A DNA stretch of 64,000 bases from an uncultured Eubacterium sp. (GTDB lineage: Bacteria > Bacillota > Clostridia > Oscillospirales > Acutalibacteraceae): assembly GCA_944380545.1 (NCBI GenBank), contig CALWHV010000007.1, forward strand, positions 186,001-250,000, in the 5' to 3' direction. The notes beneath the pieces were generated by a model. It was not told the DNA's origin, ran no database searches, and saw only the letters and a program-made list of their open reading frames with translations. Both the position numbers and the translations under genes were made by a program. Positions 1 through 64,000 of this stretch are shown piece after piece; position 1 is the first letter of the stretch; each line of letters opens with the position of its first letter.

Positions 1-864
1 CTTTGATGTGAACAGAAAAACATCCGCAGCCGAATCCATCTCGGCGATATCCTTACCGTAGCCGAGCAAGAACACATTTTTTTGCAGCTTATTGTTATTT
101 ATATATTCCTGCATCTCTTTTTGAAGTGGACCCTGACCGCGGATAAAATATTTGATATTCGTCATACCGCCCGACACAAGGAGCTTGACCGCTTCAAGCG
201 CAAGAAAAACATTTTTTCTTTTTGTGAGCTCGTTTGCCGAAAAAATCATAACATCGTCTTCGCCGACGCCGAGCTCTTTCCTTTTTTTCTCCCTTATTTC
301 TTTGCTGAATTTAAATTTCGAAAGATTCACGCCGATGCCGTGTATATATTTGATTTCGGCGCTGCCGAATGATTTTTTCGCAAGCTCAAAATCCTCGCGG
401 TTCATAGTAACAATAGCGTCCGTAAAATATGACGCCAGCTTTTCAAGCGGATAAAAGAGCATCCAGTTGAGCGCGGGCGCGCCGCGCCAAAAATGAAATC
501 CGTGCGCAAAATAGATCACCTTGCAGCCGCTTCTTCTTTTTTTCGAAGCGGCAAAGCGCGTTACCATGCCCATAACCGGTTCGTTAGTCAATATCAGGTC
601 GTAATCACGGCCGTTTAGATATCTTTTCATCTGCGCTGCGCCGCGAATATTGTGAGGCGAGAGCGGACTGCGTTTAAGATCCACAACGGTAATTTGCGGA
701 TTGCCGCAGGATTGCAGGCGTGCTTTCAGCTCCGAAAGCTTGCCGCCGACATCAGAGCAGACTATATCCACCGTGCAGCCGCTCTTTATCAGGTTTTCGA
801 TATGTGCAACCCAAAACTGAACGAGATTCAGCTCGGTTGCCGTTATAAGTATCTTTTTTTTCAT
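1..864 (-). CDS. Glycosyltransferase family 4 (GT-B fold), partial at left edge
   Basis: An uninterrupted minus-strand frame runs from ATG at 864 off the left end of the window, giving 288 codons without a stop. The protein begins MKKKILITATELNLVQFWV and contains HGFHFWRGAP near residue 135 and the NP/DLTKRKN-type segment ANELTKRKN near residue 210, as in EpsD/PglA-like transferases that extend undecaprenyl-linked or exported polysaccharides. The window holds the acceptor-side N-terminal Rossmann domain and the start of the donor domain; the E-x7-E donor motif would lie beyond the edge. It starts 4 bases after the transketolase stop and belongs to the glycan operon driven from the promoter at 5281-5309. 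Donor and acceptor sugars cannot be told from the sequence. Confidence 0.85.
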   Translation of the reverse strand, partial: MKKKILITATELNLVQFWVAHIENLIKSGCTVDIVCSDVGGKLSELKARLQSCGNPQITVVDLKRSPLSPHNIRGAAQMKRYLNGRDYDLILTNEPVMGMVTRFAASKKRRSGCKVIYFAHGFHFWRGAPALNWMLFYPLEKLASYFTDAIVTMNREDFELAKKSFGSAEIKYIHGIGVNLSKFKFSKEIREKKRKELGVGEDDVMIFSANELTKRKNVFLALEAVKLLVSGGMTNIKYFIRGQGPLQKEMQEYINNNKLQKNVFLLGYGKDIAEMDSAADVFLFTSK

Positions 865-868
865 TCCG

Positions 869-1792
869 TCAACCAAGCTTTTCAAGCGCTTCGGCAGCCT
901 TTTTTGCAATGGAAGCGCCGTCCATCCCGTATGCCTGCCTGAGATATTTCTGCGTGCCGACTATTGATGAATACTTATCGTCAAGCCCGATGCGCAGGAG
1001 GCGCGCCCCGCCTTTTGCCGAAAGCACCTCCGCAACCGCCGAGCCGAAGCCGCCCACGGTGTTATGCTCCTCCGCCGTCACTATCAGCTTGTATTTTTCC
1101 GCGCAATATTCAACGGCGGCTTCATCGAGCGGCTTTACGAACGGGAATGTATAAAGCGCCGCGTCGATCCCTTTTTTGAGCAGGAGGCCTACGGCTTCTT
1201 TCGCCTCTTCAAAAATCGCGCCGGTCGAGAATATCGCAACCGAGCTTCCGTCTTTTATCTTTATGGCGCTGTTCGGCTTATAATCCGAAAGATTATCGTG
1301 TATCTTCGGCTCGCCGCCGCGCCCGAGCCTTAAATAGCAGGTTCCCGGCGTGCTGTACGCCGCCTTTGTGCATACCTGAGCTTCCGTTAGATCTCCGGGC
1401 GCCATAACCGTAACGCCGGGAAGAGCGCGCATTACGGCGATATCCTCTGTTGCGTGATGGCTCATCCCCAGAGAGCCGTATGTAAAGCCGCCGCCCACGC
1501 AGACGATCTTTACATTGGCGTTGTGATATGCGCAGTCGTTTCTGATCTGCTCAAGGCATCTCAAGGTGGGGAAATTGCCTATGGAATAAGTAAAAACCGT
1601 TTTGCCCGTCAGAGCCATTCCGGCGGCAAGACCGGTCATATCCTGCTCCGCTATCCCTGCGTTTATGAACTGATCGGGAAATTTTTCCCAAAACGGCTTA
1701 AGCACCCCGAAGCCGAGATCGCCGGTTATCAAAATCACATTTTTATCCTTTTGCGCTATTTCCATTAGCGTTTTGACAAATGTATCCCTCAA
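869..1792 (-). CDS. Transketolase C-terminal subunit (pyrimidine-binding plus C-terminal domains)
   Basis: The 307-residue product is the second half of a split transketolase. It carries the pyrimidine-binding half-site with FINAGIAEQDMTGLAAGMAL near residue 42, which supplies the Glu that activates thiamine diphosphate, followed by the transketolase C-terminal domain. It starts with TTG at 1792, 8 bases after GGGAGG, and follows the N-terminal subunit by 18 bases. Both halves are needed for a two-carbon ketol transfer. Its position among glycosyltransferase genes suggests it makes or remodels a sugar for a surface glycan rather than serving the pentose phosphate pathway; that is inference. 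Confidence 0.9.
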   Translation of the reverse strand: MRDTFVKTLMEIAQKDKNVILITGDLGFGVLKPFWEKFPDQFINAGIAEQDMTGLAAGMALTGKTVFTYSIGNFPTLRCLEQIRNDCAYHNANVKIVCVGGGFTYGSLGMSHHATEDIAVMRALPGVTVMAPGDLTEAQVCTKAAYSTPGTCYLRLGRGGEPKIHDNLSDYKPNSAIKIKDGSSVAIFSTGAIFEEAKEAVGLLLKKGIDAALYTFPFVKPLDEAAVEYCAEKYKLIVTAEEHNTVGGFGSAVAEVLSAKGGARLLRIGLDDKYSSIVGTQKYLRQAYGMDGASIAKKAAEALEKLG

Positions 1793-1810
1793 AGCGCCGA
1801 CCTCCCTTTG

Positions 1811-2659
1811 TCACTTTTCATAAGGATCAACAACTCCCGGCGGCATACTGCCGTGGAGCTCCTTTAAAGCGCCGTCATACTCCTCGCCGTCGTGCGGGAA
1901 TCTGTAATGCCAAAGAATATCGTTTTCCATAAACGATATTCCCTTGCCCTTAACCGTGTTTGCTATGATTACGCTTGGGGCGCCCTTGCTGCCCAACGCG
2001 TCTTCAAAGGCGCGCCTCAGCTCGCTGTGGCTGTGACCGTCTATATCGTAAACATTCCAGCCAAACGCCTTCCATTTATCCGCGAACGGGCTGAGCTTGA
2101 TGGTGTTTTCGCAGAAATCAAGGCTTTGCATCTTGTTATGGTCAACTATCGCGATAAGATTATCGAGCCGGTAATGATGAGCAACGAGCGCCGCTTCCCA
2201 CACAGAGCCCTCGTCGCACTCGCCGTCACCCAAAATAACGAAGGTCTTAAAGCTTTTTGAATCCTTTTTTGCCGCCATAGCCATACCCGCGCCCACCGGC
2301 AGCCCGTGGCCGAGCGAGCCGGTTGAAAAATCAACGCCGGGCACGCCCTTATGAGATACATGGCCCGAAAGCCTTGAACCGTTTTGATAATGAGTTTTGA
2401 GCTCCTCGGTATCAAAAAAGCCTCTCTCGGCAAGCGCCGCATATATCGCGGCGCCCGCGTGGCCCTTTGAAAGTATTATTCTGTCTCTCTCGTCGCAGGA
2501 CGGCGCCGTCGGGAACACATTTGCTATATCGGCATAAAGCACGGCGATTATATCGGCCACGCTCAAAATCGACGCGATATGCGAGCCTCCGGACAGGTGG
2601 GTCATCTCTATCCCGTGACGCCTTATGAGCCAGGCAAGCGCTTCACTGTTCATTTTCAC
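1811..2659 (-). CDS. Transketolase N-terminal subunit (thiamine diphosphate-binding)
   Basis: A 282-residue protein with the ThDP diphosphate/Mg-binding motif GDGECDEG starting near residue 144 and ending in VDHNK about 30 residues later, plus the N-terminal LSKGHAGAAIYAAL segment. This is the thiamine diphosphate domain of a two-polypeptide transketolase. GTG at 2659 follows GGGTG by 7 bases and overlaps the end of the upstream glycosyltransferase; ATG at 2653 is the alternative start. It is directly followed by the C-terminal subunit, and the two presumably form an alpha2beta2 enzyme. Confidence 0.9.
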   Translation of the reverse strand: MKMNSEALAWLIRRHGIEMTHLSGGSHIASILSVADIIAVLYADIANVFPTAPSCDERDRIILSKGHAGAAIYAALAERGFFDTEELKTHYQNGSRLSGHVSHKGVPGVDFSTGSLGHGLPVGAGMAMAAKKDSKSFKTFVILGDGECDEGSVWEAALVAHHYRLDNLIAIVDHNKMQSLDFCENTIKLSPFADKWKAFGWNVYDIDGHSHSELRRAFEDALGSKGAPSVIIANTVKGKGISFMENDILWHYRFPHDGEEYDGALKELHGSMPPGVVDPYEK

Positions 2660-3527
2660 TATTCATCACCCTCTCATAAATTTTGTCGATCACTTTTTTA
2701 TCCGTTTTTTCATCAAATTTTCTTGCAAAAAAATCATCGCTGTCCACAAGACGCTCATAATCATCCATCGTTATGACCGACGGCTTCCCGGTGAAAATTA
2801 TATTTCGCTTTGACTCACGCACATTTGCCAAATCGCCGTAATTCCAAAGCAGCGTCGGAATGGCGCACTCGTCGGGACAATGCGTGTTCTTAAAATGCTT
2901 GCAGAGAAATTCCTTTTGTGACAATATGAATTCAGCCGTCTTTTTGCTGAGGCTGAACCATTGCCAGCCCCAAGTGGGATAAATATTTTCTCCTTTTGAA
3001 TTCTTAACATTCTTCCATCTGTTTACGCCGAGCAGCTTTTGCGGCAGAACAAGCGCGATGCGAACAAAAAATTTATGGAGCCTGCTTGTGCGGTAAAGCG
3101 GGGTTTCGGTGAAAAAATAATAATACCTGTTCCATATTTCGGTGCTGAACGGCTTAAGCCCCGGCTTTTTGCTGACGCCGCACATCTCAATATAATCAAG
3201 ACTTTTCCCGCTTAGATAATTGTGTATATACGCCTGGCTTTTTATCGGCATATCGCTTTCGGAAATAAGATGGAAATAGGCATAATCCCCTCTTTTAATT
3301 GCGCTTTCAAGCAGCAAAAGCTCTGCCTCAAGCTGAGAAAATGACGCCCAGTTCACATTGATTCTTTCGGTAAAGAAAAGATTTGATTTCTTTAATATTC
3401 CCTTAATGGCTTCAAAATCCTCAATCGGGCTTTTCTTATCAATATGGATAAAAACATCGTTGCTTTCATCGTCTATCATCTCAAGGGCTTTTTGAAGAAC
3501 ATAGGTGTTTTTATGAGCCAAAATCAA
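2643..3527 (-). CDS. Core-2/I-branching beta-1,6-N-acetylglucosaminyltransferase-like glycosyltransferase (GT14)
   Basis: The product matches bacterial GT14-type transferases: an N-terminal YLILAHKN segment, FIHIDKKS near residue 27, HLISESDMPIKS near residue 86 and TWGWQWFSLSKK in the second half. It probably adds a GlcNAc-like or related sugar in the same surface glycan as the neighbouring transferases. The start is odd. The family normally begins M-x-K-H-A-Y-L-I-L, and in this frame DKHAYLILAHK is present, but the codon where Met is expected is ACG at 3543-3545. TTG at 3525-3527 is the first conventional start and would remove six conserved residues. No ATG or GTG lies between it and the in-frame TAG just upstream. 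Confidence 0.8.
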   Translation of the reverse strand: MILAHKNTYVLQKALEMIDDESNDVFIHIDKKSPIEDFEAIKGILKKSNLFFTERINVNWASFSQLEAELLLLESAIKRGDYAYFHLISESDMPIKSQAYIHNYLSGKSLDYIEMCGVSKKPGLKPFSTEIWNRYYYFFTETPLYRTSRLHKFFVRIALVLPQKLLGVNRWKNVKNSKGENIYPTWGWQWFSLSKKTAEFILSQKEFLCKHFKNTHCPDECAIPTLLWNYGDLANVRESKRNIIFTGKPSVITMDDYERLVDSDDFFARKFDEKTDKKVIDKIYERVMNSENEQ

Positions 3528-3566
3528 ATACGCGTGTTTATCCGTAAAATCACCGTCCTAAAGCAA

Positions 3567-4508
3567 TCAGCCCGAAATCTCAAGAAGAGAATCTATCTCG
3601 CTTTTATTGAGGCGCCAATCCGCCGCCTCCGCGTTTTGCAGCACCTGATTTGGATTTTTAGCACCCGCAAGCACCGCGCTGCCCGAAATATAATCAAGGA
3701 TAAACCGCATTGCGGCGGCGGCAACAGGCTTGCCGTGAGACGCCGCGATCTCTCTTAGCCTTGCCACTATGCGCAGATTCTGCCTGAGCTTATCGCCGTG
3801 GAAATTCACATAAATATCGCGCGAGCGGCGGTCATTTGCTTCAAAATCCACATTGCTCTCGTCATATTTACCGGTCAGGATGCCCTGGCCGAGCGAGCCC
3901 CAGGTGAGCGGGGTCAGATCAAACTCATCTCTGAAACGGAACATATCCTTTTCATTCTTGCGGCAGGCAAGCGAATATTCATTTTGAAAAGTGACGAACC
4001 TACCCTTATATTCCGCCAGCTCAAGCTCGTCTTTTTCATTGATGTTTGAAAGGGCGAAATATCTTATCTTGCCCTCCCGGCGCAGCTGCTCGAGCGTGTT
4101 TACAACATCGCCAAGCGGAGTTTTGCCGTCTCTGTAATGCACGGTGTAGATATCGATATAGTCGGTGCAAAGGCGTTTGAGCGACGCTTCGCACGCGCTT
4201 ATGATATAGCTTTTTGAATTATCGTAGAGAGTTGGCTTTCCCGGCTGCGCCCTTACGCCGAATTTATCCTGTATCACAACATTATGGCGTTTCCCTTTAA
4301 GCGCATTTCCCAAAAGCCGCTCCGATTCGCCGAGGCCGTAAGTATCCGCCGTGTCAAAAAAATTTATTCCGCACTCAACTGCCTGCTCAACGGCGCTTAT
4401 AAGGTCTTTTTTTTGAACATCGCCCCAGCCGTATCCGCCGAGCGGACAGCCGCCCATACATATTCTGGAAACGCTAAGCGAAGAATTTTTAAGATTTATA
4501 TATTCCAT
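3567..4508 (-). CDS. Aldo/keto reductase
   Basis: A 313-residue NADPH-dependent (beta/alpha)8 oxidoreductase. The catalytic tetrad is visible: Asp and Tyr in FFDTADTYGLGESE, Lys in VVIQDKFG and His in IYTVHYRDG. The nucleotide-binding end GSAVLAGAKNPNQV sits near residue 280. ATG at 4508 lies 4 bases after GGTG, preferred over TTG at 4511. It starts 5 bases beyond the sugar transferase stop, so it is the second gene of the glycan operon. It may reduce a keto or aldehyde sugar intermediate, possibly a product of the transketolase pair, but the substrate is unknown. Confidence 0.88.
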   Translation of the reverse strand: MEYINLKNSSLSVSRICMGGCPLGGYGWGDVQKKDLISAVEQAVECGINFFDTADTYGLGESERLLGNALKGKRHNVVIQDKFGVRAQPGKPTLYDNSKSYIISACEASLKRLCTDYIDIYTVHYRDGKTPLGDVVNTLEQLRREGKIRYFALSNINEKDELELAEYKGRFVTFQNEYSLACRKNEKDMFRFRDEFDLTPLTWGSLGQGILTGKYDESNVDFEANDRRSRDIYVNFHGDKLRQNLRIVARLREIAASHGKPVAAAAMRFILDYISGSAVLAGAKNPNQVLQNAEAADWRLNKSEIDSLLEISG

Positions 4509-4512
4509 CAAA

Positions 4513-5220
4513 TCACCGCTTTTTATTGAACAAAAACGAAAACGCCTTTTTCAAAACATCAAAAACCGTTTTAAAAAAAATCTTGACATCCGTGGCAAAC
4601 GAAACCTCCGCGGCATATCTTACACGAAGCGCATTCTTGTTTTTAAGCACATATTTTTCATACATTTCATCTGCGTTTTCGCCGCCGACAATCTCGTCAA
4701 GATTGATAAACAGATCGGAGCTGAAATCAGTTATTCCGGGGCGGACCTCAAATATGTAAAGCTCTGTGCCGCTGTAGCGGCCGGTGTATTTGAGGAGCTC
4801 CGGCCGCGGGCCGATAAAGCTCATCTCGCCTCGAATGATGTTTATGAGATTTGCGATCTCATCAAGCTTTGTTTTTCTCAAGACGGCGCCCACGCGTGTG
4901 ATTCTCGAGTCGTTGAGCGCCGTTGTTCCGCCGCCGATCTTATCGGCATTTTTCACCATAGTTCGGAACTTGAATATTCGAAACGCCTTGTTTTTATACC
5001 CGCCGCGCTGCGCGCGGTAAAAAACCGGAAAGCCGCTGTCCGCCGCAACGGCAACGGATAAAACAGCGAAAAGCGGAAGCAGCAAAACGAACAAAACGAG
5101 CGCGAAGCAAAAATCCAGCACCCGCTTTATGCAGCGGTTATAAAAGCTGCCACAGCCCGTTATTTCGGATGGGTCAGGATAATCGATATTGAGTTTTTTG
5201 ATCTCCTCTACGGTTTTCAT
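4513..5220 (-). CDS. Bacterial sugar transferase (polyprenyl-phosphate glycosyl-1-phosphate transferase)
   Basis: A short (235-residue) phosphoglycosyl transferase that moves a sugar-1-phosphate from a nucleotide sugar to undecaprenyl phosphate, the committed step of polysaccharide repeat-unit assembly. One hydrophobic helix at about residues 38-60 follows a basic segment. The family signatures FRIFKFRTMVKNAD (catalytic Asp-Glu region shifted to KLDEIANLINIIRGEMSFIGPRPE) are present. ATG at 5220 has GGTG 7 bases upstream and is preferred over ATG at 5247, which lacks a ribosome site. It is the first gene of the glycan operon. The C-terminal part is longer than minimal enzymes and ends in a Lys/Phe-rich tail. 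Confidence 0.9.
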   Translation of the reverse strand: MKTVEEIKKLNIDYPDPSEITGCGSFYNRCIKRVLDFCFALVLFVLLLPLFAVLSVAVAADSGFPVFYRAQRGGYKNKAFRIFKFRTMVKNADKIGGGTTALNDSRITRVGAVLRKTKLDEIANLINIIRGEMSFIGPRPELLKYTGRYSGTELYIFEVRPGITDFSSDLFINLDEIVGGENADEMYEKYVLKNKNALRVRYAAEVSFATDVKIFFKTVFDVLKKAFSFLFNKKR

Positions 5221-5280
5221 CCGAAAGCACCACTCAACGCCCTGCATTAAATCAACATTTACTGCATATTTATTATTTTA

Positions 5281-5309
5281 ATTATAATATAAATACAGCG
5301 GTTAGTCAA
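5281..5309 (-). promoter_or_regulatory. Sigma-A promoter of the glycan operon
   Basis: On the minus strand TTGACT (5304-5309) and TATAAT (5281-5286) are separated by 17 bases. This gives a leader of about 50 bases before the sugar transferase ATG. Confidence 0.85.
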
Positions 5310-5349
5310 CTGAGAGAATTTGTTATTGCGGGGGATTTGCGGTTTTTTG

Positions 5350-5378
5350 TTGACTTTGCGGTGTGAAAATTTTAAAAT
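5350..5378 (+). promoter_or_regulatory. Sigma-A promoter of the metallophosphoesterase gene
   Basis: TTGACT (5350-5355), a 17-base spacer and TAAAAT (5373-5378) lie about 40 bases before the ATG at 5417. Confidence 0.75.
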
Positions 5379-5416
5379 GGAATTATACTGCGGGATGAAG
5401 GGAGCGATTCGGCAAA

Positions 5417-6472
5417 ATGGCGCTTAGATTCAACGAGGACGGCAGCTTCAGGCTGCTTTTGATAGCGGACGCGCAGGATACGGACGAGCCGCAGCGCGAA
5501 ACGCAGGAGATAATACGAAGATCGCTTGCGCGGGTGAAGCCGGACCTTGCCGTGCTGCTGGGCGACAACATCGCAGGCGATTTTGACGGCGTTTCGCCCG
5601 AGCGCACCGCAATCGCCGTTAAGAAAGCGGCCGAGCCGTTCTGCGAGGCGGGCGTGCCGTTTGCGCTTGTTTTCGGCAACCACGACCACGAGGGGCTCAA
5701 AAACCGCTGCGGCTTTACGGAGCGTGAGGCAAAGCGCTTTATTCTTGACGAATTTCTGAAATATCCGGGCTGCCTTGCCGAGGCCGGTGAGCCTGAGGAC
5801 GGGCTTTGCACCTACAATCTGCCGATTCTCGGCAGCCGCAGCGAGCGCGCGGCGTTCAATCTGTGGTTCATAGATTCCGGCACCTATGCCGACGAGGGCG
5901 GCTACGGGTATCCGAGCCGGGCGCAAAACGAATGGTACGCGCGAAAATCAAACGAGCTGAAAGCGCAAAACGGCGGCGAGCCGGTGCCCTCCTTCCTGTT
6001 CCAGCACATTCCCGTGCCGGAGGCATACAGGCTTATGAAGCGCTGCCCCGTGTATCTTCCCGGCTGCGTTGCCGGCGGCACAAGGCTTTACCGCGGCTTT
6101 TACAGGGGATACAAAAACCGGCAGGGAAAATTCAGAGAGGCTCCGTGCTGCGCAGGCGTGCGCCACGCGCAGTTTGAGAGCTGGAAAAACCAGCGCGACA
6201 TCATCTGCGCCTTTTTCGGGCACGACCATACGAACGACTGGCTGGGGATGGTTGACGGGATAGACCTGTGCGCCGTTCCAGCCGCGGGATATTACAGCTA
6301 CGGCTGCTTTCACGGAGCGCGCGCCGTTGAAATAAAAGAGAATGACGCGCGCAATTATTCATCAAAAGTGCTTACGGAATTTGAGCTGCTTGACGGCCCT
6401 GTGCTGCCGAGATACAAGCAGCGCCACGGCTACTGCGAATATAAAAACCGGAAGCCCTGGCAGCTGTTTTAA
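5417..6472 (+). CDS. Calcineurin-like metallophosphoesterase
   Basis: A 351-residue protein with the five metallophosphoesterase motifs in order: LIADAQD (Asp), LGDNIAG, FGNHDHEG, FQHIPVPE and FFGHDHTNDW. These build a dinuclear metal site that hydrolyses phosphomono- or diesters. There is no signal peptide, so it should be cytoplasmic. The family resembles Clostridia phosphoesterases that are often annotated Icc-like or DcrA-like. The substrate cannot be inferred. It is a single-gene unit, divergent from the glycan operon and closed by the terminator at 6479-6516. The ribosome site is weak (GAAGGGAG about 15 bases before the ATG). Confidence 0.88.
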   Translation: MALRFNEDGSFRLLLIADAQDTDEPQRETQEIIRRSLARVKPDLAVLLGDNIAGDFDGVSPERTAIAVKKAAEPFCEAGVPFALVFGNHDHEGLKNRCGFTEREAKRFILDEFLKYPGCLAEAGEPEDGLCTYNLPILGSRSERAAFNLWFIDSGTYADEGGYGYPSRAQNEWYARKSNELKAQNGGEPVPSFLFQHIPVPEAYRLMKRCPVYLPGCVAGGTRLYRGFYRGYKNRQGKFREAPCCAGVRHAQFESWKNQRDIICAFFGHDHTNDWLGMVDGIDLCAVPAAGYYSYGCFHGARAVEIKENDARNYSSKVLTEFELLDGPVLPRYKQRHGYCEYKNRKPWQLF

Positions 6473-6478
6473 AAGCGC

Positions 6479-6516
6479 AAAACCCCTTAAACGACGAAAA
6501 GCGTTTAAGGGGTTTT
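6479..6516. terminator. Bidirectional intrinsic terminator
   Basis: A perfect 15-bp inverted repeat (6479-6493 and 6502-6516, loop of 8) with AAAA on the left and TTTT on the right ends both the plus-strand phosphoesterase and the long minus-strand rnf operon. Confidence 0.9.
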
Positions 6517-6523
6517 ATATTAT

Positions 6524-7042
6524 TTAAAGCTTGCCGCCCTTTTGATATTCACCGGCAAGACGGCGATAGTGCGCGGCGTTTTCCGCAAGCCGAGCCGCCG
6601 CGTTTTCGTCAAGGCTGCACTTTGCTTTGGCGGGAACGCCGATAATAAGCGAATTATCATCAAATCTTTTATTTTCCGTTACGAGCGCGCCGGCACCTAC
6701 GAGGCAGCTTTTGCCGAGCGAAGCGCCGTTCATCACGGTGGAGTGCATACCTATGAGCGAGCCTGCGCCCACCGTGCAGCCATGGAGCAGCGCATTGTGA
6801 CCGACGGAGACATTATCCCCTATAACAACGGGATGCCCCGTTGAGCAATGGACGGTGCAGTTATCCTGAATATTTGAATTTTCGCCGACGGTGATGCTCT
6901 CCTCCTCCGCGCGCAGCACCGCGCCGTACCAGACGGAGCTGCCCTTTTTGAGCGTTACATCGCCGATTATCACGGCGTTTTCTGCAATGAACGCCGCGCC
7001 GCTGACATCCGGCGTTTTGCCGCCGTATTCTTTGATTATCAT
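6524..7042 (-). CDS. Gamma-carbonic-anhydrase-like left-handed beta-helix protein (YrdA/PaaY family)
   Basis: A 172-residue hexapeptide-repeat protein. Repeats run from AENAVIIGDVTLKKGSSVWY through SLIIGVPAKAKC. Three His positions expected to bind the trimer-interface metal are visible: CTVHCS and the pair in VGHNALLHGC. Members are carbonic anhydrases or uncharacterised metal-dependent acyl or hydratase-like proteins; activity is not assured because the catalytic Glu/Asn loop is reduced, as in YrdA. It overlaps the Gx transporter by 4 bases and is the last gene of the rnf operon. A link to energy metabolism is only positional. Confidence 0.88.
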   Translation of the reverse strand: MIIKEYGGKTPDVSGAAFIAENAVIIGDVTLKKGSSVWYGAVLRAEEESITVGENSNIQDNCTVHCSTGHPVVIGDNVSVGHNALLHGCTVGAGSLIGMHSTVMNGASLGKSCLVGAGALVTENKRFDDNSLIIGVPAKAKCSLDENAAARLAENAAHYRRLAGEYQKGGKL

Positions 7043-7539
7043 TTTATCACCTTTTGAAGCCTGTTTATGATTATTCCGCAGAGAATGCCGATGACCGCGC
7101 CCGTTGCCGCGCCCGCGAGCAGCAGCACGGGCAGATAGGCGAATATGCCCGCCGTTTCCATAACGGCGGCCGCTGCCGCCGTCTGGCCTATATTATGCGC
7201 CGCTCCGCCGAGCATTGAAACGCCGGTTACGGAAAGCCCCCTGCATCGCTTTGCGAGCGCCATTACGCCGAAGGACAAGAGCCCGCCGGCAAGGCTGTAA
7301 ACAAGCGAGAAAACGCCGCCGAAGGTAAGCCCGGCAAGCACTATCCTTATTAACGAAATCGCCAGCGCCTGCTTTTCCGAGAGCAGGTACATCGCCGTTA
7401 CCACAACGATGTTTGCGATACCGAGCTTGACGCCCGGAACGATCGTGCCGAGCGGCACAAGGCTTTCGAGATACGAAAACACGAACGCCAGCGCCGTGAA
7501 CAGCGCAAAAAGCGCGATTTTACGAGTATAGCTTTTCAT
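7039..7539 (-). CDS. Gx transporter family protein (heptaprenyl diphosphate synthase component I-like)
   Basis: A 166-residue membrane protein with about five hydrophobic helices and the family segment PGVKLGIANIVVV near residue 35. The Pfam family was named for a heptaprenyl diphosphate synthase component but is now treated as a transporter-like family resembling ECF substrate-binding subunits. It overlaps the NusG-II gene by 4 bases and the next gene by 4, so translation is coupled. Co-occurrence with ApbE and a NusG-II protein is common in Firmicutes, suggesting a shared job, possibly supply of a cofactor or quinone precursor. No substrate can be assigned. Confidence 0.82.
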   Translation of the reverse strand: MKSYTRKIALFALFTALAFVFSYLESLVPLGTIVPGVKLGIANIVVVTAMYLLSEKQALAISLIRIVLAGLTFGGVFSLVYSLAGGLLSFGVMALAKRCRGLSVTGVSMLGGAAHNIGQTAAAAAVMETAGIFAYLPVLLLAGAATGAVIGILCGIIINRLQKVIK

Positions 7540-7931
7540 CTTGCAACCCCGTCAAGCTCGTTTGAGGAGCTGCTTTCTATTGAAATCTCTACGCGGTTCG
7601 GCAGGCAGATGATGCGCTCACCCGCCCGGCTTATCGGCGTGTGGGCTGTGCAGACCCCGTCCGGACAATCGGCGTATACCATACTCACCGTGCCGTCCTT
7701 GACCAAAACGGTGTTTACCGTTTTTCCGTTTGAAACAACATCGTATTCGGCAGAGCCGCTTTTTGAGAGCGGCAGCTGCGCCGCAACCGCGCCGTTTTGG
7801 CGCACAATCACCGTATCGCCGCCGGAGCGCGAGCCGCCGAAAGCGAAGATGAGCGCGGCGATCACGGCGCACACGGCAAGCAGCGATGCAAGGGCGATCA
7901 GATCGCCTTTTTTTAACAGCTTAATTTTCAT
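7536..7931 (-). CDS. NusG domain II-containing membrane-anchored protein
   Basis: A 131-residue protein with one N-terminal membrane helix (about residues 10-30) and an extracytoplasmic domain of the NusG domain II family. That domain carries the characteristic DGVCTAHTPISRAGERIICLP near residue 95 with two Cys. ATG at 7931 (after GAGG) overlaps the apbE stop by 11 bases. Despite the name it lacks the NGN and KOW domains and is not the transcription factor NusG. The repeated grouping with ApbE and the Gx transporter suggests a role in periplasm-side flavinylated electron transfer; this is inference. Confidence 0.85.
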   Translation of the reverse strand: MKIKLLKKGDLIALASLLAVCAVIAALIFAFGGSRSGGDTVIVRQNGAVAAQLPLSKSGSAEYDVVSNGKTVNTVLVKDGTVSMVYADCPDGVCTAHTPISRAGERIICLPNRVEISIESSSSNELDGVAR

Positions 7932-8958
7932 TTTGCAAATCCTCAAAGCCCGCCGAGGCGTATATCCTGCCCTCGCTGTCCATTATGACCGCCGTGCAGC
8001 CGTTGAAATCCTCAAGAAAATCGAGCGCCTGCCGCGGCTCCATCTGAAACAGCGCGGTTGAGAGCACATCCGCCAGCGCGGAGTTGGTTGAAACCACGCT
8101 TGCGCTTTGCACTCCTTGGGCGGGCATCAGCGTTTCGGGGCTGATGATATGGCAGTAGCGCGTGCCGCCGACAGTATAATACCGCTGATAATCGCCGCTT
8201 GTAACGACGCTCCGCCCGCCGCCGGCGTTCACAACGGCTATGTAGCCGCCGTTCGGATTTTCTATCCCGACGGTGTAGGGCGCGGAGCCGCCGCCTTTAT
8301 ACCCCACGGTTTTTATATTGCCGCCGAGGTCGATAAGCGCGCTGCTCCAGATATTATTTTCCGTTATAAATTCGCTTATCTTTTCGCATATGAAGCCCTT
8401 GGCGATCGCGCCCGCGTCTATTTGAAGCTCCGGGTCGGCAAAGTAGACGGTGGACTCCTCCTCGTCTATTACAAGGCTGTTTATATCCGTATGCTTATTT
8501 TTTTCGCGCAGGACATCCATATCGGGAAGATATGCGGAATCGGGGCTTTGAGAGGCGTATTCGCGCGCCTCGTGCCAAACGGAAAGCACCGCGCCCATTG
8601 CGATATTCACTCTACCGCCGCTTATCTCATACGCCTCTTTGCCCCAGACAAGCAGGTCTATTATCCTTTTATCCGCCTTTACGGGGGCTTTTGCGGCGTT
8701 TTCGTTTATATATTTAAGATTGACCGAGGAGCCGTAGGAATCGTATATATCATAAAGCTGCGAATATGCTTTAAGCTCGCTATACACGAGCTGAAAATGC
8801 GAGTCAAACGCCTGCTGCGAGGAATCGGCGGCGGTTATCGAGCACGCAGTGTCAAAAAGATCAAGAAAGCTTTTTGAATACGACTGCGGCACCTTTTCGC
8901 ACGCGGCAAGCGAAAGCAAAACAAAAAGGGAGAGCAACAAAGAAATCGTTTTTTTCAT
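7921..8958 (-). CDS. apbE: FAD:protein FMN transferase, lipoprotein
   Basis: A 345-residue ApbE-family enzyme that attaches FMN through a phosphoester bond to a Thr of target proteins. The signal peptide ends in a lipobox LSLAAC with Cys20. Family motifs are visible: GAIAKGFICEKI (FAD site) near residue 189, ALIDLGGNIKTVG near residue 215, and SGDYQRYYTVGGTRYCHIIS with the catalytic His near residue 270. It lies 15 bases after rnfB. The likely substrates are the SGAT threonines of RnfG and RnfD encoded just upstream in the same operon, on the outer face of the membrane. Confidence 0.95.
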   Translation of the reverse strand: MKKTISLLLSLFVLLSLAACEKVPQSYSKSFLDLFDTACSITAADSSQQAFDSHFQLVYSELKAYSQLYDIYDSYGSSVNLKYINENAAKAPVKADKRIIDLLVWGKEAYEISGGRVNIAMGAVLSVWHEAREYASQSPDSAYLPDMDVLREKNKHTDINSLVIDEEESTVYFADPELQIDAGAIAKGFICEKISEFITENNIWSSALIDLGGNIKTVGYKGGGSAPYTVGIENPNGGYIAVVNAGGGRSVVTSGDYQRYYTVGGTRYCHIISPETLMPAQGVQSASVVSTNSALADVLSTALFQMEPRQALDFLEDFNGCTAVIMDSEGRIYASAGFEDLQNEN

Positions 8959-8973
8959 TGCTCTTCCCCCTTT

Positions 8974-9774
8974 TTAATTATATTTTCTTATGACCTTTGA
9001 CGGGCATTTTTCGGCGCACAAGCCGCAAGCCGTGCATTTAGTATAATCTATCCTTGCAAGATTATCAACGACCTTGATAGCGCCGGACGGGCAGTTCCTT
9101 TCGCAAAGGCCGCAGCCTATGCAGCCCGCCTGGCAGTTTACCTTTACCACCTTGCCGCGCTGCTTGTTTGAGCACTGCACGCGGTAGACGGAATTTGCCG
9201 GCACCAGCTCTATGAGCTGCTGAGGGCAGGTCTTTACGCATTTGCCGCACGCAACGCACAGCTCCGGCTCAACGACCGCCTTGCCGTTTATGATGCGGAT
9301 AGCCTTGCTGTCGCACACGGCGACGCAGCTTCCGTAGCCCATACAGCCGAAAGAGCAGCTCATATCTCCGCGCCCGAGCGCGAATTTAACTGCGGTGCAG
9401 GTTTTTGTGCCGTAATAATCAAATTTTTTGGTTCTGAGATCCGTGGTGCCGGAGCAGCGGACAAACGCCACATGACGCTCCATCTTGCCCGCCTCAACGC
9501 CCATTATGGCGGCTATCTTATCCGCGCCCGCCTGACCGGCGACGGTGCATGCAGTTACGGGCGCCTCGCCCTTTACAATAGCGCTTGCAAGCGCGTCGCA
9601 CCCGGCATAGCCGCACGCGCCGCAGTTGTTTCCGGCAAGACATTCGCGCACCTCCGCCTCGCGCTCGTCCACTTCAACATGAAAAGCCTTTTCCGCGATA
9701 CTGAGCAGCACGGCTATCGCAACGCCGACCGCGGCTACAACAGCGGTGGCTATCAGCACTGCCTGAACATTCAT
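8974..9774 (-). CDS. rnfB: Ion-translocating ferredoxin:NAD oxidoreductase subunit B
   Basis: A 266-residue electron-entry subunit. It has an N-terminal membrane helix (residues 5-27), the Fe-S cluster motif [11 protein letters not shown] near residue 49, a Cys-rich middle with [12 protein letters not shown], then ferredoxin-type 4Fe-4S pairs [22 protein letters not shown] and [11 protein letters not shown]. It accepts electrons from reduced ferredoxin and passes them into the membrane part of Rnf. ATG at 9774 follows GGAGG. Sixth gene of the rnf operon. Confidence 0.96.
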
Positions 9775-9789
9775 ATACGCATTACCTCC

Positions 9790-10368
9790 TTAAGCGAGCG
9801 AGCTGAAGCCGTAAAACGCGATTGCCATAAGGCAAGCGGTTAAAAGCACGCTCGGCGTGCCGCGAAACGCCTTTGGCACATCGTTGCTCTCTGTTTTTTC
9901 ACGGATGCCGGCAAGGATGATTATGGCTATTGCATAGCCGACCGCGGTGCCGAGACCCGTTACAACGGAGGTGATGAAATCATTGCCGTCCTGCACATTT
10001 GTGAGCGCCACGCCGAGCACGGCGCAGTTTGTGGTGATGAGCGGCAGATAGATGCCGAGCGCCTTGTGGAGCTTCGGCACGAATTTCTTGAGAAACAGCT
10101 CTATAAACTGAACGAGCGCGGCGATGACGAGTATGAATATGATGGTGTTCAGATATTCAAGGCCGAGCTTGGCGATAACGCCGTTATAGAGCAGATTCGT
10201 TACCGCGCTTGCGATGGTGATAACGAATATTACCGCACCGCCCATTCCGGCAGCGGTCTTTATATTTTTAGAAACCCCGATAAAGGAGCATATGCCGAGG
10301 AACTGACTTAAAACAACATTGTTTATCAGCGCCGTTGTGAGCACCACGAGAAGAAGAGTTTTAAACAT
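9790..10368 (-). CDS. rnfA: Rnf complex integral membrane subunit A
   Basis: A 192-residue polytopic protein with about six membrane helices, starting MFKTLLLVVLTTALINNVVL and containing LGICSFIGVSKN and the symmetric ITTNCAVLGVAL. The conserved Cys in each half-repeat bind the intramembrane Fe-S cluster shared with RnfE. Its ATG shares a base with the rnfE stop. Confidence 0.96.
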   Translation of the reverse strand: MFKTLLLVVLTTALINNVVLSQFLGICSFIGVSKNIKTAAGMGGAVIFVITIASAVTNLLYNGVIAKLGLEYLNTIIFILVIAALVQFIELFLKKFVPKLHKALGIYLPLITTNCAVLGVALTNVQDGNDFITSVVTGLGTAVGYAIAIIILAGIREKTESNDVPKAFRGTPSVLLTACLMAIAFYGFSSLA

Positions 10369-11045
10369 TATTCATCGCCCTCCTTTTTGCCGTTGCAGGA
10401 AAGCGAGCAATGCAGGCAGTCGCCCGCGCACTCGTCCTTAACATGGCGGTTGGCGCCCTTGAGCCCCAGCTTGTTTTGAACAGCGGCAAGAAACGCCAGC
10501 ACAAGAAACGCGCCGGGGGCGAGGATGAATATTGAAACGCCCTCGTAGCTTTCGGGCAGTATCTGAAGCCCGAAGCATTTGCCCGTGCCGATTATCTCTC
10601 TGAGCGCGCCGATGGCGATAAGCCCTATCGTGAAGCCGAGACCCATACCGATGCCGTCAAACACGGAGGGCAGCACCTTGTTCTTTGCCGCGTAGCTTTC
10701 GGCGCGGCCGAGGATTATGCAGTTTACGACGATCAGCGGGATATAGAGACCGAGCGCATCGTAGACCGATTTTACATAGGCGTGGAGCAGCAGCTCAACT
10801 ATTGTTACGAACGACGCCACGATAACGATATACGCCGGCATACGAACGCCGTTCGGAATGACCTTTCTGAGCGCCGAGATCATAAGATTGCTCATAACGA
10901 GCACCGCCGTGGTGGCAAGACCCATACCCACGCCGTTTACCGCCGAGGTGGTTACGGCGAGCGTGGGGCACATACCGAGCATCAGCACGAAGATCGGATT
11001 TTCGGTGATTATTCCGTTTTTAAGCCTTTCAACTATCGGATTCAC
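10368..11045 (-). CDS. rnfE: Rnf complex integral membrane subunit E
   Basis: A 225-residue homologue of RnfA with about six membrane helices, with LGMCPTLAVTTSAVNGVGMG near residue 23 and VVNCIILGRAES near residue 107, which place the cluster-binding Cys. It starts with GTG at 11045 after GGAGG, directly behind rnfG. The C-terminus carries an extra Cys-rich tail, DECAGDCLHCSLSCNG, with four Cys in 12 residues. Such a tail appears in some clostridial RnfE proteins and may bind a metal. Confidence 0.95.
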   Translation of the reverse strand: MNPIVERLKNGIITENPIFVLMLGMCPTLAVTTSAVNGVGMGLATTAVLVMSNLMISALRKVIPNGVRMPAYIVIVASFVTIVELLLHAYVKSVYDALGLYIPLIVVNCIILGRAESYAAKNKVLPSVFDGIGMGLGFTIGLIAIGALREIIGTGKCFGLQILPESYEGVSIFILAPGAFLVLAFLAAVQNKLGLKGANRHVKDECAGDCLHCSLSCNGKKEGDE

Positions 11046-11047
11046 GC

Positions 11048-11671
11048 TCAGCCCTCCTTCAGCACTTCGCTGTACGCCGCAAGCGCGGTGTTTACCGCCT
11101 CGGTAACTGCGTTTGTGGTTACGGTCGCGCCGCTTATGGCGTCTATCTGATTGCCTGCTGCGCCGCCGCCCTTAACATATTCTATCTTATCCGCCGCCTT
11201 GCCGGAGAACTGCGAAGCAAAGCCCGGCTCCGTGCATTTGGCGCCGAGACCCGCCGTTTCGCTGTTAGACAAAACGGAGAAGCCCGTTATCTTATCCGCC
11301 GCGGAATCAATGCCTACGGCGACCGAAATATCGCCGCCGTAGCCGTTGGGAGAAACGGCGGCAACAACAAAGCCGATGTCCGCGCCCGTTTCATCCTTTG
11401 CAAAAAGGATATCCGTAACGGTGCAGCCGGAAAGGCCCGCTTGCGCCGCTGCGGCGTTTGCCTGCTGGATAAGCGAATCGGCGTCCTGCGGGGATTCAAA
11501 CACGGCGCCGGGATAAACGCTTTCATACGCCTCAAGGCGCGCGCTTTCCTCCGCCGCGGCGATGGGCGCCTTTGTGACCTCGTACACTGCGGCGAGCGCA
11601 AGGCCTGCAACAAGCGTTATAACAAGAAGCGCCGCGCAGTTTTTAAGAAATGATGATTTCTGCTTTGCCAC
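11048..11671 (-). CDS. rnfG: Rnf complex subunit G with covalent FMN
   Basis: A 207-residue protein with one N-terminal membrane helix and an outward FMN-binding domain. The flavinylation motif is ISGATVTTNAV near residue 177, where the Thr receives FMN from ApbE. GTG start at 11671 overlaps the ribosome site formed by the end of rnfD (GGAGGCG). Confidence 0.95.
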   Translation of the reverse strand: MAKQKSSFLKNCAALLVITLVAGLALAAVYEVTKAPIAAAEESARLEAYESVYPGAVFESPQDADSLIQQANAAAAQAGLSGCTVTDILFAKDETGADIGFVVAAVSPNGYGGDISVAVGIDSAADKITGFSVLSNSETAGLGAKCTEPGFASQFSGKAADKIEYVKGGGAAGNQIDAISGATVTTNAVTEAVNTALAAYSEVLKEG

Positions 11672-11674
11672 CGC

Positions 11675-12616
11675 TTACGCCTCCTTCTTATCCTTCTTTT
11701 TAACGCCGAACGGCCTCGGAACGGTTATCTTTTCAATGATGGGCACAAGCAGATTGCTGATGATTATGGCGTAAGAAACGCCCTCCGCGCTTGAACCGAG
11801 AATTCTGAAAACAGCCGTTAAAAAGCCTATCAGCACGGCGTATACGACCTGACCCCATTTTGTGACGGGGCTGGTGGTGTAGTCCGTTGCCATAAAGAAC
11901 GCGCCCGCCATAAGGCCGCCCGTAAGAAGCTGGCCGAGCATAAACTGCCAGGTGGGAACGCCGCTTGCCGCGCTCTGAAAGATAAATATGAAGAGCGCCG
12001 ACGAAAGTATGTATATAAGCGGTATGCGCGGGGAGATGACCTTTTTTATCATCAGATAAAGCCCGCCCGCAAGGATGCAAACTATCGAGACCTCGCCTAT
12101 GCAGCCCGTTCTGAGACCGAGAAACGCATCCAGCAGATCAACGCTGCCGCCGCTTTTGAGCACGGCAAGCGGAGTTGCGCCGGAAACGCCGTCCACCGAA
12201 AAATCGGTCATCCGCGAGGCAAAGGATATAAGCAGGAAGCAGCGCGCGGCAAGCGCCGGGTTCATAATATTCTGGCCGATGCCGCCGAACAGCATTTTTA
12301 CAACAACGATGGCGAACACGCCGCCCACAGCCGGCACCCACCAGGCAACATCCGGCGGCATATTGAGCGCAAGTATCAGACCTGTTACAACGGCGCTGAG
12401 ATCAAAAACGGTTATGGGCTTTTTAGTTATAAGCTCGAACACTGCCTCGCTTATAACGCAGCTTAAAACCGAAGATATTATCACGAACAGCGCGTTGAGC
12501 CCGAAATGGACAACGCCGAAAATCAGCGTGGGGGCAAGCGCTATGCACACATCGAGCATAATCTTTGTTGTGCTGCTCTTATCCCTTATATGAGGTGAAA
12601 CGGAAACATTATACAT
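11675..12616 (-). CDS. rnfD: Rnf complex subunit D, FMN-bearing membrane protein
   Basis: A 313-residue protein with about nine membrane helices. The flavinylation site is DGVSGATPLAVLK near residue 150, whose Thr carries covalent FMN. The C-terminal ATDYTTSPVTKWGQ is typical of the RnfD/NqrB family. RnfD is thought to form part of the ion path. It starts one base inside the rnfC stop. Confidence 0.95.
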   Translation of the reverse strand: MYNVSVSPHIRDKSSTTKIMLDVCIALAPTLIFGVVHFGLNALFVIISSVLSCVISEAVFELITKKPITVFDLSAVVTGLILALNMPPDVAWWVPAVGGVFAIVVVKMLFGGIGQNIMNPALAARCFLLISFASRMTDFSVDGVSGATPLAVLKSGGSVDLLDAFLGLRTGCIGEVSIVCILAGGLYLMIKKVISPRIPLIYILSSALFIFIFQSAASGVPTWQFMLGQLLTGGLMAGAFFMATDYTTSPVTKWGQVVYAVLIGFLTAVFRILGSSAEGVSYAIIISNLLVPIIEKITVPRPFGVKKKDKKEA

Positions 12617-13953
12617 CAGCTCTTGACCTCCTGCGCCTTGGCTTTTGCCGCCCTGACCTGCGCCTTTGCAAGCTTAAAGGTCTGCGTGAGCGGCCTTTTG
12701 GCGGGGCACACATATGTGCAGCAGCCGCACTCTATACATTCCATACCGCCGAGCGAAACAAAGCGCTCGTAATCCTCCGCCTTTGCGGCGTGAGCCATAA
12801 GCTGCGGCACAAGCCCCTGCGGGCACACGCCCACGCACCTGCCGCATCTGATGCAGGCGGTGGTTTTCATCTTTTCCACATCATCGCGCGTGAGGGCAAG
12901 CAGGCAGGAAAAGGTTTTGGTTATCGGCACATTCAGATCGCCTATCGCCGTGCCCATCATAGGACCGCCGCTTATAAGCTTATGCGTGTCCGCGCTCAGC
13001 CCGCCGCACTGCTCTGCGGCGTCCGCCGCAGAAATTCCGAGCGGCACATCGGCGTTGCAGGGGGTGTTCATCCCCTTGCCGGTGAAGGTGACTATTCTGT
13101 GGATGAGCGGCTTGTTTTCACACACCGCCTCAAAGATAGCAAAGGCGGTGGCAACATTGAGCACCACTACGCCCGCGTCCGCCGGCAGCATATGGGAATT
13201 TATCTTCCTGCCCGTAACGCTTGCAATCAGCCGGCGCTCGCCGCCCTGCGGGTATCTTGTTTTCAGCGATGCAACGCTTATGCGCTCAAGCCCCTTACAT
13301 TCCTCCGAAAACACCTTTACGGCCTCCGGCTTATTATCCTCTATTGCAATAACCGCCTTTGCCGACGGGAACAGGCGAAGCGCTATTGAAACGCCGGTAA
13401 GTATATTTCCGGCGCGCTCCACCATAAGGCGGTAATCCGAGGTGATATAAGGCTCGCACTCCGCGCCGTTTATAATCAGATAATCTATATTTTCCGCGTT
13501 TTTGGGCGTGAGCTTTACCGCCGTGGGGAAGCCGGCGCCGCCCATTCCCACGATGCCGGAATCGGCTATAACGGCGGCTATATCCTTTGCGGACAGCTCG
13601 TTGGGGTCGCGCGCCTCTCCGAAGCCGGCAGCGCACTCGTCCTCAAAATCATTTTCAACGACCACGCATTTTGACGCTCTGCCGTTTGCGCACAGCCGCT
13701 CCTCAACCGCCTTTACCTTGCCGGAAACGGAGGAAAAAACGGGGCTTGAAACGGCGCCCTGAGCAGCCGCCAGAAGCGAGCCCTTGAGCACCCTGTCTCC
13801 CGGCTTAACAACGGGCGACGCGGGCGCGCCGATATGCTGGCTTAAAGGAAACACCATTTCCTTTGCCGCCTGTATTTTTATCACGGGTGCGTTTTCCGAA
13901 AAACGCTTGCCGTCAAACGGGTGTATGCCCGACCTAAAGGGTACCTTTTTCAT
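12616..13953 (-). CDS. rnfC: Rnf complex subunit C (NAD-reducing)
   Basis: A 445-residue peripheral subunit that reduces NAD with electrons from the complex. It has an N-terminal barrel-sandwich domain, the nucleotide and FMN-binding segment GMGGAGFPTAVKL with INGAECEPYITSDY near residue 165, and two 4Fe-4S motifs, CIRCGRCVGVCPQGL and CIECGCCTYVCPAKRPL, near the C-terminus. ATG at 13953 (AAGGAG 8 bases upstream) is chosen over 13983 because the promoter at 13974-14002 would start transcription inside the longer form. It is the first gene of the operon. Confidence 0.95.
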   Translation of the reverse strand: MKKVPFRSGIHPFDGKRFSENAPVIKIQAAKEMVFPLSQHIGAPASPVVKPGDRVLKGSLLAAAQGAVSSPVFSSVSGKVKAVEERLCANGRASKCVVVENDFEDECAAGFGEARDPNELSAKDIAAVIADSGIVGMGGAGFPTAVKLTPKNAENIDYLIINGAECEPYITSDYRLMVERAGNILTGVSIALRLFPSAKAVIAIEDNKPEAVKVFSEECKGLERISVASLKTRYPQGGERRLIASVTGRKINSHMLPADAGVVVLNVATAFAIFEAVCENKPLIHRIVTFTGKGMNTPCNADVPLGISAADAAEQCGGLSADTHKLISGGPMMGTAIGDLNVPITKTFSCLLALTRDDVEKMKTTACIRCGRCVGVCPQGLVPQLMAHAAKAEDYERFVSLGGMECIECGCCTYVCPAKRPLTQTFKLAKAQVRAAKAKAQEVKS

Positions 13954-13973
13954 ACGCCACACTCCTTTTTCTA

Positions 13974-14002
13974 ATTCTACCATAACGGCGCGGCTATTTC
14001 AA
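13974..14002 (-). promoter_or_regulatory. Promoter of the rnf operon
   Basis: TTGAAA (13997-14002), a 17-base spacer and TAGAAT (13974-13979) preceded by TGG (extended -10) on the minus strand. It directs ten co-oriented genes down to 6524 and decides the rnfC start. Confidence 0.75.
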
Positions 14003-14026
14003 TTTAAAAATACATAATTTATAATA

Positions 14027-14053
14027 CAAAAAATCCGCGGGAAATCCGCGGAT
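14027..14053 (-). terminator. Intrinsic terminator after the lipoprotein gene
   Basis: An 8-bp GC-rich stem (14033-14040 with 14046-14053) followed on the minus strand by six T. It separates the lipoprotein transcript from the rnf promoter. Confidence 0.85.
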
Positions 14054-14071
14054 AACTTGATTTTATTTGCC

Positions 14072-14485
14072 TTATTGCTTATCCAGCTCTGCGATAAGCT
14101 TATACTCGTCGCTTCCCGGCTCGTAGCTGAGCAAAACCGAGCCGTCGAAGCTTACAAGATAATAGCCCGCAACATCAAAATTGATGGTGCCGTCCGCATT
14201 ATCCGTTCTTTGAGAAACGCGCACCTCAACATAATTGCCCTTATACTTGCCGCCGTCTATATTATACGGATCATCCATATAGCCCACCATATCGTAAGCC
14301 GCGGCATCCTGCGGCAGGCCGAGCTCCTCGGCGGTGCGCGCCTTTACGATATTGACCGCGGAAGCGCCGTCCACAGCCGAATCCTCAAGCGTGGCATTAG
14401 GGTTGTAATCAGAGCAGCCGGCAAACGCAAGCGTTATTGCCAGCAAAAGCGCCGTGAGAGCCGCGGCTGTTTTTGAAAGCTTCAT
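14072..14485 (-). CDS. Small secreted lipoprotein of unknown function
   Basis: A 137-residue protein with a lipoprotein signal ending LAFAGC (Cys24). The mature part has the segments DMVGYMDDPYNIDGGKYKGN and YYLVSFDGSVLLSYEP, which look like a small beta-rich domain. I do not recognise a family. ATG at 14485 has GGAGG 6 bases upstream. It has its own promoter at 14531-14559 inside the end of the preceding gene and a terminator after it, so it is a monocistron between the atp and rnf operons. Confidence 0.75.
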   Translation of the reverse strand: MKLSKTAAALTALLLAITLAFAGCSDYNPNATLEDSAVDGASAVNIVKARTAEELGLPQDAAAYDMVGYMDDPYNIDGGKYKGNYVEVRVSQRTDNADGTINFDVAGYYLVSFDGSVLLSYEPGSDEYKLIAELDKQ

Positions 14486-14530
14486 CAGGTATCCTCCAAC
14501 CAACAATAATTCAGCAGATATATCGAATAT

Positions 14531-14559
14531 ATTATAGCTTTATATTTCCGTCTCGTCAA
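14531..14559 (-). promoter_or_regulatory. Promoter of the small lipoprotein gene
   Basis: TTGACG (14554-14559), 17 bases, TATAAT (14531-14536) on the minus strand. The -35 overlaps the last codons of the HAD-DUF523 gene. Confidence 0.75.
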
Positions 14560-15811
14560 GAAGCTCGGCGACACTGCTTTCGCCGAATATCCTGATGCCG
14601 CATTTAAGCAGCATTTCGGCGGCGACGCCGTTTCCCTCTGTAAGGGCGCCGGTAAAGCTGCCGTCGTATATCTCGCCGCAGCCGCAGGAGGGGCTGCGCT
14701 CCTTGAGCACGGCAAGCCTTGCGCCGCACTCCTCGGCTATATAGAGCGTTTTTTCCGCGCCGCTCACAAACTGAGCCGTAACATCGGCGCCGCTTTTTGA
14801 ATAGACCCTGCCGCCCCGTATCTCGCTCGGTTCGCGCGGCGACTTAAGACCGCCGAAGGTCTCAGGGCAGACGGCAACTATATCAAAATCCTTTTGCAAG
14901 GCGAGAACGGCGGGGTTTTTATTGTTTGAGCCGTTATATTTGCAGTTTTCGCCCAAAAGGCAGGCGGAAACTATAAGGCGCGGCTTTTTGCCGAGCGCGT
15001 ATTTTTCAACAAAGGCGGCGACGCCGTCCCTCTCATTAGAAAGCGTGACATACCGCGCGCTGCGCTTAACGATACCGGCGGCGTTTTCCATTGCCGCACC
15101 GTAGCCGGCGTATTGAAGCATACCTATATCGTTGTCCGCGTCGCCGAACGCCATAACCTCGCCGCTCTCTATTCCGAGGGAGGCGCAAAGCCCGCCGAGC
15201 GCGCCGGATTTATCAACGCCCTTTGCCGTCATCTCTATATCTCCGGCAACGGGCGAGGTGCAGTCCACGCCCGGATGGGAAAACAGGTAATCCCTTATCT
15301 CTTTATAATAAGGCTCGTTATAGTCGAAGCAGAAAAGATTTATCTTTTCAACGCCCTTTTGCGCAAAGGGCATAATATCGTCCTCCGACGCGGTGGAGGC
15401 GGCGTACGCCTCAAGAAATTCGGCGGGCAGGTCCATACCCTTGAAATATTTTTCGCGCCCCTTTTGGGTGTGCTGCGAGCCGTTTTGATAAAACTCGAAA
15501 TACACCGGATACGAGAGCAAAAACGAAAAGATATCGCGCGCGGTCTCGGCCGGCATATACTGCGCGTAAACGGTTTTTGCGCTGTGAAGATCACACACCG
15601 CCGCGCCGTTTGAATAGATCACATAATCAAGAAACGGAAGCTGCTCTATGACTCCGTAAATGACGGACAGCGTGCGCCCGGTTGCAACGGCAAGCTTTAT
15701 TCCGCGCTCGTGCGCCTGTGAAAGCGCGCGGACATTCCCCGGCGAAACGGTGATATGGTCCGCGCCGAGCAGTGTGCCGTCCAGATCGCAGGCTATCAGT
15801 TTTACAGCCAT
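14540..15811 (-). CDS. HAD-IIB (Cof-type) hydrolase fused to a DUF523 domain
   Basis: A 423-residue two-domain protein. Residues 1-275 are a Cof/YbjI-type HAD phosphatase: catalytic DLDGTLLG with Asp9 and Asp11, AVATGR, and EVMAFGDADNDIGML near the domain end. Residues 280-423 are a full DUF523 domain: SACLLGENCKYNG (Cys284, Cys290), VCPETFGGLKSPREPSEI (Cys315) and SPSCGCGEIYDG (Cys376, Cys378). DUF523 includes thiouracil desulfurases (TudS) that use a 4Fe-4S cluster held by three of these Cys. ATG at 15811 follows GGAGG and lies 21 bases after atpC, with no terminator visible between, so it probably ends the atp transcript. Phosphatase substrate unknown; desulfurase activity is inferred from the family only. 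Confidence 0.88.
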   Translation of the reverse strand: MAVKLIACDLDGTLLGADHITVSPGNVRALSQAHERGIKLAVATGRTLSVIYGVIEQLPFLDYVIYSNGAAVCDLHSAKTVYAQYMPAETARDIFSFLLSYPVYFEFYQNGSQHTQKGREKYFKGMDLPAEFLEAYAASTASEDDIMPFAQKGVEKINLFCFDYNEPYYKEIRDYLFSHPGVDCTSPVAGDIEMTAKGVDKSGALGGLCASLGIESGEVMAFGDADNDIGMLQYAGYGAAMENAAGIVKRSARYVTLSNERDGVAAFVEKYALGKKPRLIVSACLLGENCKYNGSNNKNPAVLALQKDFDIVAVCPETFGGLKSPREPSEIRGGRVYSKSGADVTAQFVSGAEKTLYIAEECGARLAVLKERSPSCGCGEIYDGSFTGALTEGNGVAAEMLLKCGIRIFGESSVAELLDETEI

Positions 15812-15832
15812 AAATTACCTCCGAAAATCAAA

Positions 15833-16245
15833 TCATATCTCGTGCCTGTTTTTGACCTTTATCCTCTCCATAGCGCGGGAGAGGTTTGCCTTGGTAACAT
15901 AATAGTCAAACTGGCTCATCTTCTGGCGAAGCTCCTCCTCGGCCCTTTCCTTTGCCTCCTCGGCGCGGCGTCTGTCTATCTCCTCGGGCAGCTCAACGGA
16001 AACGCATATCATAGTTGCCTCGCCGCTGAGGAACTCCAAAAACCCGTCGCCCACGAACGCCTCCTTCACCTCGCCGCCGGCTGTTTTGAGCCTCATCTCG
16101 CCGGCGTCGACAGGCATAACGGCGTTGCAGTGGCGCGCAAGGAAGGTAACGGCGCCGCCGTCGATATACGGCACGGTAAGGCTCTGCGCCTCGCCGTCAA
16201 AAAACACCTTGTTTGACGCTACTATTTTTACCCTGAAAGTCTCCA

Positions 16246-16246
<1 letters not shown>
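15833..16246 (-). CDS. atpC: ATP synthase F1 epsilon subunit
   Basis: A 137-residue epsilon subunit: N-terminal beta-sandwich (FRVKIVASNKVFFDGEAQSL, GGAVTFLARHCNAVMPV) and a C-terminal helical hairpin beginning at DRRRAEEAKERAEEELRQ. It sits on the central stalk with gamma and can inhibit hydrolysis. The start ATG at 16246 overlaps the atpD stop (TGATG); TTG at 16249 is less likely. The usual ARHCNA differs slightly from the common PxHxPL motif. Confidence 0.93.
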
Positions 16247-17634
<1,388 letters not shown>

Positions 17635-17646
17635 TTAGGATTCCTC

Positions 17647-18531
17647 CTAATTCTTCTTTTTCTGAGCCTTTGCGCCGGCGATGATCTCCGTTATCTCCTG
17701 CGTTATGGCTGCCTGGCGCGCCCTGTTATACTGCACATTGAGCTGGCGCAGCATATCCGAAGCGGCGTCCGTTGCGGTCTGCATAGCCATCATTCTGGCG
17801 TTGTGCTCGCTGCAATAGGATTCTATCAGCGCGCCGTAAATGAAGCCGGCAACATAATCCGGCACTATATTGTTGAACACGGTTTGCGCATCGGGCATAA
17901 ATTCGGCGTTTTGGTAATAATCGCCCTCGCCGCGAAGCTCTATGCGCTCCGCTTTGAGCGGCAGCAGCCTTGTTGTTACGGGCTCCACCGTCATTGAATT
18001 CACCATTCTGGTGAAAACAACATAAACATCGTCAAGCTTCTTTTCCTCAAAAAGGTCAACAAGTATCTTGGCGATATGCCTTGCGCGGTTCATCGTTGGA
18101 TTCTGGGCGGTGTAATTGAAGCTGATATCAATGGGGGTATTGCGCTTTTCAAAATAATGCCTGCCCACCTGACCGACGATGAAAAGCATATTCTGCGCCT
18201 CCATAGCGGCGCTTTCCTCGGTGGATTTTATGATATTGTGGTTATACGCGCCCGCAAGCCCCTTATCGGCGGTTATAACAAGATAGCCCTTGCGCCTGTT
18301 TGCGCCGGAGCGTTCGGGGCGCATATCGAAATAATCGTTGCCCGCCTCAGGCGCAACATTCAGTATTTTGGCAAGCCCGTCCTGAATCATATAAAAGAAC
18401 GGCTCTGTGTTTTTGAGGTCGCGCCGCGCCTTTTGAAGCTTGGAGGAGGACACCATATACATCGCGTTCGTGATCTTCATAGTGTCCTTAATGGACTTCA
18501 TCCTGCCGAGTATCTCTCTTGCGTTAGCCAT
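17647..18531 (-). CDS. atpG: ATP synthase F1 gamma subunit
   Basis: A 294-residue rotor shaft. The N-terminal helix MANAREILGRMKSIKDTMKI and C-terminal helix near NRARQAAITQEITEIIAGA form the coiled coil. The middle has ITADKGLAGAYNHNI. Its ATG overlaps the end of the delta-alpha fusion by 8 bases, so translation is coupled. Confidence 0.96.
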   Translation of the reverse strand: MANAREILGRMKSIKDTMKITNAMYMVSSSKLQKARRDLKNTEPFFYMIQDGLAKILNVAPEAGNDYFDMRPERSGANRRKGYLVITADKGLAGAYNHNIIKSTEESAAMEAQNMLFIVGQVGRHYFEKRNTPIDISFNYTAQNPTMNRARHIAKILVDLFEEKKLDDVYVVFTRMVNSMTVEPVTTRLLPLKAERIELRGEGDYYQNAEFMPDAQTVFNNIVPDYVAGFIYGALIESYCSEHNARMMAMQTATDAASDMLRQLNVQYNRARQAAITQEITEIIAGAKAQKKKN

Positions 18532-20551
18532 TATATTCCTTCTCGAATCTGTCTATATCCTTAAGGATGCGCTCCTTGAGCTCATCCGAAAGGGTTTTTT
18601 CGGTTTGGATATCGTTTACCGCGTCGGCGCAGTTTTCCTCAAAATATTCAAGCAGCTTTGCCTGATATGACTTGAGCTTTTCCACCGGCACATTCACGAA
18701 TTTTCTGCCTATGGCGCCCACGAGCGTTATCACCTGCTGTGCAAGCGACATCGGGCGGCCGAGCGGCTGCTTGAGCAGCTCCATAAGCCCCTTGCCGTAA
18801 TTGAGGCCCGCCTTGGTTTCCTCGTCAAGATCCGAGGAGAACTGGGTGAACACCTCCATCTCCCTGAACTGGGCAAGGTCTACGCGCAGAGAGCCGGCGG
18901 CTTTTTTCATTGCCTTGGTCTGCGCGGCGCCGCCTACACGGGAAACGGAAAGGCCGACATTAACAGCCGGACGCTGGCCGCTGAAGAACAGATCGCTCTC
19001 AAGGAATATCTGGCCGTCCGTGATTGAAATAACATTTGTGGGAATATATGCGGAAACATCGCCCGCCTGCGTTTCTATAATCGGCAGCGCGGTTATAGAG
19101 CCGCCGCCCAGCTCATCCGAAAGACGGCTGGAACGCTCCAGCAGCCTTGAATGAAGATAGAAAACATCGCCGGGATAAGCCTCTCGTCCGGGCGAGCGCT
19201 CAAGCAGCAGCGAAAGCGCGCGGTACGCCACGGCGTGCTTGCTGAGGTCGTCGTAAACGATGAGGACATCCCTGCCGGAATACATAAAATATTCCGCAAG
19301 CGCCGTTGCGGAATACGGCGAAATATATTGAAGCGACGCGGGGTCCGCCGCGTTTGAGCACACAACGATAGTGTAGTCGAGCGCGCCGTGCTTTTGCAGC
19401 GTGCCCACAAGCTTTGCAACCGTGGAGGTCTTCTGCCCTATCGCATTATATATGCAGATGCAGTTTTTGCCCTTTTGGTTGAGTATGGTGTCAAGAGCTA
19501 TTGAGGTCTTGCCCGTCTGGCGGTCGCCGATTATAAGCTCTCTCTGCCCTCTGCCTATCGGGAACATTGAATCTATTGCAAGTATGCCGGTTTCCAGCGG
19601 CTCGCAGACGGATTTCCTGTCTACGATGGACGGGGCGGCGTTTTCAACCATACGGTAATCGTCCGCCTTTATATCGCCCTTGCCGTCTATCGGCTCGCAC
19701 AGGGCGTTAACCACTCTGCCGATGAACGCGTCGCCCACGGGAACGCCCGCCTTTCTGTGCGTGCGCTTAACGCGCGAGCCGGCGTGTATCTCGCTGTCCA
19801 GCCCGAAGAGGATGCAGCCGACGGAGGTGCGCTTGATGTCCTGCACCATACCCTTGATGCCGCTGTCGAACTGCACGATCTCGCCGTACATAACATGGTC
19901 GAGCCCGTGTATAGAGGCGATGCCGTCGCCCACGGAGATAACAGTGCCTATCTCCTCGTCCGAGGTCTCAAACTCATAGTCCCTGACCTCGCTGCGCAGA
20001 ATGGAGATAATCTCGCTGTGGGTCTCCTCCTTGGTGCGCTTTGCCTCGTCCACTATCTTTGCCTTGATGTCGTTTATCTTTGTTTTAAGGCTTCTGTCAT
20101 ACTGCTTGTTGCCCAGCTCTATGATAAAGCCGCCCAGCAGGCTCTCGTCCTTTATTATCTCTATCTCGGCGGAGCCTGCGCCGGCCTCCTTAACAACAAA
20201 ATCGCGGATGCCGTCAAGCTGCTTTTCATCCGGCGGAGTTACGCAGTAAAGCTTTGCGCGGGCAACCTTATTTTTGCTGTCCGACGCGGCGATGAACGCC
20301 TCCTTGAGCTCCTCCATCAAATCGAGCCTGCAATCCACGGCAAGCTCCTCCACAACCTCGCAGACGCAGGAGGGGAATATCTCCTCCACAACCTTTTTCT
20401 TTTCCGCAACGGTTACGGTGGGGCTCATCAGAATCTTATAAAGCTCTTTTGTTTTAAGCAGGTCCTGCGCCTTTTCAATATCGGCAACGCCGGCCTCCGA
20501 GGCAAGCAGCGTTTTGACCAATTCATCCTTTTTACGAATCATTCTCCCCAC
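18524..20551 (-). CDS. Fused ATP synthase delta-alpha polypeptide
   Basis: One 675-codon frame encodes two F1 subunits. Residues 1 to about 172 match the delta/OSCP subunit: LYKILMSPTVTVAEKKKVVEEIF in the N-terminal helical domain and the C-terminal signature DESLLGGFIIELGNKQYD, but the first 25 or so residues of a usual delta (the YAKALF helix) are missing. From about residue 178 it is a complete alpha subunit: IGTVISVGDGIASIHGL, P-loop IGDRQTGKTSIALD near residue 345, and ALPIIETQAGDVSAYIPTNV. No stop or frame break separates the parts. GTG at 20551 (AAGGAA upstream) or ATG at 20542 is the start, overlapping atpF. No other delta gene lies in the operon. F1 needs three alpha and one delta, so a permanent fusion is unexpected. 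Confidence 0.93.
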   Translation of the reverse strand: MGRMIRKKDELVKTLLASEAGVADIEKAQDLLKTKELYKILMSPTVTVAEKKKVVEEIFPSCVCEVVEELAVDCRLDLMEELKEAFIAASDSKNKVARAKLYCVTPPDEKQLDGIRDFVVKEAGAGSAEIEIIKDESLLGGFIIELGNKQYDRSLKTKINDIKAKIVDEAKRTKEETHSEIISILRSEVRDYEFETSDEEIGTVISVGDGIASIHGLDHVMYGEIVQFDSGIKGMVQDIKRTSVGCILFGLDSEIHAGSRVKRTHRKAGVPVGDAFIGRVVNALCEPIDGKGDIKADDYRMVENAAPSIVDRKSVCEPLETGILAIDSMFPIGRGQRELIIGDRQTGKTSIALDTILNQKGKNCICIYNAIGQKTSTVAKLVGTLQKHGALDYTIVVCSNAADPASLQYISPYSATALAEYFMYSGRDVLIVYDDLSKHAVAYRALSLLLERSPGREAYPGDVFYLHSRLLERSSRLSDELGGGSITALPIIETQAGDVSAYIPTNVISITDGQIFLESDLFFSGQRPAVNVGLSVSRVGGAAQTKAMKKAAGSLRVDLAQFREMEVFTQFSSDLDEETKAGLNYGKGLMELLKQPLGRPMSLAQQVITLVGAIGRKFVNVPVEKLKSYQAKLLEYFEENCADAVNDIQTEKTLSDELKERILKDIDRFEKEYNG

Positions 20552-21023
20552 TGCTTTCCTTCAGAAATTCATCAAAAATCGCGCTGTTGTCGTTTGCGCT
20601 TATATTTGCGCCCACAACCTTTTCGGCAGCCGCCATCGCAAGGGAGGCGATATCCTCTCTGGCGTTTTGCCTTGCCTTTTCGCTTTCGGCCTCTATCTGC
20701 TTTTGGGCGGTCTCCTTCATTTTGGCAACATCCTCGCCCGCGCGGTCGATAATGCGCGAATATTCCGTTTTTGCGCTCTCGCGCGCTTCGGCAAGTATGC
20801 GCTGCGATTCGTCGTCGGCGCCCTGAAGCTTGTCCTCATACTGCTTTTTGAGCTCAAGTGCTTCGTTTTTGGCGCTGTCCGCCTCTTCAAACTGCTTGTT
20901 TATCATCTCTTTGCGCTTATTCATCACCTTTAGGATGGGCTTGAAGAGAAATCTTCTCATCAAAAAGTAAAAGATGACGAGATTTATAAGCGTGAAAAGA
21001 ATATTCCAGTCAAATTTAAGCAT
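20532..21023 (-). CDS. atpF: ATP synthase F0 b subunit
   Basis: A 163-residue peripheral-stalk subunit with one N-terminal membrane helix (about residues 8-28) and a long charged helix starting near KPILKVMNKRKEMINKQFEEA. It links the a subunit to F1 via delta, here the delta part of the fusion. ATG at 21023 preferred over TTG at 21026; the end overlaps the fusion gene start. Confidence 0.94.
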   Translation of the reverse strand: MLKFDWNILFTLINLVIFYFLMRRFLFKPILKVMNKRKEMINKQFEEADSAKNEALELKKQYEDKLQGADDESQRILAEARESAKTEYSRIIDRAGEDVAKMKETAQKQIEAESEKARQNAREDIASLAMAAAEKVVGANISANDNSAIFDEFLKESSGENDS

Positions 21024-21042
21024 CAACCGTTATCCTTTCAAA

Positions 21043-21282
<240 letters not shown>

Positions 21283-21327
21283 TCATAATGATTTAGTGTT
21301 TTTATGTTTTAAGCTGCGGCCGCGCCG

Positions 21328-22041
21328 CTATTCTTCCACGGCCTCGTTTATATACATCGCCGTGAGGAACACAAATATATACGCCTGCAAAAATCCGTCA
21401 AACAAATCAAAATACAGGCTGAACGCAAGTGAAACGCCTATCTTGAAAAAGATGATGCTCTTCAGCAGCTCCATAATTATGAACGCGCCGATAACATTGC
21501 CGAAAAGACGCATACAAAGCGAAAGCGGCTTGATGATTATCTCAAGAATATTTATCGGCGTAACTATGGCGACCGGCTTTGCAAACGACTTTAAATGGCC
21601 GCCGAGCCCTTTTTCTCTGATTCCGGCGATCTCCACAAGAATAATGCTTGTAAGCGCCATTGCGGCGGTATCCTGCATACTTTTGGTGGGCGGCTTAAAG
21701 CCCAGAATCCCTATCATATTGCACGCGCCGATGAATATCGCGGTGCTCATAAGCCACGGGGCGTATTTTGCGCCCTTTTCGCCCAGAACCCCATTAAAGA
21801 AATTCATCATCTTATCCATACAAACCTCAAGTATCTGCTGGCGCTTGGATATTTCGCCGCTGACCTTAAGATTGCGCGTAAGGATAATCGCAAGCACCGT
21901 AAGCGCCGCCATGATTATCCAGGAAACCACCGTGGTTTCGTCCACGGATATATTTGTGCCCGGAACAGTAAAGACCGTTTGAATCTCAAGCTGCTCAAGC
22001 AGCTCCTCTTTAAGGTCCATATTGACGGGCAACATTTCCAT
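21328..22041 (-). CDS. atpB: ATP synthase F0 a subunit
   Basis: A 237-residue stator channel subunit with about six membrane helices. The essential Arg lies in KPLSLCMRLFGNVIGA in the second half, and the last helices include FDGFLQAYIFVFLTAMYI. ATG at 22041 follows AGGGGG by 5 bases; GTG at 22047 is too close to it. First gene of the operon; no atpI precedes it. Confidence 0.94.
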   Translation of the reverse strand: MEMLPVNMDLKEELLEQLEIQTVFTVPGTNISVDETTVVSWIIMAALTVLAIILTRNLKVSGEISKRQQILEVCMDKMMNFFNGVLGEKGAKYAPWLMSTAIFIGACNMIGILGFKPPTKSMQDTAAMALTSIILVEIAGIREKGLGGHLKSFAKPVAIVTPINILEIIIKPLSLCMRLFGNVIGAFIIMELLKSIIFFKIGVSLAFSLYFDLFDGFLQAYIFVFLTAMYINEAVEE

Positions 22042-22071
22042 AAGCACGCCCCCTTATATAAATTCACGCTC

Positions 22072-22099
22072 ATTATAGCACTTCATTTTCAATTTGCAA
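22072..22099 (-). promoter_or_regulatory. Promoter of the atp operon
   Basis: TTGCAA (22094-22099), a 16-base spacer and TATAAT (22072-22077) on the minus strand, about 25 bases before the likely atpB ribosome site. Confidence 0.75.
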
Positions 22100-22175
22100 C
22101 AGTTTGCCGGAAAATTAAGCTCTTTTGTATAAAAATAATTCTTGCTTTTACGCCTTTTTTTATCAAAATGTTATA

Positions 22176-22204
22176 TTTACATAACAGGGGCGATGGTTTA
22201 TAAT
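22176..22204 (+). promoter_or_regulatory. Promoter of proS
   Basis: TTTACA (22176-22181), 17 bases, TATAAT (22199-22204); leader of about 48 bases to the proS ATG. No T-box specifier structure is evident in so short a leader. Confidence 0.8.
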
Positions 22205-22258
22205 ATCTTTGGATTAAGAATATATTATATATAGAAATCTGTTATTAAAGGAGTTATT

Positions 22259-23701
22259 ATGGCTAAAGAGCAGAAAAAGATGGTGGATGACATCACTTCA
22301 ATGGACGAGGACTTTGCCAAATGGTACACCGACATCTGCAAAAAAGCGGAGCTGATAGAATACACGAGCGTTAAGGGCTGTATGGTTATACGCCCCTACG
22401 GCTACGCCATATGGGAAAACATACAGAGGATACTTGACGGTATGTTCAAGGAAACGGGTCACCAGAATGTGTGCATGCCGATGTTTATTCCGGAGAGCCT
22501 GCTGCAAAAGGAGAAGGACCATGTGGAGGGCTTTGCGCCCGAATGTGCGTGGGTAACGATGGGCGGCAGCGAAAAGCTGGAGGAGCGCCTTTGCGTGCGC
22601 CCCACATCCGAAACGCTGTTTTGCGAGCATTTCAAGAACATAGTTCATTCTTACCGCGACCTGCCGAAGCTCTACAACCAATGGGTGTCCGTTGTACGCT
22701 GGGAAAAAACAACAAGGCCCTTCCTGCGCTCAAGGGAATTTCTGTGGCAGGAGGGTCATACCCTTCACGCCACCGAGGAAGAGGCGATTGAGGAAACGGA
22801 GCGTATGCTCAATGTTTACACCGAATTCTGCCAGAAATATCTTGCAATGCCCGTTGTTCAGGGTATGAAGACGGACAGCGATAAATTTGCCGGAGCGGAG
22901 CGCACCTACTGCATAGAGGCGCTTATGCACGACGGCAAGGCGCTTCAGGCGGGCACGAGCCACTATTTCGGCGACGGCTTCGCAAGGGCGTTTGACATTC
23001 AGTTTGCAGACAAGGAAAACCGGCTGCAATACCCGTTCCAGACCTCCTGGGGTATGACCACACGCCTTATAGGAGCGATAATAATGACGCACGGCGACAA
23101 CAACGGCCTTGTGCTTCCGCCCGCCGTGGCGCCGGTTCAGGTTATGGTTGTGCCCGTTGCCCAGCACAAGCAGGGCGTGCTTGAAAAGGCGCGCGAGGTT
23201 TGCGACAGGCTTAAGAAGATCTGCCGCGCGGACATTGACGATTCCGAGAACACGCCCGGCTGGAAATTTGCTGAATACGAGATGAAGGGCGTGCCGGTAA
23301 GGCTTGAGATAGGCCCTAAGGACATTGAAAACAACCAGTGCGTTATAGTTACGCGCCACAACAGGGAAAAGACCTTTGCACCGCTTGACTCGCTTGAAGA
23401 GATCATCAAGCAGAAGCTTCAGGAGGTTCGCGACGGACTTTACGAGGCGGCGCTTGAAAACAGGGAAAGGCGCACCTACGCCTGCAAAACCACGGACGAG
23501 ATAACAAAGGTGCTTGAGGAAAAGGGCGACGGCTTTGTTAAGGCGATGTGGTGCGGAGACCCCGAATGTGAGGAAAAGGTGAAGGAGCTTACGGGAGTGG
23601 GCTCAAGATGCATACCGGTTGAGCAGGAGCATATCTCGGACACCTGCGTTTGCTGCGGCAAGCCGGCAAAGGCGATGCTCTACTGGGGCAAGGCATATTG
23701 A
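22259..23701 (+). CDS. proS: Prolyl-tRNA synthetase, archaeal/eukaryal type (no editing insertion)
   Basis: A 480-residue class II synthetase that charges tRNA-Pro. Motif 2 is seen in [26 protein letters not shown] near residue 160, and motif 3 in [19 protein letters not shown] near residue 270. The anticodon-binding domain follows, then a C-terminal domain with Cys pairs CGDPECE and CVCCGKPA. The bacterial editing INS domain is absent, which marks the ProS-type-3 lineage common in Clostridia. ATG at 22259 has AAAGGAG 6 bases upstream. Confidence 0.96.
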
Positions 23702-23745
23702 TAAGATAAAGCAATAAACTTTAAGGCATTTTCGGAGGTGCTAAT

Positions 23746-24762
23746 ATGGCAGTGCTTGTTACGGGCGGCGCCGGATATATCGGCAGCCACACCTGCGTTG
23801 AGCTGCTCAACGCGGGAAAGGATATTGTTATAATAGATAATTTCTACAACTGCAAAAAATCGAGCCTTGACAGAATAAGGGCGCTTGTGGACAGGGATTT
23901 CAAATTCTACGAGTGCGATATAAGGGATCGCGAGGGGCTTGACGCGATATTCAAAAAGGAAAAGATAGATTCCGTTATCCATTTTGCCGGCCTTAAAGCG
24001 GTGGGCGAAAGCGTTCACAAGCCGCTTGAATATTTTGACAACAATGTTAACGGCACGCTTGTGCTGCTTGATGTTATGAGGAAAAACGGCTGCAAAAAGA
24101 TCGTTTTCTCCTCCTCCGCCACGGTTTACGGGATGAACAACATCTCGCCGCTTACGGAGGATATGGAGGTTGGCGGAGTTACCAACCCCTACGGCAGAAC
24201 GAAATATATGATAGAGTGCATCCTTAAGGACCTCTACGCCTCGGACAACGCCTGGTCCATCTGCCTGCTGCGCTATTTCAACCCCATCGGCGCACACAAG
24301 AGCGGCACTATGGGCGAGGACCCGAACGGGATCCCGAACAACCTGATGCCCTATATCACCCAGGTGGCGATAGGCAAACGCGAATATCTGAATGTTTGGG
24401 GCGATGATTACGACACGCCCGACGGCACCGGAGTGCGTGACTACATCCATGTTGTTGATCTTGCACTCGGCCACATAAAGGCGGTTGAAAAGGCCGAAAA
24501 GGAAGAGGGTCTGTTCATCTACAACCTCGGCACCGGCAAGGGCTACAGCGTGCTTGATGTGGTTAAGGCGTTTGAAAAGGCATCGGGCATAACGGTGCCG
24601 TATAAAATCGGGCCGAGGCGCGACGGCGATATAGCCACCTGCTATTCGGACCCGTCAAAGGCATACCGCGAGCTTGGCTGGAAGGCGCAGCGCGACATTG
24701 AGGAGATGTGCGAGGACAGCTGGCGCTGGCAAAAGCAGAACCCCAACGGCTATCCCGGCTGA
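23746..24762 (+). CDS. galE: UDP-glucose 4-epimerase
   Basis: A 338-residue extended short-chain dehydrogenase that interconverts UDP-glucose and UDP-galactose with bound NAD. The Rossmann motif GGAGYIGSHTCVEL is at residues 7-20, catalytic Ser in FSSSATVYG and Tyr-x3-Lys in NPYGRTKYM. ATG follows CGGAGG and lies 44 bases after proS, so it may be co-transcribed. It supplies UDP-galactose for glycans such as those of the left-edge operon. Confidence 0.96.
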   Translation: MAVLVTGGAGYIGSHTCVELLNAGKDIVIIDNFYNCKKSSLDRIRALVDRDFKFYECDIRDREGLDAIFKKEKIDSVIHFAGLKAVGESVHKPLEYFDNNVNGTLVLLDVMRKNGCKKIVFSSSATVYGMNNISPLTEDMEVGGVTNPYGRTKYMIECILKDLYASDNAWSICLLRYFNPIGAHKSGTMGEDPNGIPNNLMPYITQVAIGKREYLNVWGDDYDTPDGTGVRDYIHVVDLALGHIKAVEKAEKEEGLFIYNLGTGKGYSVLDVVKAFEKASGITVPYKIGPRRDGDIATCYSDPSKAYRELGWKAQRDIEEMCEDSWRWQKQNPNGYPG

Positions 24763-24927
24763 AGCTCTCTGCCCGCGCGGGAGAAGGAGTGCCGCGTTAA
24801 AAAGCCCGCGGGCAAAACGGCGGCGCTGCTGCTGGCAAGAAAGCTAAAGATCAAAACGATCGATTTTTGCAAATGGATATGGAACGAGTGCAAGGACTGG
24901 CACACGCTGGCTCTGCTTCTGGCGGTT

Positions 24928-25155
24928 GTGGCGCTGATGTATACGCCCGTTTGGGGCGGCTACCTGCTGCATATACTGTTCGGAATAAAATGGGGCAGCG
25001 TGGTGGCAACGGCATATATGGCGTTTTGGGCAGGTCCGTTCACACCGTTTTTCCCGCTTTGCATAGCGATAACCTTTGCAATAAAAAAGCTTTTGGAAAA
25101 GGCGGGCATATGGCGCGTTAAGCCGAAAAACAAACAAGAAAAGGAGCCGGATTGA
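24928..25155 (+). CDS. Small conserved-looking membrane protein with unclear start
   Basis: The frame encodes two or three hydrophobic segments (LLLAVVALMYTPVWGGYLL, AYMAFWAGPFTPFFPLCIAI) and a Lys-rich tail. GTG at 24928 and ATG at 24937 are the only conventional starts, but both fall inside the first membrane helix. The same frame stays open upstream to the galE stop and reads KKPAGKTAALLLARKLKIKT, a plausible N-terminus. A good ribosome site (GAGAAGGAG, 24781-24789) lies 6 bases before GTT AAA AAG at 24796, where a start codon would be expected. Either GTT replaces an original ATG/GTG or the real start is non-canonical. Function unknown. Confidence 0.6.
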   Translation: MALMYTPVWGGYLLHILFGIKWGSVVATAYMAFWAGPFTPFFPLCIAITFAIKKLLEKAGIWRVKPKNKQEKEPD

Positions 25156-25172
25156 CCGGCTCCTTTATTTTA
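25140..25172. terminator. Bidirectional intrinsic terminator
   Basis: A perfect 10-bp stem (25141-25150 with 25156-25165, loop of 5) with T-rich sequence after it on both strands; it overlaps the stop of the small membrane protein and ends the convergent symporter gene. Confidence 0.9.
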
Positions 25173-25189
25173 TCTTTTATTGAACTGAA

Positions 25190-26728
25190 TCAGCCCTCGA
25201 TATGGCCGCGCTTTTCAATAAGCTCGTTGAGGATCCTGGTGTGCTCCTTATCGCTGAGCGCGTATTTGAGCGTGGGAAGCGCGGAGAGCACCATACCTAT
25301 GGCGATGGGCACGGAGATGAGGAAGAACATTATCATGGCGTATTTGCCGTCGTTATAGGTAACGAAGCTTGCGCCGTTTTTGAGCGCCTCGTTCATCGTG
25401 GCGATATTCGTATCCGAGAAGCCCACAACAGCGTATGCGGCGGACTGGATAAGAGCAGCGATACCGCCGGCAAGCTTTGTGATAAAGCTCTGGCCGGAGA
25501 AGAAGATGCCGTCCGGACGGATGCCGGTGTGGTATTCCTCATAATCCACGCAGTCTGCAATCATAACGGACTGCATTACATTGATGCCGCCCATAGCGAA
25601 GCTTGCAAGCAGGAGCAGGACGCCCGCAACGATTACCCAGCCGATGGTGGTGAGATTGCCGTCTGCAAGGAAATAGGCTACTATAAGCAGGAAGAAAGGA
25701 ACTGCGCCGCCTATTGAAAGAGCGTTATAAATCGTTTTGTTTTCAAATTTTTTGGAGAGGATTGGAGTTACCGCCATAGCGATGAACTGGCCGGCGAAAA
25801 CGCCCACGGCGATGATTGCGATATTTGCAAGCATTACCCAGTTGATGCCGTCTGCAAAGATATTCATAAAGTCGCCGTTTGCATAATAATAGGTGACGAA
25901 CGACATAGCGACGAGCATAAGAAGCTGAATCGGGCTTCTGAGTATACCGGAGATAAGTATCTGGCGGAAGGGCTTGCAGGTCCACATAATCTTGAAGTTT
26001 TCCTTCATCGTGCGGCGCTCTTCCGAGCTCTTTACCTTTTCGCGCGTGCCTACGCCGGCAAGCTCAAACAGGATGGTGCTTATAACCGTGAGAACAACAA
26101 CGGTGAGGATCCAGCCGTATTTATTGGCTGTGTCAAGGTCGTAGCCCTTGCCGGTGAACACGCTGGAAACCACCTGCGCAACCTGAACAACAAGCACGCC
26201 GATACCGCCCACGCCTGCCGCCATACGGGCAAGGCCGAGGAGCTGGCTTCTTTGGTTTTGATCCTCCGTCATAAGAGAGGTGATGCCCCAAAGCGGGATA
26301 TCGCCTACGGTGAAGGACATACCCCAAAGGATGTAAGAAATAGCCGCCCACGCGATGATAAGGCCGCGCTGAACGCCGGAAGTGGCGTCAACATAGTTGC
26401 CGTTTACGAAGCACAGGATGGTGATGATGCCGATTATCGGCGGAGCGAACATAAGATACGGGCGGCATTTGCCCCATTTGCTCTTTGTTCTGTCCACTAT
26501 CGTGCCCATCATCGGGTCGTTGATAGCGTCCCACACTCTGGCAACGGTAACGATAACGCCGATAGCCGCAACGGGGATGTAAATTACATACTGAAGATAA
26601 TAGCTTACAAGTCCGGTGGCGATGATATTATATATCATATTCTGACCGAACATACCGGCGAGGTACATATTACGCTCTTTCGGCGTATATGTGCTCAATC
26701 TGCTGTTTTCTGGCTTGTTTTTACCCAT
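25190..26728 (-). CDS. Glycoside-pentoside-hexuronide (GPH) family sugar:cation symporter
   Basis: A 512-residue MFS-type transporter with about twelve membrane helices, of the MelB/XynP/UidB family. The N-terminal half has YVIYIPVAAIGVIVTVARVWDAINDPMMGTIVDRTKSKWGKCRPY, containing the family's cation-site Asp pair and the D-R-T-K loop (quoted here only as WDAINDPMMG and DRTKSKWGKCRPY). ATG at 26728 (AGAGGTG upstream) is preferred over 26761. It has its own promoter and a shared terminator. Substrate is probably a di- or oligosaccharide or glycoside; proximity to galE and a GH127 gene is suggestive only. Confidence 0.9.
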   Translation of the reverse strand: MGKNKPENSRLSTYTPKERNMYLAGMFGQNMIYNIIATGLVSYYLQYVIYIPVAAIGVIVTVARVWDAINDPMMGTIVDRTKSKWGKCRPYLMFAPPIIGIITILCFVNGNYVDATSGVQRGLIIAWAAISYILWGMSFTVGDIPLWGITSLMTEDQNQRSQLLGLARMAAGVGGIGVLVVQVAQVVSSVFTGKGYDLDTANKYGWILTVVVLTVISTILFELAGVGTREKVKSSEERRTMKENFKIMWTCKPFRQILISGILRSPIQLLMLVAMSFVTYYYANGDFMNIFADGINWVMLANIAIIAVGVFAGQFIAMAVTPILSKKFENKTIYNALSIGGAVPFFLLIVAYFLADGNLTTIGWVIVAGVLLLLASFAMGGINVMQSVMIADCVDYEEYHTGIRPDGIFFSGQSFITKLAGGIAALIQSAAYAVVGFSDTNIATMNEALKNGASFVTYNDGKYAMIMFFLISVPIAIGMVLSALPTLKYALSDKEHTRILNELIEKRGHIEG

Positions 26729-26815
26729 GGCACACCTCTTGAAAAACGAACGCCGCCCCATTTGCTTTGACCTTGCGGCGGCTTGTTTTCCCTTTCTATA
26801 TTTTTACCATATAGT

Positions 26816-26844
26816 ATTATAACAGTTTATAAAAGCTAAAACAA
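26816..26844 (-). promoter_or_regulatory. Promoter of the GPH symporter gene
   Basis: TTGTTT (26839-26844), 17 bases, TATAAT (26816-26821) on the minus strand; leader of about 80 bases. Confidence 0.7.
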
Positions 26845-26892
26845 TTATGAAAAGCGCACAAATATAAAAGGCGTTTGATGTGTAATATGACG

Positions 26893-26928
26893 AAAAAACG
26901 CCGCGGCAGAATCAGCTGCCGTCGGCGC
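26893..26928 (-). terminator. Intrinsic terminator of the pyridoxal-salvage operon
   Basis: Imperfect GC-rich stem (26899-26909 with 26916-26927) followed on the minus strand by six T, just after the radical SAM stop. Confidence 0.85.
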
Positions 26929-26945
26929 TTATTAAGCTCTGTATT

Positions 26946-27557
26946 TTACCTGCCGCGCTCATAGGAGCGAACGCGGAATTTTGCGCCGCATTTTTCGGCG
27001 ATGGCGCGTGATTTTTCAATATCCTCCTGCGGGATGACATCCACAACGGTCATCCAGACCTGAGCGCCGCACTCAACGCACTGCCTTGTGAAATCAAGCA
27101 TTGCGCCGAACGCCCTGCCGGGAAAGATATTCTTTGTTATCCTGTCGTATTTCTCGGAATCCGGGTCGTTAAGAGAAACGGAAACAACATCTATGTTCCT
27201 GCATATCTCCTTTGCGGTGGGTCTGCCGTTGATAAGGTCCGAAAGCCCGTTCGTGTTTATGCGCAGGCGCACGGCGGGGTGCTTTTGCTTCATATATTCG
27301 GCGGTCTTAAGCAGGTTTTCAAGCGCGTTCGTCGGCTCGCCGTAGCCGCAGAACACGGCCTCCTTAACGCCGGAAAAATCGTGGGAATCTATCGCCGCCT
27401 TTATCTGCTCAAAGGTGGGCTCCTCATCGTGCCACAGGCGTTTTGCGTCGCCCACGGCGTCCTGCTTATTTCTGATGCAAAAGGCGCAGTGGCACGGGCA
27501 TTTGTTTGTTATATTAAAATATGTATTGTTGTACCAGCCGTAGATTATATCAGCCAT
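26946..27557 (-). CDS. Radical SAM protein, small TatD-associated type
   Basis: A 203-residue radical SAM enzyme. The cluster motif C-x3-C-x2-C is at Cys20, Cys24, Cys27 (NKCPCHCAFC), followed by the SAM-binding FCGYGEPT near residue 70 and INTNGLSDL near residue 100. There is no C-terminal auxiliary cluster domain, which fits the short family usually named for its association with TatD; a tatD gene lies at 62586 but is not adjacent. The gene is the third of the pyridoxal operon: its ATG overlaps the stop of the ECF S subunit (TAATG). Reaction unknown. Confidence 0.88.
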   Translation of the reverse strand: MADIIYGWYNNTYFNITNKCPCHCAFCIRNKQDAVGDAKRLWHDEEPTFEQIKAAIDSHDFSGVKEAVFCGYGEPTNALENLLKTAEYMKQKHPAVRLRINTNGLSDLINGRPTAKEICRNIDVVSVSLNDPDSEKYDRITKNIFPGRAFGAMLDFTRQCVECGAQVWMTVVDVIPQEDIEKSRAIAEKCGAKFRVRSYERGR

Positions 27558-28069
27558 TATTTGCTCAGCTCCTTTTCAAACTTTCGGCGCAGGCCCACCC
27601 TGTCCATAACGAGCGCGGCGGCAAGGAACACTGCCGCGCTGCCGAGCGCCTGTATCAGATTTGCGGGAATATCCGCCACCGCGCCGGCTCTGTAAACGAT
27701 AAGATCCGCGCAGAAATAGCCCAAAACGGTTATACAGCCGGATGCGAGCGCGCACACTACCGTGCGCACGGAAAACAGCTTTTCGCTTTTTTTGCGCGCA
27801 AGCACGAACGGCACGGCAACGAGCAGCTTTATTATTGCGGACGGTATTGCATAAACAGCGTAGCCCGACGCCAGATCGGCGCACGCCGCGCCTATCGCCG
27901 CCGACACGAACGCCCATGGCCCGCCGAGCAGCAGGGCGCAGATATATATGACCGCGTCGCCCACATGTATATAGCCACCCGCGCCTATCGGAACATGGAG
28001 CATCGTGAGGCCGAACACCATTGCGGCAAACATCGCCGTGAAGCATATCTTTTTAGTTGTTTTATTCAA
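27557..28069 (-). CDS. ECF transporter substrate-binding (S) subunit, probably for a B6 vitamer
   Basis: A 170-residue membrane protein with five to six helices and the S-subunit features: N-terminal KICFTAMFAAMVFGLTML with an AxxxA-type helix for docking to EcfT, and the early HVPIGAGGYIHVGDAVIYI loop that closes the ligand pocket. The gene starts with TTG at 28069, overlapping the pyridoxal kinase stop by 8 bases. No EcfAAT genes are adjacent, so it would use a shared module. Pairing with a kinase that traps pyridoxal/pyridoxine argues for a B6 substrate (PdxU-like); that is context inference. Confidence 0.82.
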   Translation of the reverse strand: MNKTTKKICFTAMFAAMVFGLTMLHVPIGAGGYIHVGDAVIYICALLLGGPWAFVSAAIGAACADLASGYAVYAIPSAIIKLLVAVPFVLARKKSEKLFSVRTVVCALASGCITVLGYFCADLIVYRAGAVADIPANLIQALGSAAVFLAAALVMDRVGLRRKFEKELSK

Positions 28070-28838
28070 TTAAATCACCCAATCTCTTTTCAAAATCTAT
28101 CCCGTCCTCCGCGTTTTGCAGATCGGTACAGGCAATAACGCGGGAAACGAATTCCCCCGCCCTTTCGGCTGCGGAAAAAACATCCGCTCCGCGCAGCATC
28201 ATCCCCGTGAGCACGGCTGAAAAAATATCTCCCGTGCCGGAAAAATAGCCGCCGCGCTTTTGCGCAAGAAAGGTTCTGCTTTTTTCGGGCGTAAATACCG
28301 TGCTGCCTATCATACCGCCCTTTTCAACGCCGGTGAGCACCACAGCGCCGCAGCCGCGCTCAAGCATAATCTCGGCGGCAAGGGGCATATCGTCCGTGCC
28401 GGCAAGCATACGAAGCTCCGTTTTGTTCGGCGTTATAACATCGGCGCGGCACGCAAGGCTGCCTATTTTTTTGCAAAGCGCATCGGAAAAGCCGCTGTAT
28501 GGCGCGCCGTTATCGCCCATAACGGGGTCTGCAACAAGCAGCGCGCCGCCGTGCGCCGAGGCAAGCTCCAAAACGGCGTCCACCTCGCCCTCGCAGGTGA
28601 AAAAGCCGGTCAGTATGCCGTCAAAACGCCTTTCCATCCTCCGCCACCGCTCAATACACGGGCGCAGAAAGCCGCTCATATCGCTCATCTCATACTCGCC
28701 GTAAGCCGTTTGGTTTGAAAGCACGGCGGTGGGGGCGGGATGAGCGCGCACGCCGAGGGCGCACAGCACCGGAAGCTGAGCGGAAAGCGAGCAGTTGCCG
28801 AAGCCCGATATATCGTTGAACACAGCGCAGTTTTTCAT
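28062..28838 (-). CDS. pdxY: Pyridoxal/pyridoxamine kinase
   Basis: A 258-residue ribokinase-fold enzyme that phosphorylates pyridoxal, pyridoxamine or pyridoxine with ATP. Seen are the N-terminal NDISGFGNCSLSAQLPVL, the VADPVMGDNG motif near residue 110, ITPNKTELRML, and the anion-hole GGYFSGTGDIFSAVL with catalytic Asp near residue 220. ATG at 28838 follows GGGGTGAG; GTG at 28847 is possible. First gene of the three-gene operon, divergent from a MocR regulator. Confidence 0.9.
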   Translation of the reverse strand: MKNCAVFNDISGFGNCSLSAQLPVLCALGVRAHPAPTAVLSNQTAYGEYEMSDMSGFLRPCIERWRRMERRFDGILTGFFTCEGEVDAVLELASAHGGALLVADPVMGDNGAPYSGFSDALCKKIGSLACRADVITPNKTELRMLAGTDDMPLAAEIMLERGCGAVVLTGVEKGGMIGSTVFTPEKSRTFLAQKRGGYFSGTGDIFSAVLTGMMLRGADVFSAAERAGEFVSRVIACTDLQNAEDGIDFEKRLGDLIE

Positions 28839-28943
28839 TTCACTCACCCCATCCGTTAGGGATTGATTTTATTTCTGCTTTATTATATAATAATTTTGGC
28901 ATTAAATATATATGCAATTTTTATATTTTTTTAGGGTACAGTT
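28839..28943. promoter_or_regulatory. Divergent control region between pdxY and the MocR regulator
   Basis: An AT-rich 105-base region. The minus strand has TATAAT (28882-28887) with a poor -35, as in activator-dependent promoters; the plus strand has TTGGCA (28896-28901) with no well-spaced -10. A 14-bp perfect palindrome spans 28880-28893, and two A/T-rich half-sites beginning GCA recur at 28900 and 28914. These may be MocR-binding sites, but the match is by eye. Confidence 0.45.
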
Positions 28944-30206
28944 ATGAGCAAATACCGCGAGATCTACGATTACATTAAAAACGAGATAGTTACCGGCCAG
29001 GTGGGCTACGGCGGGCGGCTTCCCTCCGTAAGAAAAGCGAGCGCGCTTTTTTCCGTGAGCCGCACCACCGTTCAAAGCGCGTATTTTGCGCTTTCTGAGG
29101 ACGGATACATCATAAGCGAGCCGCAGAGCGGCTATTATGTTTCCTACAAAAGCCCCGCCGCGCAGGGCGAAATCGGCAAAAAGGAAGCGGCAAAGATACT
29201 GTTTGACCTAAGCGGCACGAGAGCCGACCCGGAAAGCTTTGACTTTCGCGAGTGGCAGCGCCATATGCGTTATGCCCTGCGGCAGACGGACAGGCTTTTG
29301 AGCTACGGCGAGCCGCAGGGCGAGGCGCAGCTGCGCGAGGCTGTGTCGCAGTACATACTTGAAAAGCGCAATGTGGCGGCCGGTCCTGAGCGGATAGTGA
29401 TAGGAGCGGGCGTGCAGAGCCTGCTGCATGTTTTGTGCGCGCTTACCCGCGAGCGCGGCAGCGTTTCCTTTCCCGACAGGAGCTTTGTGCAGGGCAGCGC
29501 GCTTTTTGAGAGCTACGGCTTTGATGTGCGCTACAGGTTCAAGGACGCAGATATAATATATGTATCCCCCTCGCATATGACGCGCTGGGGCGATGTGATG
29601 CCCAACAGGCGCAGAATAGAGCTTGTGCGCCATTCGGCGGCGCGCGGCAGCCTTGTTATAGAGGACGATTACGAGAGCGATTTTCAGTACAACAGCCGGC
29701 CGGCGCCGTCGCTTTACGCGCTTTCGGGCGGAGAGAATGTGGTGTATATAGGCTCGTTTTCGCGCCTGCTGCTGCCCTCCATAAGGATAAGCTTTATGGT
29801 GCTTACGCCGCGTCTTGCGCGCCTTTACGCCGAAAACATCCGCAAATTCAGCCAAACGGCGGGCAAAACGGAGCAGCTTGCGCTATGCAGCTATATCAGA
29901 AGCGGCAGGCTGATGGCGCAGATACGCAAAACAAGAAGATTTTACACGGCAAAGGCGAAAATTTTTTGCGGCATATTGAAAAAGCGGCTTGCCGGCTGTA
30001 AAATAGAGCTGAGCGAAAATCTGCTTCAGGTGATACTTGAAGCGCCGTTTTCCGGACGGGCGGAGGATTTTGAAAAAAGCGGGATACGGCTTTTTGTTGA
30101 AAAATACGAAAACGGCAGGATAACGCTTGTTCTCAGCCCCTCCGCTGTCTGCCAGGGCAGCCTTGAGGACGCGGCAAACGCGCTTCATGGCGTGCTGAAA
30201 TTATAG
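28944..30206 (+). CDS. MocR/PdxR-type GntR regulator with aminotransferase-like domain
   Basis: A 420-residue regulator. Residues 1-70 are a GntR winged helix (YDYIKNEIVTG, LPSVRKASALFSVSRTTVQSAY). Residues 95-420 are a fold-type I aminotransferase domain with IEDDYESDF (Asp241/242, pyridine-nitrogen contact). The position of the Schiff-base Lys in the usual SFSK-x-L-x-P motif is Arg274 here (YIGSFSRLLLPSIRISF), encoded by CGC at 29763. MocR proteins beside pyridoxal genes are usually PLP-sensing PdxR regulators. Arg cannot form the internal aldimine, so sensing would have to be non-covalent or respond to another ligand. Start ATG follows AGGG. Confidence 0.9.
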   Translation: MSKYREIYDYIKNEIVTGQVGYGGRLPSVRKASALFSVSRTTVQSAYFALSEDGYIISEPQSGYYVSYKSPAAQGEIGKKEAAKILFDLSGTRADPESFDFREWQRHMRYALRQTDRLLSYGEPQGEAQLREAVSQYILEKRNVAAGPERIVIGAGVQSLLHVLCALTRERGSVSFPDRSFVQGSALFESYGFDVRYRFKDADIIYVSPSHMTRWGDVMPNRRRIELVRHSAARGSLVIEDDYESDFQYNSRPAPSLYALSGGENVVYIGSFSRLLLPSIRISFMVLTPRLARLYAENIRKFSQTAGKTEQLALCSYIRSGRLMAQIRKTRRFYTAKAKIFCGILKKRLAGCKIELSENLLQVILEAPFSGRAEDFEKSGIRLFVEKYENGRITLVLSPSAVCQGSLEDAANALHGVLKL

Positions 30207-30255
30207 AATTTTTGTTCTATTAGTCCTTATTATAGGACTTTGAGCGAGCGGCATA

Positions 30256-30283
30256 TTGCAAAGCCCGAAAATCCGTGTAAAAT
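30256..30283 (+). promoter_or_regulatory. Promoter of the small membrane protein at 30327, with inverted repeat
   Basis: TTGCAA (30256-30261), 16 bases, TAAAAT (30278-30283). An 8-bp inverted repeat flanks the start point (about 30271-30278 with 30301-30308) and could be an operator or a leader hairpin. Confidence 0.6.
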
Positions 30284-30326
30284 GAAATTGTAAGAAAAAA
30301 ACACGGATGAAAAGGAGATTCGCAAT

Positions 30327-30611
30327 ATGAAAAACGCAATTAAGTATCTTGCAATATTTGCTGTTACCGCGGCTGCGGGCTTTGCCGCAATGGCGCTGCC
30401 CTTCAGGCTTTTTGAGGAGCTGAGCCAAACGGAGATGCGTATGCTTTTGGCGATAGAGCTTGCCGCGCTTGCCGGCATTATGACTGCCGCCGGCCTTGCG
30501 CACGACGCGCGCGAGCGCAAAAGGCTGCGCAGAAAAGCCGAAAGGCGCGCCCTTCGCGAGGGGCAGAGGACCGAGCCTGCGCAGCCGGAGGGTCTTGATA
30601 TTGCAGCTTGA
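30327..30611 (+). CDS. Small two-helix membrane protein, unknown function
   Basis: A 94-residue protein: helix at about residues 5-25, a short polar loop LFEELSQTEM, a second helix at about 38-58, then a very basic segment RERKRLRRKAERRALR and a Pro/Glu tail. I recognise no family. ATG at 30327 has AAGGAGA 8 bases upstream, and it has its own promoter and terminator, which supports expression as a single gene. Confidence 0.65.
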   Translation: MKNAIKYLAIFAVTAAAGFAAMALPFRLFEELSQTEMRMLLAIELAALAGIMTAAGLAHDARERKRLRRKAERRALREGQRTEPAQPEGLDIAA

Positions 30612-30626
30612 TAAGGATACATTGCA

Positions 30627-30656
30627 AAGCCGCCGTTTGACCGGCGGCTTTTTTGT
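30627..30656 (+). terminator. Intrinsic terminator after the small membrane protein
   Basis: Perfect 9-bp stem (30627-30635 with 30642-30650) followed by six T. Confidence 0.9.
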
Positions 30657-30701
30657 TATTTTACCTATTATATTATATAAAGCTGTAAAGGCGGTTTTTA
30701 T

Positions 30702-32624
30702 ATGAGGCATACGGAAACGACCGGCGCAGGCGAGGTGCGCCTTGAAAATTCCTTTTGGCACGAAAAGCAGGAGCTTGTGCGCCGCGAGGTGATCCCCTAC
30801 CAGCAGCGCGCTTTGGAGGATGGGATTGACGGCGCGGAGCCGAGCCGCTGCCTTGAAAATTTCAGAAAGGCCGCGGCGGCTCTTGAAGCGCGGCGCGCGG
30901 GCGGCAAAACGCCCGTTTACCCCGCCGACAAATGGCATTACGACGATGAAAATTCCGAGCCGGGCGCGTTCAAGGGCTGGGTTTTTCAGGACAGCGATTT
31001 ATATAAATGGATAGAGGCTGCCTGCCGCTCGCTTCAAAACGAGCCTGACGAAGAGCTTCAAATAAGCGTTGACGAGGCTGTGCGGCTGATATGCGCCGCC
31101 GCCGAGGACGACGGCTATATAAACACGCTGTTTACGATTAACGACCCCGCCGCGCGGTTCACAAACCTGCGCGATTTTCACGAGCTGTACTGCTTCGGCC
31201 ATCTTGCCGAGGCTGCCGCGCAGCATTTTAAAGCGACCGGCTCGCGGGAGCTGCTGGACGCTGCCTGCGCCTTTGCCGACCTTATCTGCCGCGAATTCGG
31301 CGAAAACGGGAAAGCGGGCTACGACGGGCACCCGATAGCCGAGGAGGCTCTACTTGAGCTATACGAGCTGACGAGGCGCGGGCATTACCTTGAGCAGGCA
31401 GCTCTGTTTATAAACAGGCGCGGCACAAGGCCGTATTATTTTGACGCGGAGCGCGGCGAGAGCACGCCTGACGGCGAAACGAAATACGAATACAACCAGG
31501 CGCATCTGCCCGTAAGGGAGCAGCGCGAGGCAAAGGGGCACGCCGTAAGAGCCGTTTACCTTTACACGGCGATGGCGCACCTTGCGGCTTTGACGCGAGA
31601 CGGCGAGCTTTTTGCAGCCTGCCGCGCGCTTTTTGACGACATAACGCAGAAAAAGATGTATATAACGGGCGGCATCGGCTCAAAAAAAGAGGGCGAGGCT
31701 TTTACATACGCCTACGACCTGCCAAATTCCACCGCATATGCCGAGAGCTGCGCCGCCGTTGGAATGGTGCTTTTTGCGCGGCGAATGGCGCAAGCGGAGC
31801 ACGATTCAAAATATTTTGACGCGGCAGAACGATGCCTTTACAACTGCGTGCTTTCCGGTATGGCGCAGGACGGCAAATCATTTTTCTACACCAACCCGCT
31901 TGAAGCGATTCCAAAGACGCTGGCGCTTGACGAGCACAGAAGCCATATAAAAAGCACGCGGCAGAAATGGTTTGACTGCGCGTGCTGCCCGCCGAACATA
32001 GCGCGGCTGATAAGCGGGATAGGCGAATATTTCTTTTTGCAGGAAAACGGCGATATATTCGTTGAGCTTTACGACTGCTGCCGCGCGCGGCTTGAGAGCG
32101 CGGATATTGAAATGAGCGGCGATTACGCCAAAAGCGGCGAGATAAGCCTGAATATAAAAATGAAAAAGCCGTTTCGCCTTGCGCTGCGCATACCCGGCTG
32201 GTGCGATGATTTTTCGTTCAGCCGCAAAAACGCGTTTATCAAGCGGGGCTACGCCTATTTTGGCATCACGGAGAGCTGCACGATCTCTGCGCGATTTGAA
32301 ACGCGCGTTAAGCTTATGCGCTGCAACCCCGCCGTGCGCGAAAACGCGGGGCTTGCCGCCGTGTGCCGCGGGCCTTTCGTGTTTTGCCTTGAGGAGGCGG
32401 ACAACGGCGCAAATCTGCATATGCTGCGGCTTGACAAGCACCCGCGCTTTGATTTTGACGGCGAGGCGATAACGGCGCGCGGCTACAGAGAGGAGTTTTC
32501 AGGCTCTGCGCTTTACGCCGAGTACCGCGAGCCGAGGCGGCGCGCGGTGAAGCTGCGGTTTGTTCCGTATTATAAATGGGCAAACCGCGGCGAGGGTGAA
32601 ATGCGCGTTTTTGTGCGGCTGTAA
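30702..32624 (+). CDS. Glycoside hydrolase family 127 (beta-L-arabinofuranosidase-type)
   Basis: A 640-residue GH127 enzyme without signal peptide, hence cytoplasmic. The family's zinc/catalytic Cys cluster C-x-C-C is at Cys426, Cys428 and Cys429 in WFDCACCPPNIARLI, aligning Cys428 with the nucleophilic Cys of HypBA1. Upstream are MYITGGIGSKKEGEAF and DLPNSTAYAESCAAVG with the Glu that completes the metal site. The enzyme would release L-arabinofuranose or a related sugar from imported plant oligosaccharides. It stands alone behind a terminator; the nearest sugar transporter is the GPH symporter 4 kb away. The ribosome site is weak. Confidence 0.92.
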   Translation: MRHTETTGAGEVRLENSFWHEKQELVRREVIPYQQRALEDGIDGAEPSRCLENFRKAAAALEARRAGGKTPVYPADKWHYDDENSEPGAFKGWVFQDSDLYKWIEAACRSLQNEPDEELQISVDEAVRLICAAAEDDGYINTLFTINDPAARFTNLRDFHELYCFGHLAEAAAQHFKATGSRELLDAACAFADLICREFGENGKAGYDGHPIAEEALLELYELTRRGHYLEQAALFINRRGTRPYYFDAERGESTPDGETKYEYNQAHLPVREQREAKGHAVRAVYLYTAMAHLAALTRDGELFAACRALFDDITQKKMYITGGIGSKKEGEAFTYAYDLPNSTAYAESCAAVGMVLFARRMAQAEHDSKYFDAAERCLYNCVLSGMAQDGKSFFYTNPLEAIPKTLALDEHRSHIKSTRQKWFDCACCPPNIARLISGIGEYFFLQENGDIFVELYDCCRARLESADIEMSGDYAKSGEISLNIKMKKPFRLALRIPGWCDDFSFSRKNAFIKRGYAYFGITESCTISARFETRVKLMRCNPAVRENAGLAAVCRGPFVFCLEEADNGANLHMLRLDKHPRFDFDGEAITARGYREEFSGSALYAEYREPRRRAVKLRFVPYYKWANRGEGEMRVFVRL

Positions 32625-32640
32625 TGCAGAGATATGAGCT

Positions 32641-32714
32641 TAGGCTGCGACCCGCAGCGCGCACAACAACCCCTCAGTCTGCTTCGCAGACAGCTCCCCT
32701 TACACAGGGGAGCC
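32641..32714 (+). repeat. Partial copy of the composite intergenic repeat (copy 1)
   Basis: The ACCCCTCAGTC...GGGGAGCC hairpin unit and its left-hand GCGACCCGC palindrome occur here as a shortened copy. The same composite is at 36868-36966 and, inverted, at 43949-44047. Confidence 0.8.
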
Positions 32715-32747
32715 GATATTTTGGCAGCAGAATTTTCTGCGGAAAGA

Positions 32748-32780
32748 CAAAAACAGGGCTGCTCCTTTTGGGAGCAGCCC
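32748..32780 (-). terminator. Intrinsic terminator of the LPXTG protein gene
   Basis: A perfect 10-bp GC-rich stem (32756-32765 with 32771-32780, loop of 5) followed on the minus strand by TGTTTTTGT. Confidence 0.9.
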
Positions 32781-32804
32781 TTAAAAATTACTGCGAATAT
32801 TTAA

Positions 32805-35800
32805 TTATTCGGCAATTCTTTTTCTGAGAACGAGGTAAACGATTACGCCTGCTGCAAGAGCAAGGATAACGGTTACAACGCCCATACCTGCAACCTCTGC
32901 AGCGCCGGTGTTCGGCAGATTCGGGTTGCTTGCGGAGCCGGAAGCGCCGGGGAAGCTTACCTGGTCGTTATCAGAGCCGGTGTTTGAATTGCCCTGGTCA
33001 CCACCCTGCTGATCGTCGCCGCCGGACGGAGTGTTCGGGTCGTCGGGATCTGCGGGATCGTCAGGACCGGGAGCGGGCTCGCCTGAATCCGTTGCAAAGG
33101 TTACCTTAACCGTTGAATCGGTTGCATACTGATTAACTGCATCGCCGGTGGTGAGCTCTGCGCCGTTTACAACAAGCTCATAGCTCTTCTGATCTGCGGC
33201 GGCTGCAACAGCCTTGCCGTCTACGGTGACAGATGCAATCTTATAGCCTTCGTTTGCGGTGATCGTGAAGGTCTTTGATTCGCCCTGCTTAACAGCAACT
33301 GCGCCGCTCGGGTCGATCGTGCCGCCCTCGCCGGCAGCAGCGTCTACTCTCCAGATCTCGTTGCCGGTGGGCATTGCGCCGATAAACACATTATCGAGCA
33401 GAAGTCCGTAGCCGTCAACATTTCCTGCTTTTTGGATGGGGTCAAGAACATTCTTGATAACGGTGTTGATGATAGCGGCAGAACTTTCGGGAACAAGACC
33501 TATGATGAGGTCCTTGAGCGAAGCATAGGTGGCGGGGTCATCAAGAGCTACATCATACAGCCAGTAGAATACGGTTGAGAAGCAGCTGTCTACTTCGCCT
33601 GTTCTGAGAAGAACATTCTCGTTATAGATAGTGCTGCTGGGAACAACGCTGAGCGTTGCGCAGTTTGCAAGAGCTGTCCACGGAAGATCGCCGATGTAGA
33701 GAACAAACTCTGTGCCGTCGCCGATAAGAGCGCCGATATCAATGGAATCGGGGATAAGCTCGTTGATGGCGGCGGTGGAAAGGTCAAGGCCGAGAGTGCT
33801 GAGATCGAGAAGCGGACCATCGCCAGCAAATGAAGCTGCAAGACCCTCAAGAGATACGATCTTGCCCTGATCCGACAGAGCCTTCTGGATATAGGAGTTA
33901 AGCCTGTCGCCGTCTACAACATAGGCAAGCCTGGGCAGAACATCCACAAGGGTGTTTACCGGGTCTGCGGCAAGCGGCTCAACAATATTGGTGAAGAGGG
34001 ATTCGATGATGGGCCTGAGGAATTCATCAGCTGCAACGGCTGCGCCGTCGGCTTCCTTGACCGCATAGTAGTTAGCTCTGTACTCCTCGGTTGTGGGCAG
34101 GTCGTTAAGGCCGAGCTGCTCAAGGAGCGGAAGAAGATTCTCATAGATTCCGGCAGTGTAATTACCCTGATCGCTTATCTGAGTATCAAACATTCTGATA
34201 CCGATATTAGCTGTAACCGTGAGGAAGCCCATAGCTTTGAATGAAATCGAAGCTTCGGGGTCAAGAAGCTGAGTTATCGGGCGGATAACGGCAAGAAGAG
34301 CGTCAATGAAGCCTTCCTGATCGCCGTCTGTGAAGCCCCAGTCCTCTGCCGTGAATTCGATAGCGGCAATCTTATCGAGGATATTTGTGCCCTCGGGATC
34401 GGTATCCTCAACCTTGGCTGCGTTGATCTTATCTACAACGCCCTTGAACTTAGCCTCGGGCAGCGAGGAGGTGATATATTCGGGAGTGATAACGCCGGAA
34501 ATAATCTCACCAATTGTTACAAGATCCTCGATACTGGTTTCATTATGAGAAAGAGTTGCATAGAGGTCAAAAATCGCATTTACAATGCTTGCCTTGTAAA
34601 GATTGCTTGAAAGGATCTCGTCGATATCTACAAAGCCGGCAAGAAGATCTTCAAGGCAGTCTACGAAATTCTGGATACCGCCCTCGGTCCAGGCAACATT
34701 GCTGTTGGTGGGGCGAACGAAATCCGTGGGCTGGAACGCAGCGATCTCGTCTGAGAAATCGGTGGTGTCCTTAACGGGGGTAACCATCTGAACGAACTTG
34801 TCAAAGATCTCCTCGGAAACAGCCTTCTTGTTGTCGCCGCTGAGCTGTGAATAAAGGCTCTTTGCCTCTGCGATGATTTCATCGGTAAGAGCGTCAAGAT
34901 CGGCAGCCTCAACAGCCTTGTTGAACTCGGCAAGGATAGCCTCGTTAACAAAGGCGTTCATCGGCTCGGTAAGCTGAGAGCCGTAGTAGGAAGTAACCTT
35001 GGGCTGATTGTCGTAAGCGTCCTTAGCGGTGGTATTTTCATCGAACTCGATAGCGGTTACAAGCTCGGCGGCTATCTTAAGCTTGGAGCTGCCGAGGAAT
35101 GAGTTGGCAACGGATTTGATTGAATCGCTGAGGTTGTTGAACTCCTCAAGAGCAGCCTTAACCTCTTCAAGGTCTGCGTTTTCCTTATCCATAACAACAG
35201 TCTTGCCGACCTCTATATAATTGTTTACGGCTTCGGTAAGGCCCTTGTTGGTATCCTCATAAAGAGCGAGGATATTGGCAAGCGCTTTTTGAGAAACCTC
35301 TACAACATCGGTTACATAAAGGTCATAATAATCCTGCCAAGCCTGAAGGTAGGTAGCGCCGTTCTGGCCCTCTACCCAGCTGTCCACATATACGCCGTCT
35401 ACACGCTTATGATCAATATACTTTGCGCGGGATACTGAGGACGGGTCCTTGCCGGCCTCTGTTTCAAGATCCTGAACCCTGTTGTATTCATAAGTAATAA
35501 GATTGTTTACAGGATCAGTACCGGCGGAAGTGGTTGTGAAGCTGTAGAAATAGAAGCCCTTGCCGTAGGTGGCAACATTTGAGGACGGAGACAGATACTT
35601 TGCAAACGCATGCTGATCTGCGTCAAAGGCAACAACAGCCTTCTGCCAAGTGTCAAGCGCGGCGCTGGCAGCAGAGTCTTCCTTCCAGTTTGTGCTGCTG
35701 GTGACTCCGTACTCATAGTAGAAAGCCTTGTAAACATCATAAACTTCCTGATACTTTGCCGGAAGATCACCGATCTTGGCTTCGATCTTATCAAGATGAT

Positions 35801-36182
35801 CCATCGTTGCGCTGATGTAGTGCTTATTTGAATAGCGACTCTCATCGGGGAACTGTTCCCTTGCTACGCCGATGGTAACATAATAAAGGATGAAGCCATA
35901 GTGAGACTTGCTGAGCGCAACGCGCTGATCCTCAGACAGCGCCTTGACGGCAGCAACAGCCTCGTCAAATGTTTTGACCGCAGCGTCGTGATCTTCACTT
36001 TCATCTTTGTAAAGATCAGATTTATAATCTTCAAACGCTTCGATCTTGCTCTGAGCATCCGTTACGGCTGTATCGGCTGTTTCGCCCTCGTTCGCGGCGA
36101 TGGCATAAAAACCGACCGTGAAAGACGAAAGAACCATTACAACTGCAAGGAAGATGCTGAGCAGCTTTTTGCTTTTGGTCAT
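32805..36182 (-). CDS. Large LPXTG-anchored cell-surface protein
   Basis: An 1125-residue exported protein. A signal peptide (KSKKLLSIFLAVVMVLSSF) is followed by about 900 residues of acidic, largely helical sequence with no recognised enzyme motif, then a bacterial repeat/InlB-B-like beta domain (EGGTIDPSG, TFTITANEGYKIASVTVDGK) near residue 960. A Pro/Asp/Gly/Gln-rich spacer leads to LPNTG at 1089-1093, a hydrophobic helix and the RKR tail: a sortase substrate. ATG at 36182 has AAAGGAGA 7 bases upstream. A consensus promoter and terminator frame it, so it is a strongly expressed monocistron. Function is probably structural or adhesive; no sortase gene is in the window. Confidence 0.9.
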   Translation of the reverse strand: MTKSKKLLSIFLAVVMVLSSFTVGFYAIAANEGETADTAVTDAQSKIEAFEDYKSDLYKDESEDHDAAVKTFDEAVAAVKALSEDQRVALSKSHYGFILYYVTIGVAREQFPDESRYSNKHYISATMDHLDKIEAKIGDLPAKYQEVYDVYKAFYYEYGVTSSTNWKEDSAASAALDTWQKAVVAFDADQHAFAKYLSPSSNVATYGKGFYFYSFTTTSAGTDPVNNLITYEYNRVQDLETEAGKDPSSVSRAKYIDHKRVDGVYVDSWVEGQNGATYLQAWQDYYDLYVTDVVEVSQKALANILALYEDTNKGLTEAVNNYIEVGKTVVMDKENADLEEVKAALEEFNNLSDSIKSVANSFLGSSKLKIAAELVTAIEFDENTTAKDAYDNQPKVTSYYGSQLTEPMNAFVNEAILAEFNKAVEAADLDALTDEIIAEAKSLYSQLSGDNKKAVSEEIFDKFVQMVTPVKDTTDFSDEIAAFQPTDFVRPTNSNVAWTEGGIQNFVDCLEDLLAGFVDIDEILSSNLYKASIVNAIFDLYATLSHNETSIEDLVTIGEIISGVITPEYITSSLPEAKFKGVVDKINAAKVEDTDPEGTNILDKIAAIEFTAEDWGFTDGDQEGFIDALLAVIRPITQLLDPEASISFKAMGFLTVTANIGIRMFDTQISDQGNYTAGIYENLLPLLEQLGLNDLPTTEEYRANYYAVKEADGAAVAADEFLRPIIESLFTNIVEPLAADPVNTLVDVLPRLAYVVDGDRLNSYIQKALSDQGKIVSLEGLAASFAGDGPLLDLSTLGLDLSTAAINELIPDSIDIGALIGDGTEFVLYIGDLPWTALANCATLSVVPSSTIYNENVLLRTGEVDSCFSTVFYWLYDVALDDPATYASLKDLIIGLVPESSAAIINTVIKNVLDPIQKAGNVDGYGLLLDNVFIGAMPTGNEIWRVDAAAGEGGTIDPSGAVAVKQGESKTFTITANEGYKIASVTVDGKAVAAAADQKSYELVVNGAELTTGDAVNQYATDSTVKVTFATDSGEPAPGPDDPADPDDPNTPSGGDDQQGGDQGNSNTGSDNDQVSFPGASGSASNPNLPNTGAAEVAGMGVVTVILALAAGVIVYLVLRKRIAE

Positions 36183-36240
36183 CAAAATCTCTCCTTTTTT
36201 TAAAATTTTGCTTTAAGTCTTTAGACCGCTTGCGATACTA

Positions 36241-36269
36241 ATTATAAAATTAAGGTTTGTAAAAGTCAA
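36241..36269 (-). promoter_or_regulatory. Strong promoter of the LPXTG protein gene
   Basis: TTGACT (36264-36269), 17 bases, TATAAT (36241-36246) on the minus strand; leader of about 50 bases. Confidence 0.85.
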
Positions 36270-36289
36270 GCGATTACGAGATTTTGACG

Positions 36290-36564
36290 GGTTTTATTCA
36301 CTTATTTGTTATGTTTTGATAATTTTCGCAATGCATTATTGTGCATTTTGCACAAGGCGCGTAACAGACCGTTTTACAGACCGCGTTTTGCAATTCGGTA
36401 CTTTTTAGATATAAAAACGAGAAGTTTTCATATAAGTTTCGGAAATTTTTGTATGGCGTATTATTCCTTGTAAATCGCAATATTACGATTTGTATAACAG
36501 ACCGTATACGCCGCCTCGGTTTACGAAATTTCCGCGCAGGAATTATTCGCCCGCCGCATGGCAT
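36290..36564. other. AT-rich non-coding stretch with short ACAGACCG repeats
   Basis: No convincing gene. The octamer ACAGACCG recurs at 36364, 36376 and 36497. A minus-strand frame of about 100 codons lies here but has no ribosome site or family resemblance. Confidence 0.5.
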
Positions 36565-36589
36565 AAAAAATCCGCCCCGACAGGGCGGA
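36565..36589 (-). terminator. Terminator-like hairpin at the end of the repeat mosaic
   Basis: 7-bp stem (36571-36577 with 36583-36589) followed on the minus strand by six T. It would end the ECF transporter operon about 460 bases after its last gene; an equivalent hairpin ends the second mosaic at 43791-43818. Confidence 0.75.
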
Positions 36590-36634
36590 AAAGCAGCAGC
36601 GCGCATCGGCAACCCCGAAAAGCGTAAGCAGCAA

Positions 36635-36663
36635 CGCGTAGGGTCCGCAACCTGCGGACCGCT
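36635..36663. repeat. Palindromic repeat module GTAGGGTCCGCA (copy 1)
   Basis: A short hairpin module, GGTCCGCAACCTGCGGACC, also found at 36977-37005 (opposite orientation) and 43911-43937. Confidence 0.75.
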
Positions 36664-36678
36664 GAGAAACTTCGCTTC

Positions 36679-36720
36679 AGGCGGGCAATCGTGGTCCCCG
36701 AAAAGCGGCAGCTTTTTGGG
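36679..36720 (+). repeat. Repeat module with CCCCGAAAAGCG core (copy 1)
   Basis: GGCAATCG...CCCCGAAAAGCG followed by CAGCTTTTTGGGG. A related copy lies inverted at 44055-44094, and a shorter one around 36605-36630. Confidence 0.6.
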
Positions 36721-36796
36721 GAGAGGAGAAATTCATACTTGGAGTGAGCAATCGCCGAATTTGCGTTTCGTTGGCGGGCTGCTGATAGCAGCCCCT

Positions 36797-36869
36797 ACGC
36801 GGGGTTTGGTAAAGCAACATTGTTTTTCATTCGGCGGTTGCGAGCGCAATGGTATGAATTTCGACGACG
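36797..36869 (+). repeat. Dispersed repeat module of about 72 bp (copy 1)
   Basis: Contains TCATTCGGCGGTTGCGA and AATGGTATGAATT. An inverted copy at 43843-43913 matches at all but about nine positions; the first half recurs at 37002-37040. Confidence 0.85.
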
Positions 36870-36966
36870 CGTAGGGGCGGCGACCCGCCGCCCGGATAAC
36901 AACCCCTCAGTCAGCTTCGCTGACAGCTCCCCTTACACAGGGGAGCCTTGAGCAATCGCCGAAATG
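36868..36966 (+). repeat. Composite intergenic repeat of about 98 bp (copy 2, complete)
   Basis: Order: CGCGTAGGGG, a GCGGCGACCCGCCGC palindrome, GGATAACA, then the ACCCCTCAGTCAGC/GCTGACAG hairpin and the GCTCCCC/GGGGAGC hairpin, ending TTGAGCAATCG. The inverted complete copy is 43949-44047. Confidence 0.88.
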
Positions 36967-36976
36967 ACGCACTTTA

Positions 36977-37005
36977 GGCGGTCCGCAGATTGCGGACCCT
37001 ACGCG
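36977..37005. repeat. Palindromic repeat module GTAGGGTCCGCA (copy 2, inverted)
   Basis: GGTCCGCAGATTGCGGACC followed by CTACGCG: the inverse of the module at 36635 and 43911. Confidence 0.75.
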
Positions 37006-37040
37006 ATGTTTGGTGAAACAACATTGTTTTTCAATCGCCG
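37002..37040 (+). repeat. Partial copy of the 72-bp module
   Basis: CGCGATGTTTGGTGAAACAA and CATTGTTTTTCAATCGCCG match the first half of the module at 36797. It ends 9 bases from the stop of the next gene. Confidence 0.7.
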
Positions 37041-37048
37041 AGATGGCG

Positions 37049-37327
37049 CTATATTTTATCCTTAAATATCACGAGCAGGGCAACATCCACGGCAAAGAGG
37101 CACAGGGCTATTATGCCGCCGAGGAGCGCCTTTTTATTTTTGGATTCCACGGCGGGAGAGACCTTTGCGCCCTTGAGCTTCATAACGAGCGGCACGGCAA
37201 CGCCCATTGCGCCGAACGCGGGGCATATGCCCACCGTGCAGATGCCGATGACGGACATTGTGAACGCAAAGGAGGAGAGCTTTTCGATAGGGTCTGTATT
37301 CTTTTTATTTTTTTTCATTTTGATCAT
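37049..37327 (-). CDS. Small membrane protein at the end of the ECF operon
   Basis: A 92-residue protein with two hydrophobic segments (about residues 20-50 and 68-88) separated by a Lys-rich loop. Its ATG at 37327 overlaps the stop of the S subunit (ATGA); ATG at 37318, nine bases after GAGGG, is an alternative. No family recognised. Tight coupling suggests a link to the transporter, but the role is unknown. Confidence 0.7.
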   Translation of the reverse strand: MIKMKKNKKNTDPIEKLSSFAFTMSVIGICTVGICPAFGAMGVAVPLVMKLKGAKVSPAVESKNKKALLGGIIALCLFAVDVALLVIFKDKI

Positions 37328-38019
37328 CCCTCAAGTATGCCGTATTTTGCGATAACGCGGCTGAGTTTGTTTATAAGAGGCTTTCCGAAAAGGAAGAGGA
37401 AAAGCGCCGTTGCGCCGCCGAAAGCCGCTGAAAACGGCGCTCCGGCGATATAGACGGCAAGCGTGCCGGAAAGGGTGAGCCGGCTTTGCATTGCAAGCAC
37501 GGAGCTGAGATCGGCTACCGCGCCGTAAACGAAGAACGCCAGCGCGAAGCCCGCAAGCGCAAGCGACCACCTGCTTTTAACTCCGCGGGCAAAGAGCAGC
37601 CCGGCAAAGAAGCCGACCAGCCCCAGCGCAGCCATCTGAAACGGGGTCCACACGCCCTGGCCGAAAATAAAGTTAGAGAGAAAAGCGGAAAGCGCGCCGA
37701 CTATATAGCCCCGCCGCGCGCCGAGGCACGCGCCGGAAACCACCACCACGGCGGCGATGGGCTTGAACTGCGGCACGAGATAAAACACCGCGCGTGAGAC
37801 GACGGCGAGCGCCACGAGGGACGCCGCGAGCGCGATTTCTCGCGCGCCGGGCGCGGAGCGTTCATAGGAAACGAAGAAGCCGAGCAGCGACAGCAGCATC
37901 ACGCCCGCCGCCGCAAGATAGGGCGAGCCGGCGTCCGGAAAGCAGAGCTGCCACAAAATGAGCAGCACAATGCTGAGCAGCGCGAAAGCCGCAAACAAAA
38001 GGTTGCCCTTACTTTTCAT
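37324..38019 (-). CDS. ECF transporter substrate-binding (S) subunit
   Basis: A 231-residue membrane protein with about six to seven helices. The conserved S-subunit region is VPQFKPIAAVVVVSGACLG followed by FLSNFIFGQGVWTPFQM. This FKP/FGQG-WTP pattern resembles CbrT-type subunits proposed for cobalamin or its precursors, but I cannot fix the substrate. ATG at 38019 has GGAGG 6 bases upstream and overlaps the ATPase stop by 11 bases; the upstream start would sit inside the ATPase. With the fused ATPase and T subunit it forms a dedicated (group I) ECF importer. Confidence 0.83.
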   Translation of the reverse strand: MKSKGNLLFAAFALLSIVLLILWQLCFPDAGSPYLAAAGVMLLSLLGFFVSYERSAPGAREIALAASLVALAVVSRAVFYLVPQFKPIAAVVVVSGACLGARRGYIVGALSAFLSNFIFGQGVWTPFQMAALGLVGFFAGLLFARGVKSRWSLALAGFALAFFVYGAVADLSSVLAMQSRLTLSGTLAVYIAGAPFSAAFGGATALFLFLFGKPLINKLSRVIAKYGILEG

Positions 38020-39490
38020 CAGCCGCCTCCGCATCGTCTATGCTCACGATACGCCCGCCGGAGAGGGCGCAAAGCGAGGTGGTGTATATATCGAGCGCGG
38101 AAAAGAAGGAGCGGCGCGGAGCCTCGGCAACTATTGCGCCGCCGAACAAGAACGCCGCGTAATCCGCAAATCTGCCGGCAAATTCCAGATCGTGGGTGGA
38201 AAAGACAACCGTTTTGCCCGCCGCGCACCAGCCGCGCAGGATGCGCGCAAGCTGCGGCTTGAATATGGGGTCCACGCCCTTTGTTGGCTCGTCAAGCAGA
38301 ATTATATCCGCGCCGGCCGCCTCCACGCGCGCAAGGGCAAGGCGCTGCGCCTCTCCCCCGCTGATGTCAAACGGCGAGCGGGCGGCAAGGCGGGAAAGAG
38401 CGTATTTTTCAAGCAGGGCGGGGTCGTTTATCTCCTCGCCCACCGTGTCGCACACAAACATATTCTGCACGCTCTGCGGCATATACGCCGTTTTGCCGGA
38501 AAGCTTTATTCTGCCGCCGTATGGCTTTAGCAGCCCGGCGGCGCATTTTAAAAGAGTGGTCTTGCCGCTGCCGTTAGCGCCCACAAGCGCGTTCAATCTG
38601 CCGGAATAAGCCGTGTAATCAAGCGCAAAAAGCACATCCGGCAGCTTTTTTTCGTAAGCAAAGGCAAGCGAGCGCAGCTTTACAGCCGCCGCGGGGGGCT
38701 GAGGCTCTGTAAAGGGCTTTTCCTTTACAGCCTTTATCTCCTCCCTTGCCCTTGCAAAGCTCAGCGTGCGGCTGGGCAATAGGCGGGTATACGGGGGCAG
38801 AAGCAGCGACGCGCCGTTTTCATCCCCGGCGCAAAACTGCGCAAGCTGCTGCGGCGAGCCGTAAAAGCGCGCCGCGCCGCCCTCCAGCAGCAGAGCCTTA
38901 TCCGCATAGCGCATAAAGCCGGCGGAATGGTCCGAAACAAGCACGGTTACGCCGCGCTCGCGGTTCAGGCGCAATACGGCGTTTCTGAAATTCTCCGCCG
39001 CAACGGGGTCAAGCTGGGAGCAGGGCTCGTCCAGCAGCAGGATATCCGGCCCCACGCACGAGGCGCAGGCAAGAGCCAAAAGCTGCTTTACGCCGCCCGG
39101 CAGCAGCGCGGTTTTTGAATTTATGTAATTATTAAGGTTAAAATAGCTTGCCGTTTGGGCGATCATAAGCGAGATCCTTTGGTTTGAATATCCGCGACAT
39201 TCAAACTGAAACGCCAGCTCGCCGAGAACGGTGTCGGTTACCATATTGCTCTGCACATTCTGCGCAACGAAGCCGATCTCGCCGCCCGAAACATCTATGC
39301 TGCCGCTGATTTCGCCGTGCGGGGCAAGATCTTTTTTGAGCAGGCGCAGCAGCGTGCTTTTGCCGCCGCCCGACCTGCCGCAGAGCAGCACAAGCTCGCC
39401 CGGCTCAACGGCAAGGCTGACATTTTTGAGCGCATATTCGGTTTCGTCGGGGTATCTGAAGCTTAGATTTTTGATCTTAACAGCCGCCAT
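38009..39490 (-). CDS. ECF transporter ATPase with two fused ABC domains (A-A')
   Basis: A 493-residue double ATPase. Domain 1: Walker A GRSGGGKST (residues 38-46), signature LPGG at 130-133 instead of LSGG, Walker B ILLLDEPCSQLDP, switch SDHS. Domain 2: Walker A GANGSGKTT near residue 295, signature DISGGEAQRLALA, Walker B IILLDEPTKGVDP, switch FSTHDLEF. Ser to Pro in the first signature may make one ATP site degenerate. The gene starts 28 bases inside the T-subunit gene, which enforces balanced synthesis. The fused layout resembles CbrU/YkoD-type ATPases of dedicated ECF systems. Confidence 0.92.
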   Translation of the reverse strand: MAAVKIKNLSFRYPDETEYALKNVSLAVEPGELVLLCGRSGGGKSTLLRLLKKDLAPHGEISGSIDVSGGEIGFVAQNVQSNMVTDTVLGELAFQFECRGYSNQRISLMIAQTASYFNLNNYINSKTALLPGGVKQLLALACASCVGPDILLLDEPCSQLDPVAAENFRNAVLRLNRERGVTVLVSDHSAGFMRYADKALLLEGGAARFYGSPQQLAQFCAGDENGASLLLPPYTRLLPSRTLSFARAREEIKAVKEKPFTEPQPPAAAVKLRSLAFAYEKKLPDVLFALDYTAYSGRLNALVGANGSGKTTLLKCAAGLLKPYGGRIKLSGKTAYMPQSVQNMFVCDTVGEEINDPALLEKYALSRLAARSPFDISGGEAQRLALARVEAAGADIILLDEPTKGVDPIFKPQLARILRGWCAAGKTVVFSTHDLEFAGRFADYAAFLFGGAIVAEAPRRSFFSALDIYTTSLCALSGGRIVSIDDAEAADEK

Positions 39491-40317
39491 TTAGCATCCT
39501 CCCAAACATCAACGGCAAGCGGAAAAAGGCAGAGCGCCGCCCACAGAACAGGCGTGGCGGCATCCGTATTTTTAAGCGCAAGAGCGCCGGAGTATTTAAA
39601 ATCATATGTGCCCGAAAGCATCAGCGCAAGCTGCGCGGCAAAAAGCGCGATAATAAAGACCAGAGCGGCGCAGTCCGCAGATCTGAAGCGGTACGGCGAA
39701 TAGCGGCGGCGGGCGCCCTTAAAGCCGCGGGCAAGCATAGCGTCTGCGGTTTGAACGCTGTTTTCAAGCGATATGCCCACAAGCGCGGAAAACCGCTTAG
39801 CCGTGTTTTTAAGCCCCGAAACGGGCTCGCCGAGCCCCTGCTGCGCCTCCTTTATCAGGCGCGCCGTTTGAGCCATCTGCGGCAGAAAGCCGAGCGCGCA
39901 GGATAGCGTCAGCACGGTGCCGGGGGCAAACCTGCCGAAAACCGCCGTGAATTTTTCGCTTGGCAAAACGGCGGAATAAAGCGCGAACCAAAGTATGAGC
40001 GCGGCAAGCATAAGCCCCGTTGCCGCACCGGCGGCGAGCGCCTCAAGCGTGAAGGGCGCGCCGAATAGCGAAAAGAGCCGCGTTTCGCCGTATCTGCCGA
40101 AAAGCATATTGAAAACGGCTGCAAGCGGCACCACGGGCAGGGCGAACGCAAGACGCTTTGCCGCGCCGCGCGCGCCGAGCACGCGAAAGCTCCACAGCGC
40201 CGCCGCGGCAAGGCTCACGGCGCAGCGCACGGGGTCTGCCGCAAGGGCGGTTACAAGCATAACGAAAACAAAAAAGAGGAGGCAGACTGCCGGGTGGAAT
40301 TTTGAAAACCTATCCAT
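39463..40317 (-). CDS. ECF transporter transmembrane (T) subunit
   Basis: A 284-residue EcfT-like coupling subunit with about six helices and the cytoplasmic coupling-helix motif ADAMLARGFKGARR near residue 190, the first of the two A-R-G motifs that dock onto the ATPases. ATG at 40317 follows GGAGGAG. It precedes the fused ATPase and S subunit and follows the actin-like gene by 19 bases, so transcription probably begins at 41491. Confidence 0.88.
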   Translation of the reverse strand: MDRFSKFHPAVCLLFFVFVMLVTALAADPVRCAVSLAAAALWSFRVLGARGAAKRLAFALPVVPLAAVFNMLFGRYGETRLFSLFGAPFTLEALAAGAATGLMLAALILWFALYSAVLPSEKFTAVFGRFAPGTVLTLSCALGFLPQMAQTARLIKEAQQGLGEPVSGLKNTAKRFSALVGISLENSVQTADAMLARGFKGARRRYSPYRFRSADCAALVFIIALFAAQLALMLSGTYDFKYSGALALKNTDAATPVLWAALCLFPLAVDVWEDAKWRLLRSKI

Positions 40318-40336
40318 ATCTGCTCCTCCGAAAAAA

Positions 40337-41365
40337 TCATCTTATTCTGACATCCTGCTTTGTTTTGAAACGGTAGCCGTAGCGGTCCAGAATGTGCATC
40401 TTATTCAGGGCGATCATCGTGCCCTTTGAAACGCACAGCTCCGCGCGCGGCGCAACGGTTACATCAACATCAAGCGCCTTTGCAAACATCGAATCTATCC
40501 CGTAAAGAGCGGAGCAGCCGCCCGTAAGGATGACGCCGGAATCCTTGATGTCGGCGGCAAGCTGAGGCGTGGTGCGCTCCAGCAGCGCCCTGGCGGCGGA
40601 CGCAAGCTCGCCGAGGAGAGGCTTCAGGCAGGCGTATATCTCGTTGCCGCTTATCTCAACAACGCAGGGCATACCCGAAAACATATCGCGCCCCTTTGCC
40701 TGCATCGCAACATCCTCCTCGCGCGGCGCAGCCCCGCCGACGCGGGATTTTATCTCCTCCGCCGTGCGCCTGCCGATGTGCATACCGTATTTTTCGCGCA
40801 TATGGCGGGTTATCTCCTCGTCAAGCGTATCTCCGGCAACGCGCAGGGTATCCGTTTGGCTGATGCTGCCCTGGCTGATGATAGCCATATCCGTGGTGCC
40901 TGCGCCAATGTCTATAACGAACGCGCCCGCGGGCTGAAGAAGATCCACGCCCGCTCCGAGCGCGGCGCACAGCGGCTCCTCCACAAGGCAGACGGAGCGC
41001 GCGCCGGCAGTTATCAGAACGGAGATGAGCGTTCTTTTTTCAACATCCGTGGCAAGCGAGGAAACGCTTGCAACAACGCGCGGCTTGAAGATGCTTTTTT
41101 TGATTATCTTATTTATGAAAAAGCGCATCATATCGCAGGCGATGTCGTAATTCGTTATCGCGCCGCCGATCATCGGGCGGATAACGGAAACGCCGTCCGG
41201 CTCGCGCCCCTCAAGGTAATAGGCGCGCCTGCCGCAATATAAAATCTTTTCCGTTTTTGTGTCGTAGGCAACATAGGAGGGCTCGTTTACCACAACGCCC
41301 TTTCCCGGCACCGAGATAACGACGGTGCCCGTGCCCAGATCTACGCCGAGGTCATAGCCGAACAT
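40337..41365 (-). CDS. MreB/Mbl-family actin-like protein
   Basis: A 342-residue actin-fold ATPase: phosphate-1 loop VDLGTGTVVI near residue 8, phosphate-2 IDIGAGTTDMAII near residue 152, adenosine motif ILTGGCSALYGID near residue 287. It organises cell-wall synthesis or shape. The mreC and mreD genes are not adjacent, so this is probably an Mbl- or MreBH-like paralogue. It leads a transcript that continues into the ECF transporter genes, an unusual pairing. Confidence 0.93.
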   Translation of the reverse strand: MFGYDLGVDLGTGTVVISVPGKGVVVNEPSYVAYDTKTEKILYCGRRAYYLEGREPDGVSVIRPMIGGAITNYDIACDMMRFFINKIIKKSIFKPRVVASVSSLATDVEKRTLISVLITAGARSVCLVEEPLCAALGAGVDLLQPAGAFVIDIGAGTTDMAIISQGSISQTDTLRVAGDTLDEEITRHMREKYGMHIGRRTAEEIKSRVGGAAPREEDVAMQAKGRDMFSGMPCVVEISGNEIYACLKPLLGELASAARALLERTTPQLAADIKDSGVILTGGCSALYGIDSMFAKALDVDVTVAPRAELCVSKGTMIALNKMHILDRYGYRFKTKQDVRIR

Positions 41366-41462
41366 AAACTCATTCCTTATATAAAATCTAAGCCGCAGCC
41401 GACCGGCGCGCGAAAGCTCGCGAGCGGGGATCGGCCGTTAAAGCAGTATTGCGTTTAATATA

Positions 41463-41491
41463 AATTTACTGTAATTCGCCGCTGTTGTCAA
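41463..41491 (-). promoter_or_regulatory. Promoter of the mreB-like gene and ECF operon
   Basis: TTGACA (41486-41491), 17 bases, TAAATT (41463-41468) on the minus strand. The leader of about 95 bases contains GC-rich inverted repeats (41398-41430). Confidence 0.75.
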
Positions 41492-41516
41492 CAGTTAGCG
41501 GGCACAATATGATCCG

Positions 41517-43715
41517 TCAGCTTAAAAAGTGAAGCAGCGCGCTGTAGCGGCGGCTTTTTTTGTCGTTTTCAACCATTCGGCGCACATTACTCTCAGTGCC
41601 CACAAGCACTATCAGGCTCTTGGCGCGGGTGACGGCGGTGTAAAACAGGTTTCTGTACGCCAGCTTCTGCGGCGTGGCAACAACGGGCATCACAACGCAC
41701 TCAAATTCCGAGCCCTGGCTCTTATGCACCGTCATCGCATAGGCAAGCTCCAGCTCCGTGATATTCTGAACGGAATACATAGCCTCGCGGTCGTCAAAGC
41801 GCACATTGATAATGTCCGAAGCAAGGTCTATGCGCGTCAAGACGCCTATATCGCCGTTGAAAACGCCAGAGCCGCTTTCATCAGCCCTGAACCACGGGAT
41901 ATCGTAGTTGTTTTTTATCTGCATAACCTTGTCGCCCTCGCGCAGGGTGTAGCCGCGCGAGCGTATCTCTCTTTTGCCTTTTTCGGGCGGGTTGAGCAGC
42001 TTTTGAAGCCGGTAGTTGATGTTCTGCGAGCCGACCTCGCCCTTTTTGCCTGGGCAAAGCACCTGGATATCGGCAACGGGATCAAGCGAATACGCCTGGG
42101 GCAGGCGGCGGGTTACAAGGTCCGTTATCTTGCGGCAGGCGGCGAGCGGAACGCTCTCGCTGAGCATAAAGAAATCCGAATCGCTGCCGTTGCTGTCAAG
42201 CACGGGCATTTCGCCGCCGACCACCCTGTGCGCATTAGTAACTATAAGGCTCTGCATCGCCTGGCGGAAGATCTTTGAAAGCTCCACAACGGGGATCATA
42301 CCGCTTGAGATGAGGTCGCCTAGCACATTGCCCGCGCCGACGGGCGGAAGCTGATCGCGGTCGCCCACCATTATGAGGCGCGCCCTGAGCGGCATCGCGT
42401 CAAGCAGCGCGTCGAACAGATAAATATCCACCATTGAAAGCTCGTCAACGATAACGGCGTCCGTATCAAGCGGATTTTTGCGGTTATGAACGAATGTAGG
42501 CTTATCGCTGCCGTCGCGGTATTCCACCTCCAGCAGGCGGTGTATCGTTTTTGCCTCGTGGCCGGTAAGCTCCGTCATACGCTTGGCCGCTCTGCCCGTA
42601 GGCGCGGCGAGCGACACCTCAAGCCCGCGGCTCTTGAGCAGGGCGATTATGCCCTTGACGGTGGTGGTTTTTCCCGTGCCGGGGCCGCCGGTAAGTATCA
42701 GCAGGCCTCTGTTTACAGCCGTTTCAACGGCAAGGCGCTGCTTTGAATCAAATTCTATGCCGTTTGCCTTTTCAAAGGCGTACAGCTCCGCGCCGGAAAG
42801 CTCTATCTCCTGCGGCGGGTAATTTGCGATCCTCGAGATCCTGTCGGCAATATCCTTTTCGGCGTTATATGCGTCCGGCAGGAAAAGGAAGTCGCGTCCG
42901 TCCATCTCCTCGCTGAAAACGCGGCTCTGCTCAATATCGTTATCCACGGCTATCTGAGCCGTATCCTCTCCGCACTCAAGATATCCGCACGCCGTTTTTA
43001 CAACCGCGCTGCGCGGCAGGCAGGTGTGCCCGTTATCTATATTGTGGCGCAGGATGTGCTCTATGAGCGATTCGGCGCGCATCATCGGCTGCGCGGGGCA
43101 GCCGAGCGCATCGTTTATTTCGTCGCACCGCTCAAAGCCGAGTATTCCGGCGGAGACGAAATTATACGGATTTTCCTCAAACACCTCTTCGGCGTTTTCG
43201 TGAAAAAACTGATACGCCCTGAACGCCTCCTCCTGCGTGAGGCCCTTATCAATCAAAGCGCCGATCGTGCGGCGCGAGGAGAATTTTTCAACAAAAGAGC
43301 GCTGTATCTCGCGCGCCTTGGGGCGGCTGATGCCCTTGACGGACGCCAAGCGCTCAAGATCGTTTTCAATAACATCAAAGGAGTCCGCGCCGAACGCCTC
43401 AACTATCTTCTGCGCCGTGGCGCTGCGCACGCCCTTAATGATGCCGCTTGAGAGGTAGCGCAGTATGCCGGCGGCGTCCTGCGGCAGTATCTCCCTTAAG
43501 ACCTGCGCCCTGAACTGGCTGCCGTGAACGGGATGCACCACCCATTCGCCCTGCGCCTCGATCTCGCTGCCCTCGGCGGTTTCGGGAAAATGACCCACAA
43601 CGGTTATCTCCTCCCTGCCGCACAAAACGCTCAGCACGGTATAGCCGGTCTCCTCGCTGCGGAAGACTACCTCCTCAACAGCGCCCTTTATGTTTTCAAG
43701 CTTTTTATCAGCCAT
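41517..43715 (-). CDS. recD2: ATP-dependent RecD2-type DNA helicase
   Basis: A 732-residue superfamily 1B 5'-3' helicase. The N-terminal domain has an OB-like region and two helix-hairpin-helix segments (GIIKGVRSATAQKIVEAFG, LASVKGISRPKAREI). Motif I is LTGGPGTGKTTTVKG near residue 340; then AAPTGRAAKRM, VDELSMVD, GDRDQLPPVGAG, and motif VI AMTVHKSQGSEF and YTAVTRAKSLIVLVG. RecD2 acts without RecBC in DNA repair in Firmicutes. ATG at 43715 has AGGTG 6 bases upstream; GTG at 43724 is the longer form. Stands alone. Confidence 0.94.
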   Translation of the reverse strand: MADKKLENIKGAVEEVVFRSEETGYTVLSVLCGREEITVVGHFPETAEGSEIEAQGEWVVHPVHGSQFRAQVLREILPQDAAGILRYLSSGIIKGVRSATAQKIVEAFGADSFDVIENDLERLASVKGISRPKAREIQRSFVEKFSSRRTIGALIDKGLTQEEAFRAYQFFHENAEEVFEENPYNFVSAGILGFERCDEINDALGCPAQPMMRAESLIEHILRHNIDNGHTCLPRSAVVKTACGYLECGEDTAQIAVDNDIEQSRVFSEEMDGRDFLFLPDAYNAEKDIADRISRIANYPPQEIELSGAELYAFEKANGIEFDSKQRLAVETAVNRGLLILTGGPGTGKTTTVKGIIALLKSRGLEVSLAAPTGRAAKRMTELTGHEAKTIHRLLEVEYRDGSDKPTFVHNRKNPLDTDAVIVDELSMVDIYLFDALLDAMPLRARLIMVGDRDQLPPVGAGNVLGDLISSGMIPVVELSKIFRQAMQSLIVTNAHRVVGGEMPVLDSNGSDSDFFMLSESVPLAACRKITDLVTRRLPQAYSLDPVADIQVLCPGKKGEVGSQNINYRLQKLLNPPEKGKREIRSRGYTLREGDKVMQIKNNYDIPWFRADESGSGVFNGDIGVLTRIDLASDIINVRFDDREAMYSVQNITELELAYAMTVHKSQGSEFECVVMPVVATPQKLAYRNLFYTAVTRAKSLIVLVGTESNVRRMVENDKKSRRYSALLHFLS

Positions 43716-43731
43716 TGCTTTCACCTAAAAG

Positions 43732-43760
43732 ATTGTACCATAAACACGGCGAAAAATAAA
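43732..43760 (-). promoter_or_regulatory. Probable extended -10 promoter of recD2
   Basis: TGGTACAAT (TACAAT at 43732-43737) with a weak TTTATT -35 (43755-43760), 17-base spacer. The leader would be very short. Confidence 0.4.
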
Positions 43761-43790
43761 GGCGATAGCCGCGCAATTTAAAACAAAATC

Positions 43791-43818
43791 AAAAAAATCC
43801 GCCCCTTGCGGGAGCGGA
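43791..43818 (-). terminator. Terminator-like hairpin at the end of the second repeat mosaic
   Basis: Stem of 43798-43805 with 43810-43818 (one G-U pair and a one-base bulge) followed on the minus strand by seven T. It resembles the hairpin at 36565-36589 in sequence (AATCCGCCCC) and in position at the edge of a mosaic. Confidence 0.75.
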
Positions 43819-43842
43819 CGCAGCGTGTCGAAAAGGGTGTCG

Positions 43843-43913
43843 CGTCGTCGTAATTCATACCATTCCGTTCGCAACCGCCGAATGAAAACGGTGTCGTTTT
43901 ACCAAACACCGCG
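43843..43913 (-). repeat. Dispersed repeat module of about 72 bp (copy 2, inverted)
   Basis: Reverse complement matches 36797-36869 at about 88 percent of positions by eye, with one single-base gap. Confidence 0.85.
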
Positions 43914-43937
43914 TAGGGTCCGCAACCTGCGGACCGC
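43911..43937. repeat. Palindromic repeat module GTAGGGTCCGCA (copy 3)
   Basis: GGTCCGCAACCTGCGGACC hairpin directly abutting the 72-bp module, identical in its core to 36635-36663. Confidence 0.75.
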
Positions 43938-43948
43938 TAAAGAAACGC

Positions 43949-44047
43949 AATTTCGCCGATTGCTCAAGGCTCCCCTGTGTAAGGGGAGCTGTCTGCAAAG
44001 CAGACTGAGGGGTTGTTATCCGGGCTGCGGGTCGCAGCCCCTACGCG
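43949..44047 (-). repeat. Composite intergenic repeat (copy 3, complete, inverted)
   Basis: Reverse complement of the 36868-36966 element with compensating changes in the stems: GTCAGCTT/GCTGAC becomes GTCTGCTT/GCAGAC and GCGGC/GCCGC becomes GCTGC/GCAGC. Base pairing is therefore kept. Confidence 0.88.
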
Positions 44048-44054
44048 TTTTTTT

Positions 44055-44094
44055 TGGAGCTTGCGCTTTTCGGGGAGACCGATTGCCAGCCCAA
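44055..44094 (-). repeat. Repeat module with CCCCGAAAAGCG core (copy 2, inverted)
   Basis: Reverse complement reads GGCAATCGGTCTCCCCGAAA then AGCGCAAGCTCC, close to 36679-36720. It ends 10 bases before the stop of the small regulator gene. Confidence 0.6.
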
Positions 44095-44104
44095 AGCGGG
44101 TGCC

Positions 44105-44299
44105 TTACAGCGTTTTATATTCGTCGGTAAGACCCAAAAGATAGTCTGCCGACACATTATAGTATCTGCAAATCCTCACGAGCTCATCCGTTGTGGGCTC
44201 CGTTGCGCCCGTTTCAAGCCTGCTTATCTTTCGCTGTGTCATTTTGAGCCTTTTTCCAAGCTCGGTTTGATTCAGCTTCGGAGTTTCAAAAAGCCGCAA
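44105..44299 (-). CDS. Small XRE-family DNA-binding regulator, start disturbed
   Basis: A helix-turn-helix protein: LNQTELGKRLKMTQRKISRL, then TTDELVRICRYYNVSADYLL, typical of 65- to 75-residue Cro/CI regulators. Taken from TTG at 44299 it has 64 residues and lacks the first helix. The frame continues upstream as SERFRELRLFETP, the usual N-terminus, back to TCC at about 44317. A perfect start (GAGGTG, 6 bases, ATG at 44320-44322) lies there but is out of frame: ATG-TTTCC instead of ATG-TCC. A one- or two-base change at the second codon thus disconnects the good start from the gene. It could be a real frameshift, a sequencing error, or re-initiation at TTG. Confidence 0.65.
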   Translation of the reverse strand: MRLFETPKLNQTELGKRLKMTQRKISRLETGATEPTTDELVRICRYYNVSADYLLGLTDEYKTL

Positions 44300-44366
44300 T
44301 TCCCTGAACCTTTCGGAAACATATCGAACACCTCAGAATAATTCTATCATAGACAAATATTGGGTA

Positions 44367-44394
44367 TTGGCTTTAGTCATATTATGTCTATAAT
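44367..44394 (+). promoter_or_regulatory. Promoter and possible operator between the divergent XRE genes
   Basis: TTGGCT (44367-44372), 16 bases, TATAAT (44389-44394). The arms ATAGACA (44349-44355) and TGTCTAT (44385-44391) form an inverted repeat around it, a possible regulator site. Confidence 0.55.
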
Positions 44395-44425
44395 ATTTAA
44401 AACTATTATTTTTGAGGTGATTTTA

Positions 44426-44638
44426 TTGAAAGCCATCGGTGCGAAACTGAAAGAACTGAGGCTGAGAGCCAAAATGAGCGAAAAGGAGATCGCAGAAAAG
44501 CTCGGCGTTGATATAAGAACATACAGAAAATATGAGAAGGGCGAAAGCAAGCTGCCCATCAGACGCTTGATCGGCATATGCCTGATATACCGCATTTCCG
44601 CAGATTATATACTTGGGCTGAAGAACGATGCGAATTAA
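44426..44638 (+). CDS. Small XRE-family DNA-binding regulator
   Basis: A 70-residue helix-turn-helix protein: KAIGAKLKELRLRAKMSEKE and LGVDIRTYRKYEKGESKLPI, ending ISADYILGLKNDAN. TTG at 44426 lies 6 bases after GAGGTG and fits the family length; the longer reading from 44360 lacks a ribosome site. It is divergent from the other XRE gene, and both end in the same SADY-LLGL type C-terminus, so they are paralogues. Targets unknown; perhaps each other. Confidence 0.8.
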   Translation: MKAIGAKLKELRLRAKMSEKEIAEKLGVDIRTYRKYEKGESKLPIRRLIGICLIYRISADYILGLKNDAN

Positions 44639-44647
44639 AAAGGGAAC

Positions 44648-44678
44648 AAAAAAAGAGCAGCCGTAAGACTGCTCTTTT
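44648..44678. terminator. Bidirectional intrinsic terminator between tuf and the XRE gene
   Basis: Perfect 10-bp stem (44651-44660 with 44669-44678), preceded by an A-run that gives seven T on the minus strand for tuf and TTTT on the plus strand. Confidence 0.9.
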
Positions 44679-44690
44679 GATTTGGGTTAA

Positions 44691-45887
44691 TTACTCGTCG
44701 ATCTCGGTAACAACGCCCGAACCAACGGTTCTGCCGCCCTCGCGGATAGCGAAGCGAAGACCCTTTTCGATAGCGATGGGAGTGATGAGCTCAACGCTCA
44801 TAAGAACATTATCGCCGGGCATGCACATCTCGGTGCCCTCGGGAAGGGTGATAACGCCGGTAACATCCGTGGTTCTGAAATAGAACTGGGGACGATAGTT
44901 GTTGAAGAACGGAGTGTGACGGCCGCCTTCATCCTTGGTGAGAACATAAACCTGGCCCTTGAACTTGGTGTGGGGATGGATGGAGCCGGGCTTTGCAAGA
45001 ACCTGACCTCTCTGGATCTCGGTTCTCTGAACGCCGCGGAGAAGGGCGCCTACATTGTCGCCCGCCTGAGTGAAGTCAAGCGACTTGCGGAACATCTCAA
45101 GACCTGTGCAAACGGTCTTTCTGATCTCTTCCTTGATACCAACGATCTCAACTTCCTCGTTGAGCTTAAGAACGCCGCGCTCTACACGACCGGTGGCAAC
45201 GGTGCCGCGGCCGGTGATGGTCATAACATCCTCAACGGGCATAAGGAAGGGAAGGTTATCGTTACGCTCGGGAGTGGGGATGTAGGAATCTACGGCAGCA
45301 AGAAGCTCTCTGATGCAGTCGCAAGCAGGATCGTCGTTTGAAGGAGCGTTAAGAGCGTTAAGAGCGGAGCCGCGGATGATCGGAATATCGTCTCCGGGGA
45401 ACTCATACTCGGTAAGAGTATCGCGGATTTCCATCTCAACGAGCTCAAGAAGCTCTTCGTCGTCTACCTGATCTACCTTGTTCATAAATACAACAATGTA
45501 GGGAACGCCAACCTGACGGGCAAGAAGCAGGTGCTCCTTGGTCTGAGCCATCGGGCCGTCGGTAGCGGCGATAACAAGGATAGCGCCGTCCATCTGAGCT
45601 GCGCCGGTGATCATGTTCTTGATATAGTCGGCGTGGCCGGGGCAGTCAACATGAGCGTAGTGACGGGTCTCCGTCTCATACTCAACATGAGCGGTGTTGA
45701 TTGTGATACCGCGCTCTCTCTCTTCGGGGGCCTTATCAATATCGGCATAGTCTTCGAACTTAGCGAAGCCTTCGTTTGCAAGATATTTTGTAATAGCAGC
45801 CGTAAGAGTGGTTTTACCGTGGTCAACATGGCCGATCGTGCCGATGTTTACATGCGGCTTCGAACGGTTAAACTTTTCTTTTGCCAT
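44691..45887 (-). CDS. tuf: Elongation factor Tu
   Basis: A 398-residue GTPase that delivers aminoacyl-tRNA to the ribosome. G1 [10 protein letters not shown], switch [15 protein letters not shown]3 [21 protein letters not shown]4 NKVD, followed by domains 2 and 3 ending [17 protein letters not shown] follows GGAGG. It has its own promoter at 45933-45961, separate from fusA, and a strong terminator. Confidence 0.98.
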
Positions 45888-45932
45888 TGGAATTTCCTCC
45901 TTAAAATTATAGGTGCTTAAATTGTTATGATT

Positions 45933-45961
45933 ATTGTATCAAAGCAAAGATAAAATATCAA
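45933..45961 (-). promoter_or_regulatory. Promoter of tuf
   Basis: TTGATA (45956-45961), 17 bases, TACAAT (45933-45938) on the minus strand, in the gap after fusA. Confidence 0.8.
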
Positions 45962-45998
45962 GTGTTTTTAATAATTTTGTTATTAAACAGCGCGATAT

Positions 45999-48092
45999 TT
46001 AGTCTTTTTTGGTTCTGGTGGAGATTATCTCCTCGGAAATCGACTTGGGCACGGGCTCATAGCCGTCCGGCTCCATAGTGTACTGGCCGCGGCCCTGAGT
46101 TTTTGAGCGCAGGTCGTTAACATATCCGAACATCTCCGAAAGCGGAACGCGGGCGTTTACCTGCTTTGCGCCGGCCCTGTCCTCCATACCCTGGATCTGG
46201 CCGCGGCGCGAATTGAGGTCGCCGATAACATCGCCCATATACTCCTCGGGCACGATGACGATTACCTTCATCATCGGCTCAAGAATGATGGGATTCGCTT
46301 TCTTGGCAGCATCCTTGAACGCCATTGAACCGGCGATCTTGAACGCCATTTCGGATGAGTCTACCTCGTGGAACGAGCCGTCGTAAAGCTCGACCTTGAT
46401 ATCAACCATGGGATATCCGGCAAGCACGCCGCTCTTCATTGCGCCCTGGATACCGGCGTCTACTGCGGGGATATACTCCTTGGGGATGGCGCCGCCGACT
46501 ACCGAATTAACAAATTCGTAGCCCTTGCCGATGCCGTTTTCATCCACATTGGGGCTCATACGGATCTTAACATGACCGTACTGACCCGAACCGCCCGACT
46601 GACGCTTATACTTGGTGTCGGACATAGATTCCGCCTGAATGGTCTCCTTGTAGGCAACCTGCGGGGCGCCGATGTTTGCCTCTACCTTGAATTCGCGAAG
46701 CATACGGTCCACGATTATCTCAAGGTGAAGCTCGCCCATACCGGCGATGATGGTCTGCCCTGTTTCCTCGTCCGTATAAACCTTAAAGGTGGGGTCTTCC
46801 TCTGCAAGCTTTGCAAGAGCGATGCCCATCTTTTCCTGACCGGCTTTGGTCTTGGGCTCAACGGCAACGCGGATAACGGGATCCGGGAAATTCATTGATT
46901 CAAGGATTATGGGATGATCCTCGTCGCAAAGAGTGTCGCCAGTGGTGGTGTTTTTAAGACCTACTGCGGCGGCGATATCACCGGCGTAAACCTCCGTGAT
47001 ATCCTCTCTGTGATTGGCGTGCATCTGAAGGATGCGGCCCATTCTTTCTCTGTGGCCCTTAACTGAGTTGTAGACCTGAGAGCCTGCGTTGAGAACGCCG
47101 GAATAAACGCGGAAATAGCAGATCTTGCCGACGAACGGGTCCGTTGCGATCTTGAAAGCAAGAGCGGCGAACGGCTCGCTGTCTGAAGAATGGCGGTATT
47201 CCTCCTCGTCCGTTTCCGGATTAACGCCCTTGATGGATTCAACATCCGTGGGGGCGGGCATAAATTCAACGATAGCGTCAAGCAGGGGCTGAACGCCCTT
47301 GTTCCTGTAAGAAGTGCCGCAGGTTATCGGCACCATCTGGCAGGCGCAGGTGGCCTTTCTGACGGTCTTTTTGATCTCCTCAACGGTCAGCTCCTGGCCG
47401 TCAAAGTATTTTTCCATCAAAGCCTCGTCCTGCTCGGCAACGGCTTCAAGCAGCTTTTCGCGGTATTCCTGCGCAAGCTCCTTCATATCCTCCGGAATCT
47501 CCTCACGGCGGACATCGTTGCCCATATCGTCGTAATAAATCTCGGCATCCATATTGATAAGGTCAACAATACCCTTAAATGTATCCTCAGAGCCTATCGG
47601 AAGCTGGATGGGAACGGCGTTGCACTTGAACCTGTCCTTAACCATATTAAGAACATTGTAAAAATCCGCGCCCATAATATCCATCTTGTTAACATAGATC
47701 ATACGGGGAACATTATAGTCATCCGCCTGGCGCCAAACGGTTTCCGACTGGGGCTCTACGCCGCCCTTTGCGCAAAGAACGGTAACAGCGCCGTCCAGAA
47801 CGCGAAGAGAACGCTGAACCTCAACAGTGAAATCAACATGGCCGGGGGTGTCTATAATATTGATTCTGTGATCCTTCCAGAAACAGGTGGTTGCGGCGGA
47901 GGTGATTGTGATACCTCTTTCCTGCTCCTGCGCCATCCAGTCCATAGTGGCGGCGCCGTCGTGGGTTTCGCCTATCTTGTGATTTATTCCCGTATAATAA
48001 AGGATACGCTCGGTAGTTGTTGTTTTACCGGCGTCTATATGCGCCATGATACCGATATTTCTTGTTTTTTCAAGAGATACTTTTCTTGGCAT
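45999..48092 (-). CDS. fusA: Elongation factor G
   Basis: A 697-residue translocase GTPase: G1 [15 protein letters not shown], switch [28 protein letters not shown], and domain IV with [10 protein letters not shown] and the tip loop near [13 protein letters not shown]. Normal length and no paralogue-type deletions. ATG follows GGAGG, 25 bases after rpsG. Confidence 0.98.
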
Positions 48093-48117
48093 AATATCCT
48101 CCTAACTGATCATGGAA

Positions 48118-48588
48118 TCAATATCTGAAATGAGCAAAAGCCTTGTTTGCCTCTGCCATCTTATGCGTATCATCACATTTTTTAACTGCGCCGCCGGTTT
48201 TGTTAACGGCATCCATGATCTCCGCAGCAAGGCGCTCCTTCATAGTTCTTTCGGAGCGCAGGCGCGCATACGCGGTTATCCAGCGCAGACCGAGGGTCTG
48301 GCGCCTTTCGGGGCGCACCTCAAGCGGAACCTGATAGGTGGCGCCGCCCACGCGGCGAGCCTTAACTTCAAGAGTGGGCATTACATTTTCCATTGCGGTC
48401 TGGAAAGCCTCAAGGGGATCGTTGCCCGTTTTTTCCTTAATGATGTCGAACGCGCCGTAAACTATCTTCTGCGCGACACCTTTTTTTCCGTCATACATGA
48501 TGTTGTTGATAAGACGCGTTACAAGCTTTGAGTTGTAAAGCGGATCGGGCAACACATCACGCTTAGCGATTTGGCCTCTTCTTGGCAT
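48118..48588 (-). CDS. rpsG: Ribosomal protein S7
   Basis: 156 residues, the standard bacterial length; [20 protein letters not shown] at the start and [15 protein letters not shown] in the RNA-binding core. A primary 16S-binding protein of the 30S head. It follows rpsL after a 133-base gap with AT-rich inverted repeats (TATACC/GGTATA around 48660 and 48690). Confidence 0.98.
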
Positions 48589-48721
48589 CTTCGCTTCCCT
48601 CCTTCATAAATAATAATGAGTTCATAGGTACTCGGTTTTCCCGTGGAGTCAACAAGTAGGCTATACCGCATATATAAATATAAAAGGTATAAACTATTGT
48701 TTTTCCGTTTGGGTGCGCTGC

Positions 48722-49144
48722 TTACTTCTTGGCAGCCTTGGGCCTCTTGGCGCCGTACTTTGAACGGGCCTGCATTCTGCCGTTTACGCCCTGGGTGTCA
48801 AGAGTGCCGCGAATGATGTGGTAACGCACACCGGGAAGGTCCTTAACACGGCCGCCGCGAACCATAACAACGGAGTGCTCCTGAAGATTATGGCCTACGC
48901 CGGGGATATAGGCGGAAACTTCCATGCCGTTTGTGAGGCGAACACGGGCAATCTTGCGAAGCGCTGAGTTCGGCTTTTTGGGCGTAGCTGTTTTAACAGC
49001 CGTGCAAACGCCGCGCTTTTGAGGAGAGCAGTTATCGTTCATAACATTCTTCTTTGTGTTAAGGCTCTTGAGAAGAGCGGGCGCCTTTGCCTTTTTCTCA
49101 ACGGTTTTTCTGCCGGTTCTTACTAACTGATTAAAGGTTGGCAA
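48722..49144 (-). CDS. rpsL: Ribosomal protein S12
   Basis: A 140-residue decoding-centre protein: [40 protein letters not shown] and [20 protein letters not shown]. The Lys residues linked to streptomycin resistance (in PKKPNS and RVKDLP) are wild type. The gene starts with TTG at 49144 (AAGGAGA upstream); there is no ATG at this position. Confidence 0.97.
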
Positions 49145-49179
49145 TAGTTTATATCTCCTTTCTGTAGATTTATACGCTT

Positions 49180-49261
49180 ATGTGCGCATAAACCGAAGCT
49201 CCGTTTTTAAAAACGAAGCGCCCGTTTACACGCACATATTGAGGCGGGCAAAAAGCCCACC
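49180..49261 (-). promoter_or_regulatory. Structured leader between rpoC and rpsL
   Basis: Two hairpins on the transcribed strand: GGTGGGC/GCCCGCC (49243-49261) and a 58-base long hairpin whose outer arms (49180-49193 with 49224-49237) and inner arms (49198-49208 with 49209-49219) pair almost fully. No T-run follows either, so they are not simple terminators. They may be an autoregulatory or processing site. No strong promoter is visible in the 202-base gap. Confidence 0.55.
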
Positions 49262-49346
49262 CCAATATTTTGTGCAATACTGACAAATATACGAAAAATA
49301 TTTGTTGAAAATGACGCATTTGCCATTCACACAATTACCAAGTATA

Positions 49347-52300
49347 TCACTCCTGAGAGCTGTTTGTCAATAGTTTTTGAAGCTGTTCGATATTTAATAT
49401 CTCTTCCTTGCCCTCCGGCGAAAGATAGCTGGGAACAACATCAACATCGCGGAACACATCCATACCGGTGCCGGCGGGAACGAGCTTACCGATGATAACA
49501 TTTTCCTTAAGACCGATAAGCGGATCCACCTTGCCCTTGATGGCGGCGTCCGTAAGCACGCGCGTTGTTTCCTGGAACGAAGCGGCGGAAAGGAAGGAAT
49601 CGGTTGCAAGCGACGCCTTTGTGATACCCATAAGCAGGTGCGTGTAGGTGGCTTTTTTAAGCTGTGTTTCACCGGCGGCGATCCTTGCGTCGATAGCCTC
49701 GTTTGCCTCCTCAACGGCGGCAACATCCGTCATCGTGCCGGATATGAGATCCGTGTCGCCGGCGTCGTCCACATTGCACTTCTTGAGCATCTGGCGAACG
49801 ATTACCTCGATATGCTTGTCGTTGATGTCAACGCCCTGGGTGCGGTACGCGAACTGAACCTCCTGGATAAGGTAGTTGTAGACCGCCTCCTCGCCGAGGA
49901 TGGCAAGAATATCGTTGGGGTTCTTTGAGCCGTAGGTGAGCTCCTGACCCTTGACGACATGCGCGCCCTCCGTTATCTCCTCGCGGATCCTGAAGCCGTA
50001 GGGCACAAGATATTTCTTTTCCTCAAGCGTTTCCTCGTTGGTGACAACGATATGCTGAGCCTTCTTTACCTCTTCGAACCTGACGGTGCCGTCTATCTCC
50101 GAAAGGATGGCGTACTGCTTGGGCTTTCTTGCCTCAAACAGCTCCTCGACACGGGGAAGACCCTGCGTGATGTCCTCGCCGCCGGCGATACCGCCGGTGT
50201 GGAAGGTTCTCATCGTGAGCTGCGTGCCGGGCTCGCCGATGGACTGCGCGGCTATGATGCCGACAGCCTCGCCGACCTGGACCGGCTCGTTGAACGCAAG
50301 GTTGGAGCCGTAGCACTTGCGGCAAACGCCGTGGCGCGACTTACAGGTGATGAGCGAGCGGATCTTTACCTCGGTTATGCCGGCGTCAACGATCTTCTGA
50401 GCCGTTTCCTTGGTTATCATCTCATCCGCCGATGCAAGCACCTCGCCGGTGGCGGGATCCTTGACATCATCAAGCGGGAACCTGCCTATAAGGCGTTCGC
50501 TGAGCGATTCCAGCTCGCGGTTGCCGTCCATAATCGCTTTAACTACGATGCCGTCGTGGCAGCCGCAGTCGTCGTCGCGGATGATAACATCCTGCGAAAC
50601 ATCAACAAGCCTTCTTGTGAGGTAGCCGGAGTCCGCTGTACGAAGCGCCGTATCGGCAAGACCCTTACGCGCGCCTCTTGAGGAGATGAAGTATTCAAGT
50701 ATATTCAGACCCTCGCGGTAGTTGGCGCGAATGGGTATCTCTATCGTTTTACCGGCGGTGTTTGCAATAAGTCCGCGCATACCGGCAAGCTGACGAAGCT
50801 GAGCCGTGCTTCCGCGCGCGCCCGAATCGACCATCATATGGATGGGATTGTGCGTGCCGTCAAAATTTGAGGTAAGCTCGTTCGTTACCTTATTTGTGCA
50901 GTCCTCCCACGCCTTGATGACGGCGGCGGAGCGCTCGTCGTTTGTGATAAGGCCGTAGTTGTAATTGAGGGTTATCTCGTCTACCTTTTTCTCCGCCTCT
51001 GCAAGGAAATCCTTTTTGGCGGCGGGGATAAGCGCATCGCAAACGGCAACGGTGGTGCCGGAAACGGTGGAATACTTATAGCCCTGAGCCTTGATTGCGT
51101 CCAGCGCGACGGAGGCGACGGAAACGCCGTGAACGGAGATGAGCTTATCGACTATCTTGCCGAGCTCACCCTTCTTTACAACGAAATCTATTTCCGGCTT
51201 AAAGGCAAGCGCGGAATCGCTTCTGTCCACAAAGCCGAGATCCTGAGGGATGGGATTATTGAAGATGACGCGGCCGATAGTGGTGGTGATAACGGCGCTT
51301 TGAGTGCCGTTTTCAGTTTCCCTGCTGACGCGGATGCGCGCCGGAGAGTGCATACCGAGCGAGCCCTCCTGATACGCCATCATAGCCTCGTCCTTATCCC
51401 TGTAAACGGCATACGCCTTGTAGATCGAGAAATCGGAGGCAAGCTCCTCGTCGCAGTCGCTGCAAAGAAGCTGGGAATCGGAGAATCTGCCGGCGGTTTT
51501 TGCCTTTGCCTGCTCAAAGGAGATCTCCTTAGTTCTCTCCTCATCCTCAAAGAACCGCGGCTGACCCGGCTCGCCCTCCTTGATCATAGTAAGGTAATAC
51601 GAGCCGATTACCATATCCTGCGTGGGCACGGTGACGGGCTTGCCGTCCGACGGCTTAAGCAGGTTGTTTGCGGCAAGCATAAGCAGCCTTGCCTCCGCCT
51701 GAGCCTCGGCGGAAAGCGGAACATGGACCGCCATCTGGTCGCCGTCAAAGTCTGCGTTAAAGGCGGTGCAGGCAAGCGGATGAAGCTTTATAGCCCTGCC
51801 CTCAACAAGCACCGGCTCAAACGCCTGGATGCCGAGGCGGTGAAGCGTGGGGGCGCGGTTGAGCATTACGGGATGATCCTTAATGACCACCTCAAGCGCA
51901 TCCCAAACGGCGGGATCCTGCGCCCTTTCAACCTTTTTCCTTGCCGATTTGATATTTGAAGCGGCGCCCGTGGCAACAAGACGCTTCATAACGAAGGGCT
52001 TGAAAAGCTCTATCGCCATTTCCTTGGGCAGTCCGCACTGGTGCATCTTGAGCTCCGGACCTACAACGATAACGGAACGGCCGGAATAATCGACGCGCTT
52101 GCCGAGCAGGTTCTGACGGAAGCGGCCCTGCTTACCCTTGAGCATATCGGAGAGGGATTTGAGCGGCCTGTTGCTGGGGCCGGTGACCGTTCTGCCGTGG
52201 CGGCCGTTATCAATAAGAGCGTCCACGGATTCCTGGAGCATCCTCTTCTCGTTTCTGATGATGATATCGGGCGCGCCGAGCTCCATAAGCTTTTTGAGGC

Positions 52301-53099
52301 GGTTGTTTCTGTTTATGACCCTTCTGTAAAGATCGTTGAGGTCCGAGGTGGCGAACCTGCCGCCGTCAAGCTGAACCATGGGCCTGATATCCGGCGGGAT
52401 AACGGGGATAACATCAAGTATCATCCACTCAAGCTTGTTGCCGCTCTTGCAGAACGCATCCACAACATCAAGCCTTTTGAGCAGGCGGACGCGCTTTTGA
52501 CCGGTGGCGTTTTCAAGCTCTGCGTTAAGCTCGTCGCGAAGCTGGAACACATCGATGTCCTGAAGCAGCTTTTTGATGGCTTCCGCGCCCATTCCCGCCT
52601 CAAAATCATCCTCGTAGCGCTCGCGCATATCGCTGTATTCCTTTTCGTTGAGGATCTGCATTTTCTCAAGCGGGGTATCGCCGGGGTCGGTTACGATATA
52701 AAGTGCGAAATAAAGCACCTTTTCAAGATACCTGGGGCTTATATCGAGCACAAGGCCGAGCCTGCTGGGTATGCCCTTGAAATACCAGATATGCGACACG
52801 GGCGTGGCAAGCTCTATGTGGCCCATACGCTCGCGCCTTACCTTGGCGCGCGTTATCTCAACGCCGCAGCGCTCGCACACCTTGCCCTTATAGCGAATCC
52901 TTTTATATTTGCCGCAGTGGCACTCCCAGTCCTTGGTGGGGCCGAAGATCTTTTCGCAGTAAAGGCCGTCCTTTTCGGGCTTGAGAGTTCTGTAATTTAT
53001 GGTTTCGGGCTTGGTTACCTCGCCGTAGGACCATTCGCGGATCTTTTCCGGAGAGGCAAGACCGATTCTTATTGAGCTGAAATCGTTGTTATTTTCCAT
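49347..53099 (-). CDS. rpoC: RNA polymerase beta' subunit
   Basis: A 1250-residue polymerase subunit. N-terminal zinc-binding [20 protein letters not shown] near residue 60, catalytic [16 protein letters not shown] near residue 460 with the three Mg-binding Asp, second zinc site with [13 protein letters not shown], and [25 protein letters not shown] (cited as [18 protein letters not shown]). ATG follows GGAG, 51 bases after rpoB. Length is typical of Clostridia, without large insertions. Confidence 0.98.
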
Positions 53100-53150
53100 C
53101 TGGAAGCACTCCTTTATATATAAATGTAATACAGGTGTTTTGACCGCGGA

Positions 53151-56846
<3,696 letters not shown>

Positions 56847-56887
56847 AAAAGGCAATCACTCCGTTTCTTACAGTTTATCGGACCCGC

Positions 56888-56929
56888 GGAAAACACGCCG
56901 AAAAACGCGCCGCAAAACAGGCGTTTTCC
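56888..56929 (-). promoter_or_regulatory. Hairpin in the rpoB leader
   Basis: Arms 56888-56899 and 56920-56929 pair GGAAAACgCC with GGCGtGTTTTCC on the minus strand, with one bulge. It lies between the rpoB promoter and its ribosome site. The rest of the 363-base gap from 56847 to 57209 holds only the two divergent promoters and no gene. Confidence 0.45.
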
Positions 56930-56967
56930 CAAAAAGGGCATACTTTCCATTTTCATATGGGATATAT

Positions 56968-56996
56968 ATAATACAGGGCGGCGCATTATAAGTCAA
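56968..56996 (-). promoter_or_regulatory. Promoter of the rpoBC operon
   Basis: TTGACT (56991-56996), 17 bases, TATTAT (56968-56973) on the minus strand; leader of about 115 bases. A second TATAAT at 56985-56990 has no -35. Confidence 0.75.
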
Positions 56997-57153
56997 CAAT
57001 TATTTTTAAATTAAGGAGCGATTTCGTAAAAGTTTTTGTTACACGGCGCCGAGCGTTTTACAAAGACGCGTGCGAAGCCCTCTTTTCCGCGACCGATATG
57101 CGCCAGTCTGCACGGCGAACCGCCGGCAATTTGCAAAAATAATGCAAATGCCC

Positions 57154-57182
57154 TTTTCAAAAAGCGCGCGTTTTGTTATAAT
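57154..57182 (+). promoter_or_regulatory. Promoter of the oligopeptide-binding lipoprotein gene
   Basis: TTTTCA (57154-57159), 17 bases, TATAAT (57177-57182) preceded by TGT (extended -10). Confidence 0.65.
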
Positions 57183-57209
57183 ATTATAACTGATTTTTAG
57201 GTGATGCGT

Positions 57210-58832
57210 ATGAAAAGGATAATTGCGGTGCTGGCGGCGGTCTGCCTTATCGCGCTTACGGCGGCGGGCTGCTCCGGCTCCGAGGAAAAGCTTGATATGA
57301 TATACCCCTTCGGCGGCGATGTTAACAGCTTTGACCCGCAGGTGGCGGCCACGCAGGATGAATTTCTGATAATAGAGAACTGCTTTGAGGGGCTTGTGAG
57401 ATGCGACGACGAGGGCAACATAACGCCGGGCTGCGCCGAGAGCTGGAATGTGAGCGGCGGCGGCACGGTCTACACCTTTAATCTGAAGCAGGGGCTGAAA
57501 TGGCACATATACGAATCAGTTGCCGAGAGGATGGGCGAGAATTTTGACCCGGAGATAACGGCGCAGGATTTTGTTTTTGCGCTTCAGCGCGCCGCGAGCG
57601 ACACGACCGATTCTCCGCTTTATTCCACGATAGCCTCGATAGCGGGCGCGCCCGAGGTCCATTCCGGCGAAAAGGACGAGAGCACGCTTGGCGTTACGGC
57701 AAGCGGCAGCTACACGCTGACGATAACCCTTTCCGCGCCGGACGAGAGCTTTTTGCAGACGATGAGCACAGCAGTGGCGATGCCGTGCAACCGCGAATTC
57801 TTTGAGGCTACGAACGGCAGGTACGGGCTTGACCTTGAATACACGATGTTCAACGGCCAGTTCCTTATAACGAATGTGCTTGACGCTTCGTACATACTTA
57901 AGGCAAACGAGGATTACGCCGGCCCCTCCCCCACCTCCGTGACCGACCTTACGCTGAAGATTGCGCAGGGCGACGAGGATGTTTCCGAGGAGCTGCTGAG
58001 CGGCTATTACGACGCAGCTTACATCAGGGGCTACGAGAGCAGCGGCATAGACGAAAAGAGCGGGGTGACGCTGACCCCTTACAGCAATATAACCTGGATG
58101 CTTGTGGTAAACGGCTCAAACGGGCTTTTTGCCGCGCCGGACGCAAGGCGCGCGCTGTTTTTATCCCTGAGCGATACAAAATCGGAGGAATTCCCCTACC
58201 TTACGCGCGCAAGCGGCTATGTGCCGCCCACCTGCACGGTGAACGGCGAGCGGTACTCCGGCTCACACTCTGTGGCGGAAGCGCCGGACGCCGCAAAGGC
58301 GACGGAGCTTTGGAAAAAGACCGTTTCCGCCCAGGAGATCTATTCGCAGGAGAGCGTGCTGATAGTGCCGGATTATATGGAGGACGCGGCGCGGCAGCTT
58401 GTGCAGGGCGTTCAGGCGGCGATAGGCTCCGTATCCTCCGTTGACTCGCACTCAGTAAGCTTTTCCGTTGTGATAGAGCCGCTGCCGGAAAGCGAGGTGC
58501 GCACGCGCCTTGCAACGGGCAGCTACGATCTGGCGCTCTATCCGTTCGGCGCGGATTCCGCAAGCCCGCTTGCGTTTTTACAATCCGTTGCCGACGCCGG
58601 CTACGCATCGCTTGACGAGGATTTTGAAAAGGCGCTGGAAAAGGCGGCGAACGAAAGCGGCTCGAACGCCGCAGAATCGTACGCGCAATGTGAAAAGGAG
58701 CTTTATTCAAACTATATCTACCTGCCGGTGTTTTATGAGGACTGCTATTACGCGCAGGCAAGCGGCGTAAGCGGAGTGCAGTTCCATCCCGGCTCGGGAA
58801 GGGTGAGCTTTATAAATGCCACAAGGGAATGA
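57210..58832 (+). CDS. ABC-type oligopeptide-binding lipoprotein (SBP family 5)
   Basis: A 540-residue solute-binding lipoprotein with lipobox LTAAGC (Cys21). Family-5 features: NSFDPQVAATQDEFLIIENC near residue 40, CAESWNVSGGGTVYTFNLKQ with GLKWH, and the C-terminal AESYAQCEKELYSNYIYLPV. It would bind peptides or similar ligands outside the cell for import. No permease or ATPase genes are adjacent. ATG at 57210 is 6 bases after AGGTG. It overlaps vanZ by 17 bases. Confidence 0.9.
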   Translation: MKRIIAVLAAVCLIALTAAGCSGSEEKLDMIYPFGGDVNSFDPQVAATQDEFLIIENCFEGLVRCDDEGNITPGCAESWNVSGGGTVYTFNLKQGLKWHIYESVAERMGENFDPEITAQDFVFALQRAASDTTDSPLYSTIASIAGAPEVHSGEKDESTLGVTASGSYTLTITLSAPDESFLQTMSTAVAMPCNREFFEATNGRYGLDLEYTMFNGQFLITNVLDASYILKANEDYAGPSPTSVTDLTLKIAQGDEDVSEELLSGYYDAAYIRGYESSGIDEKSGVTLTPYSNITWMLVVNGSNGLFAAPDARRALFLSLSDTKSEEFPYLTRASGYVPPTCTVNGERYSGSHSVAEAPDAAKATELWKKTVSAQEIYSQESVLIVPDYMEDAARQLVQGVQAAIGSVSSVDSHSVSFSVVIEPLPESEVRTRLATGSYDLALYPFGADSASPLAFLQSVADAGYASLDEDFEKALEKAANESGSNAAESYAQCEKELYSNYIYLPVFYEDCYYAQASGVSGVQFHPGSGRVSFINATRE

Positions 58833-59298
58833 CGCCGCGGCAAAAGCATATCCCGCGTGGGCAAAGGCGCTTTGCTGGGCGCTTGCTGCTGCGTGCTGCG
58901 CCGTTATATTCTGGCTCTCTTCAAGGACCGCTGCCGAATCCTCCGCGCAGAGCGACGCCGTGCTGGAATTTTTTTCACGCCTTTTCGGCGACGGCGTTTT
59001 GACGGATTTTGTAGTGAGAAAGAGCGCGCATTTCTGCGAATACGCGGGGCTGGGGCTGCTGCTGGCGCTTGCCTTTTACATACAGACGGGCGGGCACAAG
59101 ATCCCCGCCGCCGTTTTGTGCGCCTCCCTTTACGCCGCAACGGACGAGGTGCACCAGCTTTTTGTTGAGGGCAGAGCATGCCGCTGGCAGGACTGGGCGA
59201 TAGACACCGCCGGCGCGCTTGTAGGCGCGCTTGTTCTGCTTCTCGCCGTGCTTGCGGCGCTTCAAATCGAACGCCGCATAAAAAAGCGCGGGAAATAA
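58816..59298 (+). CDS. VanZ family membrane protein
   Basis: A 160-residue protein with four membrane helices and the VanZ signatures VRKSAHFCEYAGLGLLLALA and SLYAATDEVHQLFVEGRAC, then WQDWAIDTAGALVGAL. VanZ of enterococci gives low-level teicoplanin resistance by an unclear mechanism; chromosomal family members are widespread and their role is unknown. ATG at 58816 lies inside the end of the binding-protein gene after GGTGAG. Confidence 0.88.
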   Translation: MPQGNDAAAKAYPAWAKALCWALAAACCAVIFWLSSRTAAESSAQSDAVLEFFSRLFGDGVLTDFVVRKSAHFCEYAGLGLLLALAFYIQTGGHKIPAAVLCASLYAATDEVHQLFVEGRACRWQDWAIDTAGALVGALVLLLAVLAALQIERRIKKRGK

Positions 59299-59301
59299 CG
59301 A

Positions 59302-59329
59302 TTGACAGAAAATGATAATTTATTATAAT
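59302..59329 (+). promoter_or_regulatory. Promoter of nagB and downstream genes
   Basis: Consensus TTGACA (59302-59307), 16 bases, TATAAT (59324-59329); leader of about 30 bases to the nagB ATG. Confidence 0.85.
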
Positions 59330-59365
59330 AATAGTTAGCACTGTAAATAATAGGAGGGTAAAGTG

Positions 59366-60091
59366 ATGAATGTACTTATTTACAACACGGAGGAGCAGAT
59401 AGGAATCGCCGCGGGCAACTATATGTGCGGCCAGGTGCTTCAAAAGCCGAACAGCGTGCTGGGCCTTGCCACCGGCTCAACGCCGCTCAAGCCCTACGGA
59501 CAGATGATAGAGCTTTACAAAAAGGGCGTTGTTGACTTTTCCGGCGTTACCACCTTTAATCTTGACGAATATGTTGACCTTGATGTTAACGACAAAAACT
59601 CATACCACAGCTTTATGCACGAAAATCTTTTTGACCACATAAACATCCCGGAGGAAAACATAAACTTCCTTGACGGAAACGCCGCCGACCCCGAAAAGGA
59701 ATGCCGCGAATACGAAAAAAAGATAAAGGCCGCAGGCGGCATAGACATACAGCTTTTGGGCATCGGCTCAAACGGGCACATCGCCTTTAACGAGCCCGCC
59801 GACTGCTTCCAGCGCTGGACGCATGTGGTGACTCTTAAAGAGAGCACGGTCAAGGACAACAGCCGCTTTTTTAAATCTATAGACGAGGTGCCCACAAGGG
59901 CGCTCACGATGGGCATAGGCTCCATTATGCAGGCTAAAAAGATACTCATAATCGCAATAGGCGAAAACAAGGCTAAGGCGATAAAGCAGCTTATAGACGG
60001 AAATGTTACGCCGATATGCCCCGCCTCCGTTTTGCAGTTCCACACGGATGTTACGCTGATGCTGGACAAGGCGGCGGCATCGCTCATCTGA
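59366..60091 (+). CDS. nagB: Glucosamine-6-phosphate deaminase
   Basis: A 241-residue enzyme that turns glucosamine-6-phosphate into fructose-6-phosphate and ammonia. Seen are GLATGSTPLKPYGQM (phosphate loop), FNLDEYVDLDVNDKNSYHSF with catalytic Asp, and LLGIGSNGHIAFNEP. ATG at 59366 follows AGGAGGG; GTG at 59363 is an alternative. nagA is not adjacent. A DxH-type catalytic segment is present and length is normal for the short monomeric type of Firmicutes. Confidence 0.95.
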   Translation: MNVLIYNTEEQIGIAAGNYMCGQVLQKPNSVLGLATGSTPLKPYGQMIELYKKGVVDFSGVTTFNLDEYVDLDVNDKNSYHSFMHENLFDHINIPEENINFLDGNAADPEKECREYEKKIKAAGGIDIQLLGIGSNGHIAFNEPADCFQRWTHVVTLKESTVKDNSRFFKSIDEVPTRALTMGIGSIMQAKKILIIAIGENKAKAIKQLIDGNVTPICPASVLQFHTDVTLMLDKAAASLI

Positions 60092-60111
60092 CTTATAAAG
60101 GAGCGGTTCTT

Positions 60112-60585
60112 ATGAAAAAGAATCCGAAGCTGACGGTTATAATAATCCTTGTTGCCGCGATAGCCGCGGCGGGCGCGTTTGCGTTCTTTTACCTCGGCAG
60201 GCACAGCCGCGAGAACGAGAACAAAACGCAGAACAACTCGCAAAACGCCCCCTATTCGCAAGAGAGCGAGGAGCCGCAGAGCAGCGAGGTCAGCTCCGCC
60301 GCAGAAACGCAGAGCGCCCCTGAGAGCGAGGCCGTTTCCGCCGAGCAGGAGCCTGACAACAGCTATATGCTGCCGCTTAGCGTTAACGAGGTTATGAACA
60401 TACTTGAGGCACGCTACGGCGGCGGATACGAGGTGAACAGCACCGTTGAGGAAAACGGGCTGAACTATTTTGCCGTTTTCAGGGACGGCGAGCGCTACGC
60501 CTCCGTGGAGGCAAACCTTGTTACCGGACGCGCGGTTGAAACGATAACTGAAACGGGCGAGAGAACAAGCTTTTCGCTTATCTGA
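60112..60585 (+). CDS. Membrane-anchored hypothetical protein with Ser/Glu-rich linker and PepSY-like domain
   Basis: A 157-residue protein: basic N-terminus and one membrane helix (about residues 8-28), a Gln/Asn/Ser/Glu-rich linker to about residue 83, and an outward C-terminal domain of about 70 residues (LPLSVNEVMNILEARYGGG to TETGERTSFSLI). That domain has the helix-strand pattern of PepSY domains, as far as can be judged by eye. ATG at 60112 has AAGGAG 9 bases upstream. It lies between nagB and metG in one transcript. Confidence 0.7.
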   Translation: MKKNPKLTVIIILVAAIAAAGAFAFFYLGRHSRENENKTQNNSQNAPYSQESEEPQSSEVSSAAETQSAPESEAVSAEQEPDNSYMLPLSVNEVMNILEARYGGGYEVNSTVEENGLNYFAVFRDGERYASVEANLVTGRAVETITETGERTSFSLI

Positions 60586-60606
60586 ACGCCTTAAGGAGAT
60601 GCTGAT

Positions 60607-62571
60607 ATGGCAAATGAAAAAAAGGAAAAATTCTATATAACGACGCCGATATACTACCCCTCCGGCAATCCGCATATCGGGCACTGCTACACCACCGTGG
60701 CGTGCGATTCCATTGCGAGATACAAAAGGCTTCAGGGGCTGGATGTTATGTTTTTGACCGGCACCGACGAGCACGGCATCAAGATAGAACAAAAGGCCGC
60801 CGCAGCCGGTATATCGCCCAAGGAGTATGTTGACGGCAAGGTGGCGGTGTTCAAAAAGCTTTGGGAATATATGAACATCAGCTACGACAGATACATCCGC
60901 ACGACCGACGATTACCATATTGAAAGCGTGCAGAAGATATTTAAGGAGCTTTACGACAGGGGCTATATCTACAAGGGCAGATACACGGGCAAATACTGCA
61001 CCCCGTGCGAGAGCTTTTGGACGGAGAGCCAGCTTGTTGACGGCAAATGCCCGGAATGCGGCAGAGAGGTCACGGACGCGTCAGAAGAGGCGTATTTCTT
61101 TAAAATGGCGCCGTTTGCCGAAAGGATAGAAAAGCTGCTGACCGAAACGGATTTTCTGCAGCCGAAAACACGCGCCGCCGAGCTTGTGAACAACTTTATC
61201 AAGCCCGGCCTTGAGGACCTTTGCGTTTCAAGGACCTCCTTTACCTGGGGCATACCCGTTACCTTTGACGAAAAGCATGTGGTTTATGTTTGGGTGGACG
61301 CACTTTCTAACTACATCAGCGCGCTCGGCTACAAAAACGGCAAATACAACGACTACGATAAATTCTGGCCGGCGGATGTGCATATGGTTGCAAAGGACAT
61401 TATGCGCTTTCACGCGATAATCTGGCCCGCAATGCTGATGGCGCTTGAGCTGCCGCTGCCGAAGCACCTTGCCGTGCACGGCTGGATAACCTTTAACGGG
61501 CAGAAGATGAGCAAATCGCTGGGCAATGTTGTGGACCCGTTTGTTTTGGGCGAACGATACGGCGCGGACGCGATAAGATACCATATCCTGCGCGAGATGG
61601 CGCTGGGAGCTGACAGCTCGTTTTCAAACGAGATTATGATAACCCGCATAAATTCCGACCTGGCAAACGATCTGGGCAATCTTGTTTCCAGAACCGTTGC
61701 AATGGCTGAAAAATACTTCGGCGGCACGCTGCCGCAGGAGAGAGAGGCCGCGCCGGTTGACGACGAGCTTATCGCCGCCGCGACCGCGCTGAGGGATAAG
61801 ACCGATAAATATATCGACGAAACGCAGCTGAGCAACGCCCTGGCGGAGATATTCAAGGTGATCTCCCGCGCAAACAAATATATTGACGAAACGACGCCGT
61901 GGATACTCGGCAAGGACGAGAGCAAAAAGGCGCGCCTTGCAAGCGTGCTTTACAACCTGCTTGAAACGATAAGGATAACGACCACGCTGCTTTCCTGCTT
62001 TATGCCCGAATCAATGCCAAAGGCGTGGGAGCAGATAGGCGCCGGCAAGGAGCTTATAACATATGAAAACGCAGGAAAATTCGGCGTTCTGCCCGCGGGC
62101 GTAACGGTTAAAAAGGGCGCGGCGCTCTTCCCCAGGATAGACGCCGACAAGGAGATTGACGAGCTTAACGAGCTTATCAAAAAGCAGATGGACGCGGCGG
62201 AAAAGGAGGCGCAGAGCGGCTGCGAAAAGGAGGAGGAAAAGCTCCCCGAAATCAGCTTTGACGATTTTTCAAAGCTTGAGCTGCGCGCCGCAAAAATACT
62301 TGAGTGCGAGCCCGTTAAGCGCGCCAAAAAGCTGCTTAAGCTTCAGGTGGACGACGGCACGGGCGAAAAGCGCCAGATAGTTTCCGGCATATCGCAGTGG
62401 TACAAGCCCGAAGACCTGATAGGCAGGACGGTCATTATAGTTGCAAACCTCAAGCCCGCAAAGCTGTGCGGCGAGATGAGCTGCGGAATGCTGCTTGCCG
62501 CAGACCTGCCGGACGGCGGCGCAAGGGTGCTGTTTGCAGACGGCATTGAGCCGGGTATGCGTCTGAGATAA
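60607..62571 (+). CDS. metG: Methionyl-tRNA synthetase
   Basis: A 654-residue class I synthetase. HIGH motif PSGNPHIGHCY near residue 18, knuckle domain with CTPCESFW and CPECGREV (four Cys, zinc), KMSKS motif QKMSKSLGNV near residue 300, and a C-terminal tRNA-binding domain from about residue 550 (FSKLELRAAKILECEPVKRA). ATG follows AAGGAGATG. Placed with tatD, a common order in Firmicutes. Confidence 0.97.
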   Translation: MANEKKEKFYITTPIYYPSGNPHIGHCYTTVACDSIARYKRLQGLDVMFLTGTDEHGIKIEQKAAAAGISPKEYVDGKVAVFKKLWEYMNISYDRYIRTTDDYHIESVQKIFKELYDRGYIYKGRYTGKYCTPCESFWTESQLVDGKCPECGREVTDASEEAYFFKMAPFAERIEKLLTETDFLQPKTRAAELVNNFIKPGLEDLCVSRTSFTWGIPVTFDEKHVVYVWVDALSNYISALGYKNGKYNDYDKFWPADVHMVAKDIMRFHAIIWPAMLMALELPLPKHLAVHGWITFNGQKMSKSLGNVVDPFVLGERYGADAIRYHILREMALGADSSFSNEIMITRINSDLANDLGNLVSRTVAMAEKYFGGTLPQEREAAPVDDELIAAATALRDKTDKYIDETQLSNALAEIFKVISRANKYIDETTPWILGKDESKKARLASVLYNLLETIRITTTLLSCFMPESMPKAWEQIGAGKELITYENAGKFGVLPAGVTVKKGAALFPRIDADKEIDELNELIKKQMDAAEKEAQSGCEKEEEKLPEISFDDFSKLELRAAKILECEPVKRAKKLLKLQVDDGTGEKRQIVSGISQWYKPEDLIGRTVIIVANLKPAKLCGEMSCGMLLAADLPDGGARVLFADGIEPGMRLR

Positions 62572-62585
62572 GCGAATACAATAAT

Positions 62586-63350
62586 ATGTATAAAAATATA
62601 TTCGACACTCACAGCCATTACGACGACGAACAGTTTGACGCGGACAGGGACGAGCTTTTGAGCGACCTGCCGAGGCGCGGCGTTATCGCCGCCGTAAGCT
62701 GCGGCTGTGATATTGAATCAACAACGGCGAATATGCGCCTTGCAGAAAAATATGATTATATCTATTTTGCGGCGGGCTTTCATCCGGAAAATCTTGAGGG
62801 CGCGCGCCTTGAGGAGCTTGAGAAAATAAAAGCCGCCGCGGCGCACGAAAAATGCGCTGCGATAGGCGAGATAGGGCTTGATTATCACTGGATGGCGGCG
62901 CCAAAGGATGTGCAAAAGGAATTTTTCGCCGCTCAGTGCGCTCTTGCAAACGAGCTTGATATACCCGTTATAGTTCACGACCGCGAGGCGCACGCCGACA
63001 CGCTTGATATACTCAAGAAATACAGACCCAAGGGCGTGCTGCACTGCTTTTCCGGCTCTGCCGAAACGGCAAAGGAGATCGTGAAAATGGGGATGTATAT
63101 CGGCTTAAACGGCGTTGCCACCTTTAAGAACGCGCGCAAGAGCATAGAGGCGGCAAAGGCGATACCCGTTGAGCGGCTTGTGCTTGAAACGGACTGCCCG
63201 TACCTTGCGCCCGTGCCGCACAGGGGCAAGCGCAACGACAGCAGTTATATCCCCTTTATCGCCGAAAGGCTGGGTGAAGAGCTTGGTTATTCCGCACAGG
63301 AACTGCTGGATATCACCGCGCAAAACGCAAAAAGCTTATACGGGCTTTAA
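62586..63350 (+). CDS. tatD: TatD family metal-dependent DNase
   Basis: A 254-residue TIM-barrel hydrolase: metal-binding DTHSHYDD at residues 6-13, AIGEIGLDYHW near residue 95, VIVHDREAH, LHCFSGSAE and LETDCPYLAPVPHRGKRN. Members have 3'-5' exonuclease activity in repair or are of unknown role. It follows metG by 14 bases with a poor ribosome site, which suggests coupling. Confidence 0.94.
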   Translation: MYKNIFDTHSHYDDEQFDADRDELLSDLPRRGVIAAVSCGCDIESTTANMRLAEKYDYIYFAAGFHPENLEGARLEELEKIKAAAAHEKCAAIGEIGLDYHWMAAPKDVQKEFFAAQCALANELDIPVIVHDREAHADTLDILKKYRPKGVLHCFSGSAETAKEIVKMGMYIGLNGVATFKNARKSIEAAKAIPVERLVLETDCPYLAPVPHRGKRNDSSYIPFIAERLGEELGYSAQELLDITAQNAKSLYGL

Positions 63351-63356
63351 ATACAG

Positions 63357-63398
63357 AAAAAACCGCCGCGGCGCACAAGCGCTGCGGCGGCTGTTGTT
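63357..63398. terminator. Bidirectional intrinsic terminator after tatD
   Basis: GC-rich stem (63363-63374 with 63379-63390, one mismatch) followed by TGTTGTTTT on the plus strand and by TTTTTT on the minus strand for the convergent membrane protein. Confidence 0.85.
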
Positions 63399-63413
63399 TT
63401 ATTGGGTTTATGA

Positions 63414-64000
63414 TTATTTTGCGGCTTCTTCGGCTGCCTGAGCTGATTTATCCTCTTTCTTCTCTTTAAGAAGAACGAATTTTTCCATCGGGAACAGGAC
63501 GAGCATCTGAACAAGACCTGCGGCAAGGCTTGCGATGGTTCTTGCAAGCGCCTGGAGCCAAGCCCAGTCTACCTTTGCGATGAGGCCGACTACCCAGCCC
63601 TGAAGCCAGGTTGAGAACAGGATAAGAGCTATCATAAGCACGATATAGATAGCGAAATTATACCACGGCGCATCGGATTTAAAGGTGGTCTTTTTATTCT
63701 GATAAAAGCCGTAAATATTGGCGATGAGGTTTGAGAGGAAGAACGGAAGAAGATAGCCCCAGGTTACGACGCCGCCTACAACAACGCCGTTTTCAACCGT
63801 GCCGCCGACAACATATTTTGCTATCTGCTCAAGTCCCTCCGGCGTTGTGGCGTCAAAAATCGTGTTGGGAGCGAAGATCGACTGCAAAAACGCGGGAAGA
63901 GTTGCCGTAACGCTGTCAAAAATCAGCGGCAGCACATTTGCGAGCACGAGCTGAATTATCGTTACAAGGCCGGATACAACAAGGAATTTAAGTATCTGCC
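63414..64000 (-). CDS. GtrA-like membrane protein, partial at right edge
   Basis: The frame stays open from the stop at 63414 to the window end, so the start lies outside. The visible 195 residues contain four hydrophobic segments: ILKFLVVSGLVTIIQLVLAN, WGYLLPFFLSNLIANIYGF, NFAIYIVLMIALILF and ASLAAGLVQMLVLFPMEKFV. The SNLIANIYGFYQNKKTTFK segment matches the helix-plus-basic-loop signature of GtrA proteins, thought to flip or shuttle lipid-linked sugars. A loop between helices 1 and 2 is longer than usual. GTG at 63947 exists but would cut off the first helix. Confidence 0.7.
   Translation of the reverse strand, partial: QILKFLVVSGLVTIIQLVLANVLPLIFDSVTATLPAFLQSIFAPNTIFDATTPEGLEQIAKYVVGGTVENGVVVGGVVTWGYLLPFFLSNLIANIYGFYQNKKTTFKSDAPWYNFAIYIVLMIALILFSTWLQGWVVGLIAKVDWAWLQALARTIASLAAGLVQMLVLFPMEKFVLLKEKKEDKSAQAAEEAAK

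What the first reader, a model, noticed from the sequence alone, without database searches (positions are those of the whole stretch)
18524..20551. Delta and alpha subunits of ATP synthase encoded as one polypeptide
Seen: one frame without stop joins a delta/OSCP-like part (residues 1 to about 172, missing its first helix) to a complete alpha subunit. Known: F1 has three alpha and one delta, and delta caps the alpha N-termini. A permanent fusion would give three delta per enzyme, so either two copies are disordered or degraded, or the protein is processed, or alpha is also made alone. An SD-like AAGGAGGAG (20024-20032) lies exactly at the junction but has no ATG/GTG/TTG at good distance; an ATT codon sits 12 bases on. 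It could be a relic of the separate alpha gene.
Basis: partly seen in the sequence, partly recalled or inferred. Interest (0 to 1): 0.8.

Follow-up and report, generated by a model that had tools for sequence, protein, structure and literature searches.

The report
Delta-alpha fused ATP synthase, multi-stalk candidate
In the only ATP synthase found in this bacterium's genome, two normally separate parts (delta and alpha) are encoded as one protein, so each enzyme would carry three deltas instead of one and is predicted to hold more than one side stalk, which would let it make ATP from a weaker ion gradient.

Summary
The fusion is real. One 675-codon frame (18524-20551, minus strand) joins the ATP synthase delta subunit to alpha. 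It is not an assembly error: a 99%-identical protein on another contig and most sampled species of the genus have the same frame. It is the only delta (OSCP) match in the genome. [quoted passage not shown] The window is a natural variant that keeps the NTD. New here: the fusion occurs in twelve families of the order; the NTD was lost at least four times inside this genus; related families carry a b-delta-alpha triple fusion that would give every alpha its own membrane anchor. My favoured mechanism is one stalk socket per alpha, allowing more than one stalk. This is inferred. The NTD is under purifying selection overall and ribosome-binding-site strengths give no support, so a one-stalk enzyme with two idle deltas remains a serious rival.

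The parts
18524..20551 (-). delta-alpha fused subunit gene, 675 codons (GTG start; 672 from the ATG at 20540-20542)
20270..20530 (-). delta N-terminal domain, predicted six-helix bundle
   Evidence: AF2 helices 5-91 of the 672-aa form, block pLDDT 62-80; OSCP match from profile position 25; dN/dS 0.10-0.37 in 10 of 11 genus pairs, one saturated
20036..20266 (-). delta C-terminal domain (the b-binding half in known enzymes)
   Evidence: one-stretch sequence match 96-671 to the engineered fusion chain 9jc1_I
20021..20035 (-). about five-residue linker; contains the SD-like AAGGAGGAG (20024-20032), not conserved in relatives
19979..20020 (-). alpha N-terminal helix
18527..19957 (-). alpha barrel, nucleotide-binding and C-terminal domains
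21328..22047 (-). atpB, a subunit (only PF00119 match in the genome)
21043..21261 (-). atpE, c subunit
20532..21026 (-). atpF, b subunit (only PF00430 match in the genome; overlaps the fusion start)
17647..18531 (-). atpG, gamma subunit (overlaps the fusion stop)
16246..17631 (-). atpD, beta subunit
15833..16249 (-). atpC, epsilon subunit, both domains

Best explanation
The gene encodes one polypeptide that joins the delta subunit, its N-terminal domain included, to alpha, so each of the three alphas would carry its own stalk-binding delta half, which is predicted to let the enzyme hold up to three peripheral stalks, each likely with its own a subunit. Shown: the single frame, its conservation, the absence of another delta match in the genome, and several losses of the delta N-terminal domain among fused relatives. 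Inferred from the engineered PS3 enzyme (PMC12229609): a delta C-terminal half tied to each alpha recruits a b2 stalk and an a subunit at up to three positions, and ions per turn equal the number of c times the number of a subunits. Inferred here: in the window's enzyme one of the three N-terminal domains can still sit in the central dimple while the tethered C-terminal halves bind stalks. The likely benefit is ATP synthesis at a low ion gradient in a fermenter that charges its membrane with Rnf, whose operon lies downstream. Untested: the number of stalks and the ion/ATP ratio.
For: Fusion is real and exclusive: 55 of 60 genus genomes have an OSCP match and none of the 55 has two; 45 keep the N-terminal domain (NTD), 8 are fused without it, 2 are unfused. 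The PDB chain of the engineered enzyme (9jc1_I) is the top Foldseek match of the model and matches 96-671 in one sequence stretch. The NTD, which that paper says limits stalks to one, was lost repeatedly: 5 changes of that label on a 46-row tree, all 5 forced by starred branches, 4 of them inside the genus. Helix 1 of the NTD looks less constrained than the rest (dN/dS 0.16-2.47 in 11 pairs, few sites). Related families carry b-deltaCTD-alpha fusions (9 frames of 737-784 aa fetched, all with a membrane-type N-terminal stretch, ATP-synt_B found in 7 of 7 tested; the 120 listed of 818 protein hits all cover 99% of the b-delta query region), which would anchor every alpha to the membrane. Rnf operon at 8974-13983.
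Against: The window's protein keeps the NTD, which as a whole is under purifying selection (dN/dS 0.10-0.37 in 10 of 11 close pairs, one saturated) and is as conserved in fused as in unfused pairs, so it is not a relic and may still enforce one stalk. Shine-Dalgarno strength gives no sign of extra a subunit (a minus gamma, p=0.67), and b is if anything weaker in fused loci (p=0.01, opposite to expectation). The genome has one a gene and one b gene. Five named strains with the NTD-keeping fusion each also hold a canonical separate delta, so there the fused enzyme is a second enzyme. No complex was modelled; the AF2 monomer is modest (mean pLDDT 70).
Confidence: 0.45

Rival explanations
1. One-stalk enzyme: one of the three delta moieties docks in the central dimple and holds the single b2 stalk as usual, while the other two are flexible passengers; the fusion mainly secures delta on F1.
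For: The NTD is kept in 45 of 55 genus genomes with an OSCP match and is under purifying selection; a and b translation signals are not stronger in fused loci; single a and b genes.
Against: The engineered fusion took up extra stalks, though it also lacked the NTD (PMC12229609). Repeated loss of the NTD in the genus and the b-delta-alpha triple fusions are hard to explain if only one delta is used.
Confidence: 0.38
2. The chain is cut after synthesis, or alpha is also made from an internal start, giving ordinary 3 alpha and 1 delta.
For: The SD-like AAGGAGGAG at 20024-20032; the linker is short and variable.
Against: No usable start follows it and AAGGAGG is in the linker stretch of only 3 of 36 fused genus relatives; SD plus start in 16 of 115 fused loci against 10.7 expected, control 23 of 31. 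Cleavage was not testable here. A cut enzyme would not be expected to tolerate loss of the NTD or fusion to b (inference).
Confidence: 0.13
3. Sequencing or assembly artefact: a stop and start between two genes were lost in the assembly.
For: Only that separate genes are the norm elsewhere.
Against: A 99%-identical fused protein on another contig; the fused frame recurs through the genus.
Confidence: 0.01

Closest known systems
Engineered deltaDeltaN-alpha FoF1 of Bacillus PS3 (PMC12229609; PDB 9jc1)
   Same: delta C-terminal half joined in one chain to the alpha N-terminus; sequence match over 96-671 in one stretch, top Foldseek hit
   Different: The engineered protein lacks the delta NTD (residues 2-104) and used an epsilon without its C-terminal domain; the window's fusion is natural, keeps the NTD and has a full epsilon
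Natural delta-alpha fusion of Acidaminococcus fermentans and UniProt G4Q3K6, A0A1I2C5T3 (named in the Discussion of PMC12229609)
   Same: Natural delta-alpha gene fusion in an anaerobe (anaerobe: recalled)
   Different: A. fermentans is said to lack the delta NTD; the window keeps it. I did not see those sequences
b-delta fusion (NCBIfam NF009961, F0F1 ATP synthase subunit B/delta, listed; its mycobacterial occurrence is recalled)
   Same: delta permanently joined to another stator subunit
   Different: Joined to b; here joined to alpha, of which F1 has three
Canonical bacterial F1Fo
   Same: All subunit types a, b, c, alpha, beta, gamma, delta, epsilon are encoded, in one operon
   Different: No free delta gene; delta:alpha would be 1:1

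Membership tests
F-type ATP synthase alpha subunit (AtpA) | match to TIGR00962 above its cut-off over nearly the full model | tested here: met
   761.5 bits against 484.45, model 4-501 of 503
F-type ATP synthase delta/OSCP | PF00213 match above its cut-off | tested here: met
   73.6 bits against 22.3, profile 25-171 of 172
F-type ATP synthase delta/OSCP | six-helix N-terminal domain plus alpha/beta C-terminal domain | tested here: met
   AF2 prediction, helices 5-14, 19-29, 32-39, 45-55, 58-69, 73-91, then C-terminal domain 93-169; a prediction, helix 1 at block pLDDT 62-74
deltaDeltaN-alpha multi-stalk FoF1 (Ueno et al. 2025) | delta C-terminal half fused to the alpha N-terminus, no free delta | tested here: met
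deltaDeltaN-alpha multi-stalk FoF1 (Ueno et al. 2025) | delta N-terminal domain absent | tested here: not met
   present in the window; absent in 8 of 55 genus genomes with an OSCP match
deltaDeltaN-alpha multi-stalk FoF1 (Ueno et al. [quoted passage not shown] raised ion/ATP ratio | not testable with these tools
   needs the purified enzyme
b-delta fusion type | delta fused to b | tested here: not met
   b is a separate gene at 20532-21026

The most novel reading that the evidence does not exclude
Anaerobic Clostridia and their kin have evolved ATP synthases with several peripheral stalks more than once: delta-alpha fusion gives one stalk socket per alpha, the now dispensable symmetry-breaking delta N-terminal domain is then shed again and again, and in some families the stalk b subunit itself is fused on (b-delta-alpha), so that three membrane-anchored stalks per enzyme become obligatory and the ion/ATP ratio is multiplied. 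The window is a living intermediate that is fused but still holds the N-terminal domain.
Probability: 0.45. Interest if true: 0.9.

Novelty: new variant of a known kind. Interest (0 to 1): 0.68.

Why it matters
The single off-axis stalk is a textbook property of ATP synthase and, with c-ring size, fixes the ion cost of ATP. A 2025 engineering study showed that NTD-less delta-alpha fusion can break that rule and named three natural candidates awaiting test. Here the natural fusions form a broad series (separate, fused with NTD, fused without NTD, tandem delta halves, b-delta-alpha), with named strains such as Pseudobutyrivibrio xylanivorans DSM 14809 and Agathobacter ruminis JK623 among the carriers. 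This makes the question whether nature uses multi-stalk ATP synthases directly testable, and would change estimates of ATP yield in rumen and gut fermentation if true.

Tried and rejected
Internal start for alpha alone: scanned, not supported. SD-like site as a relic: AAGGAGG in the linker stretch of 3 of 36 fused genus relatives. 'First helix missing': not borne out by the model and alignment. Relaxed selection on the whole NTD in fused proteins, expected under the simplest multi-stalk story: not found, though helix 1 alone (14 codons, noisy) has dN/dS 0.16-2.47. Stronger a and b translation in fused loci: not found. Unfused G027/G030 as the ancestral state: they branch beside the window, but their operon looks mosaic: alpha to epsilon are 84-94% identical to the window, while a is 54-55% against 60-79% in 10 other genus operons, b 48% and the delta C-terminal half 49-52% lie at or near the distant end, c (80-82%) is unremarkable, and the NTD has no match, which is also true of one NTD-keeping relative (L028) and the two NTD-less ones in that call. 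Their delta is nearest to an unfused Mediterraneibacter delta, but only at 35%, with fused genus deltas close behind, so no donor is shown. I read this tentatively as replacement of the upstream half with a breakpoint near the delta/alpha junction. Membrane PPase: none found in the genome. Papers: searches returned nothing; in the listings (titles and starts of abstracts) I saw no other description of a delta-alpha or b-delta-alpha fusion; PMC4478896, on rumen butyrivibrio energetics, of which I saw passages only, has 0 occurrences of 'fused' or 'fusion'. Subscription journals are mostly not held, and a PNAS paper on Pseudobutyrivibrio ruminis that I recalled is not held.

Full report
OBSERVATION. 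On the minus strand a frame of 675 codons runs from 20551 to 18524 without a stop. Pfam places OSCP/delta at residues 24-165 and the three alpha domains at 200-668; NCBIfam calls the alpha part atpA at 761.5 bits against a cut-off of 484.45. The neighbours are a, c, b before it and gamma, beta, epsilon after it, all with their Pfam domains. The genome (98.98% complete) has one OSCP match, this one, one a and one b match, and a search with the whole protein finds only this alpha and its beta; in several other species the same query also lists further, weaker ATPase matches. So this looks like the only rotary ATPase of the genome. An assembly error is made very unlikely by a 99%-identical protein on another contig (P0003) and by the relatives. 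All 114 hits of the search with the delta part carry OSCP plus alpha domains, but that search admits only proteins of 0.55-1.75 times the query length, so separate deltas were left out by design.

WHAT IS PRESENT IN DELTA. The AlphaFold2 model (52-row alignment, mean pLDDT 70.2) gives six helices (5-14, 19-29, 32-39, 45-55, 58-69, 73-91; block pLDDT 62-80, lowest at the N-terminus), then the C-terminal domain (93-169), a loop of about five residues and the alpha N-terminal helix (175-188) (numbering from the ATG). Pfam starts late because helix 1 has changed: the residue after the conserved Tyr position is A or G in 29 of 29 unfused deltas and A in 12 of 13 fused deltas outside the genus, but V, I or L in 31 of 31 fused deltas of the genus (the rows are related, so this may be one event). 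In the genus-wide Pfam search, matches in the 45 NTD-keeping fusions start at profile positions 21-26, while the two unfused ones start at 4 and 11.

DISTRIBUTION. Genus: 55 of 60 genomes have an OSCP match and none has two; 45 keep the NTD (three of these frames are short, 190, 526 and 636 aa, apparently cut by contig ends), 8 are fused without it (one frame cut), 2 are unfused; of the 5 without a match, 3 are at least 90% complete, so absence or contig breaks cannot be told apart there. Order: by my count from the listed rows, 47 of 295 genomes (the window's own included) hold an uninterrupted delta-alpha frame of at least 570 aa, in twelve families (the row list was cut at the weak end). 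Phylum-wide sample at E<=1e-38: 8 of 299, the window's own and one order member included. Named carriers of the NTD-keeping form are Agathobacter ruminis JK623, a strain deposited as Lactobacillus rogosae ATCC 27753 (now Lachnospira, recalled), Pseudobutyrivibrio xylanivorans DSM 14809, Oribacterium sp. F0262 and Lachnospiraceae bacterium GAM79; each of these five also has a separate canonical delta, while the two other genomes searched (an Eubacterium sp. and an Acutalibacter assembly) have only the fused one. Butyrivibrio and Acutalibacter assemblies and Absicoccus porci carry the form without the NTD.

EVOLUTION. On a 147-row alpha tree (quick search; 31 unfused, 44 fused with NTD, 70 fused without, 2 triple) the states need 17 changes. 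On a careful 46-row tree of the genus and neighbours, the NTD-less state needs 5 changes, all forced by starred branches and constant over bootstraps: four inside the genus and one in a neighbouring genus, whose row is a flagged long branch. Inside the genus the NTD-less lineages are nested among NTD-keeping ones, so loss after fusion is the natural reading. The two unfused species are the window's nearest neighbours by alpha (98/98 support), but their operon looks mosaic: alpha to epsilon 84-94% identical to the window, a 54-55% against 60-79% in 10 other genus operons (c does not follow this pattern, and no donor was identified).

SELECTION. In 11 close pairs of NTD-keeping fusions, dN/dS of the NTD is 0.10-0.37 in 10 (one saturated), of the C-terminal domain 0.03-0.23 in the 6 not saturated, of the alpha core 0.03-0.08, and of helix 1 alone 0.16-2.47 (14 codons, noisy) (synonymous sites are near saturation in most pairs, so values are rough). 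Mean identities of NTD and C-terminal domain, fused against unfused, by alpha identity: 65-72%: 22/35 against 26/32; 72-78%: 27/40 against 29/35; 78-84%: 38/55 against 35/39; 84-92%: 50/62 against 50/62 (pairs not independent). So the NTD as a whole is not relaxed after fusion; the C-terminal domain is more conserved in fused pairs in the middle bins but not in the closest one. This is against a simple picture of decay after fusion.

HOW IT MIGHT WORK. In the engineered PS3 enzyme (PMC12229609: abstract, passages and the Discussion section read) deletion of the delta NTD and fusion of the remaining half to alpha gave up to three stalks and a subunits, two on average, and an H+/ATP ratio of 5.8 against 3.0. 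The authors name Acidaminococcus fermentans and two UniProt entries as natural cases awaiting test. A chain of that structure (9jc1) is the top structural match of the window's model and matches 96-671 in one sequence stretch. By analogy each alpha of the window's enzyme would bring its own stalk socket. The open point is the retained NTD, of which only one copy can occupy the axis. I give the multi-stalk reading 0.45 and the one-stalk reading with idle deltas 0.38.

THE TRIPLE FUSION. Nine order members have frames of 737-784 aa that I fetched: a b-like N-terminal helix, a coil, the delta C-terminal half and alpha. All nine have a membrane-type stretch near the start; Pfam finds ATP-synt_B at E<=0.05 in 7 of 7 tested, 4 of 7 above its cut-off. 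A protein search with residues 1-270 of one gives 818 hits among 7994 scored candidates; the 120 listed all cover 99% of that region (the unlisted ones may include plain delta-alpha fusions), and all 120 have a membrane-type stretch in the first 45 residues, against 0 of 114 delta-alpha fusions. The model of one shows helices 2-55 and 72-123, then the delta C-terminal domain 162-236 and the alpha helix 245-258 (N-terminal part pLDDT mostly 75-91, alpha core poor). Its operon (L045) also holds a separate b gene. If all three alphas are such chains, three membrane anchors per enzyme are unavoidable. This is the strongest indirect support for natural multi-stalk enzymes, and it does not come from the window itself.

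OTHER TESTS. Internal start: 16 of 115 fused loci against 10.7 expected; control 23 of 31. SD-like AAGGAGG in the linker stretch: 3 of 36 fused genus relatives. SD strength: a minus gamma does not differ between unfused (19) and fused (44) loci (p=0.67), b minus gamma is weaker in fused (p=0.01). No second a or b gene within the fetched loci or in the window's genome. Bioenergetic setting: an apparently complete rnfCDGEAB set lies at 8974-13983 on the same strand (RnfD by Pfam; the other names from reading the frames), and no membrane PPase was found. From recall, the c subunit lacks the Gln and Ser typical of Na+ sites, so H+ is more likely; this is untested.

VERDICT. A real, conserved delta-alpha fusion that is the only delta of its genome; the basic idea is in print for an NTD-less form, and this is a natural NTD-keeping variant within a wider series than I found in the papers I could search.

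Noticed in passing
L041, L045, L180-L186; proteins P0115-P0234: b-deltaCTD-alpha triple fusion (737-784 aa frames), with a separate b gene upstream in L045; where a source names these proteins it is as an ordinary alpha (or once delta) subunit.
   Followed up: partly
L155 (G134), frame 681 aa: Two tandem delta C-terminal halves fused to one alpha (two OSCP stretches in Pfam).
   Followed up: partly
L049 (G052): A separate 74-residue frame holding only the delta C-terminal half, directly before an unfused alpha: loss of the delta NTD without fusion.
   Followed up: no
L196, L197 (G027, G030): Mosaic-looking atp operon: a, b and delta diverged, alpha to epsilon close to the window; breakpoint near the delta/alpha junction.
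   Followed up: partly
L045:6974-7264: The epsilon subunit beside the triple fusion is 96 aa and matches only the beta-sandwich domain, without the C-terminal helices.
   Followed up: no
window 8974-13983 (-): Apparently complete Rnf operon downstream of the ATP synthase operon.
   Followed up: partly
genomes G293, G308, G213, G264, G328, G286: Genomes with two matches, one with a fused frame and one apparently ordinary, suggesting two ATP synthases.
   Followed up: no
window 14540-15811 (-): One frame joins a HAD-type phosphatase-like part to a C-terminal part that looks like a DUF523-type domain (by eye, no family search).
   Followed up: no
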